Positions 1-64,000 of a stretch of 64,000 nt of DNA are shown here, piece after piece. The position numbers and the translations under genes were made by a program. The DNA is taken from contig JAFRUI010000014.1 in assembly GCA_017438945.1 (NCBI GenBank), positions 1 to 64,000 of the forward strand. Direction: 5' to 3'. The stretch is from Bacteroidales bacterium (GTDB lineage Bacteria; Bacteroidota; Bacteroidia; Bacteroidales; WCHB1-69). A model generated the notes under the pieces. The model saw only the letters and a list, made by a program, of their open reading frames with translations. It was not told the origin of the DNA and made no database searches. Each line of letters starts with the position of its first letter. The stretch's first letter is position 1.

Positions 1-2
1 GG

Positions 3-812
3 AGCAACGGCGCGACCACGCCCTCCATCACGGTGGATTCCGCGGGGACGTTCCAGGTGAGCGTCACCAACATCGGGTGCCGCGCCGAGAGCGACAGCTT
101 CCACGTGAGCCTCTACGGGCAGTCCGCTGTGGATTTCGGCAGCGACAGCGTCCTGTGCGAGCTGGCCACGCTGCTGTTGGACGCCACGCAGCAGCACCCC
201 GCGCAGTACTACTGGCAGGACGCGAGCACCAATACGACCTACACGGTCTGGCAGGACGGCGACTACTGGGTGGTCATCACGGACCACTGTCTCGGGGCGA
301 GCGACACGATAAACATCGGCTACCTCAACGATTTCACGGTCAACCTCGGTCCGGACACGCTGCTGTGCGAGGGCAAGACGCTGACACTGAACGCACAAGT
401 TCCCTACTGCGACTACCTATGGCAGGACGGCAGCACGCAGCCCACCTATTTGGTGCGCGGACCGGGCAATTACAGTGTGGAGGTCAGCAACAAGTGCTTC
501 AGCCACTGGGACGCGGTGAACATCGACTACGAGCATTGTACACAGGAGCTGTACCTGCCCAACGCGTTCACGCCGAATGACGACGGAAAAAACCCGGTCT
601 TCCTGCCGGTTTTCAGCTACCCGGACGAAATCGAAGAGTACCGGATGGAGATCTACAACCGCTGGGGCACGCTGGTGTTCCAAACGGAGGAGAAGACTTT
701 CGGCTGGGACGGATCCAAAGCGATGGACGGTGTGTATGCCGTGGTGGTCCATTACAAGAGCCGCGGGGAGAAGGCGAAGACAGTGAAGGGCAGCGTGACA
801 TTAATACGATGA
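3..812 (+). CDS. T9SS type B sorting-domain protein, 5'-truncated
   Basis: This is the C-terminal part of a secreted protein. The reading frame is open back to base 3, so the GTG at 33 is only an internal valine and the true start lies outside the window. Two cysteine-containing repeats (VLCELATLLLDA and LLCEGKTLTLNA with following YYWQDAST/YLWQDGST) look like Ig-like PKD-type modules of gliding-motility surface proteins. The last ~90 residues, from LYLPNAFTPNDDGKN through YNRWGTLVF and GWDGS to the end, match the gliding-motility-associated C-terminal domain that the type IX system uses to move cargo across the outer membrane. The gene is richer in G+C than most neighbours. The cargo function is unknown. 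Confidence 0.85.
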   Translation, partial: SNGATTPSITVDSAGTFQVSVTNIGCRAESDSFHVSLYGQSAVDFGSDSVLCELATLLLDATQQHPAQYYWQDASTNTTYTVWQDGDYWVVITDHCLGASDTINIGYLNDFTVNLGPDTLLCEGKTLTLNAQVPYCDYLWQDGSTQPTYLVRGPGNYSVEVSNKCFSHWDAVNIDYEHCTQELYLPNAFTPNDDGKNPVFLPVFSYPDEIEEYRMEIYNRWGTLVFQTEEKTFGWDGSKAMDGVYAVVVHYKSRGEKAKTVKGSVTLIR

Positions 813-863
813 CCTGTAGTGGCGAATGACTATTAGCCCCTACAGATAGGATTTCCCATTTCG

Positions 864-893
864 TTGTAGAGACGCAATATTGCGTCTCTACAA
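864..893. repeat. perfect 30-bp palindrome of the GTAGAGACG family
   Basis: The sequence reads TTGTAGAGACGCAAT followed by its exact reverse complement. It lies between the T9SS gene and pepT. The outer arms GTAGAGACG/CGTCTCTAC recur at about ten other places in the window with different centres. Confidence 0.9.
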
Positions 894-906
894 TTGCTAA
901 AAAATG

Positions 907-915
907 TATTTTTGC
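907..915 (+). promoter_or_regulatory. Bacteroidota -7 box for pepT
   Basis: TATTTTTGC fits the Bacteroidota sigma-A -7 consensus TAnnTTTG and lies about 52 bases before the pepT start. No clear -33 TTTG is visible at the expected spacing. Confidence 0.55.
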
Positions 916-967
916 AACGGAATAAGTATGTTTTTGAAAAAGTGTTAGTAATCAAAAAAATAAGAAC

Positions 968-2179
968 ATGAAAGAACTTTTGTTGCAACGGTTTTCCAAG
1001 TACATTTCATACGCGACCACTGCAGATCCGAATTCTGAGTCCTATCCGAGCACACAGGCGCTCCTTGATTTCGCTGATGTGATGGTAGAAGAATTGAAAA
1101 GCATTGGAATGCAGGAAGTTAAAAAAGACCAGCATGGCTATGTGACGGCTTTGTTGCCTTCCAACATCGCGGAGAAACAACCGGTAATTGGCTTTATGGC
1201 GCATCTCGACACGGCTCCCGACATGCCAGGTATTGCCGCACCGGTCATTATCCCCAACTATGACGGTGGCACCATCGTGCTGGACAAGGAATCCAACACA
1301 GTGCTCTCCCCGGAGGAATTTCCGGAACTGTTGGATTACAAAGGGAAAACCATCCTCACCACCGACGGCAAGACGTTGCTCGGCGCTGACGACAAGGCCG
1401 GCGTAGCCGAAATCGTCTGTGCGATGGAATACCTTATCCAACACCCCGAAATCAAACATGGCGACATCAAGGTGGCCTTTTCGCACGATGAGGAAGTCGG
1501 CAATGGTGTGAAATTTTTCGATGTGGAGGCATTCGGTTGTGATTTTGCTTATACTATGGATGGCGGTGCCATTGGGGAACTGGAGTTCGAGAACTTTAAT
1601 GCCGCGTCTGCCAATATTCGTATTCAGGGCAAGAACATTCATCCGGGATATGCCAAGAACAAGATGGTGAACTCCCAGCTTATCGCCATGGAACTCAATG
1701 GAATGCTTCCAGCCGCACAGCGTCCCGAACATACACAGGATTATGAGGGTTTCTACCTGCTTACCCATATCGAAGGTACTGTAGAAGAGACCAAGATGTC
1801 GTACATTATCCGCAACCACAATCGCGAAACCTTCGAAGCACAGAAGAAGTACATGCAAGATATGGTCAACTTCTTGAACCTCAAATATAACAACTGCATT
1901 ACCTGTGAAATCAAGGATCAGTATTACAACATGCGGGAAAAGGTGGAACCTGTTTATTATGTGGTGGAGCGCGCCGTGAAGGCAATGAAGGAAGCGGACG
2001 TGGAACCCGTTATCGTTCCTATCCGCGGTGGCACGGACGGCGCCAACCTCTCTTTCCGCAACCTCCCTTGTCCCAACATTTTCGCCGGCGGCCACAATTT
2101 CCACGGCAAATACGAATATGTGCCACTCGAATCCATGGTGAAAGCAACGGAGGTAATTGTGAATATCGCGAAATGCTGA
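968..2179 (+). CDS. pepT: peptidase T (tripeptide aminopeptidase)
   Basis: A cytoplasmic M20B dizinc aminopeptidase that releases the N-terminal residue of tripeptides. Its 403 aa are the usual PepT length. The metal-binding and catalytic positions are all visible: H79 and D81 in the MAHLDTAPD motif, D141 in LLGADDKAG, E175/E176 in HDEEVG, D198 in TMDGG and H379 in NFHGKYEY. The dimerisation lid lies between the two halves of the catalytic domain. The gene appears monocistronic: its own -7 box is about 50 bases upstream and a hairpin terminator follows. A 399-codon open frame on the other strand is a composition shadow. Confidence 0.96.
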   Translation: MKELLLQRFSKYISYATTADPNSESYPSTQALLDFADVMVEELKSIGMQEVKKDQHGYVTALLPSNIAEKQPVIGFMAHLDTAPDMPGIAAPVIIPNYDGGTIVLDKESNTVLSPEEFPELLDYKGKTILTTDGKTLLGADDKAGVAEIVCAMEYLIQHPEIKHGDIKVAFSHDEEVGNGVKFFDVEAFGCDFAYTMDGGAIGELEFENFNAASANIRIQGKNIHPGYAKNKMVNSQLIAMELNGMLPAAQRPEHTQDYEGFYLLTHIEGTVEETKMSYIIRNHNRETFEAQKKYMQDMVNFLNLKYNNCITCEIKDQYYNMREKVEPVYYVVERAVKAMKEADVEPVIVPIRGGTDGANLSFRNLPCPNIFAGGHNFHGKYEYVPLESMVKATEVIVNIAKC

Positions 2180-2196
2180 TTGACAAGCTGTTAATG

Positions 2197-2232
2197 AAAA
2201 AGGCACAGATTCTATGTCTGTGCCTTTTCTTT
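2197..2232 (+). terminator. intrinsic terminator after pepT
   Basis: AAAAGGCACAGA and TCTGTGCCTTTT form a 12-bp stem around a 7-base loop, followed by TCTTTTA. It separates pepT from the tRNA-Arg promoter. Confidence 0.85.
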
Positions 2233-2260
2233 TAAGCTTTTTCGATACTGAAAAAAGTTG

Positions 2261-2269
2261 TATTTTTGC
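2261..2269 (+). promoter_or_regulatory. -7 box for tRNA-Arg
   Basis: TATTTTTGC fits TAnnTTTG and ends 17 bases before the tRNA, a suitable distance for a short 5' leader. Confidence 0.6.
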
Positions 2270-2286
2270 GCGTTTTTTACAAAACG

Positions 2287-2358
2287 GGTCCTGTAGTTCA
2301 ATGGATAGAACGAAAGTTTCCTAAACTTTAAATTTGGGTTCGATTCCCAGCGGGACTA
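2287..2358 (+). tRNA. tRNA-Arg(CCU)
   Basis: A full cloverleaf can be drawn. The acceptor GGTCCTG pairs with CGGGACT. The D stem is GTTC/GAAC with T8 and A9 in place. The anticodon stem AAAGT/ACTTT encloses the loop TTCCTAA with anticodon CCT, which reads AGG. The T arm is TTGGG-TTCGATT-CCCAG. The discriminator is A2358 and CCA is not encoded, as is common in Bacteroidota. Confidence 0.95.
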
Positions 2359-2407
2359 CTTCTTTTTAACGAATTATCTCGACTATTCGTTTCCTCGCTT
2401 TTCAACG

Positions 2408-2974
2408 TCAGAAATCATACCCCACCATCTCCCCATGCGGGTGTATGATGGTGTATCGAGTGAAACGCTCGTCTGCATTGAATCCGTCTCCGTAGTTTAT
2501 GGATCCGTCGCGCTTCACCTGTTTTACAGCTTTAGTGGAAAAAATACGCCGCATACGTTGGTCCCAAACTACCTCATCCGTTATCACGGAGTCGCCGGTG
2601 GAAATGTCGTAAATAATCACATTATCGGTGGCTTTGAAGAGATTGTTGTTGATTTGACAGGCATAATTAGCGGTAATATAGGCTTGTTTGTGTCCAAAAT
2701 CGTTGAACGAGGTGATGGTGATGCCTTCAGGACAGTCCATATAGGCGGAGTCGGAATCGTTGTATCGGTTGAGAACAGGTGTGCTGACGATGAAAAGGGT
2801 CCGTCCGGAATCACTAACGGTGATGGTCATGTTTTCGGCGGATTCATCAGGGTATTTGCCGTTGTACTCCAGAAGTTGGGTGTTACTTTTTTTGGATTTG
2901 CAAGCAGCAAAAAGCATCATAATGCACAAGGCGATTATGATGCTTTTATACAGATATTTAATTCTAAGAAGCAT
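2408..2974 (-). CDS. lptC: LPS export ABC transporter periplasmic protein LptC
   Basis: A 188-aa predicted lipoprotein with a lipobox LFAAC (C25) after a hydrophobic N-terminus. The segment from roughly residue 40 to 130, with SAENMTITVSDSG and a later EVVWDQRMRRIFS, matches the LptC fold of short beta strands that passes lipopolysaccharide from the LptBFG transporter to LptA. It is the last gene of the pdxA-coaX-barrel-TPR-lptC series and starts 9 bases after the TPR gene stop, so it is almost certainly cotranscribed. LptC beside a TPR protein and coaX is a recurrent Bacteroidota arrangement. Assignment rests on motif and context, because LptC sequences diverge strongly. Confidence 0.82.
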   Translation of the reverse strand: MLLRIKYLYKSIIIALCIMMLFAACKSKKSNTQLLEYNGKYPDESAENMTITVSDSGRTLFIVSTPVLNRYNDSDSAYMDCPEGITITSFNDFGHKQAYITANYACQINNNLFKATDNVIIYDISTGDSVITDEVVWDQRMRRIFSTKAVKQVKRDGSINYGDGFNADERFTRYTIIHPHGEMVGYDF

Positions 2975-2983
2975 TCGGAAGGA

Positions 2984-4435
2984 TTACCTTACGGTCGTGT
3001 TTTCCTGGATCCAGCATCCCACGTGGTAAGAAGCACCGCTGCTTAAACCGCGTTTGAACAGCTCATCTTTGCTCGGGAATCTCAGTTTGGCGCGTTTTGC
3101 GTTGGCATCGTTGGCGCAACTCGGATCCACAGAGGCAGCTTTCGCGTATTTGTCGGCGGCAGCCCATGTGTAGGCGCCAGGGACTTGCTCGTCACCGCAT
3201 CTTCCACCAGAGTTGGCATAGAGATCGCCGATAAGGATATACGCTTTGCCCATGTTCGGTCTTGACTTAAGTGCGTCGTATGCGGCAGAGCGCGACTCGG
3301 AATAAGAACCTTTCATCTGATAAGCCAGAGCCAACATGTAGTAAGCATCAGCTTTCTGGTCGTGTGTTTCACTCAATTGAGCGGCTTCCTTGAAGTAGTT
3401 GATGGCATTCGTGATGTCTTCCTCATTTTTGGAGGTAAGGTAGTTTTGCAGCGTGAGGTTACCCATCATGTAGGCGGAGTTGCGGCTCGGGCTGGCTTTG
3501 TGCAGGATTGCCAGGGCTTCCTGGAACAGCGGGTTCGTGACGCAGTTGCCTTTGTACATCGTGTTCACCATTTTGCTGACAGCGGGCAGGTCGTTCTTGA
3601 TATCTTCGAACTTCTTGGCATAGAGCATTTCCAGAACTTCGCAAGAGGCGTAAGGTTTCACAGCATTCTCAATCTTGGCCAATGTTTTACGATAGTTGAC
3701 AATGAGCTTGGCCTGACGGTTGGTGTCAGCGGAGAGCTTCTTGGCCTGTTTTTCGTAAGCCACAAGATCGATCTCGTTGTTGTCCAATTGGGCTTTCAAA
3801 GCTTCCAGAGCATCCGTTCCGGTTTCATAGGCTTTCGTGGCATTCAAAATGGAGAGGTCGATATAGTCAGTGGCGCGCTCGTAAGCCTCAACAACGATGG
3901 AGGTGTCTTTCTTCGCTTTGGTGAAGTTCTCTGCCAATTGGAAGTAAGCGTCCCAGATAGCGGGCTGAGTGTTCTCCTTCTCCATTTCCACAGATTGCAC
4001 AAACCAGTCGAAAGCCTTTTCATACTGGTCTTTTCTGTAGCGGATGGTGTTATAAGCCTTGAAACCCAATCCGGAGCCAGGAGTGAATTTTTCCGGGAAA
4101 TAGGTGCTACGGGCGTCGAAAGCGTAGAACAGGGAGTCCACCAAAAGTTCGCGGCGTGCGGAATCTTTTTCGTCCTTAATGAGGTTTTGGAACAAGGTCT
4201 GAGCATTTGTGTAAATGCCGTCCCAAGAGCAAGGACTGTGTTGGATCACATATTGCCAAGCATCGTATGCGTCCACGTAGTTTTTGGCATTGTAAAAGGT
4301 TCTGAAATTGGTGATTTGCTCCAAGCATTTCAGCGAGTCGGCTTCATTGGCACCGTATTTGAACGTGCAAGGGCTTTGAGCGAAGATGAAGCTGCTACTG
4401 AAAACAAACGCAATAATCGCAATAATCTTTTTCAT
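2984..4435 (-). CDS. secreted TPR-repeat protein
   Basis: A 483-aa protein with a clear Sec signal peptide (residues 1-19, ending FIFAQ), so it is periplasmic or membrane-associated. Helical TPR-like repeats are clearest at residues ~345-420 (for example AINYFKEAAQLS, ADAYYMLALAYQMKGSYSES and AYILIGDLYANSG). The C-terminus ends in a CWIQENTTVR motif often seen in this Bacteroidota family. It lies between the barrel protein (30 bases upstream) and lptC (9 bases downstream), which suggests a role in outer-membrane protein or LPS assembly. The exact function is not known. Confidence 0.8.
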   Translation of the reverse strand: MKKIIAIIAFVFSSSFIFAQSPCTFKYGANEADSLKCLEQITNFRTFYNAKNYVDAYDAWQYVIQHSPCSWDGIYTNAQTLFQNLIKDEKDSARRELLVDSLFYAFDARSTYFPEKFTPGSGLGFKAYNTIRYRKDQYEKAFDWFVQSVEMEKENTQPAIWDAYFQLAENFTKAKKDTSIVVEAYERATDYIDLSILNATKAYETGTDALEALKAQLDNNEIDLVAYEKQAKKLSADTNRQAKLIVNYRKTLAKIENAVKPYASCEVLEMLYAKKFEDIKNDLPAVSKMVNTMYKGNCVTNPLFQEALAILHKASPSRNSAYMMGNLTLQNYLTSKNEEDITNAINYFKEAAQLSETHDQKADAYYMLALAYQMKGSYSESRSAAYDALKSRPNMGKAYILIGDLYANSGGRCGDEQVPGAYTWAAADKYAKAASVDPSCANDANAKRAKLRFPSKDELFKRGLSSGASYHVGCWIQENTTVR

Positions 4436-4465
4436 TTTAGTTTTATTTTATAGGGTTATACTTTT

Positions 4466-5746
4466 CTAATCCAATTTTACTCGTTGATACCAGCGTTCCT
4501 GCAGGGTGAAGCAGAAGGAGAATCTGAAGTAGTCTTGTCGTATCAGGTCGTTGACCAATGTCCCTGTCTTTCCGTATTCGAACAAGATATTGAGTGATGA
4601 GTGAGTATTAAAGGTCGTTAGTGGAACTCCTACGCCCAAACAGACTCCGAATTCGGAAATAGGTTTATTGCGCAACAATAATTCTCCGGAGGAATAATGT
4701 CCGCCGATACGGAACGCCATCTTTTTGAAAAACTTGTTGGAATTGGGGTCAGGGATGAATTGGGCTCCAAGGGAAGCCATAATCGTGTTTTGCAAGGAGT
4801 CACACGGTTTCATGAATTTGAAATTGGCCCAATTCTGCCAAGTTACATCACCGGCAATGGTCAGCTGGTTGTTATAAGAATAGCTCAGGCCTGCGCCCAC
4901 CGATTGCGGTATGTTCAGTGTGCCGCGCAAATCATCTTTATACAAAACAGTATCATAGGTGGAGGTGCTGATAAATCCTCCTGTGTAGGAATTGATCAGC
5001 AATTTTTCCTTGGCCCAAATATAGGCGGTGTTGCTATAAACGGCACCCAGTCCGATCCTGTGTTTTTCCCCGATGTTGAAGAAATATTGTAATCCGCCTT
5101 CCAGATAAATGCCGTCTACTAGATAAGCGTCATTAATATATGAGTTCAAAACGGTGCTGTTGTTGAACTCGGCATTGCTGGCGGTGAAAATGGAACCGAA
5201 CATGTAACTTGCATTCAGTCCGATAGACAATCCTTTGCAAATACGGAAAGCATTTCCCCAATAAAGCTGGTTAAGCCCGCCGTCTCCGGAGTAGGTGTAG
5301 TTGACCTCTCCGACATTGGGAATGGTTTTCACGATATCAATCGCATAGCCAACAGTACTGAAGGTTTTTATGCCGACGCTGGTGCGCCAGTGCCGGGTGA
5401 CGGGCAACCCAATGGCCAAATAGTTGGGTTTGGCGTATGAGTTTTTTTGGGAGATGCCCTTTTGTGACAATTTGGAGTAGTATATGGAGGCTGCGGCGTC
5501 TGCAAGAAATGACAGAGAATCAAAAGCAGCGTACGAGGCGGGATTTCTGAAATTGATGTAATAGGGATTCTGCATGGCGTAAGACACACTTCCCATGGCA
5601 TCCAAAATGCTGCTGGATGAATGGTTTACGGATCCGATGCCAAAGCTGGAATAGGGCATACGAATCTCGTTTTGCGCTTGCGAAAAAGAGAAGCACATGC
5701 AACAAAACACCATTAACCAAAATATACGTTTAGTTTTTTGACGCAT
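4466..5746 (-). CDS. outer-membrane beta-barrel protein (coaX-linked family)
   Basis: A 426-aa protein with a signal peptide (residues 1-24, ending FSQAQ). It starts with MPYSSFGIG and a conserved NPASYAAFDSLSF segment, then many alternating amphipathic strands typical of a FadL/OmpP1-like or PorV-like barrel. The start overlaps the 3' end of coaX by 17 bases, suggesting translational coupling. A -7 box inside coaX (5794-5802) could give extra expression. The substrate cannot be told. The family is often found between coaX and a TPR gene in Bacteroidales. Confidence 0.75.
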   Translation of the reverse strand: MRQKTKRIFWLMVFCCMCFSFSQAQNEIRMPYSSFGIGSVNHSSSSILDAMGSVSYAMQNPYYINFRNPASYAAFDSLSFLADAAASIYYSKLSQKGISQKNSYAKPNYLAIGLPVTRHWRTSVGIKTFSTVGYAIDIVKTIPNVGEVNYTYSGDGGLNQLYWGNAFRICKGLSIGLNASYMFGSIFTASNAEFNNSTVLNSYINDAYLVDGIYLEGGLQYFFNIGEKHRIGLGAVYSNTAYIWAKEKLLINSYTGGFISTSTYDTVLYKDDLRGTLNIPQSVGAGLSYSYNNQLTIAGDVTWQNWANFKFMKPCDSLQNTIMASLGAQFIPDPNSNKFFKKMAFRIGGHYSSGELLLRNKPISEFGVCLGVGVPLTTFNTHSSLNILFEYGKTGTLVNDLIRQDYFRFSFCFTLQERWYQRVKLD

Positions 5747-6461
5747 TCATTTTTAGTATTTTATGTAATCCGATTAGAATCGGATTTTGGGCGGCAAATA
5801 TACGTTTTTTTATGGATTTCTGAAGTAATTCTGCATCGCCCCCGGAAAGAATTACTTTCAGATGTCCATAACATCTTGAATATTGACGGATAATCCCGTC
5901 GATTTCCTGTGTGATCCCGTTCATGACGCCTGACAGGATGGAGTTTTCTGTGCTGTTGCCCACGAAGTAGTCAATTGCCGCCGGTTCTACAAACGGAAGA
6001 CGAGCTGTGAATTGTGACAGAGCTTGGAAACGCATCCTGACACCCGGTGCAATGCTTCCTCCCAGATATTCCCCCTTTTCGTTTACAAAATCGGCCACCA
6101 AACAGGTACCTGCCATTAAGGATAATACGTTTCTATTTGGATATAACTCATTGGCTCCTACAGCATTGGCAATTCTGTCGGTGCCTAAAGTCTTTGGAGT
6201 GGCATAGTGGATTTTGATGGGTAAACGGCAATTCGGGGTAAAATAGATCAGTAGGATGCGTTCTTCAAGCCAACGCAACACGGGGTCGTCTTTCTCTCGT
6301 ACAGAAGAGACTATGGCTCTCCCAATGGAATATTTGTTAAATAGGGCCTCAAATAATGGCTTTGACAGATTTTTTTCAGATAAAAGGTCTAACATAACCC
6401 CTTCTTCAGAAAAAACAGCCACTTTCTGCAACGTATTCCCTATATCAATTACCAAATCCAT
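5730..6461 (-). CDS. coaX: type III pantothenate kinase
   Basis: CoaX catalyses the first step of coenzyme A synthesis, phosphorylation of pantothenate, in the cytosol. The 243-aa protein begins with the ASKHA phosphate loop DIGNT (residues 6-10). It has GTDRIANAVGA with D95, and GTCLVADFVNEKGEYLGGSIAPG with D124, the usual type III pattern. It follows pdxA by 37 bases and overlaps the next gene. Type III kinases resist CoA feedback and use a monovalent cation. The length is normal. Confidence 0.94.
   Translation of the reverse strand: MDLVIDIGNTLQKVAVFSEEGVMLDLLSEKNLSKPLFEALFNKYSIGRAIVSSVREKDDPVLRWLEERILLIYFTPNCRLPIKIHYATPKTLGTDRIANAVGANELYPNRNVLSLMAGTCLVADFVNEKGEYLGGSIAPGVRMRFQALSQFTARLPFVEPAAIDYFVGNSTENSILSGVMNGITQEIDGIIRQYSRCYGHLKVILSGGDAELLQKSIKKRIFAAQNPILIGLHKILKMNASKN
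5794..5802 (-). promoter_or_regulatory. internal -7 box before the barrel gene
   Basis: The minus strand reads TATATTTGC, within the 3' end of coaX and about 50 bases before the barrel gene start. Confidence 0.4.
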
Positions 6462-6498
6462 TCTTCTTTTCCTCTCATCCTCTTATTTCGTCATCCTT

Positions 6499-7518
6499 TC
6501 AGCGTTTTTCATCGCCTCTTCTATGCCGCAGAATATCCACAGCCAGATAAATGGCATTTCGCATGGATTGTGCGTCAGCGATGTTCTTGCCGGCGATGTC
6601 GTAGGCGGTTCCATGGGCGGGGGCGGTATGTACAATAGGCAGACCGGCGGTGAAGCATACGCCGTCTTTTCCCAACAGCTTGAACGGAATCATTCCTTGA
6701 TCGTGGTACATGGCCAAAACGGCGTCGAACCGGCTGTAAGCACCAGAAGCGAAGAAACCGTCTGCCGAAAAAGGACCAAAAGCGTTAATTCCGTTGTGGA
6801 ATGCTTGGTTAACAGCAGGTTGGATGATGTTTTGCTCTTCATTTCCGAGGAGTCCGTCATCACCGTTGTGTGGATTGAGGGCAAGCACGGCAATGGTGGG
6901 GTTGTTGAGGGCGAAATCTTTTTTCAGGGAAAGATTCAGTGTTTCGATTTTTTGTAACACTTTTTCTGTGGTGATGTTTTCAACCACCGACTTGACGGGG
7001 ATGTGGTTGGTGACAAACCCCATGCGGATGTTTTCGCTCACGAGCATCATCAGGCAAGGATGGTCTTTTTCGCCAAAGTAATGGTTGAAAAACTCGGCAT
7101 GGCCCGAAAAGACGAATTTGTCGGATTGGATGTTGTTTTTGTTCATAGGAGCCGTCACAACGGCGTCTATCAGTTTGTTTCTCAGATCCCGGCCAGCGGC
7201 GTACAAGGAACGTTCCGACATTTGTCCGGCAATTTTCGTCGAAGTTCCCAGATCCAGTTTCACCTCTTCCTCATAGAGATTGATGAGGTTGGGGCGTTTA
7301 GTGGAGAGCTGTTCCGCCGTTTTGGTGTATTGGAAGGTGAAATCAGGCAATTCCATGTATTTCTTATGGTAGGAGGCCACTTTCGACAATCCATAGACAA
7401 CGGGGGTGCAGATTTCCATCATCCTGTTGTCACACAATGATTTGATAATCACTTCGTAGCCGATACCGTTAATATCACCTTGTGTGATTCCGATTACAAA
7501 ATTTTTATTATCCGCCAT
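6499..7518 (-). CDS. pdxA: 4-hydroxythreonine-4-phosphate dehydrogenase
   Basis: PdxA oxidises 4-phosphohydroxy-L-threonine in the DXP-dependent pathway of pyridoxal phosphate synthesis. The 339-aa protein shows the family start GITQGDINGIGYEVI, the SGHAEFF segment, and the three metal-binding histidines H172 (TNHIPV), H217 (LNPHNGDDG) and H272 (YHDQGMIPFK). The nearby TAPAHGTAYDIAGK motif is also present. It is the first gene of the operon that continues into coaX, with a good -7 box 22 bases upstream of its start. PLP is the cofactor of SerC, encoded just upstream on the same strand. Confidence 0.95.
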   Translation of the reverse strand: MADNKNFVIGITQGDINGIGYEVIIKSLCDNRMMEICTPVVYGLSKVASYHKKYMELPDFTFQYTKTAEQLSTKRPNLINLYEEEVKLDLGTSTKIAGQMSERSLYAAGRDLRNKLIDAVVTAPMNKNNIQSDKFVFSGHAEFFNHYFGEKDHPCLMMLVSENIRMGFVTNHIPVKSVVENITTEKVLQKIETLNLSLKKDFALNNPTIAVLALNPHNGDDGLLGNEEQNIIQPAVNQAFHNGINAFGPFSADGFFASGAYSRFDAVLAMYHDQGMIPFKLLGKDGVCFTAGLPIVHTAPAHGTAYDIAGKNIADAQSMRNAIYLAVDILRHRRGDEKR

Positions 7519-7539
7519 AAACCATGAATTTTAACGGTT

Positions 7540-7548
7540 GCAAAGGTA
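7540..7548 (-). promoter_or_regulatory. -7 box for the pdxA operon
   Basis: The minus strand reads TACCTTTGC, 22 bases before the pdxA ATG. Confidence 0.65.
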
Positions 7549-7631
7549 CACAAATTATGAATACATTAAGGGTATGCGTTTTTTTTGACTTAAACACAGA
7601 CATAAACTTAAAACTAAAGGCAGTCATAGTC

Positions 7632-7665
7632 AAAAAAAAAGGCAGACCCGAGAGGCCTGCCTTTT
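7632..7665 (-). terminator. intrinsic terminator after serA
   Basis: GGCAGACC and GGCCTGCC form a stem with one mismatch around CGAGA. A-tracts on the left and T-tracts on the right let it work in both directions. On the minus strand it lies 24 bases past the serA stop. Confidence 0.8.
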
Positions 7666-7688
7666 TGCATAATTAGGAATGTCAGATC

Positions 7689-8606
7689 CTATTTGTTCAC
7701 TTGGAATTTCTTGTCGCCGTTGACAAAGAAGTTCACGATTTGGTTGGCGGCTGCCAAACCGGCGTTGATGTTGGCCTCGGCGGTTTCGGCACCCTGTTTT
7801 TTCGGGGTAGCGAAGAAGCGTTTCTCGAATTTGTTGAATTCGTCGAGGGCATCGGGGGCGATGTCGGTGCAGTATTTGAGGTCTTCGCGCTCAGTCATCA
7901 GAGCAACGAGCTCTTCCTCGTTGATGACCTCCTTGCGGGCGGTGTTGATCACGCAGCCGCCTTTGGGCATAAGGCCGACAAGAGCCTTGTTGATAGACTT
8001 TTTGGTCTGGTCATTGGCGGGGATATGGAGGGAGATGTAGTTGCAGTTTTTGTACATCTCTTCGAGGGTGGCGGGAACGACCACACCTTCGGCTTCCATT
8101 TTCTCTTTCGGGACGAAGGGATCGAAAGCCCAGACCTCCATGCCGAGAGCACGGGCTTTTTCAGCCACGAGGCGACCCACGTTACCGTAAGCTTGGATAC
8201 CGACTTTCTTGCCTTTCAGTTCGGCACCGGTGCCGGGTTTGAAGGTGTTGCGGGCCATGTAGATCATCATGCCAAGGGCAAGTTCAGCCACGGCGTTGGA
8301 GTTTTGGCCGGGGGTGTTCATTGCCACGATGTTGTTGGCGGTGCAGGCGGCGAGGTCGAGGTTGTCGAAGCCGGCGCCGGCGCGCACAACCACCTTGAGG
8401 TTCTTGGCGGCGTCAATCACCTGGGCCGTCACTTTGTCGGAGCGGACGATCATAGCGTCCACATCGGCAACAGCGGCGTAGAGTTCTTCCGGAGTCTCGT
8501 ATTTCTCCAGCAGAACCAATTCATAACCAGCTTTTTCCACGATAGCGCGAATGCCATCCACAGCGGCTTTCGCAAAAGGTTTTTGGGTTGCAACTAAAAC
8601 TTTCAT
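7689..8606 (-). CDS. serA: D-3-phosphoglycerate dehydrogenase, short form
   Basis: It oxidises 3-phosphoglycerate with NAD, the first step of serine synthesis. The 305-aa protein has both Rossmann-type halves but no C-terminal ACT domain, so it lacks the usual serine-sensing module. The NAD-binding loop is IQAYGNVGRL, and the catalytic Arg is in INTARKEV. The usual PH catalytic motif is replaced by ATPKKQGAET, putting Lys269 at the His position. I believe this is typical of Bacteroidota SerA rather than a defect. It follows serC on the same strand by 92 bases, a standard serine operon, and ends at a terminator. Confidence 0.93.
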   Translation of the reverse strand: MKVLVATQKPFAKAAVDGIRAIVEKAGYELVLLEKYETPEELYAAVADVDAMIVRSDKVTAQVIDAAKNLKVVVRAGAGFDNLDLAACTANNIVAMNTPGQNSNAVAELALGMMIYMARNTFKPGTGAELKGKKVGIQAYGNVGRLVAEKARALGMEVWAFDPFVPKEKMEAEGVVVPATLEEMYKNCNYISLHIPANDQTKKSINKALVGLMPKGGCVINTARKEVINEEELVALMTEREDLKYCTDIAPDALDEFNKFEKRFFATPKKQGAETAEANINAGLAAANQIVNFFVNGDKKFQVNK

Positions 8607-8641
8607 TACTTGTGTTTGATTTAAATGATTTAAGTAATAGT

Positions 8642-8675
8642 AGTAGTTAGCAGAACGAAATAACTGCTAACTACT
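8642..8675. repeat. inverted repeat in the serC-serA spacer
   Basis: AGTAGTTAGCAG and CTGCTAACTACT form a perfect 12-bp stem around a 10-base loop. The right arm is also the start of a heptamer array. It could attenuate or process the serC-serA transcript. Confidence 0.7.
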
Positions 8676-8696
8676 GACTACTAACTGCTAACTAAA
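8662..8696. repeat. degenerate heptamer array (AACTGCT type)
   Basis: Five 7-base units: AACTGCT, AACTACT, GACTACT, AACTGCT and AACTAAA. It fills the spacer between serC and serA. Confidence 0.85.
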
Positions 8697-8698
8697 TG

Positions 8699-9817
8699 TT
8701 ATTTGTTTGCTTTTTCGAAATCTTGCATGCAGGCGACGAGGGCTTCGACATCTTCGACGGTGCAGGCGTTGTAGAGGGAGGCGCGGAAGCCGCCGACGGA
8801 ACGGTGGCCCTTGATGCCGATCATGCCGCGTTCTTTGGCGAAAGCCATGAAAGCGTCCTGCTTGTCCTCGTAACCAGGAGCCATCACCCAGCAGTGGTTC
8901 ATAATGGAGCGGTCGGCCTTGTCGGCGACGGTGCCCACGAACATGCTGTTGCGGTCGATTTCCTCGTACAGCAGGTTGGATTTCTTCATGTTGATCTTGT
9001 TCATTTCAGCGACACCGCCGATGGTGTTCTTGAGCCAGGTGAGGGTTTCGTGCATCACGAAGATGGGGAGCACGGGAGGAGTGTTGAACATGGAGATGTT
9101 CTTGGCTTCCTCGGCAGCGTGGGTGCGGTAATCCACCATGGTGGGCAGCGGGTTCATGTAGGCGCGGTCTCCGATTTGGCCGAGGATGTCCTTGCGCACG
9201 ATGACGAAGGTGACACCGGCAGGGCCGACGTTCTTCTGGGCACCACCGTAGATGAGGCCGTATTTGGTCACATCGACGGGACGGCTCATAATGTCGGAGC
9301 TCATGTCAGCGACAAGCATCACATTGTTGCACTCAGCAGCGGTGAAGTCCTTGCGGATTTCAGTGCCGTAGATGGTGTTGTTGGTGGTGATGTGGAAATA
9401 GTCGGCGTCAGCGGGGACGGTCCATCCTTTAGGAATGTAGTTGTAGGTTTTGTCCTCAGAAGAAGCGATGATTTCGGTTTTACCGAAGTTTTTGGCTTCT
9501 TTGGCGGCCTTCTTGGCCCAGACGCCGGTCTGGAGGTAAGCGGCTTTGGTCTTCATCAGGTTGGCGGGCACCATGAAGAACTGGGTGCTGGCACCGCCAC
9601 CGAGGAAGAGCACTTCATAATTGTCGGGAATGTTGAGCAGGTCGCGCCAAAGTTGGCGGGTTTCTGCCATAAGGCGTTCCCAACCCGGGGTGCGGTGGGA
9701 AATCTCCATCAGACCGATTCCGGTGTTGTCGAAATTGCGGATAGCGTTGATTGTGGATTCAACAGCTTCTTTCGGGAGGACGCAAGGTCCTGCGTTAAAA
9801 TTGTGTACTTCTTTCAT
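8699..9817 (-). CDS. serC: phosphoserine aminotransferase
   Basis: A PLP enzyme that transaminates 3-phosphohydroxypyruvate to phosphoserine; it also serves 4-phosphohydroxythreonine formation for PLP synthesis. The 372-aa protein starts with the family signature HNFNAGPCVLP. It carries the LMEISHRTPGWE segment, the GGGASTQF phosphate-binding loop and the Schiff-base lysine K195 in YGGAQKNVGPAG. It is the first gene of the serC-serA pair, with a strong -7 box 55 bases upstream. The nearby pdxA gives a functional link through pyridoxal phosphate. Confidence 0.96.
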   Translation of the reverse strand: MKEVHNFNAGPCVLPKEAVESTINAIRNFDNTGIGLMEISHRTPGWERLMAETRQLWRDLLNIPDNYEVLFLGGGASTQFFMVPANLMKTKAAYLQTGVWAKKAAKEAKNFGKTEIIASSEDKTYNYIPKGWTVPADADYFHITTNNTIYGTEIRKDFTAAECNNVMLVADMSSDIMSRPVDVTKYGLIYGGAQKNVGPAGVTFVIVRKDILGQIGDRAYMNPLPTMVDYRTHAAEEAKNISMFNTPPVLPIFVMHETLTWLKNTIGGVAEMNKINMKKSNLLYEEIDRNSMFVGTVADKADRSIMNHCWVMAPGYEDKQDAFMAFAKERGMIGIKGHRSVGGFRASLYNACTVEDVEALVACMQDFEKANK

Positions 9818-9871
9818 AACCAGCTAAATATGTTATTTATTTAAAATAGATATTAGATAAAATATGATTCG

Positions 9872-9880
9872 GCAAAGATA
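9872..9880 (-). promoter_or_regulatory. -7 box for serC-serA
   Basis: The minus strand reads TATCTTTGC, a full match to TAnnTTTGC, about 55 bases before the serC ATG. Confidence 0.65.
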
Positions 9881-9984
9881 CACAAAAAAGCGACTGTCCA
9901 AGCCTTTTTTCGGGGTAAGAAATTTTTTTTGAGAAAGTGTTGGACAGAATGAAAAAAAATGTATTTTTACAGCCTGAAATTTTC

Positions 9985-10072
9985 GGAGAGATGGCCGAGT
10001 GGTCGAAGGCGCGCGCCTGGAGAGCGCGTAAGCGCCAAAAGCGCTTCATGGGTTCGAATCCCATTCTCTCCG
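9985..10072 (+). tRNA. tRNA-Ser(GGA)
   Basis: A class II tRNA. The acceptor GGAGAGA pairs with TCTCTCC. The anticodon arm CGCGC-CTGGAGA-GCGCG gives anticodon GGA, reading UCC/UCU. A long variable arm (TAAGCGCCAAAAGCGCTT) and a T arm ATGGG-TTCGAAT-CCCAT follow. The discriminator is G and no CCA is encoded. TATTTTTAC at 9962-9970 may be its -7 box. The remaining DNA between serC and exbB shows nothing else. Confidence 0.95.
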
Positions 10073-10140
10073 CTGAGAACTAAAAGACTGAAAATCAATA
10101 AAGTATAATATAGTTTAATTTCAAAAAATCAAAATTCATT

Positions 10141-10968
10141 ATGAAAAAGCTTATCGCCTTACTTACCGTTTTCGGTTTCTTAACCTTCGGTATTGCAAAC
10201 AACGCATTTGCTCAAAAACAACAAAAAGCTGACGAAGCTGCCGCCACTGAGCAGGTCGCTGAAGAAGTGGCTGAAGCTCCCGCCGCTGCCGCTCAAGCTG
10301 AACTGTCCGAGGATCCTGATGACTCCATCAACCAAGGTTTGCACTACACGTTGAAAGACAAATTCATCCAGGGTGGTGCTGTTTGGATGACCCCTGTGTT
10401 GATCTGCTTGATTTTGGGCTTGGCTTTCGTCATTGAACGTATTTTCTACCTCAACCTCTCTTCTGTGAATTCCAAGAAGCTGCTCGACAAAGTAGAGAAC
10501 ACGCTTAAGACCAAAGGCGTTGACGCCGCCAAGGAACTTTGCCGCGACACGAAGGGACCCCTCGCAGCCGTTTTCTTCCAAGGTCTCGACCGTTATGATG
10601 AAGGTCTTGAGTCTGTGGAAAAATCCCTCACCTCTTACGGTGCCGTCCAAATGGCTAAGCTGGAAAACAATATGACTTGGATCAGCCTGTTCATCGCTCT
10701 CGCCCCGTCTTTGGGATTCTTGGGAACGGTCATCGGTATGGTGCAGGCTTTCGATGATATCGAGCGCGCAGGTGATATCTCCCCGACCATCGTCGCCGGC
10801 GGTATGAAAGTGGCTTTGTTGACCACCGTGTTCGGTTTGATCACCGCCATGATCCTCCAAGTGTTCTATAACTACCTTCTCACCCGTATCGACGCCATCG
10901 TGAACGATATGGAAGATGCCACCATCTCCTTCATGGATATTCTGGTAAAAAACAAAGAAAATAAATAA
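10141..10968 (+). CDS. exbB: MotA/TolQ/ExbB proton channel family protein
   Basis: An inner-membrane proton-channel subunit that harvests proton motive force with ExbD/TolR partners. The 275-aa protein begins with a cleavable-looking signal (residues 1-25, ending NAFAQ) and an Ala/Glu-rich periplasmic stretch, as is usual for Bacteroidota ExbB. Three membrane segments follow: ~78-100 (GAVWMTPVLICLILGLAFVI), ~180-198 and ~215-240. The conserved ALAPSLGFLGTVIGM motif lines the channel. Two ExbD genes follow in the same operon, with an unknown membrane protein between. The energised process (TonB-type import or Tol-Pal) cannot be decided from the sequence. Confidence 0.9.
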   Translation: MKKLIALLTVFGFLTFGIANNAFAQKQQKADEAAATEQVAEEVAEAPAAAAQAELSEDPDDSINQGLHYTLKDKFIQGGAVWMTPVLICLILGLAFVIERIFYLNLSSVNSKKLLDKVENTLKTKGVDAAKELCRDTKGPLAAVFFQGLDRYDEGLESVEKSLTSYGAVQMAKLENNMTWISLFIALAPSLGFLGTVIGMVQAFDDIERAGDISPTIVAGGMKVALLTTVFGLITAMILQVFYNYLLTRIDAIVNDMEDATISFMDILVKNKENK

Positions 10969-11017
10969 GGATTCCCTTACTTTATATATATACAATAAAT
11001 TTTTAAAACGTTGTATA

Positions 11018-11968
11018 ATGAAAAATAGAATTATCAATATTGTCATATTTGTAGTCGCTATCCTGGCTTGCTGTCTGGCTATTGCTTTTTCTTTTTTCTC
11101 ATTTGATGCAGATAAAAAGGAAAACTATATCCAAACCCAGGAGGTGAAGGCGAAGACGCCGGAAATGGTGTCCGACCTTGAAACGGCTACTCTGGAGAGC
11201 CTCCCTTCCGTGATTGAAAAATATAAGGAACTCAATGACGAAGCCGCCAAGAAACAGAAAGAAGATCAGATTCAGAAGGACATTCTCTACACTTACCTTC
11301 AGGATTTGAAAAATCTGGACGAGAACACTTTCGAAGGCTACAAAGCCAAATTCCCGGAACGTTCCGCCAGTCTGTTTGCCAAATGCAATGACAAACAGAA
11401 ATATATCGATGGTTTCAACGGTGTGAACTCCTATAAGGACCTTGATGGTTATGCCGAAAAAATCAATGAGGAATATAATGCAGTGAAGCAGAATTACTTG
11501 GTGGAGCGCAACTATATCAAATCTGCCAATGCGCTGATTAACAGAGCTGACGCTATCAACACCACTGCTTCTGCCGCGAAAAAAGCCGCTGACCTGGAAA
11601 CCTTCCAGAGCGATCTGAAGAGCTTCGGAAAGAGTGCTTCCTTGCAGAATTTCTTCATTATCTTGACCTACATTCTCGGTATCGGTGCGTTGGCTTTGAT
11701 GGTGTTCTTCTTACTGACCAACATGATTGCCAACTTCAAGACCTCTTACAAGATTCTCTTGGGTCTGCTGTTGCTGGTGGTGGCTTTCTTCATCGGCTAT
11801 CTGATCGGTACGCCCACCCTCAGCCCGTCTGCCATCAAAGCCGGCATGACAGGCTCCGGCTACAAAATGGTGAACGCCGCCGTGTTCACGGTTTATGTAT
11901 GTTTGTTCGGTGCAATATTGGCTATTATTGTATCCTTGATTATGAACGCCGTTAAAAACAGAAACTAA
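11018..11968 (+). CDS. unknown membrane protein of the Exb operon
   Basis: A 316-aa protein lying between exbB and exbD, with 1 base before exbD. It has an N-terminal membrane anchor (~8-28), a ~180-residue Lys/Glu-rich helical, coiled-coil-like region, and three C-terminal membrane segments (~212-232, ~244-262 and ~288-311). There is no recognised catalytic motif. Its position suggests that it is a structural or regulatory partner of the ExbB-ExbD complex. Similar unnamed proteins occur between exbB and exbD in other Bacteroidales as far as I recall. The start is supported by an in-frame ATG at the expected distance after exbB. Confidence 0.75.
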   Translation: MKNRIINIVIFVVAILACCLAIAFSFFSFDADKKENYIQTQEVKAKTPEMVSDLETATLESLPSVIEKYKELNDEAAKKQKEDQIQKDILYTYLQDLKNLDENTFEGYKAKFPERSASLFAKCNDKQKYIDGFNGVNSYKDLDGYAEKINEEYNAVKQNYLVERNYIKSANALINRADAINTTASAAKKAADLETFQSDLKSFGKSASLQNFFIILTYILGIGALALMVFFLLTNMIANFKTSYKILLGLLLLVVAFFIGYLIGTPTLSPSAIKAGMTGSGYKMVNAAVFTVYVCLFGAILAIIVSLIMNAVKNRN

Positions 11969-11969
11969 C

Positions 11970-12557
11970 ATGAGTAAAAGAAAAACACCCGGCTTGAATA
12001 CAGGCGCAATGTCAGATATCTCCTTTCTGCTGTTGACCTTTTTCCTGCTGACCTCTTCCATCAACACGGAACAGGGTATCCCCAGAAAGCTTCCGCCTCC
12101 AAAAACGGAAGACGCGAAGGACATGAAGGTGGATATCAACAAGAGAAATGTGTTGAACGTGTTGGTGAACTTCCGCGATGAAATCTCCGTGAACGGCGAT
12201 GTCATCATGGTGAGCGAATTAAAGTCAAGAGCCAAGGAGTTTTTTGCCAACCCGACCAACGACCCGTCATTACCTGAGAAGGTGAGCAAACCTATCGATG
12301 GTATCGGCGATTTCCAGGTTTCCAAGGGAGTTGTGTCTTTGACCAACGACCAGGGGACAAGTTACAACATGTACGTGCAGGTGCAGAATGAGTTGCAGCG
12401 TGCTGTGAACGAATTGCGTAACGAGACAGCCCTGCAGTATTTCGGAAAGAAATTCGATGCACTCGATTCAGCCGCCCAGCGTGCCGTTTCGACAGCTATC
12501 CCCATGAATATCTCTGAAGCTCCTCCGATGGATTACAGTAATAACGGTGCCAAATAA
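11970..12557 (+). CDS. exbD: biopolymer transport protein ExbD/TolR (first copy)
   Basis: A 195-aa protein with a single N-terminal membrane helix (~17-33). It starts with the family motif TGAMSDISFLLLTFFLL, where D16 is the proton-carrying aspartate. The periplasmic part is longer than in classical ExbD and contains an extra insertion before a helical C-terminus rich in Ala and Gln. It overlaps no neighbour but is spaced 18 bases from the next ExbD gene, so the pair probably forms a heteromeric ExbD unit with ExbB. Confidence 0.9.
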   Translation: MSKRKTPGLNTGAMSDISFLLLTFFLLTSSINTEQGIPRKLPPPKTEDAKDMKVDINKRNVLNVLVNFRDEISVNGDVIMVSELKSRAKEFFANPTNDPSLPEKVSKPIDGIGDFQVSKGVVSLTNDQGTSYNMYVQVQNELQRAVNELRNETALQYFGKKFDALDSAAQRAVSTAIPMNISEAPPMDYSNNGAK

Positions 12558-12575
12558 CCTCAAAAACGCAAGATT

Positions 12576-13061
12576 ATGTCAAGATTCAGAAAAGAAGGAA
12601 AAAAAGAGACACCCGAACTCAATATGGGTTCCATGTCTGATATTATCTTCATGTTCCTGTTCTTCTTCATGGTGATCACCACCATGCGTGAGGCATCGCT
12701 GAAGGTTCATTTCCAGCCGCCGCAAGCTACTGAGATTCAAAAACTGGAGAAAAAGTCTTTGGTGGCCAACATCTACATTGGAGCTCCTATTTCCAAAAAC
12801 GAGAACACCTTGCCCCCCGGTGAAGTTTCCGTGCAGCTGAATGACCAAACCATCAAGGCAGAAGATTTGGTGGGTGATGTTCGTGACTTTATCGGAACAG
12901 AAAAGGAATCCCGCGATGCACAGGACAGAGACCGTCTCACTTTCTCATTGAAAGTTGACAAGGATGTCCAGATGCGTTATGTGAACACCATCAAACAGGA
13001 GTTGCGTAAAAACAACGCCTTGAAAATCAATTACGCAGCTGGTAAAAAGGTTGCTAACTAA
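12576..13061 (+). CDS. exbD: biopolymer transport protein ExbD/TolR (second copy)
   Basis: A 161-aa second ExbD. The motif MGSMSDIIFMFLFFFMV carries the conserved aspartate D22 in the only membrane helix. The periplasmic domain is compact. The C-terminal strand/helix part (MRYVNTIKQELRKNNALKINYAAGKK) is ExbD-like. Two dissimilar ExbD copies after one ExbB are the usual Bacteroidota form of this operon. A hairpin terminator follows directly. Confidence 0.9.
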   Translation: MSRFRKEGKKETPELNMGSMSDIIFMFLFFFMVITTMREASLKVHFQPPQATEIQKLEKKSLVANIYIGAPISKNENTLPPGEVSVQLNDQTIKAEDLVGDVRDFIGTEKESRDAQDRDRLTFSLKVDKDVQMRYVNTIKQELRKNNALKINYAAGKKVAN

Positions 13062-13072
13062 TTAATACCCAT

Positions 13073-13116
13073 AATTCAGGATGATGGCATTATGTCATTG
13101 TCCTGAATTTATTTTA
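13073..13116 (+). terminator. hairpin terminator after exbD
   Basis: AATTCAGGA and TCCTGAATT form a perfect stem with further pairing inside (ATG/CAT), followed by TTATTTTAAA. It lies between exbD and the T9SS protein, and contains a false ATG for the following gene. Confidence 0.65.
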
Positions 13117-13146
13117 AATGTACATTTCAAACAAAATCTTAATATT

Positions 13147-15135
13147 ATGAAGAAAATTTTACTTGCTGTTACTGCGTTATTTTTAGTTAACGCTATGTTT
13201 GCACAGGATGTTGCCAAAGTTCGCAACATGAATACTGTTGCTATGAAGAAAACGTTCATTACTGGACGTGAAGAGGCTGTTCCTCAACAAGTTATGCCGA
13301 TGCTACGCGCGCAAAGCCATAATTTTATTGGTACAACGTACTATGATTTGCAAACCAATGGTTCTATGCCTAATAAAATGGTTGCCCATTCTGATGGCAC
13401 CATTTCGGCCGTGTGGACCACAAACGGCGCCACCGCCAGCAGCCGTGGTACTGGTTACAACTACTTTAATGGCACTTCTTGGATTAACGCTTCTTCCAGC
13501 ACAGATAGAATTGAACCTGTCCGTACTGGTTGGGGTACTCTGACTTGCGTCGGAAATGCCGAAATCACCGCTTCTCACAACGGTACCAATGCGTTGGTGA
13601 TTGGTATTTGCCCTCAAAAAGGTACTGATAACTGGACGTTCTATACACTCACAGGTCCTGAGGCTGTCAATGGTTCACAGACCAGCACATGCTTGTTGTG
13701 GCCTGCCTTAGCTTCCAGCGGCAACACGATTCACTTGATTGCCTGCACCGAGTCTGATGCCGGTTATCTCTATCAAGGTATCCAGACCTGTCTGGTTTAT
13801 TATCGTGGTACTTTTGATCCTTCTAACAACACTATTGCTTGGGAAGAGCCCCGCGTTGTGGGTAATGTTACCCCAGCTGAGGTTTCCGCTTTCAGCGGCG
13901 ATGCATACGCTATCGCAGCTAAAGATAACACGGTGGCTATTGTGAATGCTGCTACTTTCACGGATGTCTTTTTGTGGAAATCCACCGACAATGGTGTGAA
14001 TTTCACCAAAACAACGATTTTCGAACATCCTTATCCTGGCTTTAATGAGGCCACCACGCTGGTGTTGGATACTCCTTATGTTGCTGATGGTGCTTGTGCA
14101 GTTGCTATCGATGACAATGGTACCGCCCATGTGGCTTTCGGTATTACCCGTCTGTTGAACGATGATGTTTCTGATGGTTCAACCTCTTATTTCCCTGGTG
14201 TTGTGGGTATGCTCTATTGGAATGAGAACCAACAACCTATCTTGAACACCAATGTCACCACGCTTGAACCCGAAAATATTGAAGCTGCTGGCTATACCGT
14301 TTTCAAACGTTCAGATTTGAATAATGACGGAGGTGCTTACTGGTCTGCAGGTGAAGTTTCCATGCCCAGCTATGGTGTCTCTGCTGTTTCTGTTCCTCAG
14401 ATTGTGGCTCAAGGAAACAATGTCTATGTTGTTTACACAACTATTCTCGATTGGCCGTTCTTGGATGTTGCCAACACAGCCTATTTCAGAGGCGTGTTTG
14501 CCAGAAAATCTACCGATGGTGGTGTCAGTTTCGGCGATGCCAGCTGGTTGTCCTATAACAAGGATTGTTTCTATATCGAACCTTGGGATTGGGCACAAGA
14601 TACGGGTTACACCATCAGTGATATGCGTGACTATGTCTATAATGAGGGCGAAAGCGTATTCCCGGCAGTTGCTCCCCAGATTGTCAATGGCAAGATTGTC
14701 ATGACATGGCAACAAGACTACTATGCTGGCTCTGAAATTAAAGAGGGTAGCTCGGCTATGTGTCAGAATGAATCCAATATTATCTTCCAAACCATCGATG
14801 CTAACATGATTGGCGTTTATAACAACACCGATGAAGTTTCCCAGGGTTTGTGGATTGATTCCACGGGTATCAACAACAGAGTCATTTCCGGTATGAAGAT
14901 GTATCCGAACCCGGCCTCTGAATCTGTAAAGGTCACCTTCTCTTCTGAGGAATCTGCCAATGCTGTTGTCAGCGTGATGAACCTGATGGGTCAGATGGTC
15001 TATACGGACAATGTCAACATCCACGAGGGTTACAATATGGTTACTATTCCTGTTAACCAATTCACCAGCGGTGTTTACATGGTGAACATCAAGACCAACA
15101 AAGGTATGTCAACCCAAAAGTTGATTGTTAAATAA
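13147..15135 (+). CDS. secreted beta-propeller protein with T9SS type A signal
   Basis: A 662-aa cargo protein. I start at the ATG at 13147, which gives a normal signal peptide (MKKILLAVTALFLVNAMFAQ); the earlier ATG at 13081 lies inside the terminator hairpin. The middle carries Asp-box-like turns (KSTDNGVNF and KSTDGGVSF) characteristic of sialidase-type propellers, but the sialidase Arg triad was not identified, so enzymatic activity is unproven. The last ~80 residues (MKMYPNPASESVKVTF ... MNLMGQMVY ... GVYMVNIKT ... KLIVK) are a T9SS type A sorting domain, so the protein is exported and probably surface-anchored. It is flanked by terminators on both sides. Confidence 0.85.
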   Translation: MKKILLAVTALFLVNAMFAQDVAKVRNMNTVAMKKTFITGREEAVPQQVMPMLRAQSHNFIGTTYYDLQTNGSMPNKMVAHSDGTISAVWTTNGATASSRGTGYNYFNGTSWINASSSTDRIEPVRTGWGTLTCVGNAEITASHNGTNALVIGICPQKGTDNWTFYTLTGPEAVNGSQTSTCLLWPALASSGNTIHLIACTESDAGYLYQGIQTCLVYYRGTFDPSNNTIAWEEPRVVGNVTPAEVSAFSGDAYAIAAKDNTVAIVNAATFTDVFLWKSTDNGVNFTKTTIFEHPYPGFNEATTLVLDTPYVADGACAVAIDDNGTAHVAFGITRLLNDDVSDGSTSYFPGVVGMLYWNENQQPILNTNVTTLEPENIEAAGYTVFKRSDLNNDGGAYWSAGEVSMPSYGVSAVSVPQIVAQGNNVYVVYTTILDWPFLDVANTAYFRGVFARKSTDGGVSFGDASWLSYNKDCFYIEPWDWAQDTGYTISDMRDYVYNEGESVFPAVAPQIVNGKIVMTWQQDYYAGSEIKEGSSAMCQNESNIIFQTIDANMIGVYNNTDEVSQGLWIDSTGINNRVISGMKMYPNPASESVKVTFSSEESANAVVSVMNLMGQMVYTDNVNIHEGYNMVTIPVNQFTSGVYMVNIKTNKGMSTQKLIVK

Positions 15136-15155
15136 TTTATTTTAAGATAATTCAG

Positions 15156-15189
15156 AAAAGGCAGGCCGATGTGCGACCTGCCTTTTTTT
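15156..15189 (+). terminator. intrinsic terminator after the propeller gene
   Basis: AAAAGGCAGG and CCTGCCTTTTTTT form a strong stem with an 11-base loop and a T-tract. Confidence 0.85.
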
Positions 15190-15207
15190 CTGTAATAAAA
15201 CATTTTT

Positions 15208-16083
15208 ATGATTAAATCAATGACAGGCTTCGGCCGTGCTGTGTTGGAAACGGACGGAAAAATTTTGACCGTCGAAATACGCACATTGAACAGTAAGCAG
15301 TTGGACCTCAACACCCGTATTCCGCTGCTGTTCAAGAATTACGAAAATGAAATCCGTTCCATTCTCTCCAAGGAGCTGGAACGTGCCAAAGCCGATTTCA
15401 CTATAACGGTGGAAAATCGTTCTGTCAACAGCGGTGTCTCCATTAATACGGAATTGGCGATGTCGTATTATCAGACACTCACGGAACTGTCTAGAAACAT
15501 GGGTAATCCTGTGGAAAGCGACATCTTCCTGCATGTGTTGCGGATGCCGGACGTGGTTTCCACGCCGCAGGAGGAAGTGAGTGACGAACTTTGGGAAAAT
15601 CTGAAATCTGCGATTTATGATGCCTGTCGCCAACTCAATGAGTTCCGGATATCGGAAGGGAAGGTGCTGGAGCAGGATTTTGTGAAACGAATCACGATGA
15701 TTCGAGATATGATAGATGAGGTAACGCCTTTCGAGGAGCAGCGAATTATCAGGATTCGTGAAAAATTCGAGACCTCACTGAAAGAACTTGCCCCGAAGGT
15801 CCAATACGATCCCAATCGTTTGGAACAGGAAATTTTCTATTATCTTGAAAAATTGGACGTGACGGAAGAGAAAGTCCGTCTCCGCAAGCATTGCGACTAT
15901 TTCATCGAAACACTCAACGACAACCAGTCCAACGGTAAGAAATTAGGTTTTATTGTGCAGGAGTGCGGCCGTGAAATCAATACATTAGGCTCCAAAAGCA
16001 ACGACTTCGACATTCAGCAAATTGTGGTTCGCATGAAAGACGAGTTGGAGAAGTTGAAGGAGCAACTGGCGAATATCTTATAA
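15208..16083 (+). CDS. yicC: YicC/YloC family endoribonuclease
   Basis: A 291-aa protein of the YicC family, recently recognised as endoribonucleases acting on small RNAs and mRNA in other bacteria. The N-terminal signature MIKSMTGFGRA and EIRTLNSKQLDLN are clear. The C-terminal DUF1732 half carries LDVTEEKVRLRKHCDYF and the closing GKKLGFIVQECGREINTLGSKSND, the most conserved part of the family. The start lies only 19 bases after a terminator T-tract, so its promoter must overlap the terminator region. The length is normal. Confidence 0.93.
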   Translation: MIKSMTGFGRAVLETDGKILTVEIRTLNSKQLDLNTRIPLLFKNYENEIRSILSKELERAKADFTITVENRSVNSGVSINTELAMSYYQTLTELSRNMGNPVESDIFLHVLRMPDVVSTPQEEVSDELWENLKSAIYDACRQLNEFRISEGKVLEQDFVKRITMIRDMIDEVTPFEEQRIIRIREKFETSLKELAPKVQYDPNRLEQEIFYYLEKLDVTEEKVRLRKHCDYFIETLNDNQSNGKKLGFIVQECGREINTLGSKSNDFDIQQIVVRMKDELEKLKEQLANIL

Positions 16084-16193
16084 TGGTTATGGGTTATTGG
16101 TTATGGGTTATTGAAGCTGGTTTATAGTTTATGCTTTATAGTTTATAGTCAATAGATTAAGTTATAGTCATAGTTATAGTAGTCATAGTCAAA
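16084..16193. repeat. heptamer and hexamer arrays between yicC and der
   Basis: Heptamers TGGTTAT/GGGTTAT alternate four times. After TGAAGCTGG come TTTATAG, TTTATGC, TTTATAG, TTTATAG and TCAATAG. A 6-base pattern (TAGTCA/TAGTTA) then runs up to the der start codon. The whole spacer is repeat. Confidence 0.85.
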
Positions 16194-16194
16194 C

Positions 16195-17499
16195 ATGGGA
16201 AACATATTATCATTAATCGGTCGGCCGAATGTAGGAAAATCGACCTTTTTCAACCGCCTGATACAGGCGCGGGAGGCTATTGTGGATGCTACTGCTGGTG
16301 TCACCCGTGACCGCCATTATGGCAAATCCGATTGGAACGGTTATGACTTTTCTGTCATCGACACTGGTGGTTATGTGGTGGGTTCAGATGACATTTTCGA
16401 GTCGGAAATCCGCAAGCAAGCGGCATTGGCCATTGAGGAGTCCGATGTGATTGTCTTTATGGTGGATGGTCGAGAAGGGCTGACCCCGTTGGATGAGGAG
16501 ATCGCCGACATTCTCCGAAAGTCAAAAAAGCCGTACTACCTGGCAGTAAACAAGATTGACAGTCCGAGTAACTATTTGGACTACACTGAGTTCTATGCTT
16601 TGGGAATAGCTGATATTTATCCCATTTCTGCGGTTTCGGGAAGCGGTACCGGTGATTTGCTGGACGAAGTGGTAAAACATTTTTCCAAAGATAAAGACGA
16701 CCTGCCCGACGACCTGCCGCGCATCGCTATCGTGGGCAAGCCGAATGTGGGTAAGTCTTCAATAATCAATGCTTTCCTCGGCGAGGATCGCCATATCGTG
16801 ACCCCGTTAGCCGGTACTACCCGCGATACCATTTTCACCCGCTACAAGAGTTTCGGTTTTGATTTCTATTTGATTGATACTGCCGGGTTGCGTAAGAAGA
16901 GTAAAGTGGAGGAGAGTCTGGAGTTTTATTCCGTCATGCGGGCTGTGCGTTCCATCGAAAATTCCGATGTCTGCATTGTGATGGCAGATGCATCTCAAGG
17001 ATTTGATTCCCAAGATCTTAATATTTTCGGTTTGTGTGCGCGAAACCATAAAGGAGTTGTTCTCGTGATGAACAAGTGGGATTTGGTTGAAAAAGACACG
17101 CATACGCACAAGAACTTCGAAGATATGCTGAAGAAACGGATTGCTCCGTTTACAGACGTGCCGATTATCTTTACTTCTGTAATAGAAAAACAGCGTATTT
17201 ACAAGGTTTTGGAAACGGCTATTCAGGTTTGTCAGAACCGTCAACGACGAATTTCCACCTCGGAGCTGAACAACACCTTGTTGCCGATTATTGAGCACAC
17301 TCCCCCGCCGATGAACAAAGACAAGGTCATCCGGATCAAATATGTGACCCAATTGCCAGTGGCCTATCCCACGTTCGCTTTCTTCTGCAATCTGCCGCAA
17401 TATGTCGTGGATTCCTATAAGCGTTTCTTGGAGAACCAAATTCGCAAGAATTGGGACTTTTCGGGTGTGCCGATTGAGATTTACTTTAGGAAGAAGTAA
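16195..17499 (+). CDS. der: ribosome assembly GTPase Der (EngA)
   Basis: A double-GTPase that aids 50S subunit maturation. The 434-aa protein has a first G domain starting [13 protein letters not shown] (residues 8-20) with DTGG and NKID. The second begins [13 protein letters not shown] (~179-191) with DTAG and NKWD. A C-terminal KH-like domain follows (~350-434). All G motifs are intact. The ATG lies directly after the repeat-filled spacer. It heads a plus-strand group of RNA-modification and ribosome genes with miaB and rlmN. Confidence 0.97.
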
Positions 17500-17561
17500 G
17501 TTCAAGGTTCAAAGTTCAAGTAAATAGTTATAGTCATAGTTATAGTTATAGTCATAGTTAT
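17500..17561. repeat. heptamer plus hexamer arrays between der and miaB
   Basis: GTTCAAG, GTTCAAA and GTTCAAG form a heptamer run starting at the last base of the spacer next to der. A 6-base pattern of ATAGTT and ATAGTC follows from about 17525. They occupy most of the 74-base spacer. Confidence 0.8.
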
Positions 17562-17573
17562 TGAGGTTGGTAG

Positions 17574-18884
17574 ATGAAAAAGCTTTTCATAGAGACATAC
17601 GGTTGTCAGATGAATTTTGCGGATAGTGAGGTGGTGGCTTCCATCTTGAAGGAGATGTACTCGTTGACGAAGGACATCCAGGAGGCCGATTTAATCCTCA
17701 TTAACACGTGCTCCATCCGTGACAAGGCAGAGCAGCGCATCCACAAGCGTTTGCGCGAATTAGAGGCTTATAAGCGCAAAAAACGGACATTGCAGGTCGG
17801 GCTGTTAGGCTGTATGGCCGAGCGGATGAAGGAGGAGTTGTTGCAGACTGAGCCAGTGCTGGACTTCATTGCTGGTCCCGACGCCTACCGTTCGTTACCA
17901 CAGCTCATCGCCGATTCGCAACACGGACACACCTCTTTCAACGTATTGCTCTCGAAAGAGGAGACCTATGACAATATCATGCCTGTGCGCTACGATGCCA
18001 ACGGCGTGTCGGCGTTCGTTTCCATTATGCGCGGGTGCAACAATTTCTGCTCCTACTGTGTGGTGCCTTACACCCGTGGTCGCGAGCGTAGCCGCAGTCC
18101 GAAAACCATCCTTGGCGAAATTGAGGATTTGTTGAGCAATAACTACAAGGAAGTCACACTGTTAGGACAGAATGTGAACTCTTATTACTGGAAAGAAGAA
18201 GGGCAAGAGGTCTCTTTTGCCAAGTTGATGGCCATGGTGGCGGAAATGTCACCGGATTTGCGCGTTCGGTTCGCCACTTCGCATCCCAAAGACCTGTCGG
18301 ATGAGCTGATTGAGACGATCGCCCGTTATGACAACATCTGCAAATGTATCCACCTGCCGGTACAGTCGGGCAGTGACGAGATGTTGCAAAAGATGCGCCG
18401 CGTCTATACTCGCGAGAGTTATTTGGAGCGGGTGCGGAAAATTAAAGAGATGCTACCGGACTGCGCTATCACTACGGACATTATTGTCGGTTTTAGTGGG
18501 GAAACCATTGAGAACCATCAAGATACGTTATCCATTATGCACGAAGTCGGCTACGAATACGCTTATATGTTCAAGTATTCCGAGCGCGGTGGCACGTTGG
18601 CTTCCAAGCAATATCCAGACGACATTCCCGATGAGGAAAAGACCCGCCGGCTGGAGGAGGTCATTGCGTTGCAAGGCGAACTCTCCATGGCCAGCAACCT
18701 TCGCGATGTAGGCAAGACATTCCGCGTGCTGGTGGAAGGTGCCTCTAAACGCTCTGATGACCAGCTATTTGGTCGCAACAGCCAGAATAAAGTCATCATT
18801 TTCCCACGCAACGGATATCAAATAGGGGATTATGTGGACGTGACCGTTACAGAGTGTACCCCTGCCACATTGTTGTCTAATTGA
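17574..18884 (+). CDS. miaB: tRNA-2-methylthio-N6-dimethylallyladenosine synthase
   Basis: A radical-SAM methylthiotransferase that modifies A37 of tRNAs reading U-starting codons. The 436-aa protein has the N-terminal UPF0004 cluster cysteines C11, C46 and C80, the radical-SAM cluster C155, C159 and C162 in RGCNNFCSYC, and a C-terminal TRAM domain (~375-436). These positions match the enteric enzyme almost number for number. The stop codon TGA lies within the heptamer array that forms the spacer to rlmN. Confidence 0.97.
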   Translation: MKKLFIETYGCQMNFADSEVVASILKEMYSLTKDIQEADLILINTCSIRDKAEQRIHKRLRELEAYKRKKRTLQVGLLGCMAERMKEELLQTEPVLDFIAGPDAYRSLPQLIADSQHGHTSFNVLLSKEETYDNIMPVRYDANGVSAFVSIMRGCNNFCSYCVVPYTRGRERSRSPKTILGEIEDLLSNNYKEVTLLGQNVNSYYWKEEGQEVSFAKLMAMVAEMSPDLRVRFATSHPKDLSDELIETIARYDNICKCIHLPVQSGSDEMLQKMRRVYTRESYLERVRKIKEMLPDCAITTDIIVGFSGETIENHQDTLSIMHEVGYEYAYMFKYSERGGTLASKQYPDDIPDEEKTRRLEEVIALQGELSMASNLRDVGKTFRVLVEGASKRSDDQLFGRNSQNKVIIFPRNGYQIGDYVDVTVTECTPATLLSN

Positions 18885-18917
18885 TAATTGATAATGGATA
18901 ATTGATAATGGATAATT
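18881..18917. repeat. heptamer array (TTGATAA/TGGATAA) between miaB and rlmN
   Basis: Units TTGATAA, TTGATAA, TGGATAA, TTGATAA and TGGATAA, then TTATGGG. The array covers the miaB stop codon and runs right up to the rlmN ATG. Confidence 0.9.
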
Positions 18918-19961
18918 ATGGGGGATATTCGGAATATTGGGTTTGATTCGTTGGTTTCGTTTTTGCGGGAAAACGGGGAGAAGCCGTTTCGGGCGAAGCA
19001 GATTTGGACGTGGTTGTGGAAGCGCGGTGCGGGGTCGTTTGACGAGATGACAGACCTTTCCGTGGCGTTGCGGACGAAGTTGCAGGAGAATTTCTCGTTC
19101 CATAGGGCGGAGATTGCCGAAGAGGTGCAGAGCAGCGACAAAACCACCAAATTTCTGTTGCAGTTTCATGACGGGAAGATGGTGGAAGGGGTGCTCATTC
19201 CGAGCAAGGAGCGTGTCACGGCGTGTCTTTCCACGCAAATCGGGTGTCCGCTGCACTGCGCGTTCTGCGCTACCGGCACCATGGGATTTATCCGCAATTT
19301 GCATTACAGCGAGATAATTGATGAATATGTCTTGCTGAATAATCGTGCAAAAGAGATTTACAACCAACACATTACCAATATCGTTTTTATGGGAATGGGC
19401 GAGCCGTTGCTCAACTTCGACAATATGATGACGGCCATTGATATTCTGACAGGCAAGGACTATTTTGGTCTTTCGCCCGCGCGGATCACGCTCTCCACGG
19501 CAGGCATTATCAAGGGTATCAAGGCATTGGCGGATAGAGGATTCCGTTGTGGATTAGCCATTTCATTGCACAGTGCCGATCCCACTGTGCGCGGTAACAT
19601 CATGCCGGTTACGGAGCACAATCCGCTGCACGATTTGCAGGCGGCGTTGGCGTATTACCATCAGAAGACAGGTGAGCGCATCACCATTGAGTATCTGTTG
19701 CTTTCGAAGGTCAACGATTCAGAGAAGTCCGCTGAGCAGTTAGCGCGATTCTGCCGGCCGTTCCCTGTGAAAATCAACATAATAGAGTACAATTCCACCC
19801 CCGATTCGTTGTTTCACAAGTCGGATCCGACCCGTCGCCAGAACTTCATTGCGGTATTGGAACGCTGCAACATGGTGGTCAACATCCGCCAGAGCAAAGG
19901 GCAGGATATCGCCGCCGCATGCGGGCAGCTGGTGAAGGAGCAGGCGACGAATGGGCGATGA
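18918..19961 (+). CDS. rlmN: 23S rRNA/tRNA adenine-C2 methyltransferase RlmN
   Basis: A radical-SAM enzyme that methylates A2503 of 23S rRNA and A37 of some tRNAs. The 347-aa protein has the cluster motif C110-x3-C114-x2-C117 (GCPLHCAFC), the helical N-terminal domain with PFRAKQIWTWLW, and the methyl-carrying cysteine C335 near the end (IAAACGQLV). The GMGEPLLNFDN motif is intact. There is almost no leader other than the heptamer repeat, so translation may depend on coupling to miaB. Confidence 0.97.
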   Translation: MGDIRNIGFDSLVSFLRENGEKPFRAKQIWTWLWKRGAGSFDEMTDLSVALRTKLQENFSFHRAEIAEEVQSSDKTTKFLLQFHDGKMVEGVLIPSKERVTACLSTQIGCPLHCAFCATGTMGFIRNLHYSEIIDEYVLLNNRAKEIYNQHITNIVFMGMGEPLLNFDNMMTAIDILTGKDYFGLSPARITLSTAGIIKGIKALADRGFRCGLAISLHSADPTVRGNIMPVTEHNPLHDLQAALAYYHQKTGERITIEYLLLSKVNDSEKSAEQLARFCRPFPVKINIIEYNSTPDSLFHKSDPTRRQNFIAVLERCNMVVNIRQSKGQDIAAACGQLVKEQATNGR

Positions 19962-19966
19962 ATACT

Positions 19967-21394
19967 CTATTGCTTGTTGTTTACAGCCTCGTTAGTGTGT
20001 CGCAATTCCACTGCAATCTGGGGATATTTCTCCCTTAAATGGTCGGCAGTGCGTTCTGCGAAATATACGGAGCGGTGCTGGCCGCCGGTACAGCCGAAAT
20101 TCACCGTTAGATGGGTGAATTTACGTTCCAGATAATTGTCCACCGACATATCCACCAAGGCACACACATGATTCACGAAGGTTCCCACCTCTTTATACTG
20201 TTGCAGATATTCGATTACGCAGTCGTCTTTTCCAGTGAATGTGGCATACCGTTTCTCACGACCGGGATTCGGCAGAGCACGGCAGTCGAAAACGAAACCG
20301 CCGCCGTTACCGGTTTTGTCCTCGGGAATTCCTTTCTTGAACGAAAAACTTTGTAATGTAACCGTCAGTATATCAGATTCTTCCTTGGCAGGTTCCACAT
20401 AGCTGTCCACCACGCTTTGTAACACACGCCGCAACTCAGGAAGCCCTTCAGGAAGTGCATTTTGTTGTAGCAAATAGCGCATGTTGCGGATAGCGTAAGG
20501 AACACTTTGCAGGAAATGTGCTTTCCGCTCAAAGTAGCCCCGATAACCGTAGGCGCCCATTGCCTGCATGATGCGGATGAGCGCGAAAGCATTAAAGTCG
20601 GCCGTAAATTGTTTTCTATTTATCGAAACCAACGGCTCTAGATGGTCCATATAGCATTCCAAAAGTTCTTGTCGGATTTCGGGAGAAAGATCCGCCTTGG
20701 CATCATACAACAAAGAGGCAATGTCATACTGCAACGCCCCTTTTCTACCCCCTTGATAATCAATAAACCAGACATTATCTTGGTATACCATGATGTTTCG
20801 GGACTGGAAATCCCGATAAAGGAAGTAATCATCGTCAATGCTGAGCAGGTAATCCATAAACCGCTGAAAATCATTCTCCAACAACTGCTCGTTGAAGGGA
20901 ACATAGACCATTTTCAGGTAGTAGTATTTGAAATAGTTGAGATCCCACTGCATGGATTGACGGTCGAAGGCGGCGCGAGGGTAGGCCACAGACATGTCAA
21001 GTCCTTTCTTAGCCGTCATTTGGAATTTGGGCAGAGCAGCGACCACCTTCTTGTAGTAGTCCATAACCTCTTGAAAATCATCATTATTCTTGCGAACCTC
21101 GCAGAGTTTATCATAAAGGGTATGGGTTCCGAGATCATTTAGCAGGTAGTGTTTCTGATCTTCGTGAACGGCCAATAGGGTGGGGACGTTCAGTTGTTGC
21201 GTCTCAAAGAAACGGGTGTATTCAAAAAAAGCGCGATTTTCCGCAACATCGTCATTGAAAGCGCCAATCAAGGTGCTGTTATCCTCAAAGGTAAAGCGGT
21301 AATAACGCCTGTGCGATCCCGACTGTGCCAAAGGCATACAGGATATTGGGTTTTTTCCGGCGTAAGCCGTTGCCATTTTGGTTAAGATGTCCAT
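19967..21394 (-). CDS. sugar-kinase-like phosphotransferase fused to a RapZ C-terminal domain
   Basis: A 475-aa fusion. Residues ~20-310 form an aminoglycoside-phosphotransferase-fold kinase of the AmgK type. D195 and N200 in YRDFQSRN are the catalytic base and metal ligand, and D212 in IDYQGG the second metal ligand. Residues ~340-470 match the C-terminal domain of RapZ, including FSFKKGIP, VFDCRALPNPG and GCTGGQHRSVYFAE. That domain binds glucosamine-6-phosphate in enteric bacteria. The RapZ N-terminal P-loop kinase is absent. AmgK phosphorylates MurNAc/GlcNAc in wall recycling, so a GlcN6P-sensing amino-sugar kinase is a reasonable inference. The neighbours are wall-elongation genes. Confidence 0.85.
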   Translation of the reverse strand: MDILTKMATAYAGKNPISCMPLAQSGSHRRYYRFTFEDNSTLIGAFNDDVAENRAFFEYTRFFETQQLNVPTLLAVHEDQKHYLLNDLGTHTLYDKLCEVRKNNDDFQEVMDYYKKVVAALPKFQMTAKKGLDMSVAYPRAAFDRQSMQWDLNYFKYYYLKMVYVPFNEQLLENDFQRFMDYLLSIDDDYFLYRDFQSRNIMVYQDNVWFIDYQGGRKGALQYDIASLLYDAKADLSPEIRQELLECYMDHLEPLVSINRKQFTADFNAFALIRIMQAMGAYGYRGYFERKAHFLQSVPYAIRNMRYLLQQNALPEGLPELRRVLQSVVDSYVEPAKEESDILTVTLQSFSFKKGIPEDKTGNGGGFVFDCRALPNPGREKRYATFTGKDDCVIEYLQQYKEVGTFVNHVCALVDMSVDNYLERKFTHLTVNFGCTGGQHRSVYFAERTADHLREKYPQIAVELRHTNEAVNNKQ

Positions 21395-21401
21395 TTTGGA
21401 A

Positions 21402-21473
21402 TGGTTATAGGTTATGGGTTATTGGTTATTGAAGCAGGTTATAGGGTTATTGGTTAGAAGGTTAAAGGGTTAA
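21402..21473. repeat. heptamer array (TGGTTAT family), long copy
   Basis: TGGTTAT, AGGTTAT, GGGTTAT, TGGTTAT and TGAAGCAGG, then a second run with GGGTTAT, TGGTTAGAAGG and TTAAAGGG. The first 37 bases match 45699-45735 at 36 positions. The second half matches the reverse complement of 53853-53887. Confidence 0.9.
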
Positions 21474-22726
21474 TTATCGTTCAGTTTGATGAAGCAGAAC
21501 AGCATCATGGTGAAGGCCCAGAGGGAGGAGCCGCCGTAGCTGATGAAGGGCAGTGGGATTCCGATGATGGGCAGTAATCCGATGGTCATACCGATGTTGA
21601 TGAAAAAGTGGACGATGAAGATGCCTGCGATGCCGTAGCCGTAGTAGCGCACAAATGGATTTCGTTGTTTTTCAGAGAGTTTCAAGATTCTGAAAATAAG
21701 GGCTCCATATAAACCAAAAACCACCAGGGTGCCGAAAAAGCCCCATTCCTCACCGATGGCGCAGAAGATGAAGTCGGTGCTTTGCTCTGGCACGAATTTG
21801 AGTTTCGTTTGGGTGCCTTTAAGATATCCTTTGCCGAACAGTCCGCCGGAACCGATGGCGATTTTGGATTGGTTGAGGTTGAAATCGGCCCCCAGGGGAT
21901 CGGAGGTTTTGCCTAATATAGTGTCAATACGTTCTCTTTGGTGGGGTTCCAGTCCGTGTTCATAGAGGAAGTTGACTGAAAAGACGAACACAATACTAGC
22001 CACGTAAATAATGACGTTGCGCCGGATTTTCTTTTTTTGTGTGCGGTTGTAGAGCATAAACCCTATGAACACAGCCGTAATCAATGCGATGGAGTATGTT
22101 TCGTTCAGTTTCAGTGTGATAATGGTGAGCACAGCGGCGATAATTCCGAGGATTAGGAATTCGGGGCTCAATCCTTCGCGGTAAAAGAGGATGATGAACG
22201 AGGCGAACACCAATGCTGATCCGGCGTCGTGTTGAAGCATCACAACGACAACAGGAATGGTGATGAGGGCGATTTGCACGATCCACACATTACGCCGTTG
22301 GCTTTCAGTTTTTCCTTCATGCATGAATTTGGCCAAGGCCAGAGCCGTTGCCATTTTCATGAATTCGGTGGGTTGCAGGCTGAAACTGCCTATTTTGATC
22401 CATGATTTTGCACCGTTGATTTCCGACCCTACAAATAACACCAAGATCATCAGCAGCAGGCAGAACAGGTAGAAAAAATAGGCGTAATGTTGTATTATTC
22501 CACTATCTATCAACAAGATGATGACAGCCAGAACAAGTGCTGCACTGATCCAAATCATCTGTCGGCTGTAAGGTTGTCCGAAATCAAAAACAGGAGTGGA
22601 GCCATCCGGGATGTAGCATGTAGAGTATATGGTAATCCATCCGATGAAGACTAGGGCGAGATAATAGCAGATCAGTCGCACATCGAAGCCTTTGGACATT
22701 TTGTTATGGGAGTTTAATTTGGGCAT
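21470..22726 (-). CDS. rodA: rod-shape peptidoglycan polymerase RodA
   Basis: A SEDS-family glycosyltransferase that polymerises peptidoglycan together with PBP2 during elongation. The 418-aa protein is hydrophobic with about ten membrane segments. It shows the SEDS signatures KSWIKIGSFSLQPTEFMK (extracellular loop), the catalytic-region EQSTDFIFCAIGEEWGF, and the C-terminal PIIGIPLPFISYGGSS. It starts 3 bases after the mrdA stop, so the two are translationally linked. The stop codon lies at the edge of a heptamer array. Confidence 0.96.
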   Translation of the reverse strand: MPKLNSHNKMSKGFDVRLICYYLALVFIGWITIYSTCYIPDGSTPVFDFGQPYSRQMIWISAALVLAVIILLIDSGIIQHYAYFFYLFCLLLMILVLFVGSEINGAKSWIKIGSFSLQPTEFMKMATALALAKFMHEGKTESQRRNVWIVQIALITIPVVVVMLQHDAGSALVFASFIILFYREGLSPEFLILGIIAAVLTIITLKLNETYSIALITAVFIGFMLYNRTQKKKIRRNVIIYVASIVFVFSVNFLYEHGLEPHQRERIDTILGKTSDPLGADFNLNQSKIAIGSGGLFGKGYLKGTQTKLKFVPEQSTDFIFCAIGEEWGFFGTLVVFGLYGALIFRILKLSEKQRNPFVRYYGYGIAGIFIVHFFINIGMTIGLLPIIGIPLPFISYGGSSLWAFTMMLFCFIKLNDN

Positions 22727-22729
22727 AGC

Positions 22730-24538
22730 TTACTTAAAGGATAGTTCTTTCATTCTTTTTTCGAGGTCGGTGCGTTCGACTTTGCGGTTGAGGTAGTATT
22801 CAGCCATCAGGCTGGCGATGGGGCATGCCACGGTGGCACCGAAGCCGCCGTTTTCCACGAGGCAGAAGATGACAATCTGCGGGTCATTGGCCGGGGCGAT
22901 GAGGGCGAACACGGAGTGGTCTCGTCCGTGAGGATTCTGGGCGGTGCCAGTCTTGCCGGCCACTTCAATGCCGGGAATTGCCGCCCCGCGTCCGGTACCG
23001 GAGGTCACCACCTGTTTCATCCCTTGCAACACGGTTTCGAAATGGCGAGGTTCGATTTTGGAATAGACTTTTTCGTTGAACTGGGTGTTCAGACTGTCCT
23101 TTCTTCCGATGGCTCTCACCACATGGGGACGGACGTAATAGCCTTTATTGGCGATCACGGCCAGCATGTTGGCCATCTGAAGAGGGGTGACGGCAGCCTC
23201 ACCTTGTCCAATACCCATGGACACCACGGTATTGCCATTCCAACTGTTGTTGTATTTTTTGTCGAAATATTCTGCAGTCGGAATACGCCCTTTCAGTTCA
23301 TAGGGCAGATCGGTGTCGAACACTTGCAAGAAACCCATGGAGCTCATATAGTCCAGCCAAGCGGTATAGGCCTCGTCTATGTTTTTGTATTTCACACGGT
23401 TGGAGAGGATATTGTAGTAGGCGCGGCAGAAGAAGGTGTTGCAGGAGCGTTGGATGGCGGTGTAGATGTTCAGTCCGCCGCAGTTGTGGCAGTGAACTAC
23501 GTGGCTGCCGATATGATAGCCTCCTCCAGAGCAGGAATAGACAGAAGAGGGCGTGATGATGTGGTCTTGGAGGGCAATCAATCCGTTGGCCAATTTGAAA
23601 GTGGAACCGGGGGGGTAGGCGGCTTGCAAAGCTCTGTTGAAGAGCGGTTTTTCCGGATCCATCACCAATTTGCCATAGTTTTTCGGGCGGGCGGTACCCA
23701 CCAACAGGTTCGGGTCATAGTTGGGGCTGGAAATCAGGCACAGGATCTCGCCGGTTTTGGGTTCAATAGCCACGATGGCGCCCCTTTTGCCGGACATCAG
23801 CTCCTCGCCATAGCGTTGCAGCTGCATGTCCAAAGTGCTCCAGATGGATGTTCCCGGGATGGCCACGATGTCTTCAGCCCCATTGTCGTAGGAACCCATC
23901 TCGCGGTTGTGTACATCCACCAGCACCTTGCGTTTGCCTTTCACCCCGCGCAATACAGATTCGTAGGCTTTCTCAATGCCGCTTTTTCCAATGTAGTCGC
24001 CCATTTTGTAATAGTTGTCGTTTTCCACGTCTTGTTCGTCAACTTCGCTGACGTATCCTAAAATATGGGCTGCTATAGGCTGCGGGTAAGATCGCAAAGT
24101 ACGGTTTTGCACAAAAAAGCCAGGAAATTCCGACATTTTTTCCTGCAGATAACCGTAGTCTTCCTTGGAAATCTGCTGTTTGAAGAGTGAGGGCACACTG
24201 CCGGAATATTTGGCGGCTTTCTCGATTTTCTTCCGTACATCTTCAATTTCCAATCCTAACACCCGGCACAATTCCAAGGTGTCGAATTCACGCAACTCCT
24301 TGGGAACCACCATCAGATCGTAAGCCGCGTCGTTATAAACCAACAGTGAGTCGTTCCTGTCATAGATGAAACCGCGTGCCGGATGTATGGTGATTTCGCG
24401 AATGGCGTTTTCATTGGCTTTCCGCTTGTAGGACTTGTTCAACACTTGTATGGAGAACAAGTCGATCGTATAGAGGGCCAGCAGTATACCCAACGCGACC
24501 AATATGATATAGTATCGGTTGTTTCTATCCTGCACCAT
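22730..24538 (-). CDS. mrdA: penicillin-binding protein 2 (peptidoglycan D,D-transpeptidase)
   Basis: The transpeptidase partner of RodA in lateral wall synthesis. The 602-aa protein has an N-terminal membrane anchor (~10-29) and a dimerisation/pedestal domain, then the transpeptidase fold. The nucleophile S312 is in PGSTFK, the second motif S365-C-N367, and the third K529-T-G-T. All penicillin-binding motifs are intact. Its start abuts the stop of the upstream prenyl synthase, forming a compact operon with rodA. Confidence 0.96.
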   Translation of the reverse strand: MVQDRNNRYYIILVALGILLALYTIDLFSIQVLNKSYKRKANENAIREITIHPARGFIYDRNDSLLVYNDAAYDLMVVPKELREFDTLELCRVLGLEIEDVRKKIEKAAKYSGSVPSLFKQQISKEDYGYLQEKMSEFPGFFVQNRTLRSYPQPIAAHILGYVSEVDEQDVENDNYYKMGDYIGKSGIEKAYESVLRGVKGKRKVLVDVHNREMGSYDNGAEDIVAIPGTSIWSTLDMQLQRYGEELMSGKRGAIVAIEPKTGEILCLISSPNYDPNLLVGTARPKNYGKLVMDPEKPLFNRALQAAYPPGSTFKLANGLIALQDHIITPSSVYSCSGGGYHIGSHVVHCHNCGGLNIYTAIQRSCNTFFCRAYYNILSNRVKYKNIDEAYTAWLDYMSSMGFLQVFDTDLPYELKGRIPTAEYFDKKYNNSWNGNTVVSMGIGQGEAAVTPLQMANMLAVIANKGYYVRPHVVRAIGRKDSLNTQFNEKVYSKIEPRHFETVLQGMKQVVTSGTGRGAAIPGIEVAGKTGTAQNPHGRDHSVFALIAPANDPQIVIFCLVENGGFGATVACPIASLMAEYYLNRKVERTDLEKRMKELSFK

Positions 24539-25498
24539 CTATTTTGAGCGATTTTTGAGGTTAAGAATGAGTGTTTTTGCCGGTAATTTCTTGTTTTCAT
24601 CAATATGGATGCGCTCGATGTCATCGAGGCACTTGTTGATGTAAAGGGAAATGATTTCCTCCGTAACCTGTTTTACCTTCAAAGTGTCGAAGATGGCTTT
24701 CACCGTCTGGAATTTTGTCACTTCATCTTCGGTGGGTATGGAGAACAGGGTGTGAAGTTGCTGTGCTTGTTTTTCTGAGGCCAACTCGCAGGCTTTCAGA
24801 TAGAGAAACGTCTTCTTATTGTCCTTGATGTCACTGCCAATGGTTTTTCCAAACACTTCAGAATCGGCATAGACATCCAGGAGGTCATCAGCCAGTTGGA
24901 AAGCGATGCCGAGGTGGATACCGAGGTCATAAAGGGCTTGCAGACTTTCTTCGTCGGCATTGGCAATCAGACCGCCGGATTTAAGGCAGCCGGCGAACAT
25001 GGCGGCGGTTTTCATCTGGCTCATCATCAAATATTGGTCGATGGTGACGGATTCCGCGGTTTCGAAATCAAGGTCGTATTGCTGGCCTTTGCAGGTTTCC
25101 ATACTGACTTGGGCGAACAATTTGGCTACGGAGAGCACAATTTCCGGACGGCAAGTCAGCTGGTAAAGTTGAAGCAGGGCAGTGACGACCAGAGCGTCGC
25201 CGGAGAGTATGGCGGTATTGGTGTTCCATTTCTTATGGACAGTGGGGCGGCCGCGACGTATTTCCGCTTTGTCCATGATATCGTCATGTATCAGCGTGAA
25301 GTTGTGCAGCATCTCGTACGCGGATGCCACCTTGTTGGCTTCTTCGTTGTCTCCGTCAAACATTTCGGCGGCAAGATGCACTAGTCGCGGACGCAATCGT
25401 TTGCCAGGGAGAGCCAAAGTATAAACGATTGGATCATATAATGTTTTAGGTTCTTGACCTGAAAAAATATTCTCAAAATGTTCTTCGAAAGTGTTCAC
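24539..25498 (-). CDS. polyprenyl synthetase family protein
   Basis: A trans-isoprenyl diphosphate synthase that extends allylic diphosphates with isopentenyl diphosphate in the cytosol. The 319-aa protein has both aspartate-rich motifs: D72-D-I-M-D76 (followed by RRGRPT) and D204-D-L-L-D208. The GKRLRPRLV substrate loop is present. There is no two-residue insertion in the first motif, so it differs from the E. coli IspA type, and chain length (C15, C20 or longer) cannot be assigned. It heads the operon with mrdA and rodA, a logical link because undecaprenyl carriers feed wall synthesis. Confidence 0.9.
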   Translation of the reverse strand: MNTFEEHFENIFSGQEPKTLYDPIVYTLALPGKRLRPRLVHLAAEMFDGDNEEANKVASAYEMLHNFTLIHDDIMDKAEIRRGRPTVHKKWNTNTAILSGDALVVTALLQLYQLTCRPEIVLSVAKLFAQVSMETCKGQQYDLDFETAESVTIDQYLMMSQMKTAAMFAGCLKSGGLIANADEESLQALYDLGIHLGIAFQLADDLLDVYADSEVFGKTIGSDIKDNKKTFLYLKACELASEKQAQQLHTLFSIPTEDEVTKFQTVKAIFDTLKVKQVTEEIISLYINKCLDDIERIHIDENKKLPAKTLILNLKNRSK

Positions 25499-25519
25499 TT
25501 TTGGACTTAAAAAAAACGT

Positions 25520-25528
25520 GCAAAGATA
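25520..25528 (-). promoter_or_regulatory. -7 box for prenyl synthase-mrdA-rodA
   Basis: The minus strand reads TATCTTTGC, 22 bases before the ATG of the prenyl synthase gene. Confidence 0.65.
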
Positions 25529-25612
25529 ACATTTCCTCGGACACGAAATCGGGAAGAAGGAAGAAAAAGTATGCCGTTGGCAGGCGGGGCAACGGGGTTC
25601 TTGAATGGAGGT

Positions 25613-26137
25613 CTAAAGTGTGATGATTTCGTCTATAATGCGGTCATGAGGTTCGCAAGGCACGTTGGGCAGCAATTGGAAGTCGAAACACAGACCGATC
25701 GTGTGGGTTTGTGGATGCTGGCTCAGAAAACGGTCATAATAGCCCTTTCCGCGCCCCAGCCGGTGGCCGTCTGCATCGAAAGCCATTCCTGGAACTACAA
25801 TCAGGTCGAAGTCGCCGGTGTAAGGATGGCTTTGTGGTTCGGGAATATGGAAATCCCCTTCCGCAAATGTCACATTTTCAGCTAGTTCTACAGGAATGAT
25901 ATCATCTCCGACCACAGTTGGCAGGATAATGGTTTTCCGATGTCGCCAGGTCTCTATAAAATCGAGAGTTTGCACTTCATCAGGGAGTGAGGCGTAAAGC
26001 ATGATTTTTTCCGCCTGAAGGAAGTGTGGGTGTGTGGCCAAATGTTGCAGGATTTTCTCAGATTGGGTTTGAAGTTCTTCCTGCGAATGCTGCTTTTTAA
26101 GGGTCCGAATTTGTTGACGGAGTGTTTTCTTGTCCAT
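25613..26137 (-). CDS. fau: 5-formyltetrahydrofolate cyclo-ligase
   Basis: Converts 5-formyl-THF to 5,10-methenyl-THF with ATP, returning a storage form of folate to the one-carbon pool. The 174-aa protein has the N-terminal Lys/Arg-rich helix and the family signature VVPGMAFDADGHRLGRGKGYYDRFL (positions ~114-138), which holds the ATP-binding glycine loop. The start follows the purC stop by 1 base. Folate one-carbon units are used in purine synthesis, so the pairing with purC makes sense. It is the last gene of the sprE operon. Confidence 0.92.
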   Translation of the reverse strand: MDKKTLRQQIRTLKKQHSQEELQTQSEKILQHLATHPHFLQAEKIMLYASLPDEVQTLDFIETWRHRKTIILPTVVGDDIIPVELAENVTFAEGDFHIPEPQSHPYTGDFDLIVVPGMAFDADGHRLGRGKGYYDRFLSQHPQTHTIGLCFDFQLLPNVPCEPHDRIIDEIITL

Positions 26138-26138
26138 T

Positions 26139-26852
26139 TTACATGATGTTTTCCAAACGGGTAAGCACTTCTTTGTAAGCCACTTCTATATCCCCGAGGT
26201 CCCGTCTGAACAGGTCGCAGTCCAGTCTTTCGTGGCTGTTGGAATCCCAGAAGCGGGCGGTGTCGGGAGAAATCTCGTCTATCAGCATCACGCGACCAGA
26301 TGTGTCAATACCGAATTCCACTTTGAAGTCAATCAAGTCGATTTGGATTTTTTTAAACGTAGGGACTAGCAATTCGTTGATTGTCTGCAGTATATTCTGG
26401 ATGTCTGATAGATTTTCCTTGCTTGCCAATCCAAGTGCTTCCACGTGGTAATGGTTGATCAGCGGGTCTCGCAGGATATCGCTTTTGAGGCAGATTTCGT
26501 AGATGGTTTGTTTGGGGACGGTACCCTCCTCTATGTCGAGACGACGGGCCAGCGTTCCTGCAATCACGTTTCGCACGATGAACTCCAGCGGTAGGGCGGT
26601 GGCGCGTCGGCAGAGTTGTTCTGTTTCGCTCAATTGTTCCACATAGTGGGTATGGATGCCGTTTTTCTCCAGATATTGGAAAATCAACGAGGAAATCATG
26701 TTGTTCAGGGCTCCTTTGTTGGGGATGGTGGACTTCTTCACGCCATAATAGGCCGTTTCGTCATCTTTAAAGCACATGATGACGTACTCCGGGCTTTCCG
26801 TCGCAAAAATCTGTTTGGATTTGCCGTTGTAAAGAAGCGATTTCCTATTCAT
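26139..26852 (-). CDS. purC: phosphoribosylaminoimidazole-succinocarboxamide synthase
   Basis: SAICAR synthetase, which joins CAIR and aspartate in purine synthesis. The 237-aa protein is the short bacterial form. It shows LYNGKSKQIFAT at the start, IPNKGALNN, and PLEFIVRNVIAGTLARRL. The ATP/metal motif LIDFKVEFG and the closing LIDEISPDTARFWD are intact. It overlaps the upstream membrane-protein gene by 8 bases, so it is expressed with the sprE-bactofilin-atpZ block, an unusual place for it. Confidence 0.95.
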   Translation of the reverse strand: MNRKSLLYNGKSKQIFATESPEYVIMCFKDDETAYYGVKKSTIPNKGALNNMISSLIFQYLEKNGIHTHYVEQLSETEQLCRRATALPLEFIVRNVIAGTLARRLDIEEGTVPKQTIYEICLKSDILRDPLINHYHVEALGLASKENLSDIQNILQTINELLVPTFKKIQIDLIDFKVEFGIDTSGRVMLIDEISPDTARFWDSNSHERLDCDLFRRDLGDIEVAYKEVLTRLENIM

Positions 26853-27228
26853 TTTCCTTTTTTAACACAAACACTTCAAAAATAGCAAACAAGAAATAGA
26901 TTACCAGAAATGCTATGGCAAATTTCACTGCATCTTCATGATTAAGAAACATATACAAAAAGAGGAAGAGCAGACAGGAGAGAATTTTGATGGTGCGGGA
27001 AAGCATATAAGCGGATACGAAGCGTTTGCCGTTTTGTCCGTCGTTGTTACGCAACACAATGTAGAGGGTGAGCAGTGAGATGACAAAGAAAAAAAGGACA
27101 ATGAAGGGCAGCGCGGGAGTGGCATATTTGGGGAACAGCCATTGGAAAAGCAAGGAAAGCCCTGCAATAATGACAGAAAAGACGATTATGCGGAACGAGA
27201 ACTTCCTAATGGGTATCTTTTGACTCAT
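26845..27228 (-). CDS. small four-helix membrane protein, AtpI-like position
   Basis: A 127-aa protein with about four membrane helices (~13-31, 38-58, 77-95 and 100-120) and few charged loops. In Bacteroidota the gene after atpZ is commonly a small AtpI-like protein upstream of the F-type ATP synthase a-subunit gene. This one fits in size and place, but the sequence itself carries no decisive motif. It overlaps atpZ by 23 bases and purC by 8. No ATP synthase gene follows here. Confidence 0.65.
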   Translation of the reverse strand: MSQKIPIRKFSFRIIVFSVIIAGLSLLFQWLFPKYATPALPFIVLFFFVISLLTLYIVLRNNDGQNGKRFVSAYMLSRTIKILSCLLFLFLYMFLNHEDAVKFAIAFLVIYFLFAIFEVFVLKKENE

Positions 27229-27463
27229 GTTTAGCTTTGTTTTGCGTTTTTGTCAGCGAACGAATGACAAGAAACATGGCGATAGCGATGCTTGCCAGTG
27301 AACACAAGATGGTAAACAGCGGGCTGATGTTCAGCACGTTGTCTAATTTAATACCTCCAAAAACACCCAATGCAATAACGGCTCCCATTTCAAAAGCCAA
27401 GTTGGAATAAACGGCGTATTGATGTATGGGAGAGCTTTTCGGGTTGGTTTTTGGGTCGGGCAT
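27206..27463 (-). CDS. AtpZ/AtpI family protein
   Basis: An 85-aa protein with two membrane helices (~20-40 and ~48-68). The segment LAFEMGAVIALGVFGGIKLD resembles the AtpZ/AtpI family, which forms small assembly or magnesium-uptake factors for F-type ATP synthase. The gene starts 3 bases after the bactofilin stop. The conserved order sprE-bactofilin-atpZ-atpI normally continues into atpB; here the operon continues into purC. Confidence 0.82.
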   Translation of the reverse strand: MPDPKTNPKSSPIHQYAVYSNLAFEMGAVIALGVFGGIKLDNVLNISPLFTILCSLASIAIAMFLVIRSLTKTQNKAKHESKDTH

Positions 27464-27466
27464 GAA

Positions 27467-27862
27467 TTACTTGCGTTCAGGTTGCGGCGTATTCGGTTGC
27501 GGGGTAACGCGATTGTTGCGCATTTTACAGTTTCCGGAAAACTCCGCACCGGGTTCGATGGCAATCTTGCCGGTTTCGATATTGCCAATCAAGTTGGCGG
27601 TGGCTTTCAAGGAGAGCAGTTCCGAAACAATCAAGGATTCTGCTTTCACATTCCCTTCTATTTCAATGTTTGCGCATTTGATATTGCCTTCCACCACGCC
27701 GCTGCGTCCGATGATGATTTTAGCTTTCGATTCGATGTTGCCGCGGAGGGCGCCGTCGATCCGACAATCGGATGCGGTGATCATATTGCCCTGCAGCTGG
27801 GTTCCTTGAGCGATGACGTTCACGGCAGAACCGCCGTATTCTCGAGTATCAGTTTCTTTCAT
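27467..27862 (-). CDS. bactofilin (polymer-forming cytoskeletal protein)
   Basis: A 131-aa protein with the right-handed beta-helix core of bactofilins (~15-115). This is built of repeats with spaced hydrophobics and glycines such as GTQLQGNM, CRIDGALRGNIESKAKIIIG and VVEGNIKCANIEIEGNVKAE. Bactofilins form nucleotide-free filaments that scaffold envelope enzymes. The C-terminal tail is Pro/Gln-rich. It lies 19 bases after sprE and 3 before atpZ. Confidence 0.92.
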   Translation of the reverse strand: MKETDTREYGGSAVNVIAQGTQLQGNMITASDCRIDGALRGNIESKAKIIIGRSGVVEGNIKCANIEIEGNVKAESLIVSELLSLKATANLIGNIETGKIAIEPGAEFSGNCKMRNNRVTPQPNTPQPERK

Positions 27863-27881
27863 ACGTTTCTTTTTTTGATTG

Positions 27882-30575
27882 CTATTGTTTGTTTAAGTAA
27901 TTGTCTTTGAAAAACTCGGGGTAATCTTTCCGACTCTCCCGTTTGTTATAAAAAGAGGTGTAATTGTTGGCACTCATGGCATACACTTCGATGATGCCGC
28001 TTTCAATTTCCGCTTCAAACGCCTCGTTCTTCATCAGAATGTGGTAATAATCCATGGCATCGTCTTTGTTGTCGAATTTGGAGACGGTGATCATTTGCCG
28101 TTTGTTGTCAATCAGAAAACTGCTTACCGTCAGTTTTTTCAGATTAAAGTACGAGTTGTTGAAGACGGAAAGTTCCTGTTTGGCGGTTTGAAGGGGCATT
28201 TCCGCCGTTTTCACCAGTAATACCACGTAGTGCTGGTCATTGGCGTTGAATTCGAAAACACTTTCTTTTTTCGGGGTTGGGATGACATCCTGCAGGATTT
28301 CCTCTTTGTTTTCCAATTTCTCAACGCCAAGGCTTTTCTGAATCTGTTCAGGCGTGAAGTTGGACAGGTAGAAGCGGGCGAGGTCTGCCACAGGTTGTTT
28401 TCCGTAGTTGGTCACGATTTTGGTCAGTCCGACAATAAGGGTGTCTTGGTTATAGACTTGTCCGGCGGCCACGGCGCGCAGGTATGCGTATTGGGATTTT
28501 AGCGTGACATCCGTGCAATTCGGGATAGCTTCGTCGGCGGAAGCCACCACTGTGCTCCATCGTTTGTTCTGGAAATCCTCGTATGTTTGCGCGTATTGGG
28601 TTTCCAACACTTTCTCTTTGGCTGCCAGCTTGTTATAGTAATCTGGATCTTGAATCAGTTTGGCGTAGTCGGTTTCCGGATATTGAGTCAGCAAGATGTT
28701 CTTAAAGGATTCCGCTTGGGGATCTCCGGAATTATGGTAAAGGGTATAGAGCATAAAGATGGCGGGCAGTGCATATTCGCTTTTCGGGTAGCGCTGGAGC
28801 AGGGATTCGAAAGAGGCGCAGGCCCGTTTGGTGTCATTCAACAGGTCTTGGTACATGAATCCAGTCTCATATAAGTCTTTGGCTATTATAGCGTTGGCAG
28901 TGTCTTTGGCGCCAGGGGTCAACGGAAGGTCTTGCAGGTAGTAAGCTTCTTTCGTGGGGTCGGTTTCGCGGGTGGCAATCGGGTTGCCGTCCTCATCGTA
29001 TTCTACGGTGTCTTTGGCCAAAGAAGGGTCGTTCATCAAGGCCATGTCATCGAATGAAATCTGTGTCTTGTTGCTGATGAACCAGTTGTCTTCCAGTTTT
29101 CGGTTGCCGAAGCGGCGGTAGAAGTCCTGTTGACCGGCGGTCACCAGTGACTGGTTGTAGAAGTACCATTTGCCGTTGGAGCTGTTCATGTTGTTGTTGA
29201 TGTTCGTGTAGGAGGCGGCGTTTTGCATGGCCAGCATGCGTTCGGCCTCTTCCGCGGCCGCTTTCCGTTCCGCTTCGGTGTAGTCGGCAATCATTTTTCT
29301 TACCCAGGCATTCCGTTGGGCTTCCGGCAGGTTTGCGATGCGCAACAAGCTGTCTTGCAGGTCTATTTCATCAAGTTTGTCGACCAAGTCTTTTAACACG
29401 TTGGTTTTTTTCTGGATTTGCTCGTAGTTCGGGTAGTTTTTCGGGATGGACATCATGGCGGTGTCATAGTAGTGCTGGGCTTCGCGATAGTCGTTCTGCT
29501 CAAAGTAAAGGTCGGCCAACGCGATGGAGGAGAACGTTTTTTGGTAGTTGTTCTCCGTGGAGGCAGCCACGGATTTTGCCAGATAGTCTATGCGAAGATC
29601 CTGGTCTTCATCGATGCGGGCGATTTCAGAGAGGGCGTAATAGATCTGGTCACGGTAGTTTTCGTTCTTCTTGTCATCCAGCATCTTGTTGAGTTGTTTG
29701 GTGATGGCGTTGCGGTTGGATTCGGAGCCATCGTAGTTGGCGGCAAGGTGCATCTGGGCGCAGAATGTCATCTCATAATTGTCGGATTTCTTGATGACAG
29801 CTTTGAAGTTCTTTTGGGCCTCCGCCTGTTGTCCGAGGTTTTCGTAAAGCTCGCCGAGAATGAGCTGCAAACGAGTGCGGAATTCTTTTTTCGGTTTGTT
29901 GTCCAGGGCATTGCCGATATAGTCGATAGCTTCCTGCACATCGCCGTCGGGGGCAGTGAGGTGGTATTCGGCTTTGGCAGCGTTGAAGAGCACGGCAAAT
30001 TTCTTCTTGTTCTTGTTTTCGTTCATGTAGCGGATGGTTTCCAGCAGTTCATCGGCACTGGAATAATATCCTTGGCGTATTTGGGCGCGGGCAAGCAGCA
30101 CTTCGGCTTCGTTGCGGATATTGGACTTCGGGTAAGTGTGTGCGATATAGTTCAGCACGCGCTGTGCTTGCACGTAATCCTGCTTGTAGAAATAGGATTT
30201 GGCCATCAGGAAATAGGCATCGTCAATGGTTTTGACGTATTCCTTGCCCTTTATCAGCATTGAATGTTTGTGGATGGCCTTCGAGGATTTCTCGATGGTG
30301 CGGTCCAAATGGGACAGGCAAGGTCCGAGCTCGGATTTGTCGGGATAGTTGTAAATCGGCAACGTGGCAGTGTAATTGTCCTTGGAGAGTTTGGCGTAAG
30401 CCTTTTCCGCTTCCTTCATCGCCTGGTTGCCGTTCCAATAGACATTGTATTTGCATGTCACATTATGAAACACACGGTTCGGAAGGGTATTTTTGGAGGT
30501 AGAACATCCCGTCAGTACTGCTATGATTAGCAGACTGATACTAACTTTGGTGAATATTTTTGTTTTCTTCTTCAA
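27882..30575 (-). CDS. porW: T9SS lipoprotein SprE/PorW
   Basis: A large TPR lipoprotein (897 aa) required for type IX secretion and gliding in other Bacteroidota, anchored in the outer membrane and facing the periplasm. The lipobox VLTGC has C24. The early segment FHNVTCKYNVYWNGNQAMKEAEK is a strong signature of the family. Several TPR-like repeats follow (for example ~125-165, ~225-250 and ~350-380). The C-terminal third carries the conserved FEFNANDQHYVVLLV module. It agrees with the three T9SS cargo genes in this window. It heads a six-gene operon. Confidence 0.92.
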   Translation of the reverse strand: MKKKTKIFTKVSISLLIIAVLTGCSTSKNTLPNRVFHNVTCKYNVYWNGNQAMKEAEKAYAKLSKDNYTATLPIYNYPDKSELGPCLSHLDRTIEKSSKAIHKHSMLIKGKEYVKTIDDAYFLMAKSYFYKQDYVQAQRVLNYIAHTYPKSNIRNEAEVLLARAQIRQGYYSSADELLETIRYMNENKNKKKFAVLFNAAKAEYHLTAPDGDVQEAIDYIGNALDNKPKKEFRTRLQLILGELYENLGQQAEAQKNFKAVIKKSDNYEMTFCAQMHLAANYDGSESNRNAITKQLNKMLDDKKNENYRDQIYYALSEIARIDEDQDLRIDYLAKSVAASTENNYQKTFSSIALADLYFEQNDYREAQHYYDTAMMSIPKNYPNYEQIQKKTNVLKDLVDKLDEIDLQDSLLRIANLPEAQRNAWVRKMIADYTEAERKAAAEEAERMLAMQNAASYTNINNNMNSSNGKWYFYNQSLVTAGQQDFYRRFGNRKLEDNWFISNKTQISFDDMALMNDPSLAKDTVEYDEDGNPIATRETDPTKEAYYLQDLPLTPGAKDTANAIIAKDLYETGFMYQDLLNDTKRACASFESLLQRYPKSEYALPAIFMLYTLYHNSGDPQAESFKNILLTQYPETDYAKLIQDPDYYNKLAAKEKVLETQYAQTYEDFQNKRWSTVVASADEAIPNCTDVTLKSQYAYLRAVAAGQVYNQDTLIVGLTKIVTNYGKQPVADLARFYLSNFTPEQIQKSLGVEKLENKEEILQDVIPTPKKESVFEFNANDQHYVVLLVKTAEMPLQTAKQELSVFNNSYFNLKKLTVSSFLIDNKRQMITVSKFDNKDDAMDYYHILMKNEAFEAEIESGIIEVYAMSANNYTSFYNKRESRKDYPEFFKDNYLNKQ

Positions 30576-30622
30576 CGATTTGTTCTTTATAGTGAAACGT
30601 GATTAACGTGGAAACAGTTTTT

Positions 30623-31234
30623 TTATTTTGTTTTGTTCGCAAAATATTCATCCAGGAGATGTTGCACATACTTGCCGAAGACATCGAACTCGATGTTGAC
30701 CACAGAGCCGGGTTTCAGGTTGTGGAAGTTGGTGACTTTGTAGGTGTAAGGAATGATGGCCACGGAGAAGTGACCTTTTTCGGAATCCACCACCGTCAAG
30801 CTGACACCGTTGACGGAGATGGAACCTTTGGGAACAGTGAAGTTGTTCTTCTCGGGATCGTAGGTGAAATAGAAACGCCAGCTGCCGTTTTCATCCACCA
30901 CTTTCTCGCAGACAGCTGTCTGGTCAACGTGACCTTGCACGATGTGACCGTCGAAGCGGCCGTCCATGCGCATACTGCGCTCAAGGTTGACCTCGTCGCC
31001 CACTTTCCATGTGCCGAGATTGGTCTTCAGCATCGTCTCTTCCATAGCCGTGACCACATACTGTTTCTTTTCCTTGTCCAGTTTCACGACGGTGAGACAG
31101 CAGCCGTCGTGCGCCATACTTTGGTCAATATTCAACTCGTCCGCGAAGTCCACTTCCAACGTGAAGTCGAAATTGGTTCTATCTTGTTCAATCTTAACGA
31201 TTTTCCCTGTTTTCTCTATAATTCCAGTAAACAT
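30623..31234 (-). CDS. ribE: riboflavin synthase, alpha chain
   Basis: Dismutates two 6,7-dimethyl-8-ribityllumazine molecules to riboflavin. The 203-aa protein has the family start MFTGIIEKTG and two lumazine-binding repeats (~1-95 and ~96-195). The sites are DGCCLTVV in the first and VQGHVDQ / VNGVSLTVV in the second. A -7 box lies 22 bases upstream. No FMN riboswitch can be drawn in the short leader, so regulation is probably constitutive. Confidence 0.95.
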   Translation of the reverse strand: MFTGIIEKTGKIVKIEQDRTNFDFTLEVDFADELNIDQSMAHDGCCLTVVKLDKEKKQYVVTAMEETMLKTNLGTWKVGDEVNLERSMRMDGRFDGHIVQGHVDQTAVCEKVVDENGSWRFYFTYDPEKNNFTVPKGSISVNGVSLTVVDSEKGHFSVAIIPYTYKVTNFHNLKPGSVVNIEFDVFGKYVQHLLDEYFANKTK

Positions 31235-31255
31235 TCTTATCCAAAATTAAAACTT

Positions 31256-31264
31256 GCAAAGATA
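31256..31264 (-). promoter_or_regulatory. -7 box for ribE
   Basis: The minus strand reads TATCTTTGC, 22 bases before the ribE ATG. Confidence 0.65.
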
Positions 31265-31332
31265 CATTTTTTTTTCACGTAAGAAAGTTCTTGAAAAAGA
31301 CAGTCCAAGGAGGAGACTTAAACGCCTTAGAA

Positions 31333-32952
31333 TCAGTTTGTTTCAACTGGACTATACTCATTTCCGTCTTCAAGGATGCGCGGACGGGTTGAGTTGAAAT
31401 CTTGGTTGATGAAACTTCTGGTTTTGTCGAAGCAAGGGAGGGTGATACCGCAGAGGTCTATAATGGTATGAAAAAGGTCGTCGATCATATAGGGTGTATG
31501 CAACTGGCTCGTAACAGGGTAGTTATGTGCATCAAGGTACTCCTTCTGCGAGGGCGACAGCCACAGGATAAACGGGATTTCCACATTGGCGCGGGGTATT
31601 CTGTCTGAGTAGTTGTGCCCACAATAGTCGCCTTCGTCGTAAACATTCTCGCCGTGATCGGAGAAATAGAGGGCCGAAACCCGTACCTCCGGATGTAACA
31701 GACTGTAGGCCTTCAACATAGAGAAAACACTATCAACAATGAAATCGTTGTAATATACCGCATTATCGTAGGTGTTAATGTTTCGGGTGCATTTGTCGCC
31801 TTTGTCCTCGAAAAGAGCGAAGTCGTTGGGATACCGTTTGTTGTATTGGGTGTGGCAGCCCAAAAGGTGAAGAAAAACGACTTTGTGTTTCGGGGTGTCA
31901 GAAATGGCGGTTTGAAGCGGGGCGAAAAGCTGCTGGTCGTAAGCTGCCGTCTGGGTGCTTTCCATCGATGAACTGGAGGTGACATTGACGAAGGTTTTCA
32001 CGTCCGCATTCTGCACCAAGTTGGTCACGCCGTTCTCCCAAAGTCCGATAGGCGCCTGATTCGAAATCCAGTACGACTGGTACGGAGTCGAATGCAACAC
32101 ATCGAAAATATGGATGCAGCTGTCAAGCGGACGATGATGCTCCATGTTGTTCTCTGTCAGGAAGTTCATCACAGAGTACAAGGTGTTGGAATTGGCGCTC
32201 ACCACATTGTCGAACACCAAGATGTCCTGTCTCGCCTTCAGACGGGGTGTGGTTTCGCGTCCATACCCGTACAGGGAAGTATGGTTGCGGTTACACGACT
32301 CGCCAACGACGATTACGACCAATGTGGGATCATCGGTTGTGAGTTCAGCATCAAGTTGGAAAAGTTCTCGACTCTCCAATTTGTTGTATTCCTCCGATTC
32401 CTTAATGAACGAGATTACAGCACATTCCACGTCAGGTACTGCGCTTCGGAGAAAACGTTTGTGGATGATATTGTCAGCGAAATAAATGGCCACAAACAAC
32501 CACAACGCCAACCACACGATAATTTCGCCTTTCGACCGGAACGAGAGTTGCGGAATACGCTTTAACACGATGATAAACAACGCGATATAAGGGATAAACA
32601 GCAATAACAAAGGCGTCATTTTGATGGCCATGAATTCCGACGCTTCGTTGAAGTTGGTGTTCAGAAAGACAAAGATGGACGAAGCGTTCAACGGGCATTT
32701 CAGTACAATCCAGTGGAAAAGGTTGACGAATCCGTCCGCGAACAGCAGACTCGCGGCAGTGATGTACAGCCATTTTTTTTGCGTAAGGACGTATGGAATC
32801 AGCAGCACCACCATCCAAATCAGCAGCAAAAACATGCTCCTGAACTTGAAGACATCGTAGTTGAGCAGCATCCCGATGGTGGGGGTAAAGAGCACCAAAA
32901 CAATGAGCCAAAGAAGGTTCAGGGCATTCTTTATTTTCAGGCCATTATTCAT
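31333..32952 (-). CDS. phosphoethanolamine transferase (EptA-like, sulfatase fold)
   Basis: An inner-membrane enzyme expected to transfer phosphoethanolamine to lipid A or another glycan. The 539-aa protein has five N-terminal membrane helices (residues ~10-160) and a periplasmic sulfatase-type domain. E218 in VVGESCNRNHTSLYGYGRETTP is a zinc ligand, T257 in SNTLYSV the likely nucleophile, and YFSDHGENVYDEG near residue 430 the other metal site. It lies between ribE and polA with small spacers and the same strand. Activity toward lipid A would lower the net negative charge and give cationic-peptide resistance. The acceptor is not determinable here. Confidence 0.85.
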   Translation of the reverse strand: MNNGLKIKNALNLLWLIVLVLFTPTIGMLLNYDVFKFRSMFLLLIWMVVLLIPYVLTQKKWLYITAASLLFADGFVNLFHWIVLKCPLNASSIFVFLNTNFNEASEFMAIKMTPLLLLFIPYIALFIIVLKRIPQLSFRSKGEIIVWLALWLFVAIYFADNIIHKRFLRSAVPDVECAVISFIKESEEYNKLESRELFQLDAELTTDDPTLVVIVVGESCNRNHTSLYGYGRETTPRLKARQDILVFDNVVSANSNTLYSVMNFLTENNMEHHRPLDSCIHIFDVLHSTPYQSYWISNQAPIGLWENGVTNLVQNADVKTFVNVTSSSSMESTQTAAYDQQLFAPLQTAISDTPKHKVVFLHLLGCHTQYNKRYPNDFALFEDKGDKCTRNINTYDNAVYYNDFIVDSVFSMLKAYSLLHPEVRVSALYFSDHGENVYDEGDYCGHNYSDRIPRANVEIPFILWLSPSQKEYLDAHNYPVTSQLHTPYMIDDLFHTIIDLCGITLPCFDKTRSFINQDFNSTRPRILEDGNEYSPVETN

Positions 32953-32998
32953 CGTTTGTTATCCTTCGATACAATACGAAAATGCTGATACATAGGAA

Positions 32999-35677
32999 TC
33001 AGTGCGCCTCCAACCAGTTGCTGCCGCTGTTGATGTTCACGTCCAACGGCACTGACAGCTGCATGGCTCCCGACATGTGCTCGCGCACGAGGGTTGAGAG
33101 GGCTTCCAACTCGTCGGGACAGGTGTCGAAGATGAGCTCGTCGTGGACTTGCAGAATCATCTTGCTGCGCATATTCCGCTCGTTCATAGCTTGATAGATG
33201 CGCACCATGGCGATCTTGATGAGGTCGGCGGCGGTGCCTTGGATGGGCGCGTTGATGGCGTTGCGCTCGGCGGCGGCCCGCAAAACGCCATTCTTCGCAT
33301 TGATGTCGCGGATGTTGCGACGACGGCCCATGAGCGTCTCCACGTACTCGTGCTCGCGGGCGAAATCCAATGTATCGTTCAGATAATCAGAGATTTTCGG
33401 GAAACTGCGGAAGTAGTCGGTGATGAGCTGCTTGGCCTCGGCTTGCGGAATTTGCAAGCGGTCGGCGAGACCGAAGGCGGAGATGCCGTACAGAATCCCG
33501 AAGTTGACGGTCTTGGCGGCGCGGCGCATGTCGGCGGTAACCTCCTCTTTGTCAACGCCGTAGATATGGGCGGCCATCGTCGCGTGGATATCCTCGTTGT
33601 TGCGGAAGGTTTCGATCATGCGCTCGTCCTGGCACACGTGCGCGACGATGCGGAGCTCGATCTGCGAGTAGTCGGCGGCGAGCAGCACGTTGCCATCGGA
33701 GGGCACGAACGCCTTGCGGATGTCGCGGCCGCGCTCGGTACGCACGGGGATGTTTTGTAGGTTCGGGTTCAGGGAACTGAGTCGGCCCGTGGCCGTAATC
33801 GTCTGGGTGAACGTGGAATGGATGCGCCCTGTCTTCGGGTTGATGAGCTGCGGCAGCGCATCAATGTAGGTGGATTTCAACTTCGACAGCTTGCGCCACT
33901 CTAAGATCAGCGGCACGATGGGATGCTTGTAGGCCATCTTCTTGAGCACCTCCTCGCCGGTCTGATACTGCTTACTCTTGGTCAGACGGGCGTTCTTCAC
34001 GAGGTTCATCTTCTCGAAGAGAATCTCCCCTAACTGCTTGGGCGAACCGATGTTGAAAGTCTCGCCGGCGTATTCGTAAATCTGCTGCTCGATGGCGGCA
34101 ATCTCGGCGTTCATCGTTTCGGAGTTCTGCTGCAAGGTATCGACATCGACTTTCACGCCAGTGTATTCCATGTCGGCGAGAACCGGCACGAGGGGCATTT
34201 CCATCTGCGTGAACAAATCCGACAATTTGTTCTCTTTCAGTTCCTTATCCAACAAAGGATAGAGCTTTTGCAGTAACAGAATCTGTTCGTTCTCGGGTGC
34301 AGGCGATGGTTTGCCAGTCTCCGCCAACTCGCAATCGAAGTAGCTGAGGGCGAGGTCGTTGAGCTGATGCTTGCGCTCGGGTTGCAGGAGGTAATGGGCG
34401 ATTTGCACGTCCCAGAAGGTGCATTTCGGTTCCACACGGAACGACCGGAGGTACTTGTAGGTGTTCTTGCAGTCGTGCATGACTACCGTGCGCGGTTCCC
34501 CGAAAATCCGTTTTATGAACTCCTGATAGTGACGATGTTCACTTTCTACCCAATGATAAAATGTTTTCGTTTCGTCCATAGCAAAGGCGAAACCAGCAAT
34601 ACGTTCTTGTTGGTAAATCCATGAAAAAAAGACAGTGTCTTTCTTTTCTGCGGAAATATCTTTAATGGATTGTACCTCAACGGTTTGTGGAAGCTCGAAG
34701 ACTGTCTTAGATGCTTCGACTTCCATCGGGGTATGCGGTTCGCTTTCTTCGATGGGGGAGAAGAGGTCGGGGGCGGCTTGGGGTTGCGGTACCTGCAGCG
34801 ACAAATCCGTGAAGATGCGTTTGGTGAGGGCCTTGAACTCCAGCTCGTCGAAGATGGCTTTGAGTTTTTGCGGGTCAGGACCGTTGTAGGCCATTTGGTC
34901 GAAGTCGTATTCCATCGGGATGTCTATCATGATGGTAGCCAGCTCTTTGGAGAGGAAGGCCTGCTCCTTGTACTCGTTCATGAGGGCGCGGGTCTTCTCG
35001 TTGTCCTTGTCGAAGTTGCGGGCATACATCTCCTCGATGCTGCCGTAGTTGGCGAGCAGTTTTTGGGCGCGTACCTGTCCGATGCCGGGCACGCCGGGGA
35101 TGTTGTCGGAGGTGTCGCCCCAAAGTCCGAGCATATCGATCAGCTGCTCAGGCCGTTCGATCTTGTACTTCTCGCAGATCTCCGCCACGCCGAGGATTTC
35201 CGCCGGCTGCCCGAACTTGCCGGGCTTGTACATACGGATGTGGTCGGAGACGAGCTGCCCGTAATCCTTGTCGGAAGTGAGCATCAGCACCTCAAAACCC
35301 TCGATTTCAGCGTGTTTGGCCAACGAACCGACCAAGTCATCTGCCTCATAACCGTCGATGCCGACCATCGTAATCTGGAAGGCGTCGAGGATGCGTTTGA
35401 TGTAAGGGATGGATGTTACGATGTCGTCGGGCGTGGCCTCGCGGTTCTCCTTGTAGTGTTCGTATTCGACGTGCCGGAAGGTGGGCGCGCCGGTGTCGAA
35501 GGCCACCGCCACGTGGGTGGGTTTCTCGTTCTTGAGCACCTCGTACAGCGAGTTGGTGAAGCCGAGCATCGCGGAGGTGTTCAGCCCCTTGGTGGTGAAT
35601 CGCGGACTCTTGATCATCGCGTAGTACGCTCTGAAAATCAAGCCCATAGCATCTATCAGGAGGATTTTTTTCGTCAT
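32999..35677 (-). CDS. polA: DNA polymerase I
   Basis: Repair and Okazaki-fragment polymerase of 892 aa. The N-terminal 5' nuclease (~1-290) is intact (LIDAMGLIFRAYYA, then GIDGYEADDLVGSLA and GDTSDNIPGVPGIG). The middle 3'-5' exonuclease fold (~335-500) has lost the DxE motif and the central Asp: the first strand reads KDTVFFSWIYQQ and the NxxxD strand reads HDCKNTYKYL. The polymerase domain has motif A (LLAADYSQIELRI), motif B (RRAAKTVNFGILYG) and motif C (QVHDELIFD, H845-D846-E847). It should therefore polymerise without proofreading. A -7 box lies about 25 bases upstream. Confidence 0.95.
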   Translation of the reverse strand: MTKKILLIDAMGLIFRAYYAMIKSPRFTTKGLNTSAMLGFTNSLYEVLKNEKPTHVAVAFDTGAPTFRHVEYEHYKENREATPDDIVTSIPYIKRILDAFQITMVGIDGYEADDLVGSLAKHAEIEGFEVLMLTSDKDYGQLVSDHIRMYKPGKFGQPAEILGVAEICEKYKIERPEQLIDMLGLWGDTSDNIPGVPGIGQVRAQKLLANYGSIEEMYARNFDKDNEKTRALMNEYKEQAFLSKELATIMIDIPMEYDFDQMAYNGPDPQKLKAIFDELEFKALTKRIFTDLSLQVPQPQAAPDLFSPIEESEPHTPMEVEASKTVFELPQTVEVQSIKDISAEKKDTVFFSWIYQQERIAGFAFAMDETKTFYHWVESEHRHYQEFIKRIFGEPRTVVMHDCKNTYKYLRSFRVEPKCTFWDVQIAHYLLQPERKHQLNDLALSYFDCELAETGKPSPAPENEQILLLQKLYPLLDKELKENKLSDLFTQMEMPLVPVLADMEYTGVKVDVDTLQQNSETMNAEIAAIEQQIYEYAGETFNIGSPKQLGEILFEKMNLVKNARLTKSKQYQTGEEVLKKMAYKHPIVPLILEWRKLSKLKSTYIDALPQLINPKTGRIHSTFTQTITATGRLSSLNPNLQNIPVRTERGRDIRKAFVPSDGNVLLAADYSQIELRIVAHVCQDERMIETFRNNEDIHATMAAHIYGVDKEEVTADMRRAAKTVNFGILYGISAFGLADRLQIPQAEAKQLITDYFRSFPKISDYLNDTLDFAREHEYVETLMGRRRNIRDINAKNGVLRAAAERNAINAPIQGTAADLIKIAMVRIYQAMNERNMRSKMILQVHDELIFDTCPDELEALSTLVREHMSGAMQLSVPLDVNINSGSNWLEAH

Positions 35678-35702
35678 TGCCTTTGGTGTTTTTTTAAGAA
35701 AG

Positions 35703-35711
35703 GCAAAAGTA
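35703..35711 (-). promoter_or_regulatory. -7 box for polA
   Basis: The minus strand reads TACTTTTGC, 25 bases before the polA ATG. Confidence 0.6.
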
Positions 35712-35721
35712 CAAAAAAAAC

Positions 35722-35749
35722 GGCTATTGGCTATTAGCAGTTAGCTATA
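35722..35749. repeat. heptamer array (GGCTATT/AGCAGTT)
   Basis: Units GGCTATT, GGCTATT, AGCAGTT and AGCTATA in the polA upstream region, immediately next to a palindrome copy. Confidence 0.8.
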
Positions 35750-35753
35750 GGCC

Positions 35754-35781
35754 GTAGAGACGCGCCATGGCACGTCTCTAC
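35754..35781. repeat. GTAGAGACG palindrome
   Basis: GTAGAGACGCGCCA with TGGCACGTCTCTAC, one mismatch in 14 pairs. It lies between polA and the small lipoprotein gene. Confidence 0.9.
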
Positions 35782-35790
35782 AACGGTATC

Positions 35791-36075
35791 TCACTTTTCG
35801 TGGCACTCGAAAGAAATATACATCTGAATGCCATATTCCGGTAAATATTGCCCAACGGTATCCCTTGAGTTCCAGAAGGAACATTCCATAGCAGATTCCC
35901 TTTCGTATAGAACAGAATTATCATAGATAGGGTAAGGGACACTGTCATGCAATGCCGTGTCGATAATGTCATAATAACTATTATCCATGCAGTAGCATGT
36001 TCTGATTTTTCCGCATCCCGCCGCCATTATCGCTGTAATGACTAATAATATGCAAATTGTTACATTCTTCATCAT
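35791..36075 (-). CDS. small lipoprotein of unknown function
   Basis: A 94-aa protein with a lipobox MAAGC (C21) after a hydrophobic stretch. The mature part is about 73 residues with five cysteines and many tyrosines and acidic residues, and no recognised domain. It may start at either of two adjacent ATG codons (36075 or 36072). The upstream heptamer array overlaps its first codon and the end of the barrel gene, 29 bases apart, so the two may be cotranscribed with the sigma gene further upstream. Small size and lack of homology keep confidence moderate. Confidence 0.6.
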   Translation of the reverse strand: MMKNVTICILLVITAIMAAGCGKIRTCYCMDNSYYDIIDTALHDSVPYPIYDNSVLYERESAMECSFWNSRDTVGQYLPEYGIQMYISFECHEK

Positions 36076-36109
36076 TTTTAATTCTTAATTCATCATTCTT
36101 AATTTAAAA
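36068..36109. repeat. heptamer array (TTCTTAA/TTCATCA)
   Basis: Units TTCATCA, TTTTTAA, TTCTTAA, TTCATCA, TTCTTAA and TTTAAAA. It spans the lipoprotein start codon and the last codons of the barrel gene. Confidence 0.85.
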
Positions 36110-37789
36110 CGCGTATCCGATGCCCGCCGAGGCAAACCCCTTGATGCCGACGCCAAGCTCGAAGGAACCGAAGAGGTGGTCGCCCCCGGCCCGAACTCCG
36201 AAAGCCGTGAGTTGGAAGGAAGGGGTTACCTTGCTGCTTTTTTCCCAACGGTAATCCCCAAAATTCCCCATATACAATTCCTTCCCCAAAAACAGGGTCG
36301 TGCCGGCTGCAACGGCCGAATAAAGGGTCACGTGCGGACGGTTAAAGTAGGAAAACCGCAGTTCAGGCATCAAGGTGAGGCAATTCATCCTCCGTTGAGT
36401 GTAAACGGCATCTGTGTGAAACGGATAGTCCGTGTGGTCTTTGTAGTAGGCGTAATTCACCATGGCGCCGACCCAAAACCACTTGCTCAACCGATAATGG
36501 TAGTTGAACGAGAAAACAGGGGTGGTGCGGAACGCAAAGCCCAATCCGTCATCTGGATTAATTTCATATCCTGCTTGACCGTAATCAAAGAGTTTATGCA
36601 AGTGCATCCTGATGAAGAGTCCAAACGGATCACTGACTTCGAAACGAACTTCGTGTCGGTAGTGCATCCCGTTGAAAGTGCTCCAGTGCGGTTGCGCTTG
36701 CATCCGCTTCCGATGCTTGTCGAAGCTTTGGACATAAGCGATTTGGAAATAGAGGTGGTTGTTCCGTTGGCGTGTTTCGGTAGGTTCATCTTGGCCGGGA
36801 GTCGAAATCCAACCTACACTCTCGTTCGCTGTGGCAAAGTTCAGCCCAGCAGTGAAGCGCAAGTAATCGTTGTTGTGTAACCGATAGTAGATTCCCGCAT
36901 CGAGCATAATGTCCGCGTATGGGATATTCCTTTCATAAATACCCTCTGTGCGTGTACCCGTCTCTGGATCCATTCCGTAACCCCAATACCCGTCGTTTCT
37001 GTCGAATCCTTCCAGAAAAGTCAGCGCGGGCACGCGAAGGCGGACGCCGGCGTTAGCCGTAAACAGCACTTTTTCGCTCACCGGATAGTGGAATTCGAAT
37101 TTCACAGGCGCGGAGAGACGGAAGAAACGCGATGCTGTGGTCCCGAAGTTCAGTGCGGCCGAAATCCCGAAAAAGTCGTCGAAATGGTAGGAACACTCCA
37201 CCCCGACATGAAAGCCGGAATGCGGGATTCCCCATGCTTGCCAATCCGCACCGAAATCCCTTTTCATGGCAGGTTCTATCAAGTCATACTGGATAGTGTA
37301 GCCGAGGTGGAAACCGTTTATCTGACCGTTGAAGAGGTGGGTTTTATGCTTTTTTGGGGAATCATGCGGCTTCCCTGCCGCGGTGCTGTCCGTCTGCGCC
37401 GGCGACATCGCGTTGAGTCCTAAGATGATCAGTCCGGCCAATCCGTATTTCTTTATGCTGTCCATACTTGAAAACGTTTGCTGTTCATCTTTAAAGACGC
37501 GGTTTTCCCAAAAAGTTACGGTCTGTTGCAGCAGCTTTTCCTTCAAAGAGTCCGTAAGCGACAGATTGTCAACATATTCCGAACTGTAGAAGAGCCGCTC
37601 GAACTCTTCGCTGCGGAGGTAGTCGGCGATGTTCAGGGTGTCGTGGACGCGCACGGTGTCATACACAGTGACAGTGTCGTAGGTCACGGTCTCGCGTTCC
37701 ACATACACGGTGTCGCGGTGCTGGGCGGCGAGGGGACAGACGACAGACAAGAACAAAAAGAAGACCAGAAATATACTCCTAATACTCAT
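36104..37789 (-). CDS. outer-membrane beta-barrel protein with N-terminal DTV repeats
   Basis: A 561-aa protein with a signal peptide (1-22, ending PLAAQ). The mature N-terminus carries a run of DTV motifs (residues 26-50, of the type YDTVTVYDTVRVHDT), then a helical region with a short hydrophobic patch (~115-128). From ~150 a long series of amphipathic strands typical of an outer-membrane barrel follows. The conserved-looking GFHVGVECSYHFDDFFGISAALNFG fits a porin-family barrel. It lies 51 bases downstream of a membrane-fused sigma factor on the same strand, and that sigma factor ends in a similar HDTITVTDT motif. A role as signal receptor or target of that sigma factor is inferred. The exact family was not recognised. 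Confidence 0.75.
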   Translation of the reverse strand: MSIRSIFLVFFLFLSVVCPLAAQHRDTVYVERETVTYDTVTVYDTVRVHDTLNIADYLRSEEFERLFYSSEYVDNLSLTDSLKEKLLQQTVTFWENRVFKDEQQTFSSMDSIKKYGLAGLIILGLNAMSPAQTDSTAAGKPHDSPKKHKTHLFNGQINGFHLGYTIQYDLIEPAMKRDFGADWQAWGIPHSGFHVGVECSYHFDDFFGISAALNFGTTASRFFRLSAPVKFEFHYPVSEKVLFTANAGVRLRVPALTFLEGFDRNDGYWGYGMDPETGTRTEGIYERNIPYADIMLDAGIYYRLHNNDYLRFTAGLNFATANESVGWISTPGQDEPTETRQRNNHLYFQIAYVQSFDKHRKRMQAQPHWSTFNGMHYRHEVRFEVSDPFGLFIRMHLHKLFDYGQAGYEINPDDGLGFAFRTTPVFSFNYHYRLSKWFWVGAMVNYAYYKDHTDYPFHTDAVYTQRRMNCLTLMPELRFSYFNRPHVTLYSAVAAGTTLFLGKELYMGNFGDYRWEKSSKVTPSFQLTAFGVRAGGDHLFGSFELGVGIKGFASAGIGYAF

Positions 37790-37835
37790 AATTCACTCAA
37801 ATATCGAAATCCTAATTCAGTTCGAAACCTAAATA

Positions 37836-37863
37836 ATTCTTCATTCTACATTCTTCATTAAAA
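37836..37863. repeat. heptamer array (ATTCTTC type) forming the sigma gene end
   Basis: Units ATTCTTC, ATTCTAC, ATTCTTC and ATTAAAA. On the minus strand it encodes the last residues (LMKNVE) and the stop codon of the sigma gene. Confidence 0.85.
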
Positions 37864-38896
37864 AAATGGTATCGGTAACGGTGATGGTGTCGTGCAGGAC
37901 GACGGTGCGGGTGACGGGAATCTCGCGGGTAATGACCACCGGTTCGGGTTGTAGAGACGTGCCTTGGCGCGTCTCTACGGGAGCGGTAACGGTTTCCGCA
38001 GATTTCGAGGTGGCATTTTCCGCAACCATGGTATCCGAAATCGGGATCTTTTCCGGGTTCTCCGGTTGTGGAGACGCGCCATGGCACGTCTCTACAGTGG
38101 ACGACGCATTTTTCCCCGGCGTGTTACGCACCATCTGCCACACGCAAATTCCTCCTGCGACGGTGGCGGCAGCGGCTATGAGGGCGGCGGTTTTGTGGGT
38201 GGCGACAGCTATTCCCGCGCTGGCGGGCGAGGTGGCGACGGCGGAGCGGATCTCCGTTTCCGTCAGTCGGTGTGACGGCGGCATCCGCAGCTGCGACAGC
38301 TCGGAACGATAGAGCCGGTCGAGGTGGTGGGCGGAATTTCGTTTCATCATGAATAGAAGTGCAATCATAAGCAGTCCTTTCTTTTTGGATTCTTTTTCTT
38401 GGGCTTTGGCGGTGAGCAGCTGCTGTAGGCGCGTTCGGGCACGGAGGAGCAGCTGCTTGGAGTTGGTGACGGAGATATCCATCAGGTCGGCAATTTGCTG
38501 GTGCGAAACGCGGTCGATAGCGTGGAGGTTGAAGACCATGCGTTGTCGTTCAGAGAGTTGCTGGATGGTTTCCAACAGTTCTTCCTTCGTGAATCCGGTC
38601 TGCCAGTTGGGTTCGTCTTCTTGGTCGGTGGGGTCGGTGGTGAGCTCTTCCTCCAACGGCACGGTTTCGGGTCGCGTGCGCAGGTAGGAGATGCACCGGT
38701 TGACCGTGATGCGGGTCAGCCACGCGTCGAAGGAGTCCATCACGCGGCAGGTGTCGGCCCGCTCGATTGCCTTCAAAAACGCCTCGTGCGCGAGATCCTC
38801 CGCAGTCTGCCGCTCCCCGACATACCGGTAGCAAAGCCCCACCAACCGATCGATGTGCTGCTCATACTTCCGTGACCAAAACTTCACTTTGTCCAT
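37841..38896 (-). CDS. ECF sigma factor fused to a membrane helix and periplasmic tail
   Basis: A 351-aa protein. Residues ~8-75 are sigma region 2 (LCYRYVGERQTAEDLAHEAFLKA, then SFDAWLTRITVNRCISYLR). Residues ~105-162 are region 4 (LSERQRMVFNLHAIDRVSHQQIADLMDIS). After this comes a shared segment KKKGLLMIALLF..HHLDRLYRSELSQL (~171-204), a membrane helix (~234-256), and a ~95-residue Pro/Thr-rich tail ending PVTRTVVLHDTITVTDT. An ordinary ECF sigma stops near residue 170, so the second half is a fusion. Two in-frame palindromes (37951 and 38068) encode parts of the tail, and a heptamer array encodes the last residues. Its promoter is at 38989. It is divergent from a paralogue at 39224. Confidence 0.85.
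   Translation of the reverse strand: MDKVKFWSRKYEQHIDRLVGLCYRYVGERQTAEDLAHEAFLKAIERADTCRVMDSFDAWLTRITVNRCISYLRTRPETVPLEEELTTDPTDQEDEPNWQTGFTKEELLETIQQLSERQRMVFNLHAIDRVSHQQIADLMDISVTNSKQLLLRARTRLQQLLTAKAQEKESKKKGLLMIALLFMMKRNSAHHLDRLYRSELSQLRMPPSHRLTETEIRSAVATSPASAGIAVATHKTAALIAAAATVAGGICVWQMVRNTPGKNASSTVETCHGASPQPENPEKIPISDTMVAENATSKSAETVTAPVETRQGTSLQPEPVVITREIPVTRTVVLHDTITVTDTIFLMKNVE
37951..37978. repeat. GTAGAGACG palindrome inside the sigma gene
   Basis: GTAGAGACGTGCC and GGCGCGTCTCTAC around TT. On the coding (minus) strand it reads VETRQGTSL in the phase GTA-GAG-ACG. Confidence 0.9.
38068..38095. repeat. second GTAGAGACG palindrome inside the sigma gene
   Basis: GTGGAGACGCGCCATGGCACGTCTCTAC. 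On the coding strand it reads VETCHGASP, the same phase as the copy at 37951. Confidence 0.88.
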
Positions 38897-38900
38897 TTTT

Positions 38901-38935
38901 TTGCTATTAGCTATTAGCTGTTGGCTGTTGGCATC
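38901..38935. repeat. heptamer array (TAGCTAT/TGGCTGT)
   Basis: Units TTGCTAT, TAGCTAT, TAGCTGT, TGGCTGT and TGGCATC, directly upstream of the minus-strand sigma gene. Confidence 0.85.
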
Positions 38936-38988
38936 AACAAATCACTATTCACACACTATATTGCTTAATTCCTCTATTCAAATATGAC

Positions 38989-38997
38989 GCAAAAATA
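38989..38997 (-). promoter_or_regulatory. -7 box for the minus-strand sigma-fusion gene
   Basis: The minus strand reads TATTTTTGC, about 92 bases before the start codon, with a heptamer array in the leader. Confidence 0.6.
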
Positions 38998-39084
38998 CAA
39001 AAAGGTTACGGTGCGGTGAATGTCCTTGTGTTGTCTTTTTTGTAAATGTCTTCGGCACACGTTATTACATCTTTTTAAGTTACA

Positions 39085-39173
39085 AGACTTAAGACATAAG
39101 ACTTGAGACGTTGGGATTTGTCGAAGCTGTTTCTTCTGAGGCAAAAAGTCTCAAGTCTCAAATCTTAAGTCTC
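39085..39173. repeat. opposed heptamer arrays forming a long imperfect hairpin
   Basis: AGACTTA, AGACATA and AGACTTG on the left (39085-39110) face AAGTCTC, AAGTCTC, AAATCTT and AAGTCTC on the right (39146-39173). The two arms are imperfect reverse complements separated by about 35 bases. It ends 18 bases before the -7 box of the WG-repeat sigma gene. Confidence 0.8.
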
Positions 39174-39190
39174 CATTTGGCCCTTTTTCG

Positions 39191-39199
39191 TACTTTTGC
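39191..39199 (+). promoter_or_regulatory. -7 box for the WG-repeat sigma-fusion gene
   Basis: TACTTTTGC lies 24 bases before the ATG at 39224. Confidence 0.6.
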
Positions 39200-39223
39200 G
39201 TCATCATTGTAAAAGAGCGAAAA

Positions 39224-40612
39224 ATGCAGGCGAAACAGTTTTGGACAAAGGCATACCAGCGAAACATCGCGAAGATGGTCGGGATGTGCTGCCGCTATGT
39301 GGGCGACCGCGCGGTGGCCGAAGACCTCGCGCACGAGGCGTTCCTCAAGGCCATCGAGAAGTCCGGAACCTATCGTCGCCTCGGCAGTTTCGACGGCTGG
39401 CTGATGCGCATCAACCTCAACACCACGATGGATTACCTGCGGCGGCAACCTCAATTTCTGTCGATGGATGACGATACCGTGGGGACGCGATTTATCGCGT
39501 CCGAATCCGACGTTGTAGAGACGCTTCATGAAACATGCATCACCGAATCTGACCTCACCGAATCCGAAATCCTCGATGCCATCTGCGCCCTGCCCGACAA
39601 ACAACGGACCGTTTTCAACCTGTATGTTTTTGAGAACCAATCTCATGCGAAAATCGCGGAGGCATTGCAAATCGGGGTGCGCAGCTCGAAACGCTACCTT
39701 TCAGAGGCGCGGGCGAAGCTGCAAATCGCCTTGAACAACCTTGTCCACCACAAAAAATCTGGACTTATGATACTGCTCCCTTTTCTCCCTTGGAAATCGC
39801 ACGCCATCGACCGTCTTTGCCGTGCGAAGCTGAAATATCTGGCGTTGTCGCCTGCCGGGCCGTCGCCCTTGTCCGCTGTCAACTGGACCGCAGCCCCGAA
39901 GCCGGGCGTCTGGATGGCCGTCACCGCTGCCAAAGCCCCCGCCATAGCCACAGGCGTGGTCGCCACCGCCGTGACGGGATCCGTCATCGCGTATCAGGCG
40001 CAACCCGCACCCACACCCGCTGGCCCGACCCCGCAGAAAACGGTGGTAACCACGTGTGTTGCAGCCGATTCCGATTCCACGCATGTAAACAACGATACCG
40101 CCGTCGTAGGGACGCGATTCATCGCGTCCGCCATTCCCGCGTCCGCCGCCGAACCCCCATATCCTGAACAGCAAGTAAAAGGAACCGAATCATCTGTTTC
40201 ACCATTGCCCGAAACGCCCGTATCCAACGTAGTAGAGACGTTTCATGAAACGTCTCTACCTTCGCATCATAGCCTGAAGAAGTTCGAGCGCAACGGCTTC
40301 TACGGTCTCAAGGACGCACACGGGACCGTGGTCGCATATCCGAAATACACGGACATACAGCCGTTTGACGAATACCGGACCGGCTGGGCAATGGTGGAGA
40401 TATTCGGGTTCAAGGGGTTTGTGGATAGCACCGGCAAGGAGGTGGTCGCCCCGCAATACGACGACATCGGCAAGTTCGGGCGGTATCGCGACCGCTGTGC
40501 CCTCGTGCGTAAAGGAAACTTCTACGGCTTCATCAACACTGCCGGCAAGGAGGTGGTGCCCGTGACGCACAAAAAGTCAGAATTAATTAAAATTCAACAT
40601 GAATTACCATAA
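39224..40612 (+). CDS. ECF sigma factor fused to a membrane helix and WG repeats
   Basis: A 462-aa protein. Region 2 is residues ~8-76 (CCRYVGDRAVAEDLAHEAFLKAIE, then SFDGWLMRINLNTTMDYLR). Region 4 is ~112-172 (LPDKQRTVFNLYVFENQSHAKIAEALQIG). The following segment KKSGLMILLPF..HAIDRLCRAKLKYL (~177-207) matches the paralogue on the other strand. A membrane helix (~234-257), a Pro/Thr linker, and WG-type repeats (~350-447, with FYGLKDAHGTVV, FKGFVDSTGKEVV and FYGFINTAGKEVV) complete it. The region 2-4 linker holds two palindrome-derived stretches, and the outer linker two more. The C-terminal residues come from a 10-base repeat array. Membrane-tethered signalling is inferred. Confidence 0.86.
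   Translation: MQAKQFWTKAYQRNIAKMVGMCCRYVGDRAVAEDLAHEAFLKAIEKSGTYRRLGSFDGWLMRINLNTTMDYLRRQPQFLSMDDDTVGTRFIASESDVVETLHETCITESDLTESEILDAICALPDKQRTVFNLYVFENQSHAKIAEALQIGVRSSKRYLSEARAKLQIALNNLVHHKKSGLMILLPFLPWKSHAIDRLCRAKLKYLALSPAGPSPLSAVNWTAAPKPGVWMAVTAAKAPAIATGVVATAVTGSVIAYQAQPAPTPAGPTPQKTVVTTCVAADSDSTHVNNDTAVVGTRFIASAIPASAAEPPYPEQQVKGTESSVSPLPETPVSNVVETFHETSLPSHHSLKKFERNGFYGLKDAHGTVVAYPKYTDIQPFDEYRTGWAMVEIFGFKGFVDSTGKEVVAPQYDDIGKFGRYRDRCALVRKGNFYGFINTAGKEVVPVTHKKSELIKIQHELP
39479..39503. repeat. related palindrome (GGACGCGAT centre) in the sigma 2-4 linker
   Basis: GGACGCGATTTATCGCGTCC, coding for VGTRFIAS. It is nearly the same as the copy at 40106 and in the same phase. Confidence 0.8.
39515..39542. 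repeat. decayed GTAGAGACG palindrome
   Basis: GTAGAGACGCTTCATGAAAC has the left arm and centre of the perfect copy at 40232, but its right arm is degraded to ATGCATC. It codes for VETLHETCI. Confidence 0.65.
40106..40130. repeat. related palindrome (GGACGCGAT centre) in the periplasmic linker
   Basis: GTAGGGACGCGATTCATCGCGTCCG codes for VGTRFIAS, as at 39479. Confidence 0.8.
40232..40259. repeat. perfect GTAGAGACG palindrome before the WG repeats
   Basis: GTAGAGACGTTTCA followed by its exact reverse complement. It codes for VETFHETSL and lies at the junction of linker and WG repeats. Confidence 0.9.
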
Positions 40613-40722
40613 AAATCCACGAATTAATCAAAAATTTATAATAAATTCATGACCATTTATGCTAATTTATGGCCATTTATGAATAATTCATGGTGATTTA
40701 TGTTAATTTGTGATAATTTATG
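40581..40722. repeat. degenerate 10-base tandem array
   Basis: About fourteen units of roughly ten bases of the type GCTAATTTAT/GGCCATTTAT/GTTAATTTGT, with one 11-base slip near 40681. It encodes the last residues of the WG-repeat sigma protein, its stop codon and most of the leader of the next gene. Confidence 0.8.
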
Positions 40723-40743
40723 TCCAAACAAAAACCAAATACA

Positions 40744-41610
40744 ATGAAAAAGTCAATATTAATCATTGCCATCTTATTGACAACAAGTACCTTAGTCGCT
40801 CAAAACACCATTACGGGAAGTGGAAAGGTCATAGCCCAACATCGTGAACTTGAAGCGTTCACCTCTGTAAACTCCCCCTCCACGGTGGATGTCACCATAA
40901 TAAAAAACGAGAAATCCTGTGCCGAAGTGACAGCAGACAACAACCTGATGGAGTTCGTTCTCACCGAAGTGGAGAACGGCGTTCTCACCATCTCCATGAA
41001 ACGAGGCTTTTCCTATAACAGTCCTCACATCACTGTCACCATTTACACACCGCATTTGAGCGAGGTGGTCATGAAAGGTACTGGCAATGTGACTGTCCTT
41101 TCGGTGAAAGAGGAGTATTTCACCCTCACGACTAAAGGTACTGGCAACTTCAAAAGCGACTGTTTGGTGGTGGAAAAGGATCTGGTTTTGCAGTGCAGAG
41201 GCACGGGTAATATTGACGTGTCGTATATGTGCCCCAACAGCGTGACCATCCAAAACTCCGGCGCGGGCAATATGAACATAAAAATGCTTCAAAACGTTAC
41301 ATCAAGCATGAAGATTCAGAATTTGGGTACGGGTGACATCGACCTAAAAAAACTGTCTGTCGGCGATTTGCAGCTGATGATCCGCGGAACAGGAAACGTC
41401 ACATTGTCTGGGAAAGCCGACAACATGACCTTGGTGAACAGCGGCTGCGGAAATGTGCGGGCAAACATATTAAAGGTGAAAACCGCACACATCACGCAAA
41501 ACGGTATCGGTAACATCATAGCCACCGTCACGGACACTGCCTACTTGACACAGAAAAACAGAATCGGGAAGGTCACCATTCATGGTGGTGGGAAAATTGT
41601 TCGGGAATGA
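40744..41610 (+). CDS. DUF2807 (head GIN domain) secreted protein
   Basis: A 288-aa protein. I start at the ATG at 40744, which gives a signal peptide ending LVAQ; the ATG at 40720 is inside the 10-base repeat. The remainder is a regular beta-helix with turn repeats of the form GTGNVTVLS, GTGNFKSD, GTGNIDVS, GAGNMNIK, GTGDIDLK and GTGNVTLS, typical of the DUF2807 or head-GIN family of putative surface or periplasmic adhesins. It follows the WG-repeat sigma gene on the same strand, so it may be in its operon or be its target. The exact function is unknown. Confidence 0.82.
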   Translation: MKKSILIIAILLTTSTLVAQNTITGSGKVIAQHRELEAFTSVNSPSTVDVTIIKNEKSCAEVTADNNLMEFVLTEVENGVLTISMKRGFSYNSPHITVTIYTPHLSEVVMKGTGNVTVLSVKEEYFTLTTKGTGNFKSDCLVVEKDLVLQCRGTGNIDVSYMCPNSVTIQNSGAGNMNIKMLQNVTSSMKIQNLGTGDIDLKKLSVGDLQLMIRGTGNVTLSGKADNMTLVNSGCGNVRANILKVKTAHITQNGIGNIIATVTDTAYLTQKNRIGKVTIHGGGKIVRE

Positions 41611-41616
41611 CAGATT

Positions 41617-41644
41617 GTAGAGACGCGCCATGGCACGTCTCTAC
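41617..41644. repeat. GTAGAGACG palindrome between DUF2807 gene and mutS
   Basis: GTAGAGACGCGCCATGGCACGTCTCTAC, identical to the copy at 35754. It sits between two convergent genes next to a heptamer array. Confidence 0.9.
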
Positions 41645-41672
41645 TATTGCCTGTTACCTATTGCCTATTGCC
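41645..41672. repeat. heptamer array (TATTGCC) forming the mutS end
   Basis: Units TATTGCC, TGTTACC, TATTGCC and TATTGCC. On the minus strand the units read GGCAATA and encode the final GNRQ and stop of MutS. The same unit recurs at 56189. Confidence 0.88.
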
Positions 41673-44282
41673 TTTTTTCCCCGTCAGCAGCCCCTGAATC
41701 TCATTCAGTTTCATCAGCGCCTCCACCGGCGTGAGACTGTTGATGTCCAAACCGACGATGGTCTCTTTGACTTCGAGGAGCAGCGGGTCGTCCAAGTTGA
41801 TGAAACTCAGCTGGTAGCTGTCGTCCTTGGGCTTCTCGATATGTACCTCCTCGCCCTTTTCTTCGCGGCGGGCGCGGGAATCTTCGAGCTGCTTGAGAAT
41901 CTCTTCGGCGCGGCGCAGCACGGCGGGAGGCATGCCGGCCATGCGGGCCACGTGGATGCCGAAACTGTGCTCGCTGCCGCCCTCTTCCAGCTTGCGCAGG
42001 AAATAGACCTTGTTGTCGAGCTCCTTCACCGACACGTGGTAGTTCTTGATGCGGGGGAACTGCGCGGCCATGTCGTTGAGCTCGTGGTAGTGCGTGGCGA
42101 ACAGCACCTTGGCGTGGTGGAGCGGGTTTTCGTGCAGGTACTCGGCGATGGACCACGCGATGGAGATACCGTCGTAAGTACTTGTGCCCCTGCCGATTTC
42201 GTCCAAAAGCACGAGACTTCGGTTGGTGACGTTATTGAGGATGTTGGCGGTCTCGTTCATCTCGACCATGAAAGTGGATTCGCCGGTGGAGATGTTGTCG
42301 GAGGCACCCACGCGGGTGAAGATCTTATCGACGATGCCGATGGTGCACTCGCGGGCGGGCACGTAGCAGCCCATCTGCGCCATCAGCGTGATGAGGGCGG
42401 TCTGCCGCAGTAACGCCGACTTACCCGACATGTTCGGACCGGTAATCACGATAATCTGCTGTTTGTCCGTGTCCAAGTGGATGTCGTTGGCGATGTAGGG
42501 CTCCTCGGGCGGGAGCTGCCGCTCGATCACCGGGTGACGGCCGTCCTTGATGTCGATGCTTTGGAAGTTGCTGATGGCCGGCTTGGTGTATTGGTACTGC
42601 ACGGCGCAGTAGGCGAAGGCGTTGAGCACATCGAGGCGGGCGGCGAGACGGGCGTTGTTCTGGATGATAGGGATGTAGTCGGCGAGACTGACCACCAACT
42701 CGTTATAGAGCCGAACCTCGATTTCGAGAATCTTCTCTTGGGCGGTCAATATTTTGGTTTCCAGCTCCTTAAGTTCCTCGGTGATATAGCGTTCGCTGCC
42801 GGTGAGGGTCTGCTTGCGGGTCCACTCCGCCGGCACCTTCGACTTGTAAGTGTTCGTCACCTCAAGGTAATAGCCGAAGACGTTGTTGAAGCCGATTTTC
42901 AGCGAGTTGATGCCGGTTTTCTCGGCTTCGCGCTGCTGGATGTCGGCGAGGATGCCGCGACTGTTAGTGGCCAGGTCGGTGAGTTCATCGAGTTCTGCAT
43001 TGACACCGCGCTGGAAGATGCCGCCCTTGCTCGGCACCACCGGCGGGTCTTCGCGAATCTCCTTCTCGATGCGCTTGCAGACGTTCACGCAGGGGTTGAG
43101 CTTGTCGGCAATTTCTTTCAGGATAGGCGATTGCGCTTTCTCGCAGAGGGCTTTCAGCTGTTCGGCGGCGCGCAGGGAGGTGGCCAACTGCAATGCCTCG
43201 CGCGGGTTGATCTTGCCCGTGGCGATCTTCGAGACCATACGCTCCAAGTCGCCCATCTGCTTGAGAATGTCGGTTAACTGGCAGGTAAAATCCTGATTGT
43301 TAATAAGATACTCTACCACGGAAAGACGCTTGTCGATGAGCGACTTCTCCTTCAGCGGCATAAGAATCCATTTGCGCAGCATACGGGAACCCATCGGGGT
43401 TTGGGTCTCGTCGAGCACGTCGAGCAGGGTGACGGCGTTCTCGTTGGACGAGTGGATCAGTTCGAGGTTTCGGATGGTAAACTTGTCGAGCCAAACGTAG
43501 AGATCCTCTTGAATGCGACTTATCTTGGTGATATGCTGTATTTTATGGTTCTGCGTTTCGTAGATGTAATGGAGGGCGGCGCCAGCAGCGATGATGCCGA
43601 GCGGCAGGTCTTCCACGCCGAAACCCTTGAGCGATTTGGTGTGGAAGTGCTTGGTCAGCAGTTCGCGGGTGTAGTCGGTTTTGAAAACCCAGTCGTCGAG
43701 CTGGGTGAGCAGCATCTTCTCTCCGAAATTCTGCTTGAAGGCCTGCGTTTTGCCCTTCTGGATGACCAACTCCATGGGTTTGAAGTTCTGGAAGAGCTTG
43801 TCGAGGTATTCGTAGTTGCCTTCGGCGATGTAAAACTCGCCGGTGGAGATGTCGAGGAAGGCGATGCCGCTCTGTTTGTCGGTAAGATGGATGGCGGCGA
43901 GGAAGTTGTTCTCGCGCTGTTCGAGCACCTTGTCGTTGATGGAGACGCCGGGCGTAACTAACTCAATGATACCGCGTTTCACGAGGGTTTTGGTGAGTTT
44001 GGGATCTTCGAGTTGTTCGCAGATGGCCACGCGGTAGCCGGCGCGCACGAGCCGCGGCAGGTACGTGTCGAGGGCGTGGTGGGGAAATCCCGCCAGCTCG
44101 GTCTGTGACGCGCCTTTCCCGTGACGGGTTAGCGTGATACCTAAAATCTTGGACGATTTGATGGCGTCTTCGCCGTAAGTCTCGTAAAAATCCCCCACCC
44201 GGAACAGTAAAATGGCATCGGGATGTTTGGCCTTGAATTGGTTATACTGCCTCATCAGAGGGGTCTCAGCACACTTTTCCAT
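41658..44282 (-). CDS. mutS: DNA mismatch repair protein MutS
   Basis: Recognises mispaired bases and starts mismatch repair with MutL. The 874-aa protein begins with the mismatch-reading motif GDFYETYGED (F32 and E34). The connector, clamp and ATPase domains follow: Walker A GPNMSGKSALLRQ, the FMVEMNETANIL signature, Walker B LVLLDEIGRGTSTYDG and the H loop FATHYHEL. A C-terminal helix-turn-helix and tail close it. The final residues GKKGNRQ come from the heptamer repeat. A -7 box lies at 44301-44309. Confidence 0.97.
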   Translation of the reverse strand: MEKCAETPLMRQYNQFKAKHPDAILLFRVGDFYETYGEDAIKSSKILGITLTRHGKGASQTELAGFPHHALDTYLPRLVRAGYRVAICEQLEDPKLTKTLVKRGIIELVTPGVSINDKVLEQRENNFLAAIHLTDKQSGIAFLDISTGEFYIAEGNYEYLDKLFQNFKPMELVIQKGKTQAFKQNFGEKMLLTQLDDWVFKTDYTRELLTKHFHTKSLKGFGVEDLPLGIIAAGAALHYIYETQNHKIQHITKISRIQEDLYVWLDKFTIRNLELIHSSNENAVTLLDVLDETQTPMGSRMLRKWILMPLKEKSLIDKRLSVVEYLINNQDFTCQLTDILKQMGDLERMVSKIATGKINPREALQLATSLRAAEQLKALCEKAQSPILKEIADKLNPCVNVCKRIEKEIREDPPVVPSKGGIFQRGVNAELDELTDLATNSRGILADIQQREAEKTGINSLKIGFNNVFGYYLEVTNTYKSKVPAEWTRKQTLTGSERYITEELKELETKILTAQEKILEIEVRLYNELVVSLADYIPIIQNNARLAARLDVLNAFAYCAVQYQYTKPAISNFQSIDIKDGRHPVIERQLPPEEPYIANDIHLDTDKQQIIVITGPNMSGKSALLRQTALITLMAQMGCYVPARECTIGIVDKIFTRVGASDNISTGESTFMVEMNETANILNNVTNRSLVLLDEIGRGTSTYDGISIAWSIAEYLHENPLHHAKVLFATHYHELNDMAAQFPRIKNYHVSVKELDNKVYFLRKLEEGGSEHSFGIHVARMAGMPPAVLRRAEEILKQLEDSRARREEKGEEVHIEKPKDDSYQLSFINLDDPLLLEVKETIVGLDINSLTPVEALMKLNEIQGLLTGKKGNRQ

Positions 44283-44300
44283 CTTCTCAATTTTAAGACG

Positions 44301-44309
44301 GCAAAGGTA
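44301..44309 (-). promoter_or_regulatory. -7 box for mutS
   Basis: The minus strand reads TACCTTTGC, 19 bases before the mutS ATG. Confidence 0.6.
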
Positions 44310-44439
44310 CGATTTTCTTTGGAATTTTGACCACTATCTCCCCATTATCTTCCGTTTTAATGCATTATTATCTTTTCTTAACACATTTTGTGCAGAAAAG
44401 GGGTGTTTTTTGTATGGAGGCATTTGCGTCCTCGCATAT

Positions 44440-44467
44440 GTAGAGACGTGCCATGGCGCGTCTCTAC
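44440..44467. repeat. GTAGAGACG palindrome between glycosyltransferase and mutS
   Basis: GTAGAGACGTGCCATGGCGCGTCTCTAC, one mismatch from a perfect palindrome. Confidence 0.9.
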
Positions 44468-44477
44468 GGGAAAACAA

Positions 44478-45635
44478 TCAAAACAACTCGTTCAACTGAC
44501 GGGTGGCGTTTCCCCAATCGTACCGTTCGTGCACGAAGTCGTGGCCTTTTTGCGCAAGATTCTGGTAATACTCCTCGTCCGTAAGCAGACGGTCGAGCGT
44601 GTCCACGTATTGGCGGGTGGTGCTGCAGGCGATGACGGCCCCTTCCTTGGTGGCGGGGTCCAGCGGCTTGGCGGCCAACGGCGAGGTGACGCACGGCAAT
44701 TTCATAGCCATAGCCTCCAACAGCTTGTTTTGCAGACCAGTACCCAACCGCATCGGGGCGATGAAGATGCGCGATTGGGCGTAGCAGTCGGTCATGGAGG
44801 GCACCCAACCCGTGACGGTGACGTGGTCGTTCTGCAGGGTGCGGACCTTCTTGGCGGGGTCGGCGCCGGCGAGCATCAGCCGCACCTCCGGATGCTTTTT
44901 CCGCAGCTCGGGCAGAATCTCCTTAACTAAATAGACGGCTGCATCCACGTTGGGCGGGTAGTTCATGTTGCCCGAGAAGATGAGGTCGTGGGTTTTCGGC
45001 ACTGCGTCGTGACTGAATTTAGCGAAATCCACCCCGTTGGGAACCACCACAATTTCCTCTTTCATAGGGTGTTGTATGCAATCACGGTCCAAGGCGGTGA
45101 TCATGGTCTTGCCCTCGAAATCGTCGAAGATATCGGTTTCATAGTGGGCGATGCGGTGGCCTTCCATCCGCATCACAGACCGGAACAGCGGGAATGCCTT
45201 CTGCGCCCGCCGCTCCATCCCCATGGAGAAAGCATCTTGATAATCAAGTACTTTTGGGATTCTGCAGTGACGCACGTACTCCGCCATCCGGAAGAGTTGG
45301 CAGTAAATCCGGTCGGGCTGCACCTCTTGGATGATCTTGTCGATCCGCTTGTGGTTTCGATGGCTATAGAAATAGCCGCACTGCAGGGGGAGTCCCACGA
45401 AAAGGGAGGCCGCCATGTTGAGGGCGCTACGCAGGGGGGACTGCCGCAGAAAGTGGATCTCGCGACAATACGGGGTCAGTTCGCGCATCGCCTCTTCGGG
45501 CACACTACGGCTGTAGAGAGCCACCAGATAGAGGTCGTGCCATTTCGACAGTTCCCGGATCTGGTAGTAGGCTCTCAGCTTGTCGCCCTTCTCCAGAGGG
45601 AAGGGGATGCGGGAAAGGACCACTAATATCTTCAT
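44478..45635 (-). CDS. GT4-family glycosyltransferase
   Basis: A 385-aa protein resembling family 4 retaining glycosyltransferases, including the sugar transferases linked to exopolysaccharide systems. The N-terminus MKILVVLSRIPFPLEKGDKLRAY is the acceptor-domain strand and glycine loop. The C-terminal donor site has SGNMNYPPNVDAAVYL, LAGADPAKKV, VTGWVPSM and GLQNKLLEAMAMKLPCVTS, with the second glutamate of the E-x7-E motif in LLEAM. I use the ATG at 45635 because the -7 box at 45681-45689 would fall inside any longer frame. Substrate and product are unknown. No other glycan genes lie beside it. Confidence 0.85.
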   Translation of the reverse strand: MKILVVLSRIPFPLEKGDKLRAYYQIRELSKWHDLYLVALYSRSVPEEAMRELTPYCREIHFLRQSPLRSALNMAASLFVGLPLQCGYFYSHRNHKRIDKIIQEVQPDRIYCQLFRMAEYVRHCRIPKVLDYQDAFSMGMERRAQKAFPLFRSVMRMEGHRIAHYETDIFDDFEGKTMITALDRDCIQHPMKEEIVVVPNGVDFAKFSHDAVPKTHDLIFSGNMNYPPNVDAAVYLVKEILPELRKKHPEVRLMLAGADPAKKVRTLQNDHVTVTGWVPSMTDCYAQSRIFIAPMRLGTGLQNKLLEAMAMKLPCVTSPLAAKPLDPATKEGAVIACSTTRQYVDTLDRLLTDEEYYQNLAQKGHDFVHERYDWGNATRQLNELF

Positions 45636-45680
45636 TTCGACAATATTACAACTTAAAAAGCCGAACGTTTTGTTCGGACG

Positions 45681-45689
45681 GCAAAGATA
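45681..45689 (-). promoter_or_regulatory. -7 box for the glycosyltransferase
   Basis: The minus strand reads TATCTTTGC, 46 bases before the chosen ATG. Its place rules out the longer ORF start at 45692. Confidence 0.65.
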
Positions 45690-45698
45690 CAATTTTAA

Positions 45699-45735
45699 TG
45701 GTTATAGGTTATGGGTTATTGGTTATTGAAGCTGG
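45699..45735. repeat. heptamer array (TGGTTAT family)
   Basis: TGGTTAT, AGGTTAT, GGGTTAT, TGGTTAT and TGAAGCTGG. It matches 21402-21438 at 36 of 37 positions. Confidence 0.9.
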
Positions 45736-45743
45736 GTTGCGGA

Positions 45744-46301
45744 TTATATCCCGCCGAAGTCGCTATCCACCAGTACCCATCTTTCTTCTGTTTTCGAGTA
45801 GATATATTTGCAGGTAACCCAATCGCTTACGGCAATACACCAACGCATTCTTCCGTGGAGTTTTTCCCAGCTTAAGTATTGAGAACCGACAGTGACGGAA
45901 ACGGTGTCGTGAAGAAATTCCACGCGTGGGCGCCCTAAAATGTTCATTTTCTTATCTAACTTGATTTTTTTCGATATCTTCCACATCTGATCACTATCGT
46001 TTTGGTAGGTATAAATCGTCACATAACCGTTTTTTTCGGTGGAAACAGCGTTGAGTTTGTGGATCATATATTTGACGGTCTCATTAGAAAAGCCGCTACC
46101 CGTTTGGATGTACATTGCAGTATCATATAAATGACCGAATTTCACATCTTTGGATCTGATATGGTTAAACGAATACATTGAGTCAACAAGCGCATCGGCG
46201 GTGCTGGCAATGAGCATGTCCAACGGCTGTCCATCCTGCGCCTGGAGCTTGACCGGACAAAGGATGACCAACATGCAAATGCTATAGAGCAGGCGTTTCA
46301 T
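45744..46301 (-). CDS. secreted protein of unknown function
   Basis: A 185-aa protein with a signal peptide (MKRLLYSICMLVILCPVKLQAQ). The chosen ATG at 46301 is the one that gives this signal and lies 24 bases after a -7 box; the frame is open further upstream, but through that promoter. The mature part is a mix of strands and helices with no family I recognise. It is one of three neighbouring secreted unknowns (with 46626-47321 and 47456-48181), each with its own putative promoter. No shared domain is evident among them. Confidence 0.6.
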   Translation of the reverse strand: MKRLLYSICMLVILCPVKLQAQDGQPLDMLIASTADALVDSMYSFNHIRSKDVKFGHLYDTAMYIQTGSGFSNETVKYMIHKLNAVSTEKNGYVTIYTYQNDSDQMWKISKKIKLDKKMNILGRPRVEFLHDTVSVTVGSQYLSWEKLHGRMRWCIAVSDWVTCKYIYSKTEERWVLVDSDFGGI

Positions 46302-46324
46302 GAAATCGGTTTTTGATAACATCG

Positions 46325-46333
46325 GCAAAGATA
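46325..46333 (-). promoter_or_regulatory. -7 box for the gene at 45744-46301
   Basis: The minus strand reads TATCTTTGC, 24 bases before the ATG. Confidence 0.6.
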
Positions 46334-46371
46334 CATTTTTTTCAATTCTAAAAAATCTCTCCCGAATGTGC

Positions 46372-46591
46372 CGTGCTGAAAGCACGAAATCTCAATAACC
46401 CCACACGAAACGAAGTGCCGTGTGGGGTGGCAGACGCGGCACGAAGGTTGCGTGCTGTAAGCACGCTACTACTTGATTTTATAGTTGCGTGTTTTCAACA
46501 CGCTTGTTTCGCGGGTGGTCGCCATACCCCACACTGCGCTTCACTTCGTTACGCTTGTGTGGGGTTACTAAGATATCGTGCCTCTGGCACG
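46372..46591. repeat. cluster of six short hairpins
   Basis: Four small hairpins have three-base loops and CGTG/CACG-type stems: 46372-46386, 46450-46466, 46487-46503 and 46577-46591. Two larger ones have CCCCACAC/GTGTGGGG stems: 46399-46427 and 46527-46564. Together they fill most of a 324-base gene-free gap. No credible ORF is present. Confidence 0.85.
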
Positions 46592-46625
46592 CTTATTGGA
46601 ACTCGTTGTTTACAGCATTAATCCG

Positions 46626-47321
46626 CTATAACACATTAATCAATGACAATTGTATCCGAACCTCGTGATTGTAGTCATAGATAGCCTCCACAAGCCCTAA
46701 CCGTTCGTTATATCGGTAAGTGACAGAGAATGAACCTCTTTTTGACTTTGCAAAACCGCTTTGTTCGCAAATCTCTACAAGTCGGTTCTGGTATTTCCAT
46801 TGGGAATAAGACAAATATTGCATTTTGTACCGCAAGAGCAAGGTGCATTGGCATAGGGGATCATTGAATGAAAGGAAGGAACGCTTGTATTTTTTCCCGA
46901 TTTTAACGGGATAGCGTATTTCAGGAAAAGGATAATATTGGAGAAGACCAAAACCGTGCGTTCTCGGGGGATGAATCCACAAAAGTTTGCTGTTTTCCAA
47001 AATCTCCGTAGTCTCAATGAAACCGTTTTGGTCAATCAAAGAGGTCGAATCCAATGCTGCGGGATCATCAGGCAGGGAGTCGTAATAATCATACGTGATC
47101 ACCCCTTGATGGTACATTTCCTTGTCCAAAACACGCATGACAATATAACAGGAATGCTGCGTGTTCTTGGAAACAGAGTCCACTTTTACTTCAAATATAA
47201 AGATGTTTCCAGGTTTGTATATGGTGTCATGAACTTCAACAGCAATGGCAGAAGCCGAAACTTCTATGGGAATAAAGAAGAGAATTATTGTGAAAAAAAT
47301 GCTATAGAAAAGGCGCTTCAT
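46626..47321 (-). CDS. secreted protein of unknown function
   Basis: A 231-aa protein with a signal peptide (1-24, ending EVSASA). The mature part contains many aromatic residues and short strands, and ends with RYNERLGLVEAIYDYNHEVRIQLSLI, a beta-rich tail. No catalytic or binding motif was recognised. A weak -7-like box (TACACTTGC on the minus strand, 47344-47352) lies 23 bases upstream. Base composition is typical of the neighbours. It may be periplasmic or surface-exposed. I have no specific family assignment. Confidence 0.6.
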   Translation of the reverse strand: MKRLFYSIFFTIILFFIPIEVSASAIAVEVHDTIYKPGNIFIFEVKVDSVSKNTQHSCYIVMRVLDKEMYHQGVITYDYYDSLPDDPAALDSTSLIDQNGFIETTEILENSKLLWIHPPRTHGFGLLQYYPFPEIRYPVKIGKKYKRSFLSFNDPLCQCTLLLRYKMQYLSYSQWKYQNRLVEICEQSGFAKSKRGSFSVTYRYNERLGLVEAIYDYNHEVRIQLSLINVL

Positions 47322-47455
47322 AAATCGGTTTTTAAGAATAGCGGCAAGTGTACATAAATTACGAATATACGTAGACAGAAAAAAACTTAAACAAAGCTGT
47401 ATGTCTTTGAGGCAGTGCTCGTCCGAACCAGATATGATGATTCCGTAAGAAAATG

Positions 47456-48181
47456 CTATTGTTTCACAAACTTTTTGACCATTACTCCTTTCTTCGCGGA
47501 TGGAGTTTGAGAGGTGTCAGGTTGGATAACCGACAGGTCATACCCCCCGGCTTTAATCATAAAATCATACAAATCACGCCGGGAATTAAACAGGGTGTCA
47601 TTCAAACCTGCGAACTTACCCTCCGAGACGTACAATTTTGTTCCCTCGTCATAGAAAACAAAAGGATATAGGTATTGATATTGTGTTAAAGTGTCATATC
47701 GAGTGCCATTTGTCTTGGGATATGTGGATGTTTTGAAGAACATTACACAATCTGTCCGAAAGTGATCGAGAATATGATGAACGTTTTTCGATCGTGCTAT
47801 TACGGGAGCTACATATAAGACATCTTCAATAATATGAATTCCCGCTTCATTAACATATCCGTGGGTATCATCGTATGGAGAAGCTATTGCTCCTCCTAAT
47901 GACTCCCCCTCTCTTGTCACATATATGGTGTCACCAGATTTGGCATTGCCTTTGAAGACACGGTAGGCAATAACGGGGCAAATGCCGTAATAATGCTCCT
48001 TGCCGTCAGCATCTTTCACCGCGTAGGCGTGCAAGGGCTTCAAAAAACGCCCCTCCACCACCAATTCTGCCTCCTTGAAAAACGACATGTTGTCCTTGTC
48101 CAAATGATAGTCACGCTCCTGACATAAAAGAGTTTGGCAGGAATAGAACAAATAGATTGCTAATAAAAAGAGTTTACGCAT
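47456..48181 (-). CDS. secreted protein of unknown function
   Basis: A 241-aa protein, starting at the ATG at 48181, which gives a signal sequence (MRKLFLLAIYLFYSCQTLLC). A longer ORF start at 48322 runs through the promoter and a terminator and is rejected. Early mature residues ADLVVEGRFLKP-like (AELVVEGRFLKPLHAYAV) and IAYRVFKGNAKSGDTIYVTREG suggest two beta modules of the type seen in secreted metal- or ligand-binding proteins, but no function can be assigned. The C-terminus is Lys-rich (AKKGVMVKKFVKQ). Confidence 0.6.
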   Translation of the reverse strand: MRKLFLLAIYLFYSCQTLLCQERDYHLDKDNMSFFKEAELVVEGRFLKPLHAYAVKDADGKEHYYGICPVIAYRVFKGNAKSGDTIYVTREGESLGGAIASPYDDTHGYVNEAGIHIIEDVLYVAPVIARSKNVHHILDHFRTDCVMFFKTSTYPKTNGTRYDTLTQYQYLYPFVFYDEGTKLYVSEGKFAGLNDTLFNSRRDLYDFMIKAGGYDLSVIQPDTSQTPSAKKGVMVKKFVKQ

Positions 48182-48200
48182 AGAATGAATATTAAAGTTT

Positions 48201-48209
48201 ACAAAAATA
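48201..48209 (-). promoter_or_regulatory. -7 box for the gene at 47456-48181
   Basis: The minus strand reads TATTTTTGT, 20 bases before the ATG. The last position deviates from the TAnnTTTGC form. Confidence 0.45.
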
Positions 48210-48240
48210 CATTTTTCATGGAATAGTGAGAAGTAAATAG

Positions 48241-48292
48241 AAAAACGCCGCTGTGAATCCGCGCCAAAGCGCATTTCCACAGCGGCATTTTT
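48241..48292 (-). terminator. terminator after ftcD
   Basis: GCCGCTGTG and CACAGCGGC form a 9-bp stem with a nested GCGC-CAAA-GCGC hairpin in the loop. A and T tracts on both sides permit bidirectional use. Confidence 0.75.
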
Positions 48293-48307
48293 TATTTTAA
48301 CGGTTCT

Positions 48308-48335
48308 GCAGAGACGCGCCATGGCGCGTCTCTAC
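48308..48335. repeat. GTAGAGACG palindrome downstream of ftcD
   Basis: GCAGAGACGCGCCATGGCGCGTCTCTAC, one mismatch, 11 bases past the ftcD stop. Confidence 0.88.
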
Positions 48336-48346
48336 AAATGTCTCTA

Positions 48347-50044
48347 CTATCCGATCACCTTCTCCGTCTTCTTCATCAGGCGGCGTTCGATTTGGTCGGC
48401 CTTGACCACGTAGTCGTGCGCCTTGTTGATCATCATCTCGGCCCACTCCTTGTCTTTCAGCGAGGAGGCGTTGATTTTGACGTTGAGGTAGGCGCCGTGA
48501 ACGGCCGCGCGGGCGCAGAGCACGCCGACACCGGCGTCAGAGACGCTGGCGGGGTTGCCCTTGTTGATCATCGCCTCGCAGATCTCGAACACCTTGAAGG
48601 AGGTCTCGATGGTGCGCATCGGCACTTCGGTGGCGTATTTGGTGGCGTCCTGGATGGCCTGCGAACGGGCTTCCTTCTCTTCGGGCGTACCCTTCGGCAT
48701 TCCGAACGCGTTCATAATCACGTTGAAGGCGTTGGTGTCCTCATCCACGAGGGCGAGCAGCTGGTCTTTCACCAACTGACCCTTTTCGGCCCATTCAGAA
48801 AACCAAGCCCACTTGTCGTCCCAGCCGGGTTTGTGGGAGGAGAGGTTGGCGACCATCGTGCCGAGGGCGGCACCGAGGGAGCCCATATAGGCGGAGATGG
48901 AGCCGCCGCCGGGAGCCGGGCTTTCGGAAGCGGTCTCATTGGCGAAACCGGTGCAGGTCATATTGACTAACTTCGGCGTAGTGTCCTCTTTCTCAAGCAG
49001 ATACTCAATGACTTTCTCTTCGGGGTTGAAGGGTTTGAGGTCGTCCAAGCCCATGGATTTCACGGCAATCTTTACCATCTCCTTCTCGTCGATGCCGAGG
49101 GAACGTTTTTGTTTGGCGAGGTAGTATTTGCCGGCTTGGATGAGCACTTTCTTGGGAATCAGACCCACGATTTCCGCACCCGTGACGCGAATACCGCGCT
49201 TGGCGGCCTTGGCGGTCACTTCGTCGAAAGCGACATGCAGCGGGGTGGCGTTGATGTCGGTGATGTTCATCGAGACTTGGGCGATGCCGTATTCCTCAAT
49301 GTACCAGCCGATGGCCTTGGTGCCCTTCAGCGTGCCGGGAATCATCACCACGTTGCCCTTCTCGTCGAGTACTTTCTTGCCGGTGATCTTGTTGCCCTCG
49401 CGTTTCGGGCGGCCTTTCTCGCGCACGTCGAAGGCGATGGCGTTGGCGCGGCGCGTGGAGGTGGTGTTGAGGTTGTAGTTGACGGCGATGAGGAAGTCGC
49501 GGGCGCCCACTGCCGTGGCACCGCTCTTGGCGACGCTCTCCGTGAACTTGTTGGGGCCGAAGTCGGGCTTCCACTCCTTGGAGGTGATGCGCTCCTTCAG
49601 GGCTTCGTACTCACCCTGACGGCAGTTGGCGAGGTTGCGGCGCTCGGGTTTGAACGCGGCGTTCTCGTAGCAATAGACGGGGATGTTCAGCTCCTTGCCG
49701 ACTCTTTCAGCCAGCTGGCGGGCATATTCCACGGTCTCTTCCATCGTGATGTTGGCGATGGGCACGAGCGGGCACACATCGGTGGCACCGAAGCGCGGGT
49801 GGTCGCCATGGTGGTTGCGCATATCGATGAGCTCTTGGCACTTGGCGATGAGCTTGACAGCGGCATCGACCACATAGTGCGGTTCGCCCACGAAGGTGAC
49901 GACCGTGCGGTTGGTGGTGGCACCGGGATCCACATCCAACAAAGTCACGCCTTCCGCCTGACGAATCACGTCGGCCACTTGGTTGATAATCTCTTGATTT
50001 CTTCCTTCACTGAAATTAGGAACGCATTCGATTAACTGTTTCAT
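48347..50044 (-). CDS. ftcD: bifunctional glutamate formimidoyltransferase / formimidotetrahydrofolate cyclodeaminase
   Basis: A histidine-breakdown enzyme that moves the formimino group to tetrahydrofolate and then releases ammonia to give methenyl-THF. The 565-aa protein is the fused form. The transferase half (~1-330) starts CVPNFSEGRN and holds the catalytic histidine region RNHHGDHPRFGATD. The cyclodeaminase half (~360-560) has the ESPAPGGGSISAYMGSLGAALG signature. No other hut genes are in the window. It supplies one-carbon folate, linking to fau and purC. It has its own -7 box and terminator. Confidence 0.95.
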   Translation of the reverse strand: MKQLIECVPNFSEGRNQEIINQVADVIRQAEGVTLLDVDPGATTNRTVVTFVGEPHYVVDAAVKLIAKCQELIDMRNHHGDHPRFGATDVCPLVPIANITMEETVEYARQLAERVGKELNIPVYCYENAAFKPERRNLANCRQGEYEALKERITSKEWKPDFGPNKFTESVAKSGATAVGARDFLIAVNYNLNTTSTRRANAIAFDVREKGRPKREGNKITGKKVLDEKGNVVMIPGTLKGTKAIGWYIEEYGIAQVSMNITDINATPLHVAFDEVTAKAAKRGIRVTGAEIVGLIPKKVLIQAGKYYLAKQKRSLGIDEKEMVKIAVKSMGLDDLKPFNPEEKVIEYLLEKEDTTPKLVNMTCTGFANETASESPAPGGGSISAYMGSLGAALGTMVANLSSHKPGWDDKWAWFSEWAEKGQLVKDQLLALVDEDTNAFNVIMNAFGMPKGTPEEKEARSQAIQDATKYATEVPMRTIETSFKVFEICEAMINKGNPASVSDAGVGVLCARAAVHGAYLNVKINASSLKDKEWAEMMINKAHDYVVKADQIERRLMKKTEKVIG

Positions 50045-50094
50045 TTCGTAACGTATTGATTATTAAATTTTTTTGATATTCTCAAAAGAAGTTT

Positions 50095-50103
50095 GCAAAT
50101 GTA
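50095..50103 (-). promoter_or_regulatory. -7 box for ftcD
   Basis: The minus strand reads TACATTTGC, 51 bases before the ftcD ATG. Confidence 0.6.
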
Positions 50104-50124
50104 CATAATTTAAGAATACGGACA

Positions 50125-50154
50125 TAAAAAAAGGCGGCCTAAAAAGACCGCCTA
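50125..50154 (-). terminator. terminator after the C10 protease gene
   Basis: AGGCGGCCT and AGACCGCCT (one mismatch) around AAAA. On the minus strand it is followed by a run of T, 27 bases past the protease stop. Confidence 0.8.
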
Positions 50155-50180
50155 TATATTATATGAAGGAATTCAAAATA

Positions 50181-52463
50181 TTATCTGACGACGATTTTTT
50201 GAACGGATTGGCCATTTTCACTGTTCAGGTGCAAGAAGTAGACGCCCTTGGCCAAATTGTTCACATTGATCTTGTAAGTGCCTGTGCCGCCGTCATGGTT
50301 GAATTGGTCAACATAGACGGTTTTGCCCATCATATCCACCACGCTTGCATTGAATTGTTGAGCTTTGTCGGAAGTAACCTCAACATTCACGAAAGAAGTG
50401 GCAGGGTTCGGATATACATTGATTTCAGTTTCGTCAAATTGATCAATGCCATTGTGGATGCCATAATATTCAAGCTCGAAGCCTGTTCCTTGGAGCATGT
50501 TGTCAGTGGCGAAGCGGATGATGAATCTGGAAGACGGAACACCGGCCATGTTATAGAGAGGAGCATTGAAAGAGTAAACCTCTGTCGGCTGGTGGTTCAT
50601 GTCGAAGTGAGCCACAAGTTCCTTGCTTGAAGAGTTGGGGGAAGATTGGTTGTAGATATCAACGAAATCACCTTGTTTCAGGTCAAATTTGTGGAATGCG
50701 TAGACCAATTGGTCAGTCCATTTCAGATTCAGGGTGTATTCGCAGACGTTGGAGGCACGGTAGGTGTCGTCGCTGATTTCATTGTTCGGTTTGTCGGTCA
50801 GGACCTTGTATTGGTCGGTATAAGTCTTGTCAGTACAAGCACTTCTGCTGAAGCTCTTTACATTATAGTCAAGGACAAAACCATAGTCTGTTTCAGAGTT
50901 TGCGGTGGAGGTGAAGACAACCAGCACGCTGTCGGCATTGACAGTGATGGAAGCGGGAAGTGCTTCGCCTTGGAAGTCACCGTGTTCGCAGTCGGGGATG
51001 TTGGTATAGTCGTTGCAGGCAGCCATCAGGTAATCGCCGCTGAATTGTTGTTTGATGCCGGAAGCTTCGGTGCCGCCGTTGTAAACGATGACCTTGTCGC
51101 CGGATTTCACTTTGAGTTTGGAGAACTTAAGTTCGTAAGAGGTTGCATCCGGGCAAGCCAGCACCCATCTGCGGTTGGAGTTCTGGGCGTATTTCATATT
51201 GCCGGCGCCATCGCTGATGGTACCGAAGCTGGCGGTGACGCGGGTGAAGCTTTCAGCGGGTTTCACGATAGCGGCGCTGTCAGGCATGAGTTTTATCATC
51301 ATGGTGTTGGAACCGGAAGCATTAAAGGTGCCGGAGCCTAGGGTAGACTGTTTGTTGATCAGGTAGTAGCCGTTGCTGTTGCCGGCCCAACCCCAGTTGA
51401 CATGGAAATAGGTGGCATTGTTAACAGTGGTGTAGCCGTCCACAATCCAAGCGTGACCGCCGGCTTGATCGCTGCGGCCTGAGAAGAACAGAGGTCTGTG
51501 TTGGTCTAATTCCCCTTTGGCGATGTTCTCCCAGAGATACATCAGGGTATCGTTGGAAACCACGTCGCTGATGACTTTGTATTGGGCATTTTCAGAGAAG
51601 AAGTAGTGATCCTGCAATGCGGCCAACGCATATTCGGATTGGGAGCCGGAGCCGTCCCAGCCATAACCCATACGAACAGAAACACCGCAGTGGTAGATCA
51701 GTTTTGCCAGCTCACCATCGTATGCGTTCAAGGAATTGGCCATGGCATTATAGTCATAGGTGGCTTGAGAATAGTTGACGGTTTGGGCAGGGTAGGTGTA
51801 GGTCAGTTCTCCTTCGTCACTATATTCTTGGGGAATGTAAATGACTGTGCCGTAGCCGTGATCCGGATAGCGGTAGAAATAGAGGATGTTGGCCATGGTC
51901 AAAGCCACACAACCAACTGGGGTGTGATAGTCATCATTGTAAGAGTTGCGGGGATTGTAGGGGCACATGGTGTTGTAGTATTGCTCCTGGGTCCAGCGGG
52001 TGGTCACCAGCGGCTGCATGCTCGGGTTGCCCTTCACGGAATAAGGGGTGAAATCGGAAGCCAGATAATGGTTCCAAGAGTTACGGACATCCAGAGCCGC
52101 TGAAGGGTTGCTGAGCAAATAAGACAGTTCCTTCGCATAGCGTTCCGTGTAAATGTCTGCTCCGGTACCCTTTTGGAAATTGCTTTCCAAGGAGAAGGCC
52201 AGCACCGGATTGGCCAAATCGGTGGCGGAGACAATGATGAATCCTTGGTCACCAATGCTGAAACGATAGGTGACGGGGACACCGTCTTCGGAATATTCCG
52301 TATTCACTAAGACCAGCTCCATTTGGCTTGCTTTAGCAGCACCCACACGTTCGGAGAGGAAGTTCTTAGATGCGGTCATGGCATCTTCTACGGGGATCAC
52401 ATTCACCGCGTAGCTCATGGTAACGAACATCAGTAACGATGCGAACAGAGTAAATTTTTTCAT
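50181..52463 (-). CDS. secreted C10-family cysteine peptidase with CUB-like domains and T9SS signal
   Basis: A 760-aa exported protease of the streptopain (SpeB) family. Signal peptide 1-19 and a Spi-type propeptide (~20-130) precede the catalytic domain. The nucleophile is C185 in TPVGCVALTMANILYF and the histidine H337 in GGHAWIVDGY, with the downstream HVNWGWAG motif. Two CUB-like beta modules (~420-545 and ~565-675) follow. The last ~75 residues (INVYPNPATSFVNV ... GVYFLHLNS ... KIVVR) are a T9SS type A sorting domain. It likely degrades host or dietary protein at the cell surface. It has its own promoter and terminator. Confidence 0.92.
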   Translation of the reverse strand: MKKFTLFASLLMFVTMSYAVNVIPVEDAMTASKNFLSERVGAAKASQMELVLVNTEYSEDGVPVTYRFSIGDQGFIIVSATDLANPVLAFSLESNFQKGTGADIYTERYAKELSYLLSNPSAALDVRNSWNHYLASDFTPYSVKGNPSMQPLVTTRWTQEQYYNTMCPYNPRNSYNDDYHTPVGCVALTMANILYFYRYPDHGYGTVIYIPQEYSDEGELTYTYPAQTVNYSQATYDYNAMANSLNAYDGELAKLIYHCGVSVRMGYGWDGSGSQSEYALAALQDHYFFSENAQYKVISDVVSNDTLMYLWENIAKGELDQHRPLFFSGRSDQAGGHAWIVDGYTTVNNATYFHVNWGWAGNSNGYYLINKQSTLGSGTFNASGSNTMMIKLMPDSAAIVKPAESFTRVTASFGTISDGAGNMKYAQNSNRRWVLACPDATSYELKFSKLKVKSGDKVIVYNGGTEASGIKQQFSGDYLMAACNDYTNIPDCEHGDFQGEALPASITVNADSVLVVFTSTANSETDYGFVLDYNVKSFSRSACTDKTYTDQYKVLTDKPNNEISDDTYRASNVCEYTLNLKWTDQLVYAFHKFDLKQGDFVDIYNQSSPNSSSKELVAHFDMNHQPTEVYSFNAPLYNMAGVPSSRFIIRFATDNMLQGTGFELEYYGIHNGIDQFDETEINVYPNPATSFVNVEVTSDKAQQFNASVVDMMGKTVYVDQFNHDGGTGTYKINVNNLAKGVYFLHLNSENGQSVQKIVVR

Positions 52464-52510
52464 ACTTTATAGAATTTTATTTATAATTATTCCAATTAAT
52501 ATTATAGCCC

Positions 52511-52519
52511 GCAAAAATA
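52511..52519 (-). promoter_or_regulatory. -7 box for the C10 protease
   Basis: The minus strand reads TATTTTTGC, 48 bases before the protease ATG. Confidence 0.65.
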
Positions 52520-52589
52520 CAAAAAAAATAAATAAAACACCACCTCGAATCTGATATTTAAAATTTATTCAGATTAACGTGGTTTTTTG

Positions 52590-52598
52590 TATTTTTGC
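52590..52598 (+). promoter_or_regulatory. -7 box for the flavodiiron gene
   Basis: TATTTTTGC lies about 55 bases before the ATG at 52654 and faces away from the protease promoter. Confidence 0.65.
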
Positions 52599-52653
52599 GC
52601 TTCGGTTTATGAACCGCTCAAATGTTTTATAAGACAATAAGTTATCTTTGATT

Positions 52654-53856
52654 ATGAATACGTCAAGAAAAATTTCAAACGATTTGTGGTATGTCGGTGC
52701 ATCCGACAGAAGACTGGCCCTTTTTGAGAATATGATGCCCATCCCGAGTGGCACCTCCTACAATTCTTACGTCCTCATTGACGAGAAGACCGTTCTTTTG
52801 GACACGGTTGACCAGGCCGTGGGCGCGCAGTTCATGGAGAACCTGACGGCTGTGCTGGCAGGACGAGTGCTGGACTACATCGTTGTCCACCATGTGGAAC
52901 CCGACCATTTGGCCTCCCTGACGGAAGTGCTGGTTCGTTGGCCGAATGCCGTCATCGTGTGCAGTCTGCAAGCCTCCCGCTTCATGAAACAGTTCATGGA
53001 TATTCCTGAACATGTTCAATTCCAGATTGTCAAGGAAGGGGATTCGTTGAATACGGGCAAGCATACGCTCAGTTTCGTTGGTGCGCAGATGGTTCACTGG
53101 CCGGAAGTGCTGGTCTCTTACGATACCACCGACAAAGTCCTCTTCTCCGCCGATGCTTTCGGTACATTTGGCGCACTGAATGGCAATCTCTATGCCGATG
53201 AGGTCAACTTCGACCGCGAATGGATGTACGAAGCCCGCCGTTATTATACTAATATTGTAGGCAAGTATGGCATGCAGGTGCAGAATCTCCTGAAAAAGGC
53301 TGCCACGCTCGATATCGCTATGATTTGCCCGCTCCACGGACCCATCTGGCGCAAGGATTTCGGCAAGTTTATCGAAAAATACGACAAATGGAGCCGTTAC
53401 GAACCCGAAGACAAGGAAGTTCTCGTGATTTACGGTTCCATGTATGGCCATACGGAATCCGTGGCCACCGTTTTGTCAGGAATGCTTGCCGACAAAGGCT
53501 GTCGTAACGTGCGCATGTACGATGTCTCCGCTACACACGTATCTTATTTGGTGTCAGAGTCTTTCCGTTGCAGCCACATCGTGCTCGTCGCTCCGACCTA
53601 CAATGGTGGTCTCTATCCGCCGATGGAGAACTACCTGCTTGACATCAAGGCGCATCTGCTGCAAAACCGCACCTTCACCGTGATTGAGAACGGCTCCTGG
53701 GCGCCCGTTTCCGGCAACGCCGTCAAGGCCATCCTCGGCGAGATGAAGAACACCACCGTCCTTGAACCCGCCATTACCTTCAAGTCCGCCATGAAAGAAG
53801 CGCAACGCGCCGAATTGGAGACCCTTGCAAATGCAATTGTCGAATCATTACTCTAA
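52654..53856 (+). CDS. flavodiiron protein (FprA family)
   Basis: An A-type flavoprotein that reduces oxygen to water or nitric oxide to nitrous oxide, protecting anaerobes. The 400-aa protein has the diiron beta-lactamase-like domain with HHVEPDH (residues ~77-83) and further ligands in VHWPE, SADAFG and PLHGP, then a flavodoxin domain with the FMN loop YGSMYGHTE. The ATG at 52654 is chosen over an in-frame TTG six bases upstream. It is followed 34 bases on by an NfnAB-type oxidoreductase that may supply electrons via ferredoxin or NAD(P)H. No rubredoxin domain is fused. Confidence 0.93.
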   Translation: MNTSRKISNDLWYVGASDRRLALFENMMPIPSGTSYNSYVLIDEKTVLLDTVDQAVGAQFMENLTAVLAGRVLDYIVVHHVEPDHLASLTEVLVRWPNAVIVCSLQASRFMKQFMDIPEHVQFQIVKEGDSLNTGKHTLSFVGAQMVHWPEVLVSYDTTDKVLFSADAFGTFGALNGNLYADEVNFDREWMYEARRYYTNIVGKYGMQVQNLLKKAATLDIAMICPLHGPIWRKDFGKFIEKYDKWSRYEPEDKEVLVIYGSMYGHTESVATVLSGMLADKGCRNVRMYDVSATHVSYLVSESFRCSHIVLVAPTYNGGLYPPMENYLLDIKAHLLQNRTFTVIENGSWAPVSGNAVKAILGEMKNTTVLEPAITFKSAMKEAQRAELETLANAIVESLL

Positions 53857-53887
53857 CCCCAATAACCTTCTAACCCTTTAACCCGTA
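53853..53887. repeat. heptamer array between the flavodiiron and Nfn-type genes
   Basis: CTAACCC, CAATAAC, CTTCTAA, CCCTTTA and ACCCGTA. It covers the stop of the flavodiiron gene and the leader of the next gene, and is similar in the opposite orientation to 21440-21473. Confidence 0.75.
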
Positions 53888-53890
53888 ATT

Positions 53891-56161
53891 ATGTATAAAA
53901 TCGTCAAAAAGGAAGAACTAGGTCAGGATACCTTCCTGATGGAGGTGGAAGCCCCGAAAATCGCGCAATCGGTGCTGCCCGGACAGTTTGTCATCGTGAA
54001 GGCGAACGAGACCGCCGAGCGAATCCCGTTAACCGTCAGCGACACGTTTTTGCCTGATGGAACTATTACTTTGGTAATCAAAGCAATAGGAGTTTCAACC
54101 CGAAAAATAGTCTCCTTCCCGGTAGGCGGTTTTTTCCACGATGTGGTGGGACCGTTGGGCAATCCGTCGGCCTTCATCCATCGTCCGATCGGCATGTTGC
54201 GCCGGTCGCGCTACTGTTTCATAGCGGGAGGTGTTGGCATCGCGCCGGTCTTTCCATTGGTAAAGTGGATGTCACAACACGGGCTGGAGTGCGATGTCAT
54301 CATCGGGGCCCGCAACGCGTCGCTGCTCTTCTATATCGAGCAGTTCCGTAAAATCACCAACAACCTCTACATCACCACAGATGACGGTTCCATGGGTTTC
54401 AAGGGTACGGTGAACGACATGCTGGATTATCTGGTTCATCATGAAGGTCGCCGCTACGATGAGATCACGGCCATCGGTCCGATGATTATGATGAAGTTCG
54501 TGTCATTGAAAGCCAAGGAGTTAGGGATTCCTTGCGTGGTGAGTCTCAACTCGCTGATGGTGGATGGCACGGGCATGTGCGGCGCGTGTCGGGTGCAAAT
54601 CGGCGGCCAAACGAAGTTCACCTGCGTGGATGGCCCCGAGTTCGATGCCTCCCTCATCAATTTCGACGAGTGTATGCACCGTCAAGCTATGTATGACCAT
54701 ATTGAAGGTCGCAAGTTGTTGGAAGAAGAAGAGTTACGTGAAAATCACCAATGTCATATCGGCGGTATCGCACATGAGGCCCTTCCACCAAAATCACGTG
54801 TGCCAGTGCGCGAGCAAGCGCCCGAGGTGCGTCGTTCAAACTTTAGGGAGGTTTGTTTCGGCTACAATGCCGAAGAGGCGGTGGAAGAGGCTCGCCGATG
54901 TTTGACCTGCAAAAACCCGCAGTGTGTGAGCGGCTGTCCGGTGCATATCCGCATTCCCGACTTCATCTCGCTGATCAAGGACGGACAGTTTGACAAAGCC
55001 GCCACTCTGATTCGTGAGGACACCGCACTGCCGTCTGTGTGCGGTCGCGTGTGCCCGCAGGAGAGCCAGTGCGAGGGCAAGTGCATCCTCGGCCGCAAGG
55101 GCGACCCCGTGGCCATCGGCAAATTGGAGCGTTTCATCGGTGACTGGTCGATGAAGAACAAAATCGTGGCACAGAAACCCACGGTTCGGAAAGGTCAGAA
55201 AGTGGCCGTGGTGGGCAGTGGTCCCGCCGGACTGACTTGCGCTAAAGAGCTGCGTTGTATGGGCTACGATGTAACAGTGTATGAGGCACTTCACGAGTTT
55301 GGAGGCGTGCTCGTCTATGGCATTCCGGAGTTCCGCTTGCCGAAAAAAGACATAGTGAAGCCCGAAATCGACACCATCAAGAATCTTGGTGTGCGTTTCG
55401 AGAGCGATGTGGTGATCGGTCGCACTATGTCGGTGGACGACCTGATGGAAAAATGGTGTTATGATGCTGTTTTCATCGCATCGGGTGCAGGATTCCCCAA
55501 TTTTATGAACATTGAGGGCGAAAACCTTTGCGGTGTGGTCTCCGCGAATGAGTTTTTGACGAGAAACAACCTGCTGTTCTCTTACAAGGAACATTACGAA
55601 ACCCCGAACTTCGTCGGCAAGAAGGTGACGGTGGTGGGTGGCGGCAATGTGGCCATGGATGCGGCCCGCACGGCCATCCGTCTCGGGGCGGAAGTACATA
55701 TCGTCTATCGCCGTTCCGAAGAGGAGCTGCCTGCCCGCCGCGAGGAGGTGCATCACGCTAAGGAGGAAGGTGTTGACTTCCAACTGCTTACCAATCCGGT
55801 GAAGATTATCGGCAACGACAAGGGCTGGGTATGCGGCATGGAGTGCGTGCGCATGGAGCTGACGGAACCAGATGCTTCGGGTCGCCGCCGTCCGGTGAAG
55901 ATTCCCGGTTCCGAGTTCGTGTTGGACACCGATATGGTCATCATGTCCATCGGTACTTCGCCTAACCCCCTGATTTACACCACAACGCAAGGTTTGGATG
56001 TCAACAGCCACGGCTGCATTGTAGCCGATGAGGTAGGGGCCACCTCACGGGAGGGTGTCTTTGCCGGCGGCGACATCGTTTCCGGCGCGGCCACGGTCAT
56101 TCTCGCCATGGGCGCGGGAAAGAGCGCGGCGAAGGCGATTGACGAGTATTTGAGGAAATAG
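53891..56161 (+). CDS. fused ferredoxin-NADP oxidoreductase (NfnAB / SudBA type)
   Basis: A 756-aa natural fusion. Residues ~1-290 are a PyrK-type FAD/NAD-binding subunit with [2Fe-2S] cysteines C230, C233 and C245 (GMCGACRVQ...FTC). Residues ~300-756 are a GltD-type flavoprotein with two [4Fe-4S] clusters (C337, C340, C345, C349 and C384, C388, C394, C398) and two dinucleotide loops: VGSGPAGLTCAKEL for FAD and VGGGNVAMDAARTA for NADPH. In other anaerobes NfnAB couples NADH and ferredoxin to NADP by flavin-based bifurcation. Databases often call such fusions bifunctional DHOD B / NADPH-dependent glutamate synthase. It pairs with the flavodiiron gene just upstream. Confidence 0.9.
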   Translation: MYKIVKKEELGQDTFLMEVEAPKIAQSVLPGQFVIVKANETAERIPLTVSDTFLPDGTITLVIKAIGVSTRKIVSFPVGGFFHDVVGPLGNPSAFIHRPIGMLRRSRYCFIAGGVGIAPVFPLVKWMSQHGLECDVIIGARNASLLFYIEQFRKITNNLYITTDDGSMGFKGTVNDMLDYLVHHEGRRYDEITAIGPMIMMKFVSLKAKELGIPCVVSLNSLMVDGTGMCGACRVQIGGQTKFTCVDGPEFDASLINFDECMHRQAMYDHIEGRKLLEEEELRENHQCHIGGIAHEALPPKSRVPVREQAPEVRRSNFREVCFGYNAEEAVEEARRCLTCKNPQCVSGCPVHIRIPDFISLIKDGQFDKAATLIREDTALPSVCGRVCPQESQCEGKCILGRKGDPVAIGKLERFIGDWSMKNKIVAQKPTVRKGQKVAVVGSGPAGLTCAKELRCMGYDVTVYEALHEFGGVLVYGIPEFRLPKKDIVKPEIDTIKNLGVRFESDVVIGRTMSVDDLMEKWCYDAVFIASGAGFPNFMNIEGENLCGVVSANEFLTRNNLLFSYKEHYETPNFVGKKVTVVGGGNVAMDAARTAIRLGAEVHIVYRRSEEELPARREEVHHAKEEGVDFQLLTNPVKIIGNDKGWVCGMECVRMELTEPDASGRRRPVKIPGSEFVLDTDMVIMSIGTSPNPLIYTTTQGLDVNSHGCIVADEVGATSREGVFAGGDIVSGAATVILAMGAGKSAAKAIDEYLRK

Positions 56162-56202
56162 GCAAAAGGCAAAAGGCAAAAGGCAAAAGGCAATAGGCAA
56201 TA
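56161..56202. repeat. heptamer array (GGCAAAA/GGCAATA)
   Basis: Four GGCAAAA units and two GGCAATA units starting at the stop codon of the oxidoreductase. The GGCAATA unit also forms the MutS 3' end, in the other orientation. Confidence 0.92.
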
Positions 56203-56240
56203 GAAGGGCTACCGCAATGCGACAGCCCTTCTTTCATTTA
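56203..56240 (+). terminator. terminator after the Nfn-type gene
   Basis: GAAGGGCT and AGCCCTTC form an 8-bp stem with a 13-base loop, followed by TTTCATTT. It lies between convergent genes and may serve both. Confidence 0.75.
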
Positions 56241-56254
56241 TGGCGTTTTTACCT

Positions 56255-57172
56255 TTATAATTCTACCGCGGGCCAGCCGTAGTCCTGATAGTATTTGACG
56301 TTGAGGTTGTGTTTTTTCACATACTCGCGCAGTTGCTCCTGACGGACGGCTTCGCGAACATTCTCGTTGGAGTGGATATTCTGGTAGATGTCGAAATATT
56401 CGCCGAAGATGCGCCGGGCGCTGGCCTCGTTGCCAGCTCCATCGACCGTCTGCTCGAAGGAGACCACCTTGTATCCGTTTCCTTCCTTCTTCAGGGTCAT
56501 CGTTCCCGAGTGGTTGCCCCCGGAGACGCACTTGAGCGTGTCGCCCGCCTGGTCGTACCAGAGCACCCAGAAGTCGCCCATGAAGAGCTCGTCCTCCTCG
56601 TGCACCATGATCATCATGGGGATGCAGAGTTCGCCTTTCAGGTAATGCTCGCCAATCTCGTTCACCAGATAGTCGCTGATGGCGTTGCGCACCGTCTGTT
56701 CCTTTTTGTTGATGGCGATATGGTGGAGGCAGTCGGCTTTGTGCCCGTCGAAGTCGGACATCAGCCATTGGCCGTTCACCTTCTCCATATAGAGTTTATG
56801 TTCCTCTACGTCAGAGTTTTCGTCAAACGAGCCGTCCTCCCATTTCTGGCGCACCTTGAGGGTGGCCACCGCGTGGGTGTTGTCGGTTTTTTCCACGCCG
56901 GTCACTTCGAAATCGGCGATGGTGCCGCCGTTGCCGGTCACGAAGTAGTAGAGCCATTCGTGGTCCATGGCCTCGAACTCCGGCAGCTGGTTGAACATCG
57001 TGTCCAGCACGCTGTAGAAGTCCGCCGTCATATACGGTTTCGACTTCTCCGACAGTTCGTGGTCGGGGATGTATTGGCACAGCTCGGCCGCACGTTTCTG
57101 CAGTTGTTTTTCAGAATCACAACATGCCGCAAACAGGAACGCGGCGATGGCAAAAAAGAGGATTTTTTTCAT
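56255..57172 (-). CDS. lipoprotein of unknown function
   Basis: A 305-aa lipoprotein with lipobox FAAC (C16) after MKKILFFAIAAFLF. Starting at 57172 or the adjacent ATG at 57175 keeps the promoter (57209-57217) outside; the frame extends further upstream through it. The mature part shows two NTF2-like (DUF3828-type) modules: one around YMTADFYSVLDTMFN ... ATLKVRQKWEDGS ... KVNGQWLMSDFDG, and a less regular second half. Such lipoproteins are common in Bacteroidota and usually unassigned. Composition is typical of the region. Confidence 0.7.
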   Translation of the reverse strand: MKKILFFAIAAFLFAACCDSEKQLQKRAAELCQYIPDHELSEKSKPYMTADFYSVLDTMFNQLPEFEAMDHEWLYYFVTGNGGTIADFEVTGVEKTDNTHAVATLKVRQKWEDGSFDENSDVEEHKLYMEKVNGQWLMSDFDGHKADCLHHIAINKKEQTVRNAISDYLVNEIGEHYLKGELCIPMMIMVHEEDELFMGDFWVLWYDQAGDTLKCVSGGNHSGTMTLKKEGNGYKVVSFEQTVDGAGNEASARRIFGEYFDIYQNIHSNENVREAVRQEQLREYVKKHNLNVKYYQDYGWPAVEL

Positions 57173-57208
57173 CATATTAGGGTTTAAATTATTCGCTAAA
57201 AACGGAGC

Positions 57209-57217
57209 GCAAAAATA
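57209..57217 (-). promoter_or_regulatory. -7 box for the lipoprotein gene
   Basis: The minus strand reads TATTTTTGC, 37 bases before the ATG. Confidence 0.6.
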
Positions 57218-57238
57218 CAAAATCTGCAATGACTCTCT

Positions 57239-57418
57239 CTATCGCACGCCAAGTTCCTTAAAGATATTTTCCAGTACTTCTGCATCGTTGTGACAGAGAT
57301 ATGAGTTTATTTCCATCGTTTTCCCCCGTGGCACTTTCAACCACTTTTGTTTTTGTTGAATGCTCAAAATTGTAATAGGTGGCCATCGTGATAAATATTC
57401 TAACAACAGATGGAACAT
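57239..57418 (-). CDS. putative small protein overlapping the sugar-isomerase-like gene
   Basis: A 59-codon open frame whose ATG at 57418 lies within the last codons of the larger gene, in another frame. The predicted peptide has protein-like character: WPPITIL, QKQKWLKVPRGKTMEIN and a helical C-terminus EVLENIFKELGVR. An overlap of this kind would allow translational coupling. No homologue was recognised. The amino-acid balance looks more like a real protein than random DNA, but short length makes this uncertain. It could be the remnant of a longer gene. Confidence 0.42.
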   Translation of the reverse strand: MFHLLLEYLSRWPPITILSIQQKQKWLKVPRGKTMEINSYLCHNDAEVLENIFKELGVR

Positions 57419-58608
57419 CTCCGTAACAACGCTTTCAGTGCTTCTGCGTGCTGTCCGACTACGATAACATGGTGATTACCAATAGGATTCGTCAAAAAGT
57501 ATTCGGTATCGGACGGTTTGGCGAGACGCACCACTAACTGCGTGCGGCAGAGGTCCGGCTTTGTCTGACAGCGAACCAGCTCTCCTTCCGCGACGAATAC
57601 TCGTGACAAATCGCCCGAAACTTTGCAAATCGTGACAGGACCTTCTGGCACGAAGCCGCGGATGCCGACCCCGATTCCCGATTCGAAATGCGTGTCCAGT
57701 TCGTAACGATGCACCATATCGAAGGGTATGGTGCAGTGGGCGAAGAGGATTTCGCCCGTTTCGGGATGGATGCTGGCGGGGTTCGCTTGGAAAGAGGACG
57801 TGCCGATTAGGGCGCGGAGCAGCATCATAGTTAGCATAGTGGGAACATCGCCCTCGCAACCTGCAATATAACCCTCCGCGTTCAGCTTCGCCAATGCCCA
57901 GCAGCCGGTATTGTGGACAGCATCCAACAAATCGAAACAACGGATTGTAAAACCCTGTAAGTCATGTTTTTGAACTACGATTTTCAATGCCTCATAGATA
58001 CGACAGGCATCGGGAAGCGCCTCTTTGACCGTTGGCATATCGCTATGCTCTGTTGGCGAGGATTCAGGGGTTGCGGCCAGCGTGTCCAGCAGTTCGCTCA
58101 TGGGAATATCTAACAGTTCAATGCCCAGTTTCTGTCGGACGCACTCCGTATCCACTTGGCTGGCAATGAGCCAGTCGGAAGGTTTCCCGATGACCCCTAA
58201 ACGGCAGTGTCGCAACCGTTTGACCGCCGATTCCACCTGGCACAGCAATTGGATGCGCGAGGCGATGTATTCGGGATTACCGTGCAGAATCTCACCTTGT
58301 TTCCCTTGCTGTCGCAGGTAGGAGAGGATTTCTAATGAGGCTGCTAACGAGTTGCTCTTGTCGGAAGCCAGGAGATAGAACGGAGCGTCCGATTTCCCGA
58401 CCAGTGTGGGCATCATTTGCTGAAAGATGCCTTCGGTGCCGCCCGTCCGCACGAAAATCAGATTCAGATCGTGGGAGCCGTAGTCCGAGAAATCGTCGCC
58501 TTTCAGAATGTACGGGACATTCAAGGAGGTTAGAAACGCTTTGGTGAGCGTGTCCACCGCCTCTGGGTCATGCAGGGCAGAAGTGAGGGTATGGACTGCG
58601 ATATTCAT
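57400..58608 (-). CDS. L-fucose/L-arabinose isomerase-like protein
   Basis: A 402-aa cytosolic protein resembling the FucI/AraA superfamily, which interconverts aldoses and ketoses with a bound metal. The C-terminal core has FTIRCFDLLDAVHNTGCWALA and the characteristic GCEGDVPTMLTMMLLRAL segment, where the glutamate is the predicted metal/catalytic residue. The second acid and histidine positions were not confidently placed. It is shorter than true FucI (~590 aa), as are many anaerobe homologues. Substrate unknown. The ORF end overlaps a small ORF. It has no obvious promoter and lies 64 bases downstream of vsr on the same strand. Confidence 0.75.
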   Translation of the reverse strand: MNIAVHTLTSALHDPEAVDTLTKAFLTSLNVPYILKGDDFSDYGSHDLNLIFVRTGGTEGIFQQMMPTLVGKSDAPFYLLASDKSNSLAASLEILSYLRQQGKQGEILHGNPEYIASRIQLLCQVESAVKRLRHCRLGVIGKPSDWLIASQVDTECVRQKLGIELLDIPMSELLDTLAATPESSPTEHSDMPTVKEALPDACRIYEALKIVVQKHDLQGFTIRCFDLLDAVHNTGCWALAKLNAEGYIAGCEGDVPTMLTMMLLRALIGTSSFQANPASIHPETGEILFAHCTIPFDMVHRYELDTHFESGIGVGIRGFVPEGPVTICKVSGDLSRVFVAEGELVRCQTKPDLCRTQLVVRLAKPSDTEYFLTNPIGNHHVIVVGQHAEALKALLRRCSICC

Positions 58609-58641
58609 ATTGTTTTTTTATGTTTGTTTTTTACGTTTTTC

Positions 58642-58676
58642 AAATTTCGGGTTTCAAGTTTCATGTTTCAGGTTAT
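58642..58676. repeat. heptamer array (AAGTTTC type) at the vsr end
   Basis: AAATTTC, GGGTTTC, AAGTTTC, ATGTTTC and AGGTTAT. Its last unit includes the vsr stop codon. Confidence 0.85.
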
Positions 58677-59236
58677 TCTGTTTGTTGCCCGTATTCTTCT
58701 GGTTCCTCCGCCACCATCGGCAGGCGTTCCTCTTCGATATGGATGTACGATTTCGAGCGATGGTTAAAGGTCTTGATGTAAAAGTCGTGCAGCTGTATTT
58801 CCACCTGCAACATCGTCTGTTCCAGCTTCTTGGGCTTCAACTGACACTCCCAAAGCACAATCACCTGCCACCCATTCTCGGAAAGAATCTCATAATTCTT
58901 CTGATCCCTTTCCTGATTTCTAAATATCTTATTCACCCAAAATTCTCTATTCGTATTTGGGATTCTACAACATTTCGAGTCTATAATTGTACATTTTTCA
59001 TTGTACATTGTACATTGAACATCGTGTCCGTGCCAAAAGCACCCGTTCACGAAAATCGCCGTCCGGTACTTGCGCATCACGATGTCCGGTTTCCCCGGCA
59101 CGCCCTTCACGTTGAGGCGATATCGGTAGCCGTGCTTCCACAGCCACTGCCGCACGCGCTTCTCTGGCGTGGTGTCCTTGCTGCGGATGCGCGACATGCA
59201 ATAGTGCCGCTGCTGGGGTGTCATGATGTCGGTCAT
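58673..59236 (-). CDS. vsr: very short patch repair endonuclease Vsr, with in-frame repeat expansion
   Basis: Vsr nicks at T:G mismatches left by deamination of 5-methylcytosine. The 187-aa protein has E25 and the catalytic D51 in GVPGKPDIV, VNGCFWHGHD with C66, H69 and H71, then the NREFWVNKI..N.ERDQKN and IVLWECQL signatures. E. coli numbering is matched up to residue 71. Beyond that, about a dozen extra residues (VQCTMYNEKCTIIDSKC) separate HGHD from CRIPNTNREFW. They are encoded by the heptamer array at 58987-59021. Zn-binding cysteines could be affected. It follows the PheC-like gene by 6 bases. No cytosine methylase gene is in the window. Confidence 0.88.
   Translation of the reverse strand: MTDIMTPQQRHYCMSRIRSKDTTPEKRVRQWLWKHGYRYRLNVKGVPGKPDIVMRKYRTAIFVNGCFWHGHDVQCTMYNEKCTIIDSKCCRIPNTNREFWVNKIFRNQERDQKNYEILSENGWQVIVLWECQLKPKKLEQTMLQVEIQLHDFYIKTFNHRSKSYIHIEEERLPMVAEEPEEYGQQTE
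58987..59021. repeat. heptamer array inside vsr
   Basis: TTGTACA, TTTTTCA, TTGTACA, TTGTACA and TTGAACA. Together with flanking DNA it lengthens Vsr in frame between residues ~72 and 90. Confidence 0.88.
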
Positions 59237-59242
59237 AGAATG

Positions 59243-60109
59243 TTATTTGTCAGCATTTTGCACTAATCCGTATTTCTCGCACAGCCGTCGGAGCGACCCG
59301 TCGGCCTTCATCCGGCGGATGACGCCGTTCACCAGCTCGAGCAGGTCGTCCTGCCCTTTGCGCATCAGCACGCCGATCTCCCCGTGGGTGAAAGGGGCGT
59401 TCAGGAGCGGTGCCGCCAAGCGAGGGTCGGTCTGCACGTAGTAGGGCGCCTCCGTGATTTCCGTGATCATCACGTCGGCCTCGCCCTCGGCGATGAGCGA
59501 CGGAATCTCCTCGTTGTTCGGGTGCACAATGATGGTGGCGTGGGTGAGGTTCTCGTTGGAGAACTGCTCGTTCAGACCGCCGGGGTTCACCATCACCCGC
59601 ACGTCAGGACGGTCGATGTCGGCCAGCGAACGGAAACGAGTGGTGTCCTCCGTCCGGCAGAGGATGGTTTTGCCGTTGGCCAAGTACCCCTCGCTCATCA
59701 GCATAATGGCACATCGCGCATCGGTGATGGTGATGCCACCGATGGCGAGGTCGAAGCTCTGGGGTTCGGCCATAACGTCGGCGGTCAGCGTGGGCCACGA
59801 AGTTTGGACAAACTCCACGGGAACGCCTATGCTGTCGGCAATCGCCTGTGCCATCTCGATGCCGAAGCCCCAGTATTCGCCGGTTTCGGGCTCGCGGAAG
59901 GTCAGCGGACGGTAGTCGCCGGTAGTGCCGACGAGCAGCTTGCCCCGTTGCTGGATCCGCTCGATGGTCGGACGCGCAACCGAGTACTCTTCGGTGGTGC
60001 AGGAAGTCAAAACGACCGCCCCGCCGAAGAAGAGCGGTGTGGCGATGGAGATAAGGGCGGTGGCAAACGCCAGCAGCCAGGTTCTTAATTTTTTCGGTAT
60101 CATTTTCAT
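59243..60109 (-). CDS. PheC-like solute-binding lipoprotein (cyclohexadienyl dehydratase family)
   Basis: A 288-aa periplasmic-binding-fold protein (SBP family 3). The start at 60109 overlaps the nudix stop as ATGA. A long hydrophobic N-terminus with VLTSC suggests a lipoprotein. The sequence follows PheC closely: GTTGDYRPLTF, GFGIEMAQAIADSIGV, SWPTL, GGITITDAR, VNPGGLNEQF, the HPNNEEIPSLIAEGEADVM segment and a C-terminal helix. PheC-type proteins turn prephenate/arogenate into phenylpyruvate/phenylalanine in the periplasm. The alternative is a plain amino-acid-binding protein. No permease or ATPase lies nearby, which favours the enzyme reading. Confidence 0.78.
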   Translation of the reverse strand: MKMIPKKLRTWLLAFATALISIATPLFFGGAVVLTSCTTEEYSVARPTIERIQQRGKLLVGTTGDYRPLTFREPETGEYWGFGIEMAQAIADSIGVPVEFVQTSWPTLTADVMAEPQSFDLAIGGITITDARCAIMLMSEGYLANGKTILCRTEDTTRFRSLADIDRPDVRVMVNPGGLNEQFSNENLTHATIIVHPNNEEIPSLIAEGEADVMITEITEAPYYVQTDPRLAAPLLNAPFTHGEIGVLMRKGQDDLLELVNGVIRRMKADGSLRRLCEKYGLVQNADK

Positions 60110-60504
60110 TCTGCCTGGAACCGTTTTTTCAGTATTTCTATCACTTCCCAGTCGGCGGGCAGCCATTGCACGCTGTCGAGTTCGTCAGGGGCGAGCCAGC
60201 GGGCGGCCTCGTGTTCGAGGAGGGTGAGCGAGCCGTTCTCCACGGTGCAGAGGAAGCAGTGCATCGTGAGGTGGAACTTGGGGTAGTCCCACTCGATGGT
60301 GTGCAGCAGTTCCCCGACGGTGATGCGGGTGTCCAGTTCCTCCCGGATTTCGCGGCGGAGGGCCTCCTCGGGGGTCTCGCCGGGTTCAATCTTGCCGCCG
60401 GGGAACTCCCACCAGTCCTTCCAGTCGCCGGCTCCGCGCTGGGTGGCGAAGATGCGGTTCTGGGAGTCGTGGATGACGGCGGCGGAAACGGTGATGTGTT
60501 TCAT
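60106..60504 (-). CDS. NUDIX hydrolase, MutT-like
   Basis: A 132-aa protein with the full Nudix box GGKIEPGETPEEALRREIREELD (~37-59). It begins MKHITVSAAVI and has the PGGK and REIREEL catalytic helix expected for 8-oxo-dGTP diphosphatase (MutT), which removes oxidised nucleotides. The C-terminal YPKFHLTMHCFLC and WLAPDELDSVQWLPAD segments match MutT-type enzymes. It lies in a small operon between yqaE and the PheC-like gene, overlapping the latter by 4 bases. The exact substrate is not fixed by sequence. Confidence 0.92.
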   Translation of the reverse strand: MKHITVSAAVIHDSQNRIFATQRGAGDWKDWWEFPGGKIEPGETPEEALRREIREELDTRITVGELLHTIEWDYPKFHLTMHCFLCTVENGSLTLLEHEAARWLAPDELDSVQWLPADWEVIEILKKRFQAE

Positions 60505-60507
60505 AGC

Positions 60508-60663
60508 TTATTCGTTCTTGTTGAGGATGACCAGTGCGCCGATGACGCCCGTCACCCATCCGGCGCAGGTGAGGATGAAGACGATGAGCACGGACCCGCA
60601 TCCGCGGTCGATGACGGCCAGCGGCGGGAAAAAGATGGCCAAGAGAACTCGAATCAATGACAT
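60508..60663 (-). CDS. YqaE/Pmp3 family membrane protein
   Basis: A 51-aa two-helix membrane protein. The ATG at 60663 is chosen because a -7 box lies 24 bases upstream; a longer frame to 60705 would include that promoter. The motif LLAIFFPPLAV at the N-terminus and the second helix (VLIVFILTCAGWVTGVIGALVI) are diagnostic of the YqaE/Pmp3 family, which affects membrane potential and stress tolerance. It is first in the operon and 3 bases before the nudix gene. Confidence 0.87.
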   Translation of the reverse strand: MSLIRVLLAIFFPPLAVIDRGCGSVLIVFILTCAGWVTGVIGALVILNKNE

Positions 60664-60686
60664 GAGAGTGGATTTTAAAATCAGCG

Positions 60687-60695
60687 GCAAAGGTA
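60687..60695 (-). promoter_or_regulatory. -7 box for yqaE-nudix-PheC-vsr operon
   Basis: The minus strand reads TACCTTTGC, 24 bases before the yqaE ATG. Confidence 0.6.
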
Positions 60696-60711
60696 CAAAA
60701 CGCACGCTATA

Positions 60712-61092
60712 TTACCAACCTTCCGGCAGAACGATATTATCCACGCCCTGCGCTTCCGCAAACAGTGGCGCAATTTCCTCATCTGTGAATCCGGCAATGC
60801 CACAGCCGATGCGGGTAACGAGGAAGGTGAGTTCCGGATGTTCCTTCGCAAAGGCGATAAACTCATCCACATAGGGGCGGATGGTCTCCACACCACCCTG
60901 CATCGTGGGGATGGCGTAACTTTGCCCTTGCAAACCGACACCCTGTCCCATAATAGCGCCAAAATTGCGGTAGGCGACACGGGCTGCCCCGCCGCCGTGC
61001 ATGCCTTGCAGGTTGCTGCCGAAGACAAAAATCTCGCCCGGCTGCAGTTCGGTGATAAACTCCGGTGTGGTTCTTTTCTGTTCCATATTCAT
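60712..61092 (-). CDS. A1S_2505-like phage-associated protein
   Basis: A 126-aa protein of the family databases call A1S_2505 phage non-structural proteins. Features are the glycine-rich VFGSNLQGMHGGGAARVAY, GQGVGLQGQSYAIPT, and the C-terminal LTFLVTRIGCGIAGFTDEEIAPLF. The fold resembles a macrodomain-like nucleotide-binding core, but no activity is proven. It occurs in phages and in bacterial chromosomes as a lone gene. Its start is 6 bases after the TSCPD gene stop. It could be a remnant of phage acquisition, but no other phage gene is visible. Confidence 0.75.
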   Translation of the reverse strand: MNMEQKRTTPEFITELQPGEIFVFGSNLQGMHGGGAARVAYRNFGAIMGQGVGLQGQSYAIPTMQGGVETIRPYVDEFIAFAKEHPELTFLVTRIGCGIAGFTDEEIAPLFAEAQGVDNIVLPEGW

Positions 61093-61098
61093 TTTATT

Positions 61099-61359
61099 TT
61101 ATTCTTTGTGACTTTTTAGTTGTTCCAGTGCGCGGCAGAGCTGGTCGGGGCAGGAGGTGGGTTTGCCGCCGCAGCGGATGCCGTTGAGCTTCGGGATGAC
61201 GTCGTCGATTTTCTGTCCGACGACCAGTCGGCAGATGCCTTGGAGGTTTCCGTCGCATCCGCCCATGAAGAAGACCTGCTGGATGACGCCGTTGTCATCA
61301 ACGGTCACATCGATGAACTGCGAGCAGGTGCCTAGGGTTTTGTAGAGGGTGTGTTTCAT
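61099..61359 (-). CDS. TSCPD domain protein (TIGR03905 type)
   Basis: An 86-aa protein with the features of the small TSCPD family: YKTLGTCSQFIDVTVD, VFFMGGCDGNLQGICRLV and RCGGKPTSCPDQL. The cysteines (C12, C35, C43 and the pair in the CGGKPTSC segment) could bind metal. The domain also forms the C-terminus of some B12-dependent ribonucleotide reductases and occurs alone in many Bacteroidota. Stand-alone function is unknown. It is first of a two-gene pair with the A1S_2505-like gene. Confidence 0.85.
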   Translation of the reverse strand: MKHTLYKTLGTCSQFIDVTVDDNGVIQQVFFMGGCDGNLQGICRLVVGQKIDDVIPKLNGIRCGGKPTSCPDQLCRALEQLKSHKE

Positions 61360-61436
61360 GTTAGGGGTGGGTTTTACTAAATACTATATAGTTCTTTTTG
61401 ATATTATATATTCACTTTAAGCTATCTCACTAATTC

Positions 61437-64000
61437 TCAATTATTATCAATGGCTTCTATGATTTTTGAAATATTCGGTGTATAAGATTCCAACATCATG
61501 GTATCAATGATGTCCATAACCTCATCTGCCTTTTCGATTTCTTCGTCATCCATAAAAATACGATAGCAAGACAAAAGGATTTTGAACAACTTTTCTTCAT
61601 CATAATAGGTTATTTGTTTTTTGCCATCTATGAGCATTTTTATACATTGATAGCATTCATACGGATAATAACAACAAGTCTTTTCAAGATACTCAACAAC
61701 ATCCCTGAACCTGACTTTAATAGGAGTTTCAACCCATTGTCCAAGTAAATCTCTAAATAGATATATTTGGTTAGTAGGCATCTTGTTGCACCATAATAGG
61801 AATGATTCTCTCACCTCTTCCCGACTGTCATTAGCGTATTTTTTCAAGAACAATTCACTTTGTTCCCTATAAGTGTCATCTGAAAGATGTTGGTATGCTA
61901 ACGGTATTACTTTTTTTATTACTTCCTCTTCGTTTTGAGACAGTAAAAAATCAAACATCTCTTTTGAAGCATTTCTTGATTTCTCATACTGAAGGCCGAA
62001 AAACATTAGTTGAACCATGATGGTTTTTGCTCTGTTTTTGTCCACAATCATTCTGAAATACGGTAGTATTTTTTCTGGATCGTTGTACCAAAACCAATGC
62101 ATTCTATTTGCATTCAAAAACAAATAGTCAGATATTGGCTTTGTGGAATATCTGAACATTATTTCATTATACAATATATCGTCACAACATTCCATTTGAA
62201 GATAATGCATAGCCGCTAGTTGATGCTCAAGACTCAAATTTTCGGCAACTTTCATGAAAAAACCATACACTTTCGCCTTTCTCTGCGGCATTTTCCCGAT
62301 TTTAGCCAACGAATGTATTGCATATCCCTGATAGGTGTTGATTCCGGTTGTCAACATATCATTGATTCCGGAATTGTTGTTAAATTCATCTTCGATACTT
62401 GACTTATATTTTGACTTATATTCAGATAGTATTATTTTTTCCAAATAATCAATAATCTTGCTTATATATTCGCCATCTACTATAGCAACATTATCTATTA
62501 CATCAAAAATCCTATAGCTATAGCCATCCTTAAACAAGTTTCCAATCCTCTTTAGGTTCTTCAAAAGGTAAGGCAGTAATTTGTCAATGGGATAGTGTGC
62601 TGATGCCAATCCGTCAAGACCAGACAATTTATAGAGAATCGGGACCTTATCATCGTCAAACAAACTAAAAACAAACTCGTCAAAACGATCTGGTTGCTCG
62701 CTGACACATTGCTTAAAAGCATCGGCATGTACTCTTTCATCAAAATGGCGGGACTTCCCTTGTGCGTGACATTGTACACCATAAAATGAATTTAACCAAC
62801 CATTAAATGTAACCGTTTTATATTGTTTAATCGACATGAGGCCACCACAGACAAACACTGCGGTTGCATCATGATCAGGCTTAGTATTATCCCATTCATT
62901 CCCAAACCTCCTATTTAATTCCAACAATCTGATCTTGTTCTGTTGGTTGCGGAGATGTTCCGGTATAGCCCAAATAAGTTTTCGTTGATTATAGCCCCAA
63001 AGAGGGTAATGCAAAGATGTGTTCTTCCTCTCCTTTTCAAGAAACGAATCCGACTCTGATTTGAAATCATAGATAAGTTTTTGTGTCATTGCTAAAAGGT
63101 CACTGTCAACTACAGATAACCATTTCCTCAGCATTTTCAAAAAATAGTATGTCACATCGCTAAAATATAAGATTTCATCTATTAACTTACTATTTTGAAG
63201 TATTGCGATTATCTCTTTTGAAAACAATATGGGATCCTCCCCAATAGCAGAAAAAGCAAATTCATAGCAGCTTTTTTCTTTTTGATTCAATAAAAGTTTA
63301 ATGTCCTCGCGGGCAGAATCAGGAGTACTCTTTACTCTCTTTTTTAATAACTCGTTAAACCATTTATATGGAGCATATTTAGAATGATCGTGTCTCATTA
63401 ATGGTGGAAACACGCTATCGGAAGCAACTATTTCTTTCAGTGTTGTAATCCGGTTTGCGTTTATGGCTTCTAATATCTTATCTCGCAATATGAAGTAGAA
63501 ATCGTTGTCATATTTTTCAATTAAAGATTCACAAATGTCTTCAATGAGTTTTTCGAAAACACTGTTTTCATCTATTTTAGGGTTAAGTAAAGCAGCAATC
63601 AAATCAGAAATGTTCTCAAGTACAAATATTGGATTACTCTGTAAAGCTGCTTTAAGAAAATCAGCTTTTTCATTATATGTAAGACATGAAAGCTTATACC
63701 ATTTTGTCACTACACTACTAGAAAAATCGGGCGTGACATACAATAACCGTTGAGCAACAGTATTTCTAGTGTTATCGTCTTTGATTCCATCTATTAATTT
63801 GAAGACATCTTCTGGGCGGACCTGAACGTGATTCCACAAATAGCTATGGATATTCATATAGACAATATCGCCCAATACCATTTCTTTAATGTCTTTAACA
63901 ATTAATGGGCTTATTACATCATACCATTCTCTACCCTTAGTTTGTTTTATAAAAGAATAAAACAACAATGGGTTTTGTAAAAACAATTCTTTTATGCATT
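61437..64000 (-). CDS. large A+T-rich helical protein, 5'-truncated, unknown
   Basis: At least 849 residues, open to the window edge; the TTG at 63986 is in frame but upstream codons continue, so the start is probably beyond 64000. The protein is almost entirely alpha-helical with Phe/Tyr-rich repeats resembling HEAT or TPR helices, ending in an acidic segment. It has no P-loop, nuclease or membrane motif in the visible part. A lone conserved-looking segment is FVCGGLMSIKQYKTVTFNGWLNSFYG. The gene is much richer in A+T than everything left of it, which suggests recent transfer. The pattern (long helical C-terminal part, accessory setting beside vsr and a phage-type gene) is compatible with the C-terminal sensor of a STAND/AAA defence NTPase, but this is not proven. 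Confidence 0.6.
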   Translation of the reverse strand, partial: CIKELFLQNPLLFYSFIKQTKGREWYDVISPLIVKDIKEMVLGDIVYMNIHSYLWNHVQVRPEDVFKLIDGIKDDNTRNTVAQRLLYVTPDFSSSVVTKWYKLSCLTYNEKADFLKAALQSNPIFVLENISDLIAALLNPKIDENSVFEKLIEDICESLIEKYDNDFYFILRDKILEAINANRITTLKEIVASDSVFPPLMRHDHSKYAPYKWFNELLKKRVKSTPDSAREDIKLLLNQKEKSCYEFAFSAIGEDPILFSKEIIAILQNSKLIDEILYFSDVTYYFLKMLRKWLSVVDSDLLAMTQKLIYDFKSESDSFLEKERKNTSLHYPLWGYNQRKLIWAIPEHLRNQQNKIRLLELNRRFGNEWDNTKPDHDATAVFVCGGLMSIKQYKTVTFNGWLNSFYGVQCHAQGKSRHFDERVHADAFKQCVSEQPDRFDEFVFSLFDDDKVPILYKLSGLDGLASAHYPIDKLLPYLLKNLKRIGNLFKDGYSYRIFDVIDNVAIVDGEYISKIIDYLEKIILSEYKSKYKSSIEDEFNNNSGINDMLTTGINTYQGYAIHSLAKIGKMPQRKAKVYGFFMKVAENLSLEHQLAAMHYLQMECCDDILYNEIMFRYSTKPISDYLFLNANRMHWFWYNDPEKILPYFRMIVDKNRAKTIMVQLMFFGLQYEKSRNASKEMFDFLLSQNEEEVIKKVIPLAYQHLSDDTYREQSELFLKKYANDSREEVRESFLLWCNKMPTNQIYLFRDLLGQWVETPIKVRFRDVVEYLEKTCCYYPYECYQCIKMLIDGKKQITYYDEEKLFKILLSCYRIFMDDEEIEKADEVMDIIDTMMLESYTPNISKIIEAIDNN

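Follow-up and report, generated by a model that had tools for sequence, protein, structure and literature searches.

The closest described relatives of the locus analyzed here are the Dma-type regulators of Bacteroidota (PMC13088901), with a case reported in P. vulgatus (PMC9308784). Other described systems share parts of its architecture. In IutY of Pseudomonas putida (group ECF243), a sigma factor is fused to an anti-sigma factor across one membrane helix (PMC8999054, PMC9249621). In group ECF52, a single protein, SCO4117 of Streptomyces, combines a sigma factor with an anti-sigma-like domain, a membrane region, and an outer end (PMC5826349). For FoxR/FoxA, homologous elements on the anti-sigma factor and on its outer-membrane partner have been modeled as one beta sheet (PMC11637429). 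In one survey, a class I anti-sigma domain occurs near only 6% of the ECF sigma factors of Bacteroidetes (PMC7406223). Since IutY and ECF52 are membrane-bound sigma/anti-sigma fusions from other phyla, the term undescribed system, for which the initial annotation made the present locus its best candidate, is too strong (PMC8999054, PMC9249621, PMC5826349). In the literature searched, the coverage of which is partial, there is no sigma/anti-sigma fusion of Bacteroidota, although absence from print is not thereby established; the break-up of a Dma protein and the one-chain form described below were likewise not found in that partial coverage.

The divergent pair and its fused anti-sigma-like segment

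The window (the whole 64,000-nt stretch analyzed) contains two uninterrupted ORFs facing apart, protein A (37841..38896, minus strand, 351 aa) and protein B (39224..40612, plus strand, 462 aa). The host is an uncultured bacterium, the nearest named relatives of which are metagenome genomes, mostly from the ruminant gut. Both proteins are ECF sigma factors with matches to regions sigma2 and sigma4 and none to region 3. In A, sigma2 covers residues 11–75 (38672..38866, minus; PF04542, 5.6e-17) and sigma4 residues 105–157 (38426..38584, minus; PF08281, 5.2e-15). In B, they cover residues 11–75 (39254..39448, plus; PF04542, 3.2e-12) and 115–166 (39566..39721, plus; PF08281, 2e-12). The scores against TIGR02985 (the Bacteroidetes ECF subfamily), 89.8 bits for A and 85.8 bits for B, do not reach its cut-off of 126.4 bits.

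Each protein has a single strong hydrophobic 19-mer, with residue 238 as its first residue in both. The predicted membrane helix thus spans residues 238–256 (38129..38185, minus, hydropathy 1.83 in A; 39935..39991, plus, hydropathy 1.65 in B), where the initial annotation had placed it (about 234–257). A then continues into a tail ending with VVLHDTITVTDTIFLMKNVE, in which a strand motif with DT repeats (residues 325–345; 37862..37924, minus) is modeled as a beta hairpin at pLDDT below 50. B ends in WG repeats (PF14903, 4e-15, three stretches, the best at residues 398–432), within a region whose outer limits, 40286..40573 on the plus strand, are an estimate. The earlier reading of a divergent pair, with sigma regions 2 and 4, a membrane helix, and a non-sigma end in each and with WG repeats in one, is thereby borne out by Pfam and hydropathy. 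In both, the sensor end and the sigma factor form a single predicted membrane-tethered protein, and the fusion is conserved.

A has 227 homologs and, among the 120 listed, 111 are full-length (300 aa or longer), so that the worry that no homolog might keep the fusion is removed. A frameshift or an assembly artifact is rejected, because the ORFs are unbroken and the fusion is retained across homologs. That genes were joined by read-through or assembly error has a negligible probability given homologs from several families and source studies. In 11 of the 13 loci orthologous to that of A (at least 77% identity), B stays divergent beside A, and the supposed clustering as a pair holds to that extent; one of the 11 (L044) has an additional ORF between A and B. 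In the remaining two, another ORF occupies the position of B (L049) or the contig ends (G039).

Between sigma4 and the helix, 23 fused proteins contain a segment that matches, profile against profile, the N-termini of 20 Dma-type proteins (probability 96.6, pairwise E 5.6e-10) and four split anti-sigma factors (probability 94.5, E 8.2e-8); the anti-sigma match is 38 profile columns long. In A, it covers residues 188–222 (38231..38335, minus; profile match and model), with D193 as a conserved position, and, in B, about residues 192–225 (39797..39898, plus; alignment with split and Dma-type anti-sigma factors). The same genome has a split version on another contig (C35), where a barrel gene accompanies the genes for a sigma factor (47% to residues 1–168 of A) and for a 188-aa protein matching residues 186–347 of A (24%, E 3.6e-5). 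By these sequence comparisons, the juxtamembrane part of A and B is a homolog of the Dma-type anti-sigma N-terminus of Bacteroidota and not a plain linker, and A is a sigma/anti-sigma fusion. The initial remark that no anti-sigma gene lies beside the pair has therefore to be amended: an anti-sigma factor, homologous to the Dma-type and split ones, is fused into A and B.

A clearly hydrophobic segment adjoins sigma4 in 22 of the 23 fused proteins and is weak in the 23rd (L113). Typical of the fused forms, it lies in A at residues 174–184 (38345..38377, minus), following a K-rich stretch. This hydrophobic segment, which precedes the anti-sigma segment, could enter the membrane itself, which would give a different topology.

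In the predicted structure, which covers A only, residues 191–220 have block-mean pLDDT values of 88–92 and residues 231–351 values below 50. The arrangement of sigma2 and sigma4 fits those of anti-sigma-bound SigW, RpoE-NepR, and CnrH-CnrY at 4.2–5.2 Å, versus 20.6–27.2 Å for polymerase-bound ECF sigma factors (the comparison rows labeled VIA covering residues 1–168 only). Fits to other anti-sigma-bound sigma factors are poorer (7.9 Å for SigK with its anti-sigma factor, 12.2 Å for BldN-RsbN) or extend over one domain only (AlgU-MucA and SigmaE-RseA). SigG1, crystallized alone, fits equally well (4.5 Å).

Partner genes, promoters, and layouts among relatives

Behind A, the next gene starts after 51 nt and encodes a 561-aa outer-membrane barrel protein (36104..37789, minus; PF13568, 4e-08, and PF13505, 1.2e-07, both over the cut-off). 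With its conserved gene order, it is the likely sensor of A. A small lipoprotein-like ORF follows (35791..36075, minus) and is present in several orthologous loci. Where a partner gene is present (31 loci), it lies no more than 60 nt from the sigma gene in 26 cases and overlaps it in 14. Outside the genus, 13 partner genes of fused sigma factors were compared with the Pfam barrel families (two over the cut-off, five below, six without a match). The difference from FecR/TonB systems seen by the initial annotation stands: A, B, and the barrel protein match none of the FecR, STN, and TonB-receptor families of Pfam at E values up to 1.

Near its N-terminus, the barrel protein contains DT repeats (residues 26–52; 37634..37714, minus). 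Where the inner half and its partner are encoded separately, such repeats tend to occur on both: all but one of 36 fused tails have them, and so do 31 of 34 next genes, a set in which the L055 and L066 entries are not barrels and the L065 entry is cut. Two of 23 unbroken anti-sigma proteins have them (L195 and L201, both Dma-type), or 2 of 20 when L119, L124, and L204 are left out, and none of 30 control barrels does. These controls are not ideal because they are mostly short, without long N-terminal extensions; L219 and L226 are apparently wrong picks, and L216 adjoins another sigma gene. The shared motif suggests that the DT strands on the tail of A and on the N-terminus of the barrel protein pair with each other.

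B is followed by a DUF2807 (GIN) protein (40720..41610, plus; PF10988, 1.6e-30), a domain that, in genus g14, is fused to a B-type sigma factor. Candidate promoters, with a pattern picked after the alignment had been viewed, occur before A (GTAACC-N13-GCGTC; 38986..39009, minus) and before B (TGGCCC-N14-GCGTC; 39178..39202, plus). With up to three mismatches, the A-type pattern has three sites in the genome (A, the split sigma gene, and a lipoprotein-like ORF on contig C22) and the B-type pattern one; no wider regulon is seen by this search in the MAG, which is 63% complete. A candidate promoter of the same kind is present in 9 of 25 Dma-type loci. The pattern is missing in the other 16, in 16 of 37 genes for fused sigma factors of the barrel class, in all three GIN fusions, and in the one-chain locus. 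A and B do not look like a single two-gene device, since they differ in the type of candidate promoter and in their partner genes (the barrel gene for A, DUF2807/GIN proteins for B).

In relatives, the same modules occur in several layouts: all separate; a sigma factor with a Dma-type anti-sigma–barrel protein; a sigma/anti-sigma fusion with a barrel (as A); a fusion ending in WG repeats (as B); a fusion ending in GIN; and a single polypeptide that starts with sigma and has a barrel-like end. Matches running through stop codons were counted as separate genes. The automatic sorting was wrong in four of seven all-separate loci (L069, L118, L187, and the partner gene of L075) and left L010, L063, L122, and L123 unsorted; in the tree of 91 rows, the layouts were labeled by hand. 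Among the rows labeled there as fusion with barrel, L063 and L066 are without a verified barrel neighbor, L055 has the barrel upstream, and contig ends truncate L040, L056, and L065. Pfam places 9 of 12 tested Dma-type proteins over the barrel cut-off (one below, two without a match). Three of the 25 Dma-type rows have something other than a barrel at the end (PKD/CHU_C domains in L119 and L124, a weak match to a sorting domain in L204); all three are also counted among the 23 unbroken anti-sigma proteins.

The one-chain proteins (599–675 aa) run from sigma to a C-terminus that matches the barrels of the window type, from the genus (probability 98.4, E 7.6e-15; score 97.5 vs. at most 18.9 after column shuffling). 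The word barrel depends here on that one profile match, as three other barrel sets give probabilities of 0.1–1.9 and Pfam gives no barrel match. The membrane helix is fair in P0121 and P0122 (1.54 and 1.49) and weak in P0123 (1.29). The AlphaFold model, from a three-sequence alignment, has a mean pLDDT of 35.5 and was set aside. No additional one-chain protein came from a search with the three-row alignment, in which P0124 matches over 31% of the query, and none appears at E values up to 1e-22 in 393 genomes of the order, with at most three candidates scored per genome. If a sigma factor were covalently linked to an outer-membrane barrel, the route from the cell surface to the promoter would be the shortest one known to us.

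Tentatively, and with slightly less than even confidence, surface signaling in Bacteroidota may be seen as a kit in which sigma factor, anti-sigma factor with helix, tether, and sensor are freely cut or joined, up to one protein that links RNA polymerase with the outer membrane. In this view, each break in the tether is closed again across the periplasm by matching DT strands on its two ends. The series of layouts points to the hiding place of the inhibitor, inside the sigma protein, and to the likely matching outer-membrane protein, and it offers natural experiments on the need for a one-chain periplasmic tether.

Proposed mode of action and its alternatives

We consider it probable that A and B are membrane-held, self-inhibited sigma factors and that A is read out by the predicted product of the barrel gene behind it. 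The anti-sigma helices would fold onto sigma2 and sigma4 and keep them closed and polymerase-incompetent, the arrangement predicted in the model of A. In the periplasm, the C-terminal DT strands of A would pair with the N-terminal DT strands of the barrel protein. Two chains would then form the tether that Dma proteins make from one. A change in the barrel would loosen this pairing, the tail of A would be trimmed, and an intramembrane protease would then release the sigma part, which would act on the GTAACC/GCGTC promoter and so transcribe its own operon. B would act alike, with its WG domain, probably together with the neighboring DUF2807 proteins, instead of a barrel. If the tie between A and the barrel is real, a surface signal would reach RNA polymerase via two proteins only.

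An unlikely alternative to the proposed proteolytic release is that sigma is never released and acts as a permanent membrane-bound transcription factor, the signal only shifting the anti-sigma helices aside. A membrane-held sigma factor requires no protease, and the hydrophobic segment next to sigma4 could dock to the membrane. The proposed release is weakened by the lack of an M50 protease match in the MAG (63% complete). Against the alternative, M50 matches occur in 33 of 40 genomes of the genus, and the fused relative IutY is described as cut by Prc and RseP (PMC8999054, PMC9249621). Still less likely is a C-terminal part that is no longer inhibitory, a mere anchor or scaffold, with A and B controlled through transcription. 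The shortness of the anti-sigma signature and the separate candidate promoters would suit it, but the signature is retained in 23 diverse fused proteins and the segment is a confident part of the model beside the closed sigma factor.

For the pairing of DT strands, the competing explanation, rather doubtful although the least improbable of the three, is that the repeats are a trait of extended barrel N-termini in the phylum (for assembly, stability, or self-pairing), unrelated to the tail of A. The unbroken Dma-type proteins L195 and L201 carry them too, and the controls mostly lack the extensions in which they would be expected on this explanation. On the other hand, the repeats are missing in 21 of the 23 unbroken anti-sigma proteins, as opposed to their frequency in fused tails and next genes.

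Comparison with described systems

A and B share with the Dma-type regulators the homologous anti-sigma segment (N-terminal in Dma, internal in A and B) and one membrane helix with a disordered tether, both predicted in A and B and the tether judged from the pLDDT of A. In Dma proteins, the barrel is in the same polypeptide and the cognate sigma factor is a separate neighboring gene, of group ECF21; in A and B, the sigma factor is fused to the anti-sigma factor. The barrel has a gene of its own in the case of A, and in B its place is taken by WG repeats. Like IutY, A combines a sigma factor and a membrane-bound anti-sigma factor in one protein that would work with a (predicted) outer-membrane barrel. 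The periplasmic part of IutY, on the other hand, is of the FecR type, and its receptor is TonB-dependent; A, B, and the barrel protein match neither. The single chain of sigma factor, anti-sigma-like part, membrane region, and outer end recalls ECF52 of Actinobacteria, where the anti-sigma factor is a zinc finger and the end binds carbohydrate; A and B have no zinc-finger or carbohydrate-binding Pfam match. For the DT strands of A and its barrel protein, FoxR/FoxA is an analogy, with globular STN domains and a separate sigma factor there and short repeat strands and a fused sigma factor here.

A divergent gene pair with an internal anti-sigma-like segment

Genes A (37841–38896, minus strand, 351 aa) and B (39224–40612, plus strand, 462 aa) are intact open reading frames in a locus flanked by polA and mutS. 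Pfam finds sigma regions 2 and 4 in both and WG repeats in B. The divergent sigma–helix–outer end genes described in the initial annotation are thus present, and its membrane helix at about residues 234–257 coincides with the single strong hydrophobic 19-mer of each protein, which starts at residue 238 in A and in B (hydropathy). A barrel protein gene (36104–37789; PF13568 and PF13505 above cut-off) lies 51 nt behind A, and a DUF2807 (GIN) protein gene (40720–41610; Pfam) behind B. By reading of sequence, similar-looking genes flank the locus in several genus relatives. In one relative (L044), A and B are separated by an ATPase-like ORF (8967–10418, by reading). Close A relatives at 11 named loci all belong to metagenome genomes of uncultured Bacteroidales or Bacteroidetes (sources, where given: goat abomasum, sheep rumen, yak rumen, reindeer).

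The same annotation saw no anti-sigma gene next to the pair. That does not hold: by sequence comparison, the anti-sigma is located within the fused protein, between sigma4 and the membrane helix. A search of the own genome with A, which also returns B, finds on contig C35 a stand-alone sigma (47% identity to A 1–168), followed by other small ORFs, a 188-aa protein matching A 186–347 (24%, E 3.6e-5) and a barrel gene. In relatives, the sigma gene is often followed by one protein with anti-sigma segment, membrane helix and barrel (Pfam barrel above cut-off in 9 of 12 tested), the same domain order as printed for Dma, the dual membrane-spanning anti-sigma (PMC13088901, excerpt). Profile comparison (E-values for single comparisons) links the sigma4-to-helix segment, taken from 23 fused proteins, to the N-termini of 20 such Dma-type proteins (prob 96.6, E 5.6e-10) and to four split anti-sigmas (prob 94.5, E 8.2e-8), and it also links the latter two sets (prob 96.2, E 2.5e-9). 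Across an 18-row alignment that includes all layout kinds, two residues never vary: an Asp (D193 of A) and a Gly (G248). Between sigma4 and the anti-sigma segment, the 23 fused proteins carry a hydrophobic segment (best 11-mer mean 1.98, lowest 0.53 in L113); the corresponding means are −0.48 for the N-termini of the 20 Dma-type proteins and −0.08 for the C-termini of 36 stand-alone sigmas, among which the highest value is 0.87.

An AlphaFold model of A built from 31 sequences has a mean pLDDT of 63.8; most of the sigma part and residues 191–220 (block means 88–92) are modelled with confidence, the chain from residue 231 onward is not. Its sigma2/sigma4 arrangement is within 4.2–5.2 Å, over 141–144 residues, of anti-sigma-bound SigW, RpoE–NepR and CnrH–CnrY, against 20.6–27.2 Å for polymerase-bound ECF sigmas. 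SigG1 crystallised alone also fits (4.5 Å). The fit is poorer with SigK and its anti-sigma (7.9 Å) and BldN–RsbN (12.2 Å); AlgU–MucA and SigmaE–RseA align over one domain only.

Layouts among relatives and a possible split tether

Six layouts are seen; the rows counted here are those of a quick sigma-domain tree with 91 members. Sigma, anti-sigma and barrel are all separate in the C35 locus, L073, L075, L076 and L110. A sigma gene precedes a Dma-type protein in 25 rows (three with a PKD/CHU_C or sorting-type end, not a barrel). Sigma is fused to the anti-sigma, with a separate barrel, in 38 rows including A, and further to WG repeats in 17 including B and two proteins of 767–769 aa from a different family in the same order (L186/L187). 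A GIN end is found in genus g14 (L060–L062), and one chain from sigma to a barrel-like end in L064 (599 aa), P0122 and P0123 (675 aa). On this tree, the six layouts require 10 or more changes (minimum possible 5, mean after shuffling 45.5), and fused versus not fused 5 or more. Close paralogues differ: three fused members (L055–L057) and two Dma-type ones (L058, L059) make up a single group with support 99, and in L058 the sigma gene stops at TAG, with the next gene beginning 3 nt on in the same frame. With up to 8 candidates scored per genome, sigma and fused part share one open frame in at least 13 of 295 order genomes (3 of the window's genus) and, besides the window's own, in at least three more of 296 phylum genomes, all family f123, where one match reaches only to position 222 of the 268-position profile. 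In L119 (4424–5689) and L124 (1278–2570), the anti-sigma protein encoded downstream of the sigma gene has PKD and CHU_C domains (the latter a type IX secretion signal) at its end in place of a barrel, possibly a further sensor type.

The partner gene is close to the fused gene, with gaps of ≤60 nt in 26 of 31 loci (20 clusters at 60% identity) and overlap in 14, measured from first in-frame starts. Most partners inside the genus have a sequence match to the window's barrel protein. Outside the genus, where "barrel" is assigned from a signal-like start, DT repeats and the C-terminal end, 2 of 13 tested partners are above the Pfam barrel cut-off, 5 below and 6 without match. The one-chain end scores 97.5 against window-type barrels (prob 98.4, E 7.6e-15; ≤18.9 in 20 column shuffles) and has no match to three other barrel sets (profile comparison). 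The two genes of the window, A and its barrel, appear to be one protein in the one-chain relatives.

Fused proteins terminate in a strand-like motif (in A, ...TRTVVLHDTITVTDT), and DT repeats begin the partners just after the signal peptide. D[TS][VILTFY] is present within the last 45 residues of 35/36 fused proteins, and of 110/111 full-length A homologues among the matches listed. At least two DT[VIL] occur at residues 15–110 in 31/34 next genes; of the three exceptions, two are not barrel genes and one is cut short. The motif is found in 2/23 unbroken anti-sigma proteins (2/20 minus three non-barrel ends) and 0/30 barrels of relatives (Fisher p 2.0e-10 and 3.4e-15, respectively, against the next genes; kinship uncorrected). 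From these counts, we read the DT ends of fused protein and partner as two ends that may pair in the periplasm; homologous elements of FoxR and FoxA are modelled to pair (PMC11637429, excerpt).

Promoters and palindromic elements

A candidate promoter, GTAACC-N13-GCGTC (39009–38986), precedes A and most of its orthologues, and another, TGGCCC-N14-GCGTC (39178–39202), B and its orthologues. With patterns defined after inspection of the alignment, G[CT][AC]AC-N14-19-[GC][AG]TC lies ≤150 nt upstream of 21/37 fused genes with a separate barrel (shuffled mean 0.72), 4/5 all-separate (0.12), 9/25 Dma-type (0.18), 2/16 WG-ended, 0/3 GIN fusions and 0/1 one-chain loci. The TGGCC form precedes 14/16 WG-ended genes (shuffled 0.04) and no gene of any other layout scored. 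Across the own genome, three sites carry the A form (≤3 mismatches), at A, the split sigma and a lipoprotein-like ORF, and a single site carries the B form, at B. This distribution fits A and B being autoregulated, still working sigmas with separate specificities. The third A-type match (28512–28535 of contig C22, locus L257) stands before a 146-aa lipoprotein-like ORF, which A or its split paralogue might also control.

A 28-bp palindrome, GTAGAGACGNNNCATGNNNCGTCTCTAC, has seven copies in the window (≤3 mismatches; 0 in 100 shuffles), at 37951–37978, 38068–38095, 40232–40259, 35754–35781, 41617–41644, 44440–44467 and 48308–48335, and 52 in the own genome (≤2 mismatches). Two copies are inside the frame of A, one in B and one in the C35 anti-sigma gene (4 observed vs. 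0.084 expected), as would be seen if these elements tended to insert in disordered linkers. A second palindrome, GGGACGCGATNNATCGCGTCC, has two window sites (39482–39502 and 40109–40129), both within B, one of them in the sigma2–sigma4 linker.

The B type and known systems

A DUF2807 gene is beside B in 14/14 WG-ended loci of the genus (partial in L045, two pieces in L040) and in 0/2 of family f82. In g14, a B-type sigma is fused to DUF2807 itself. Given this neighborhood and fusion, B probably reads a periplasmic state via WG or GIN domains, not a barrel. A literature search gave no paper combining WG repeat, sigma factor and Bacteroid*.

The initial annotation took the pair as the window's best candidate for an undescribed system. 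The principle of a fused membrane-bound sigma/anti-sigma is already known: according to the excerpts of PMC8999054, PMC9249621 and PMC5826349, IutY is such a protein, cut by Prc and then RseP, and ECF48, ECF52 and ECF53 are expected to act alike. Anti-sigmas with an outer-membrane barrel are described in the excerpts on Dma (PMC13088901) and on a P. vulgatus pair, for which envelope stress is the likely trigger (PMC9308784). Set against the literature searched (the Dma1 paper and the 2021 ECF classification excepted), the fusion derived from Dma, the B type and the one-chain form look like new variants.
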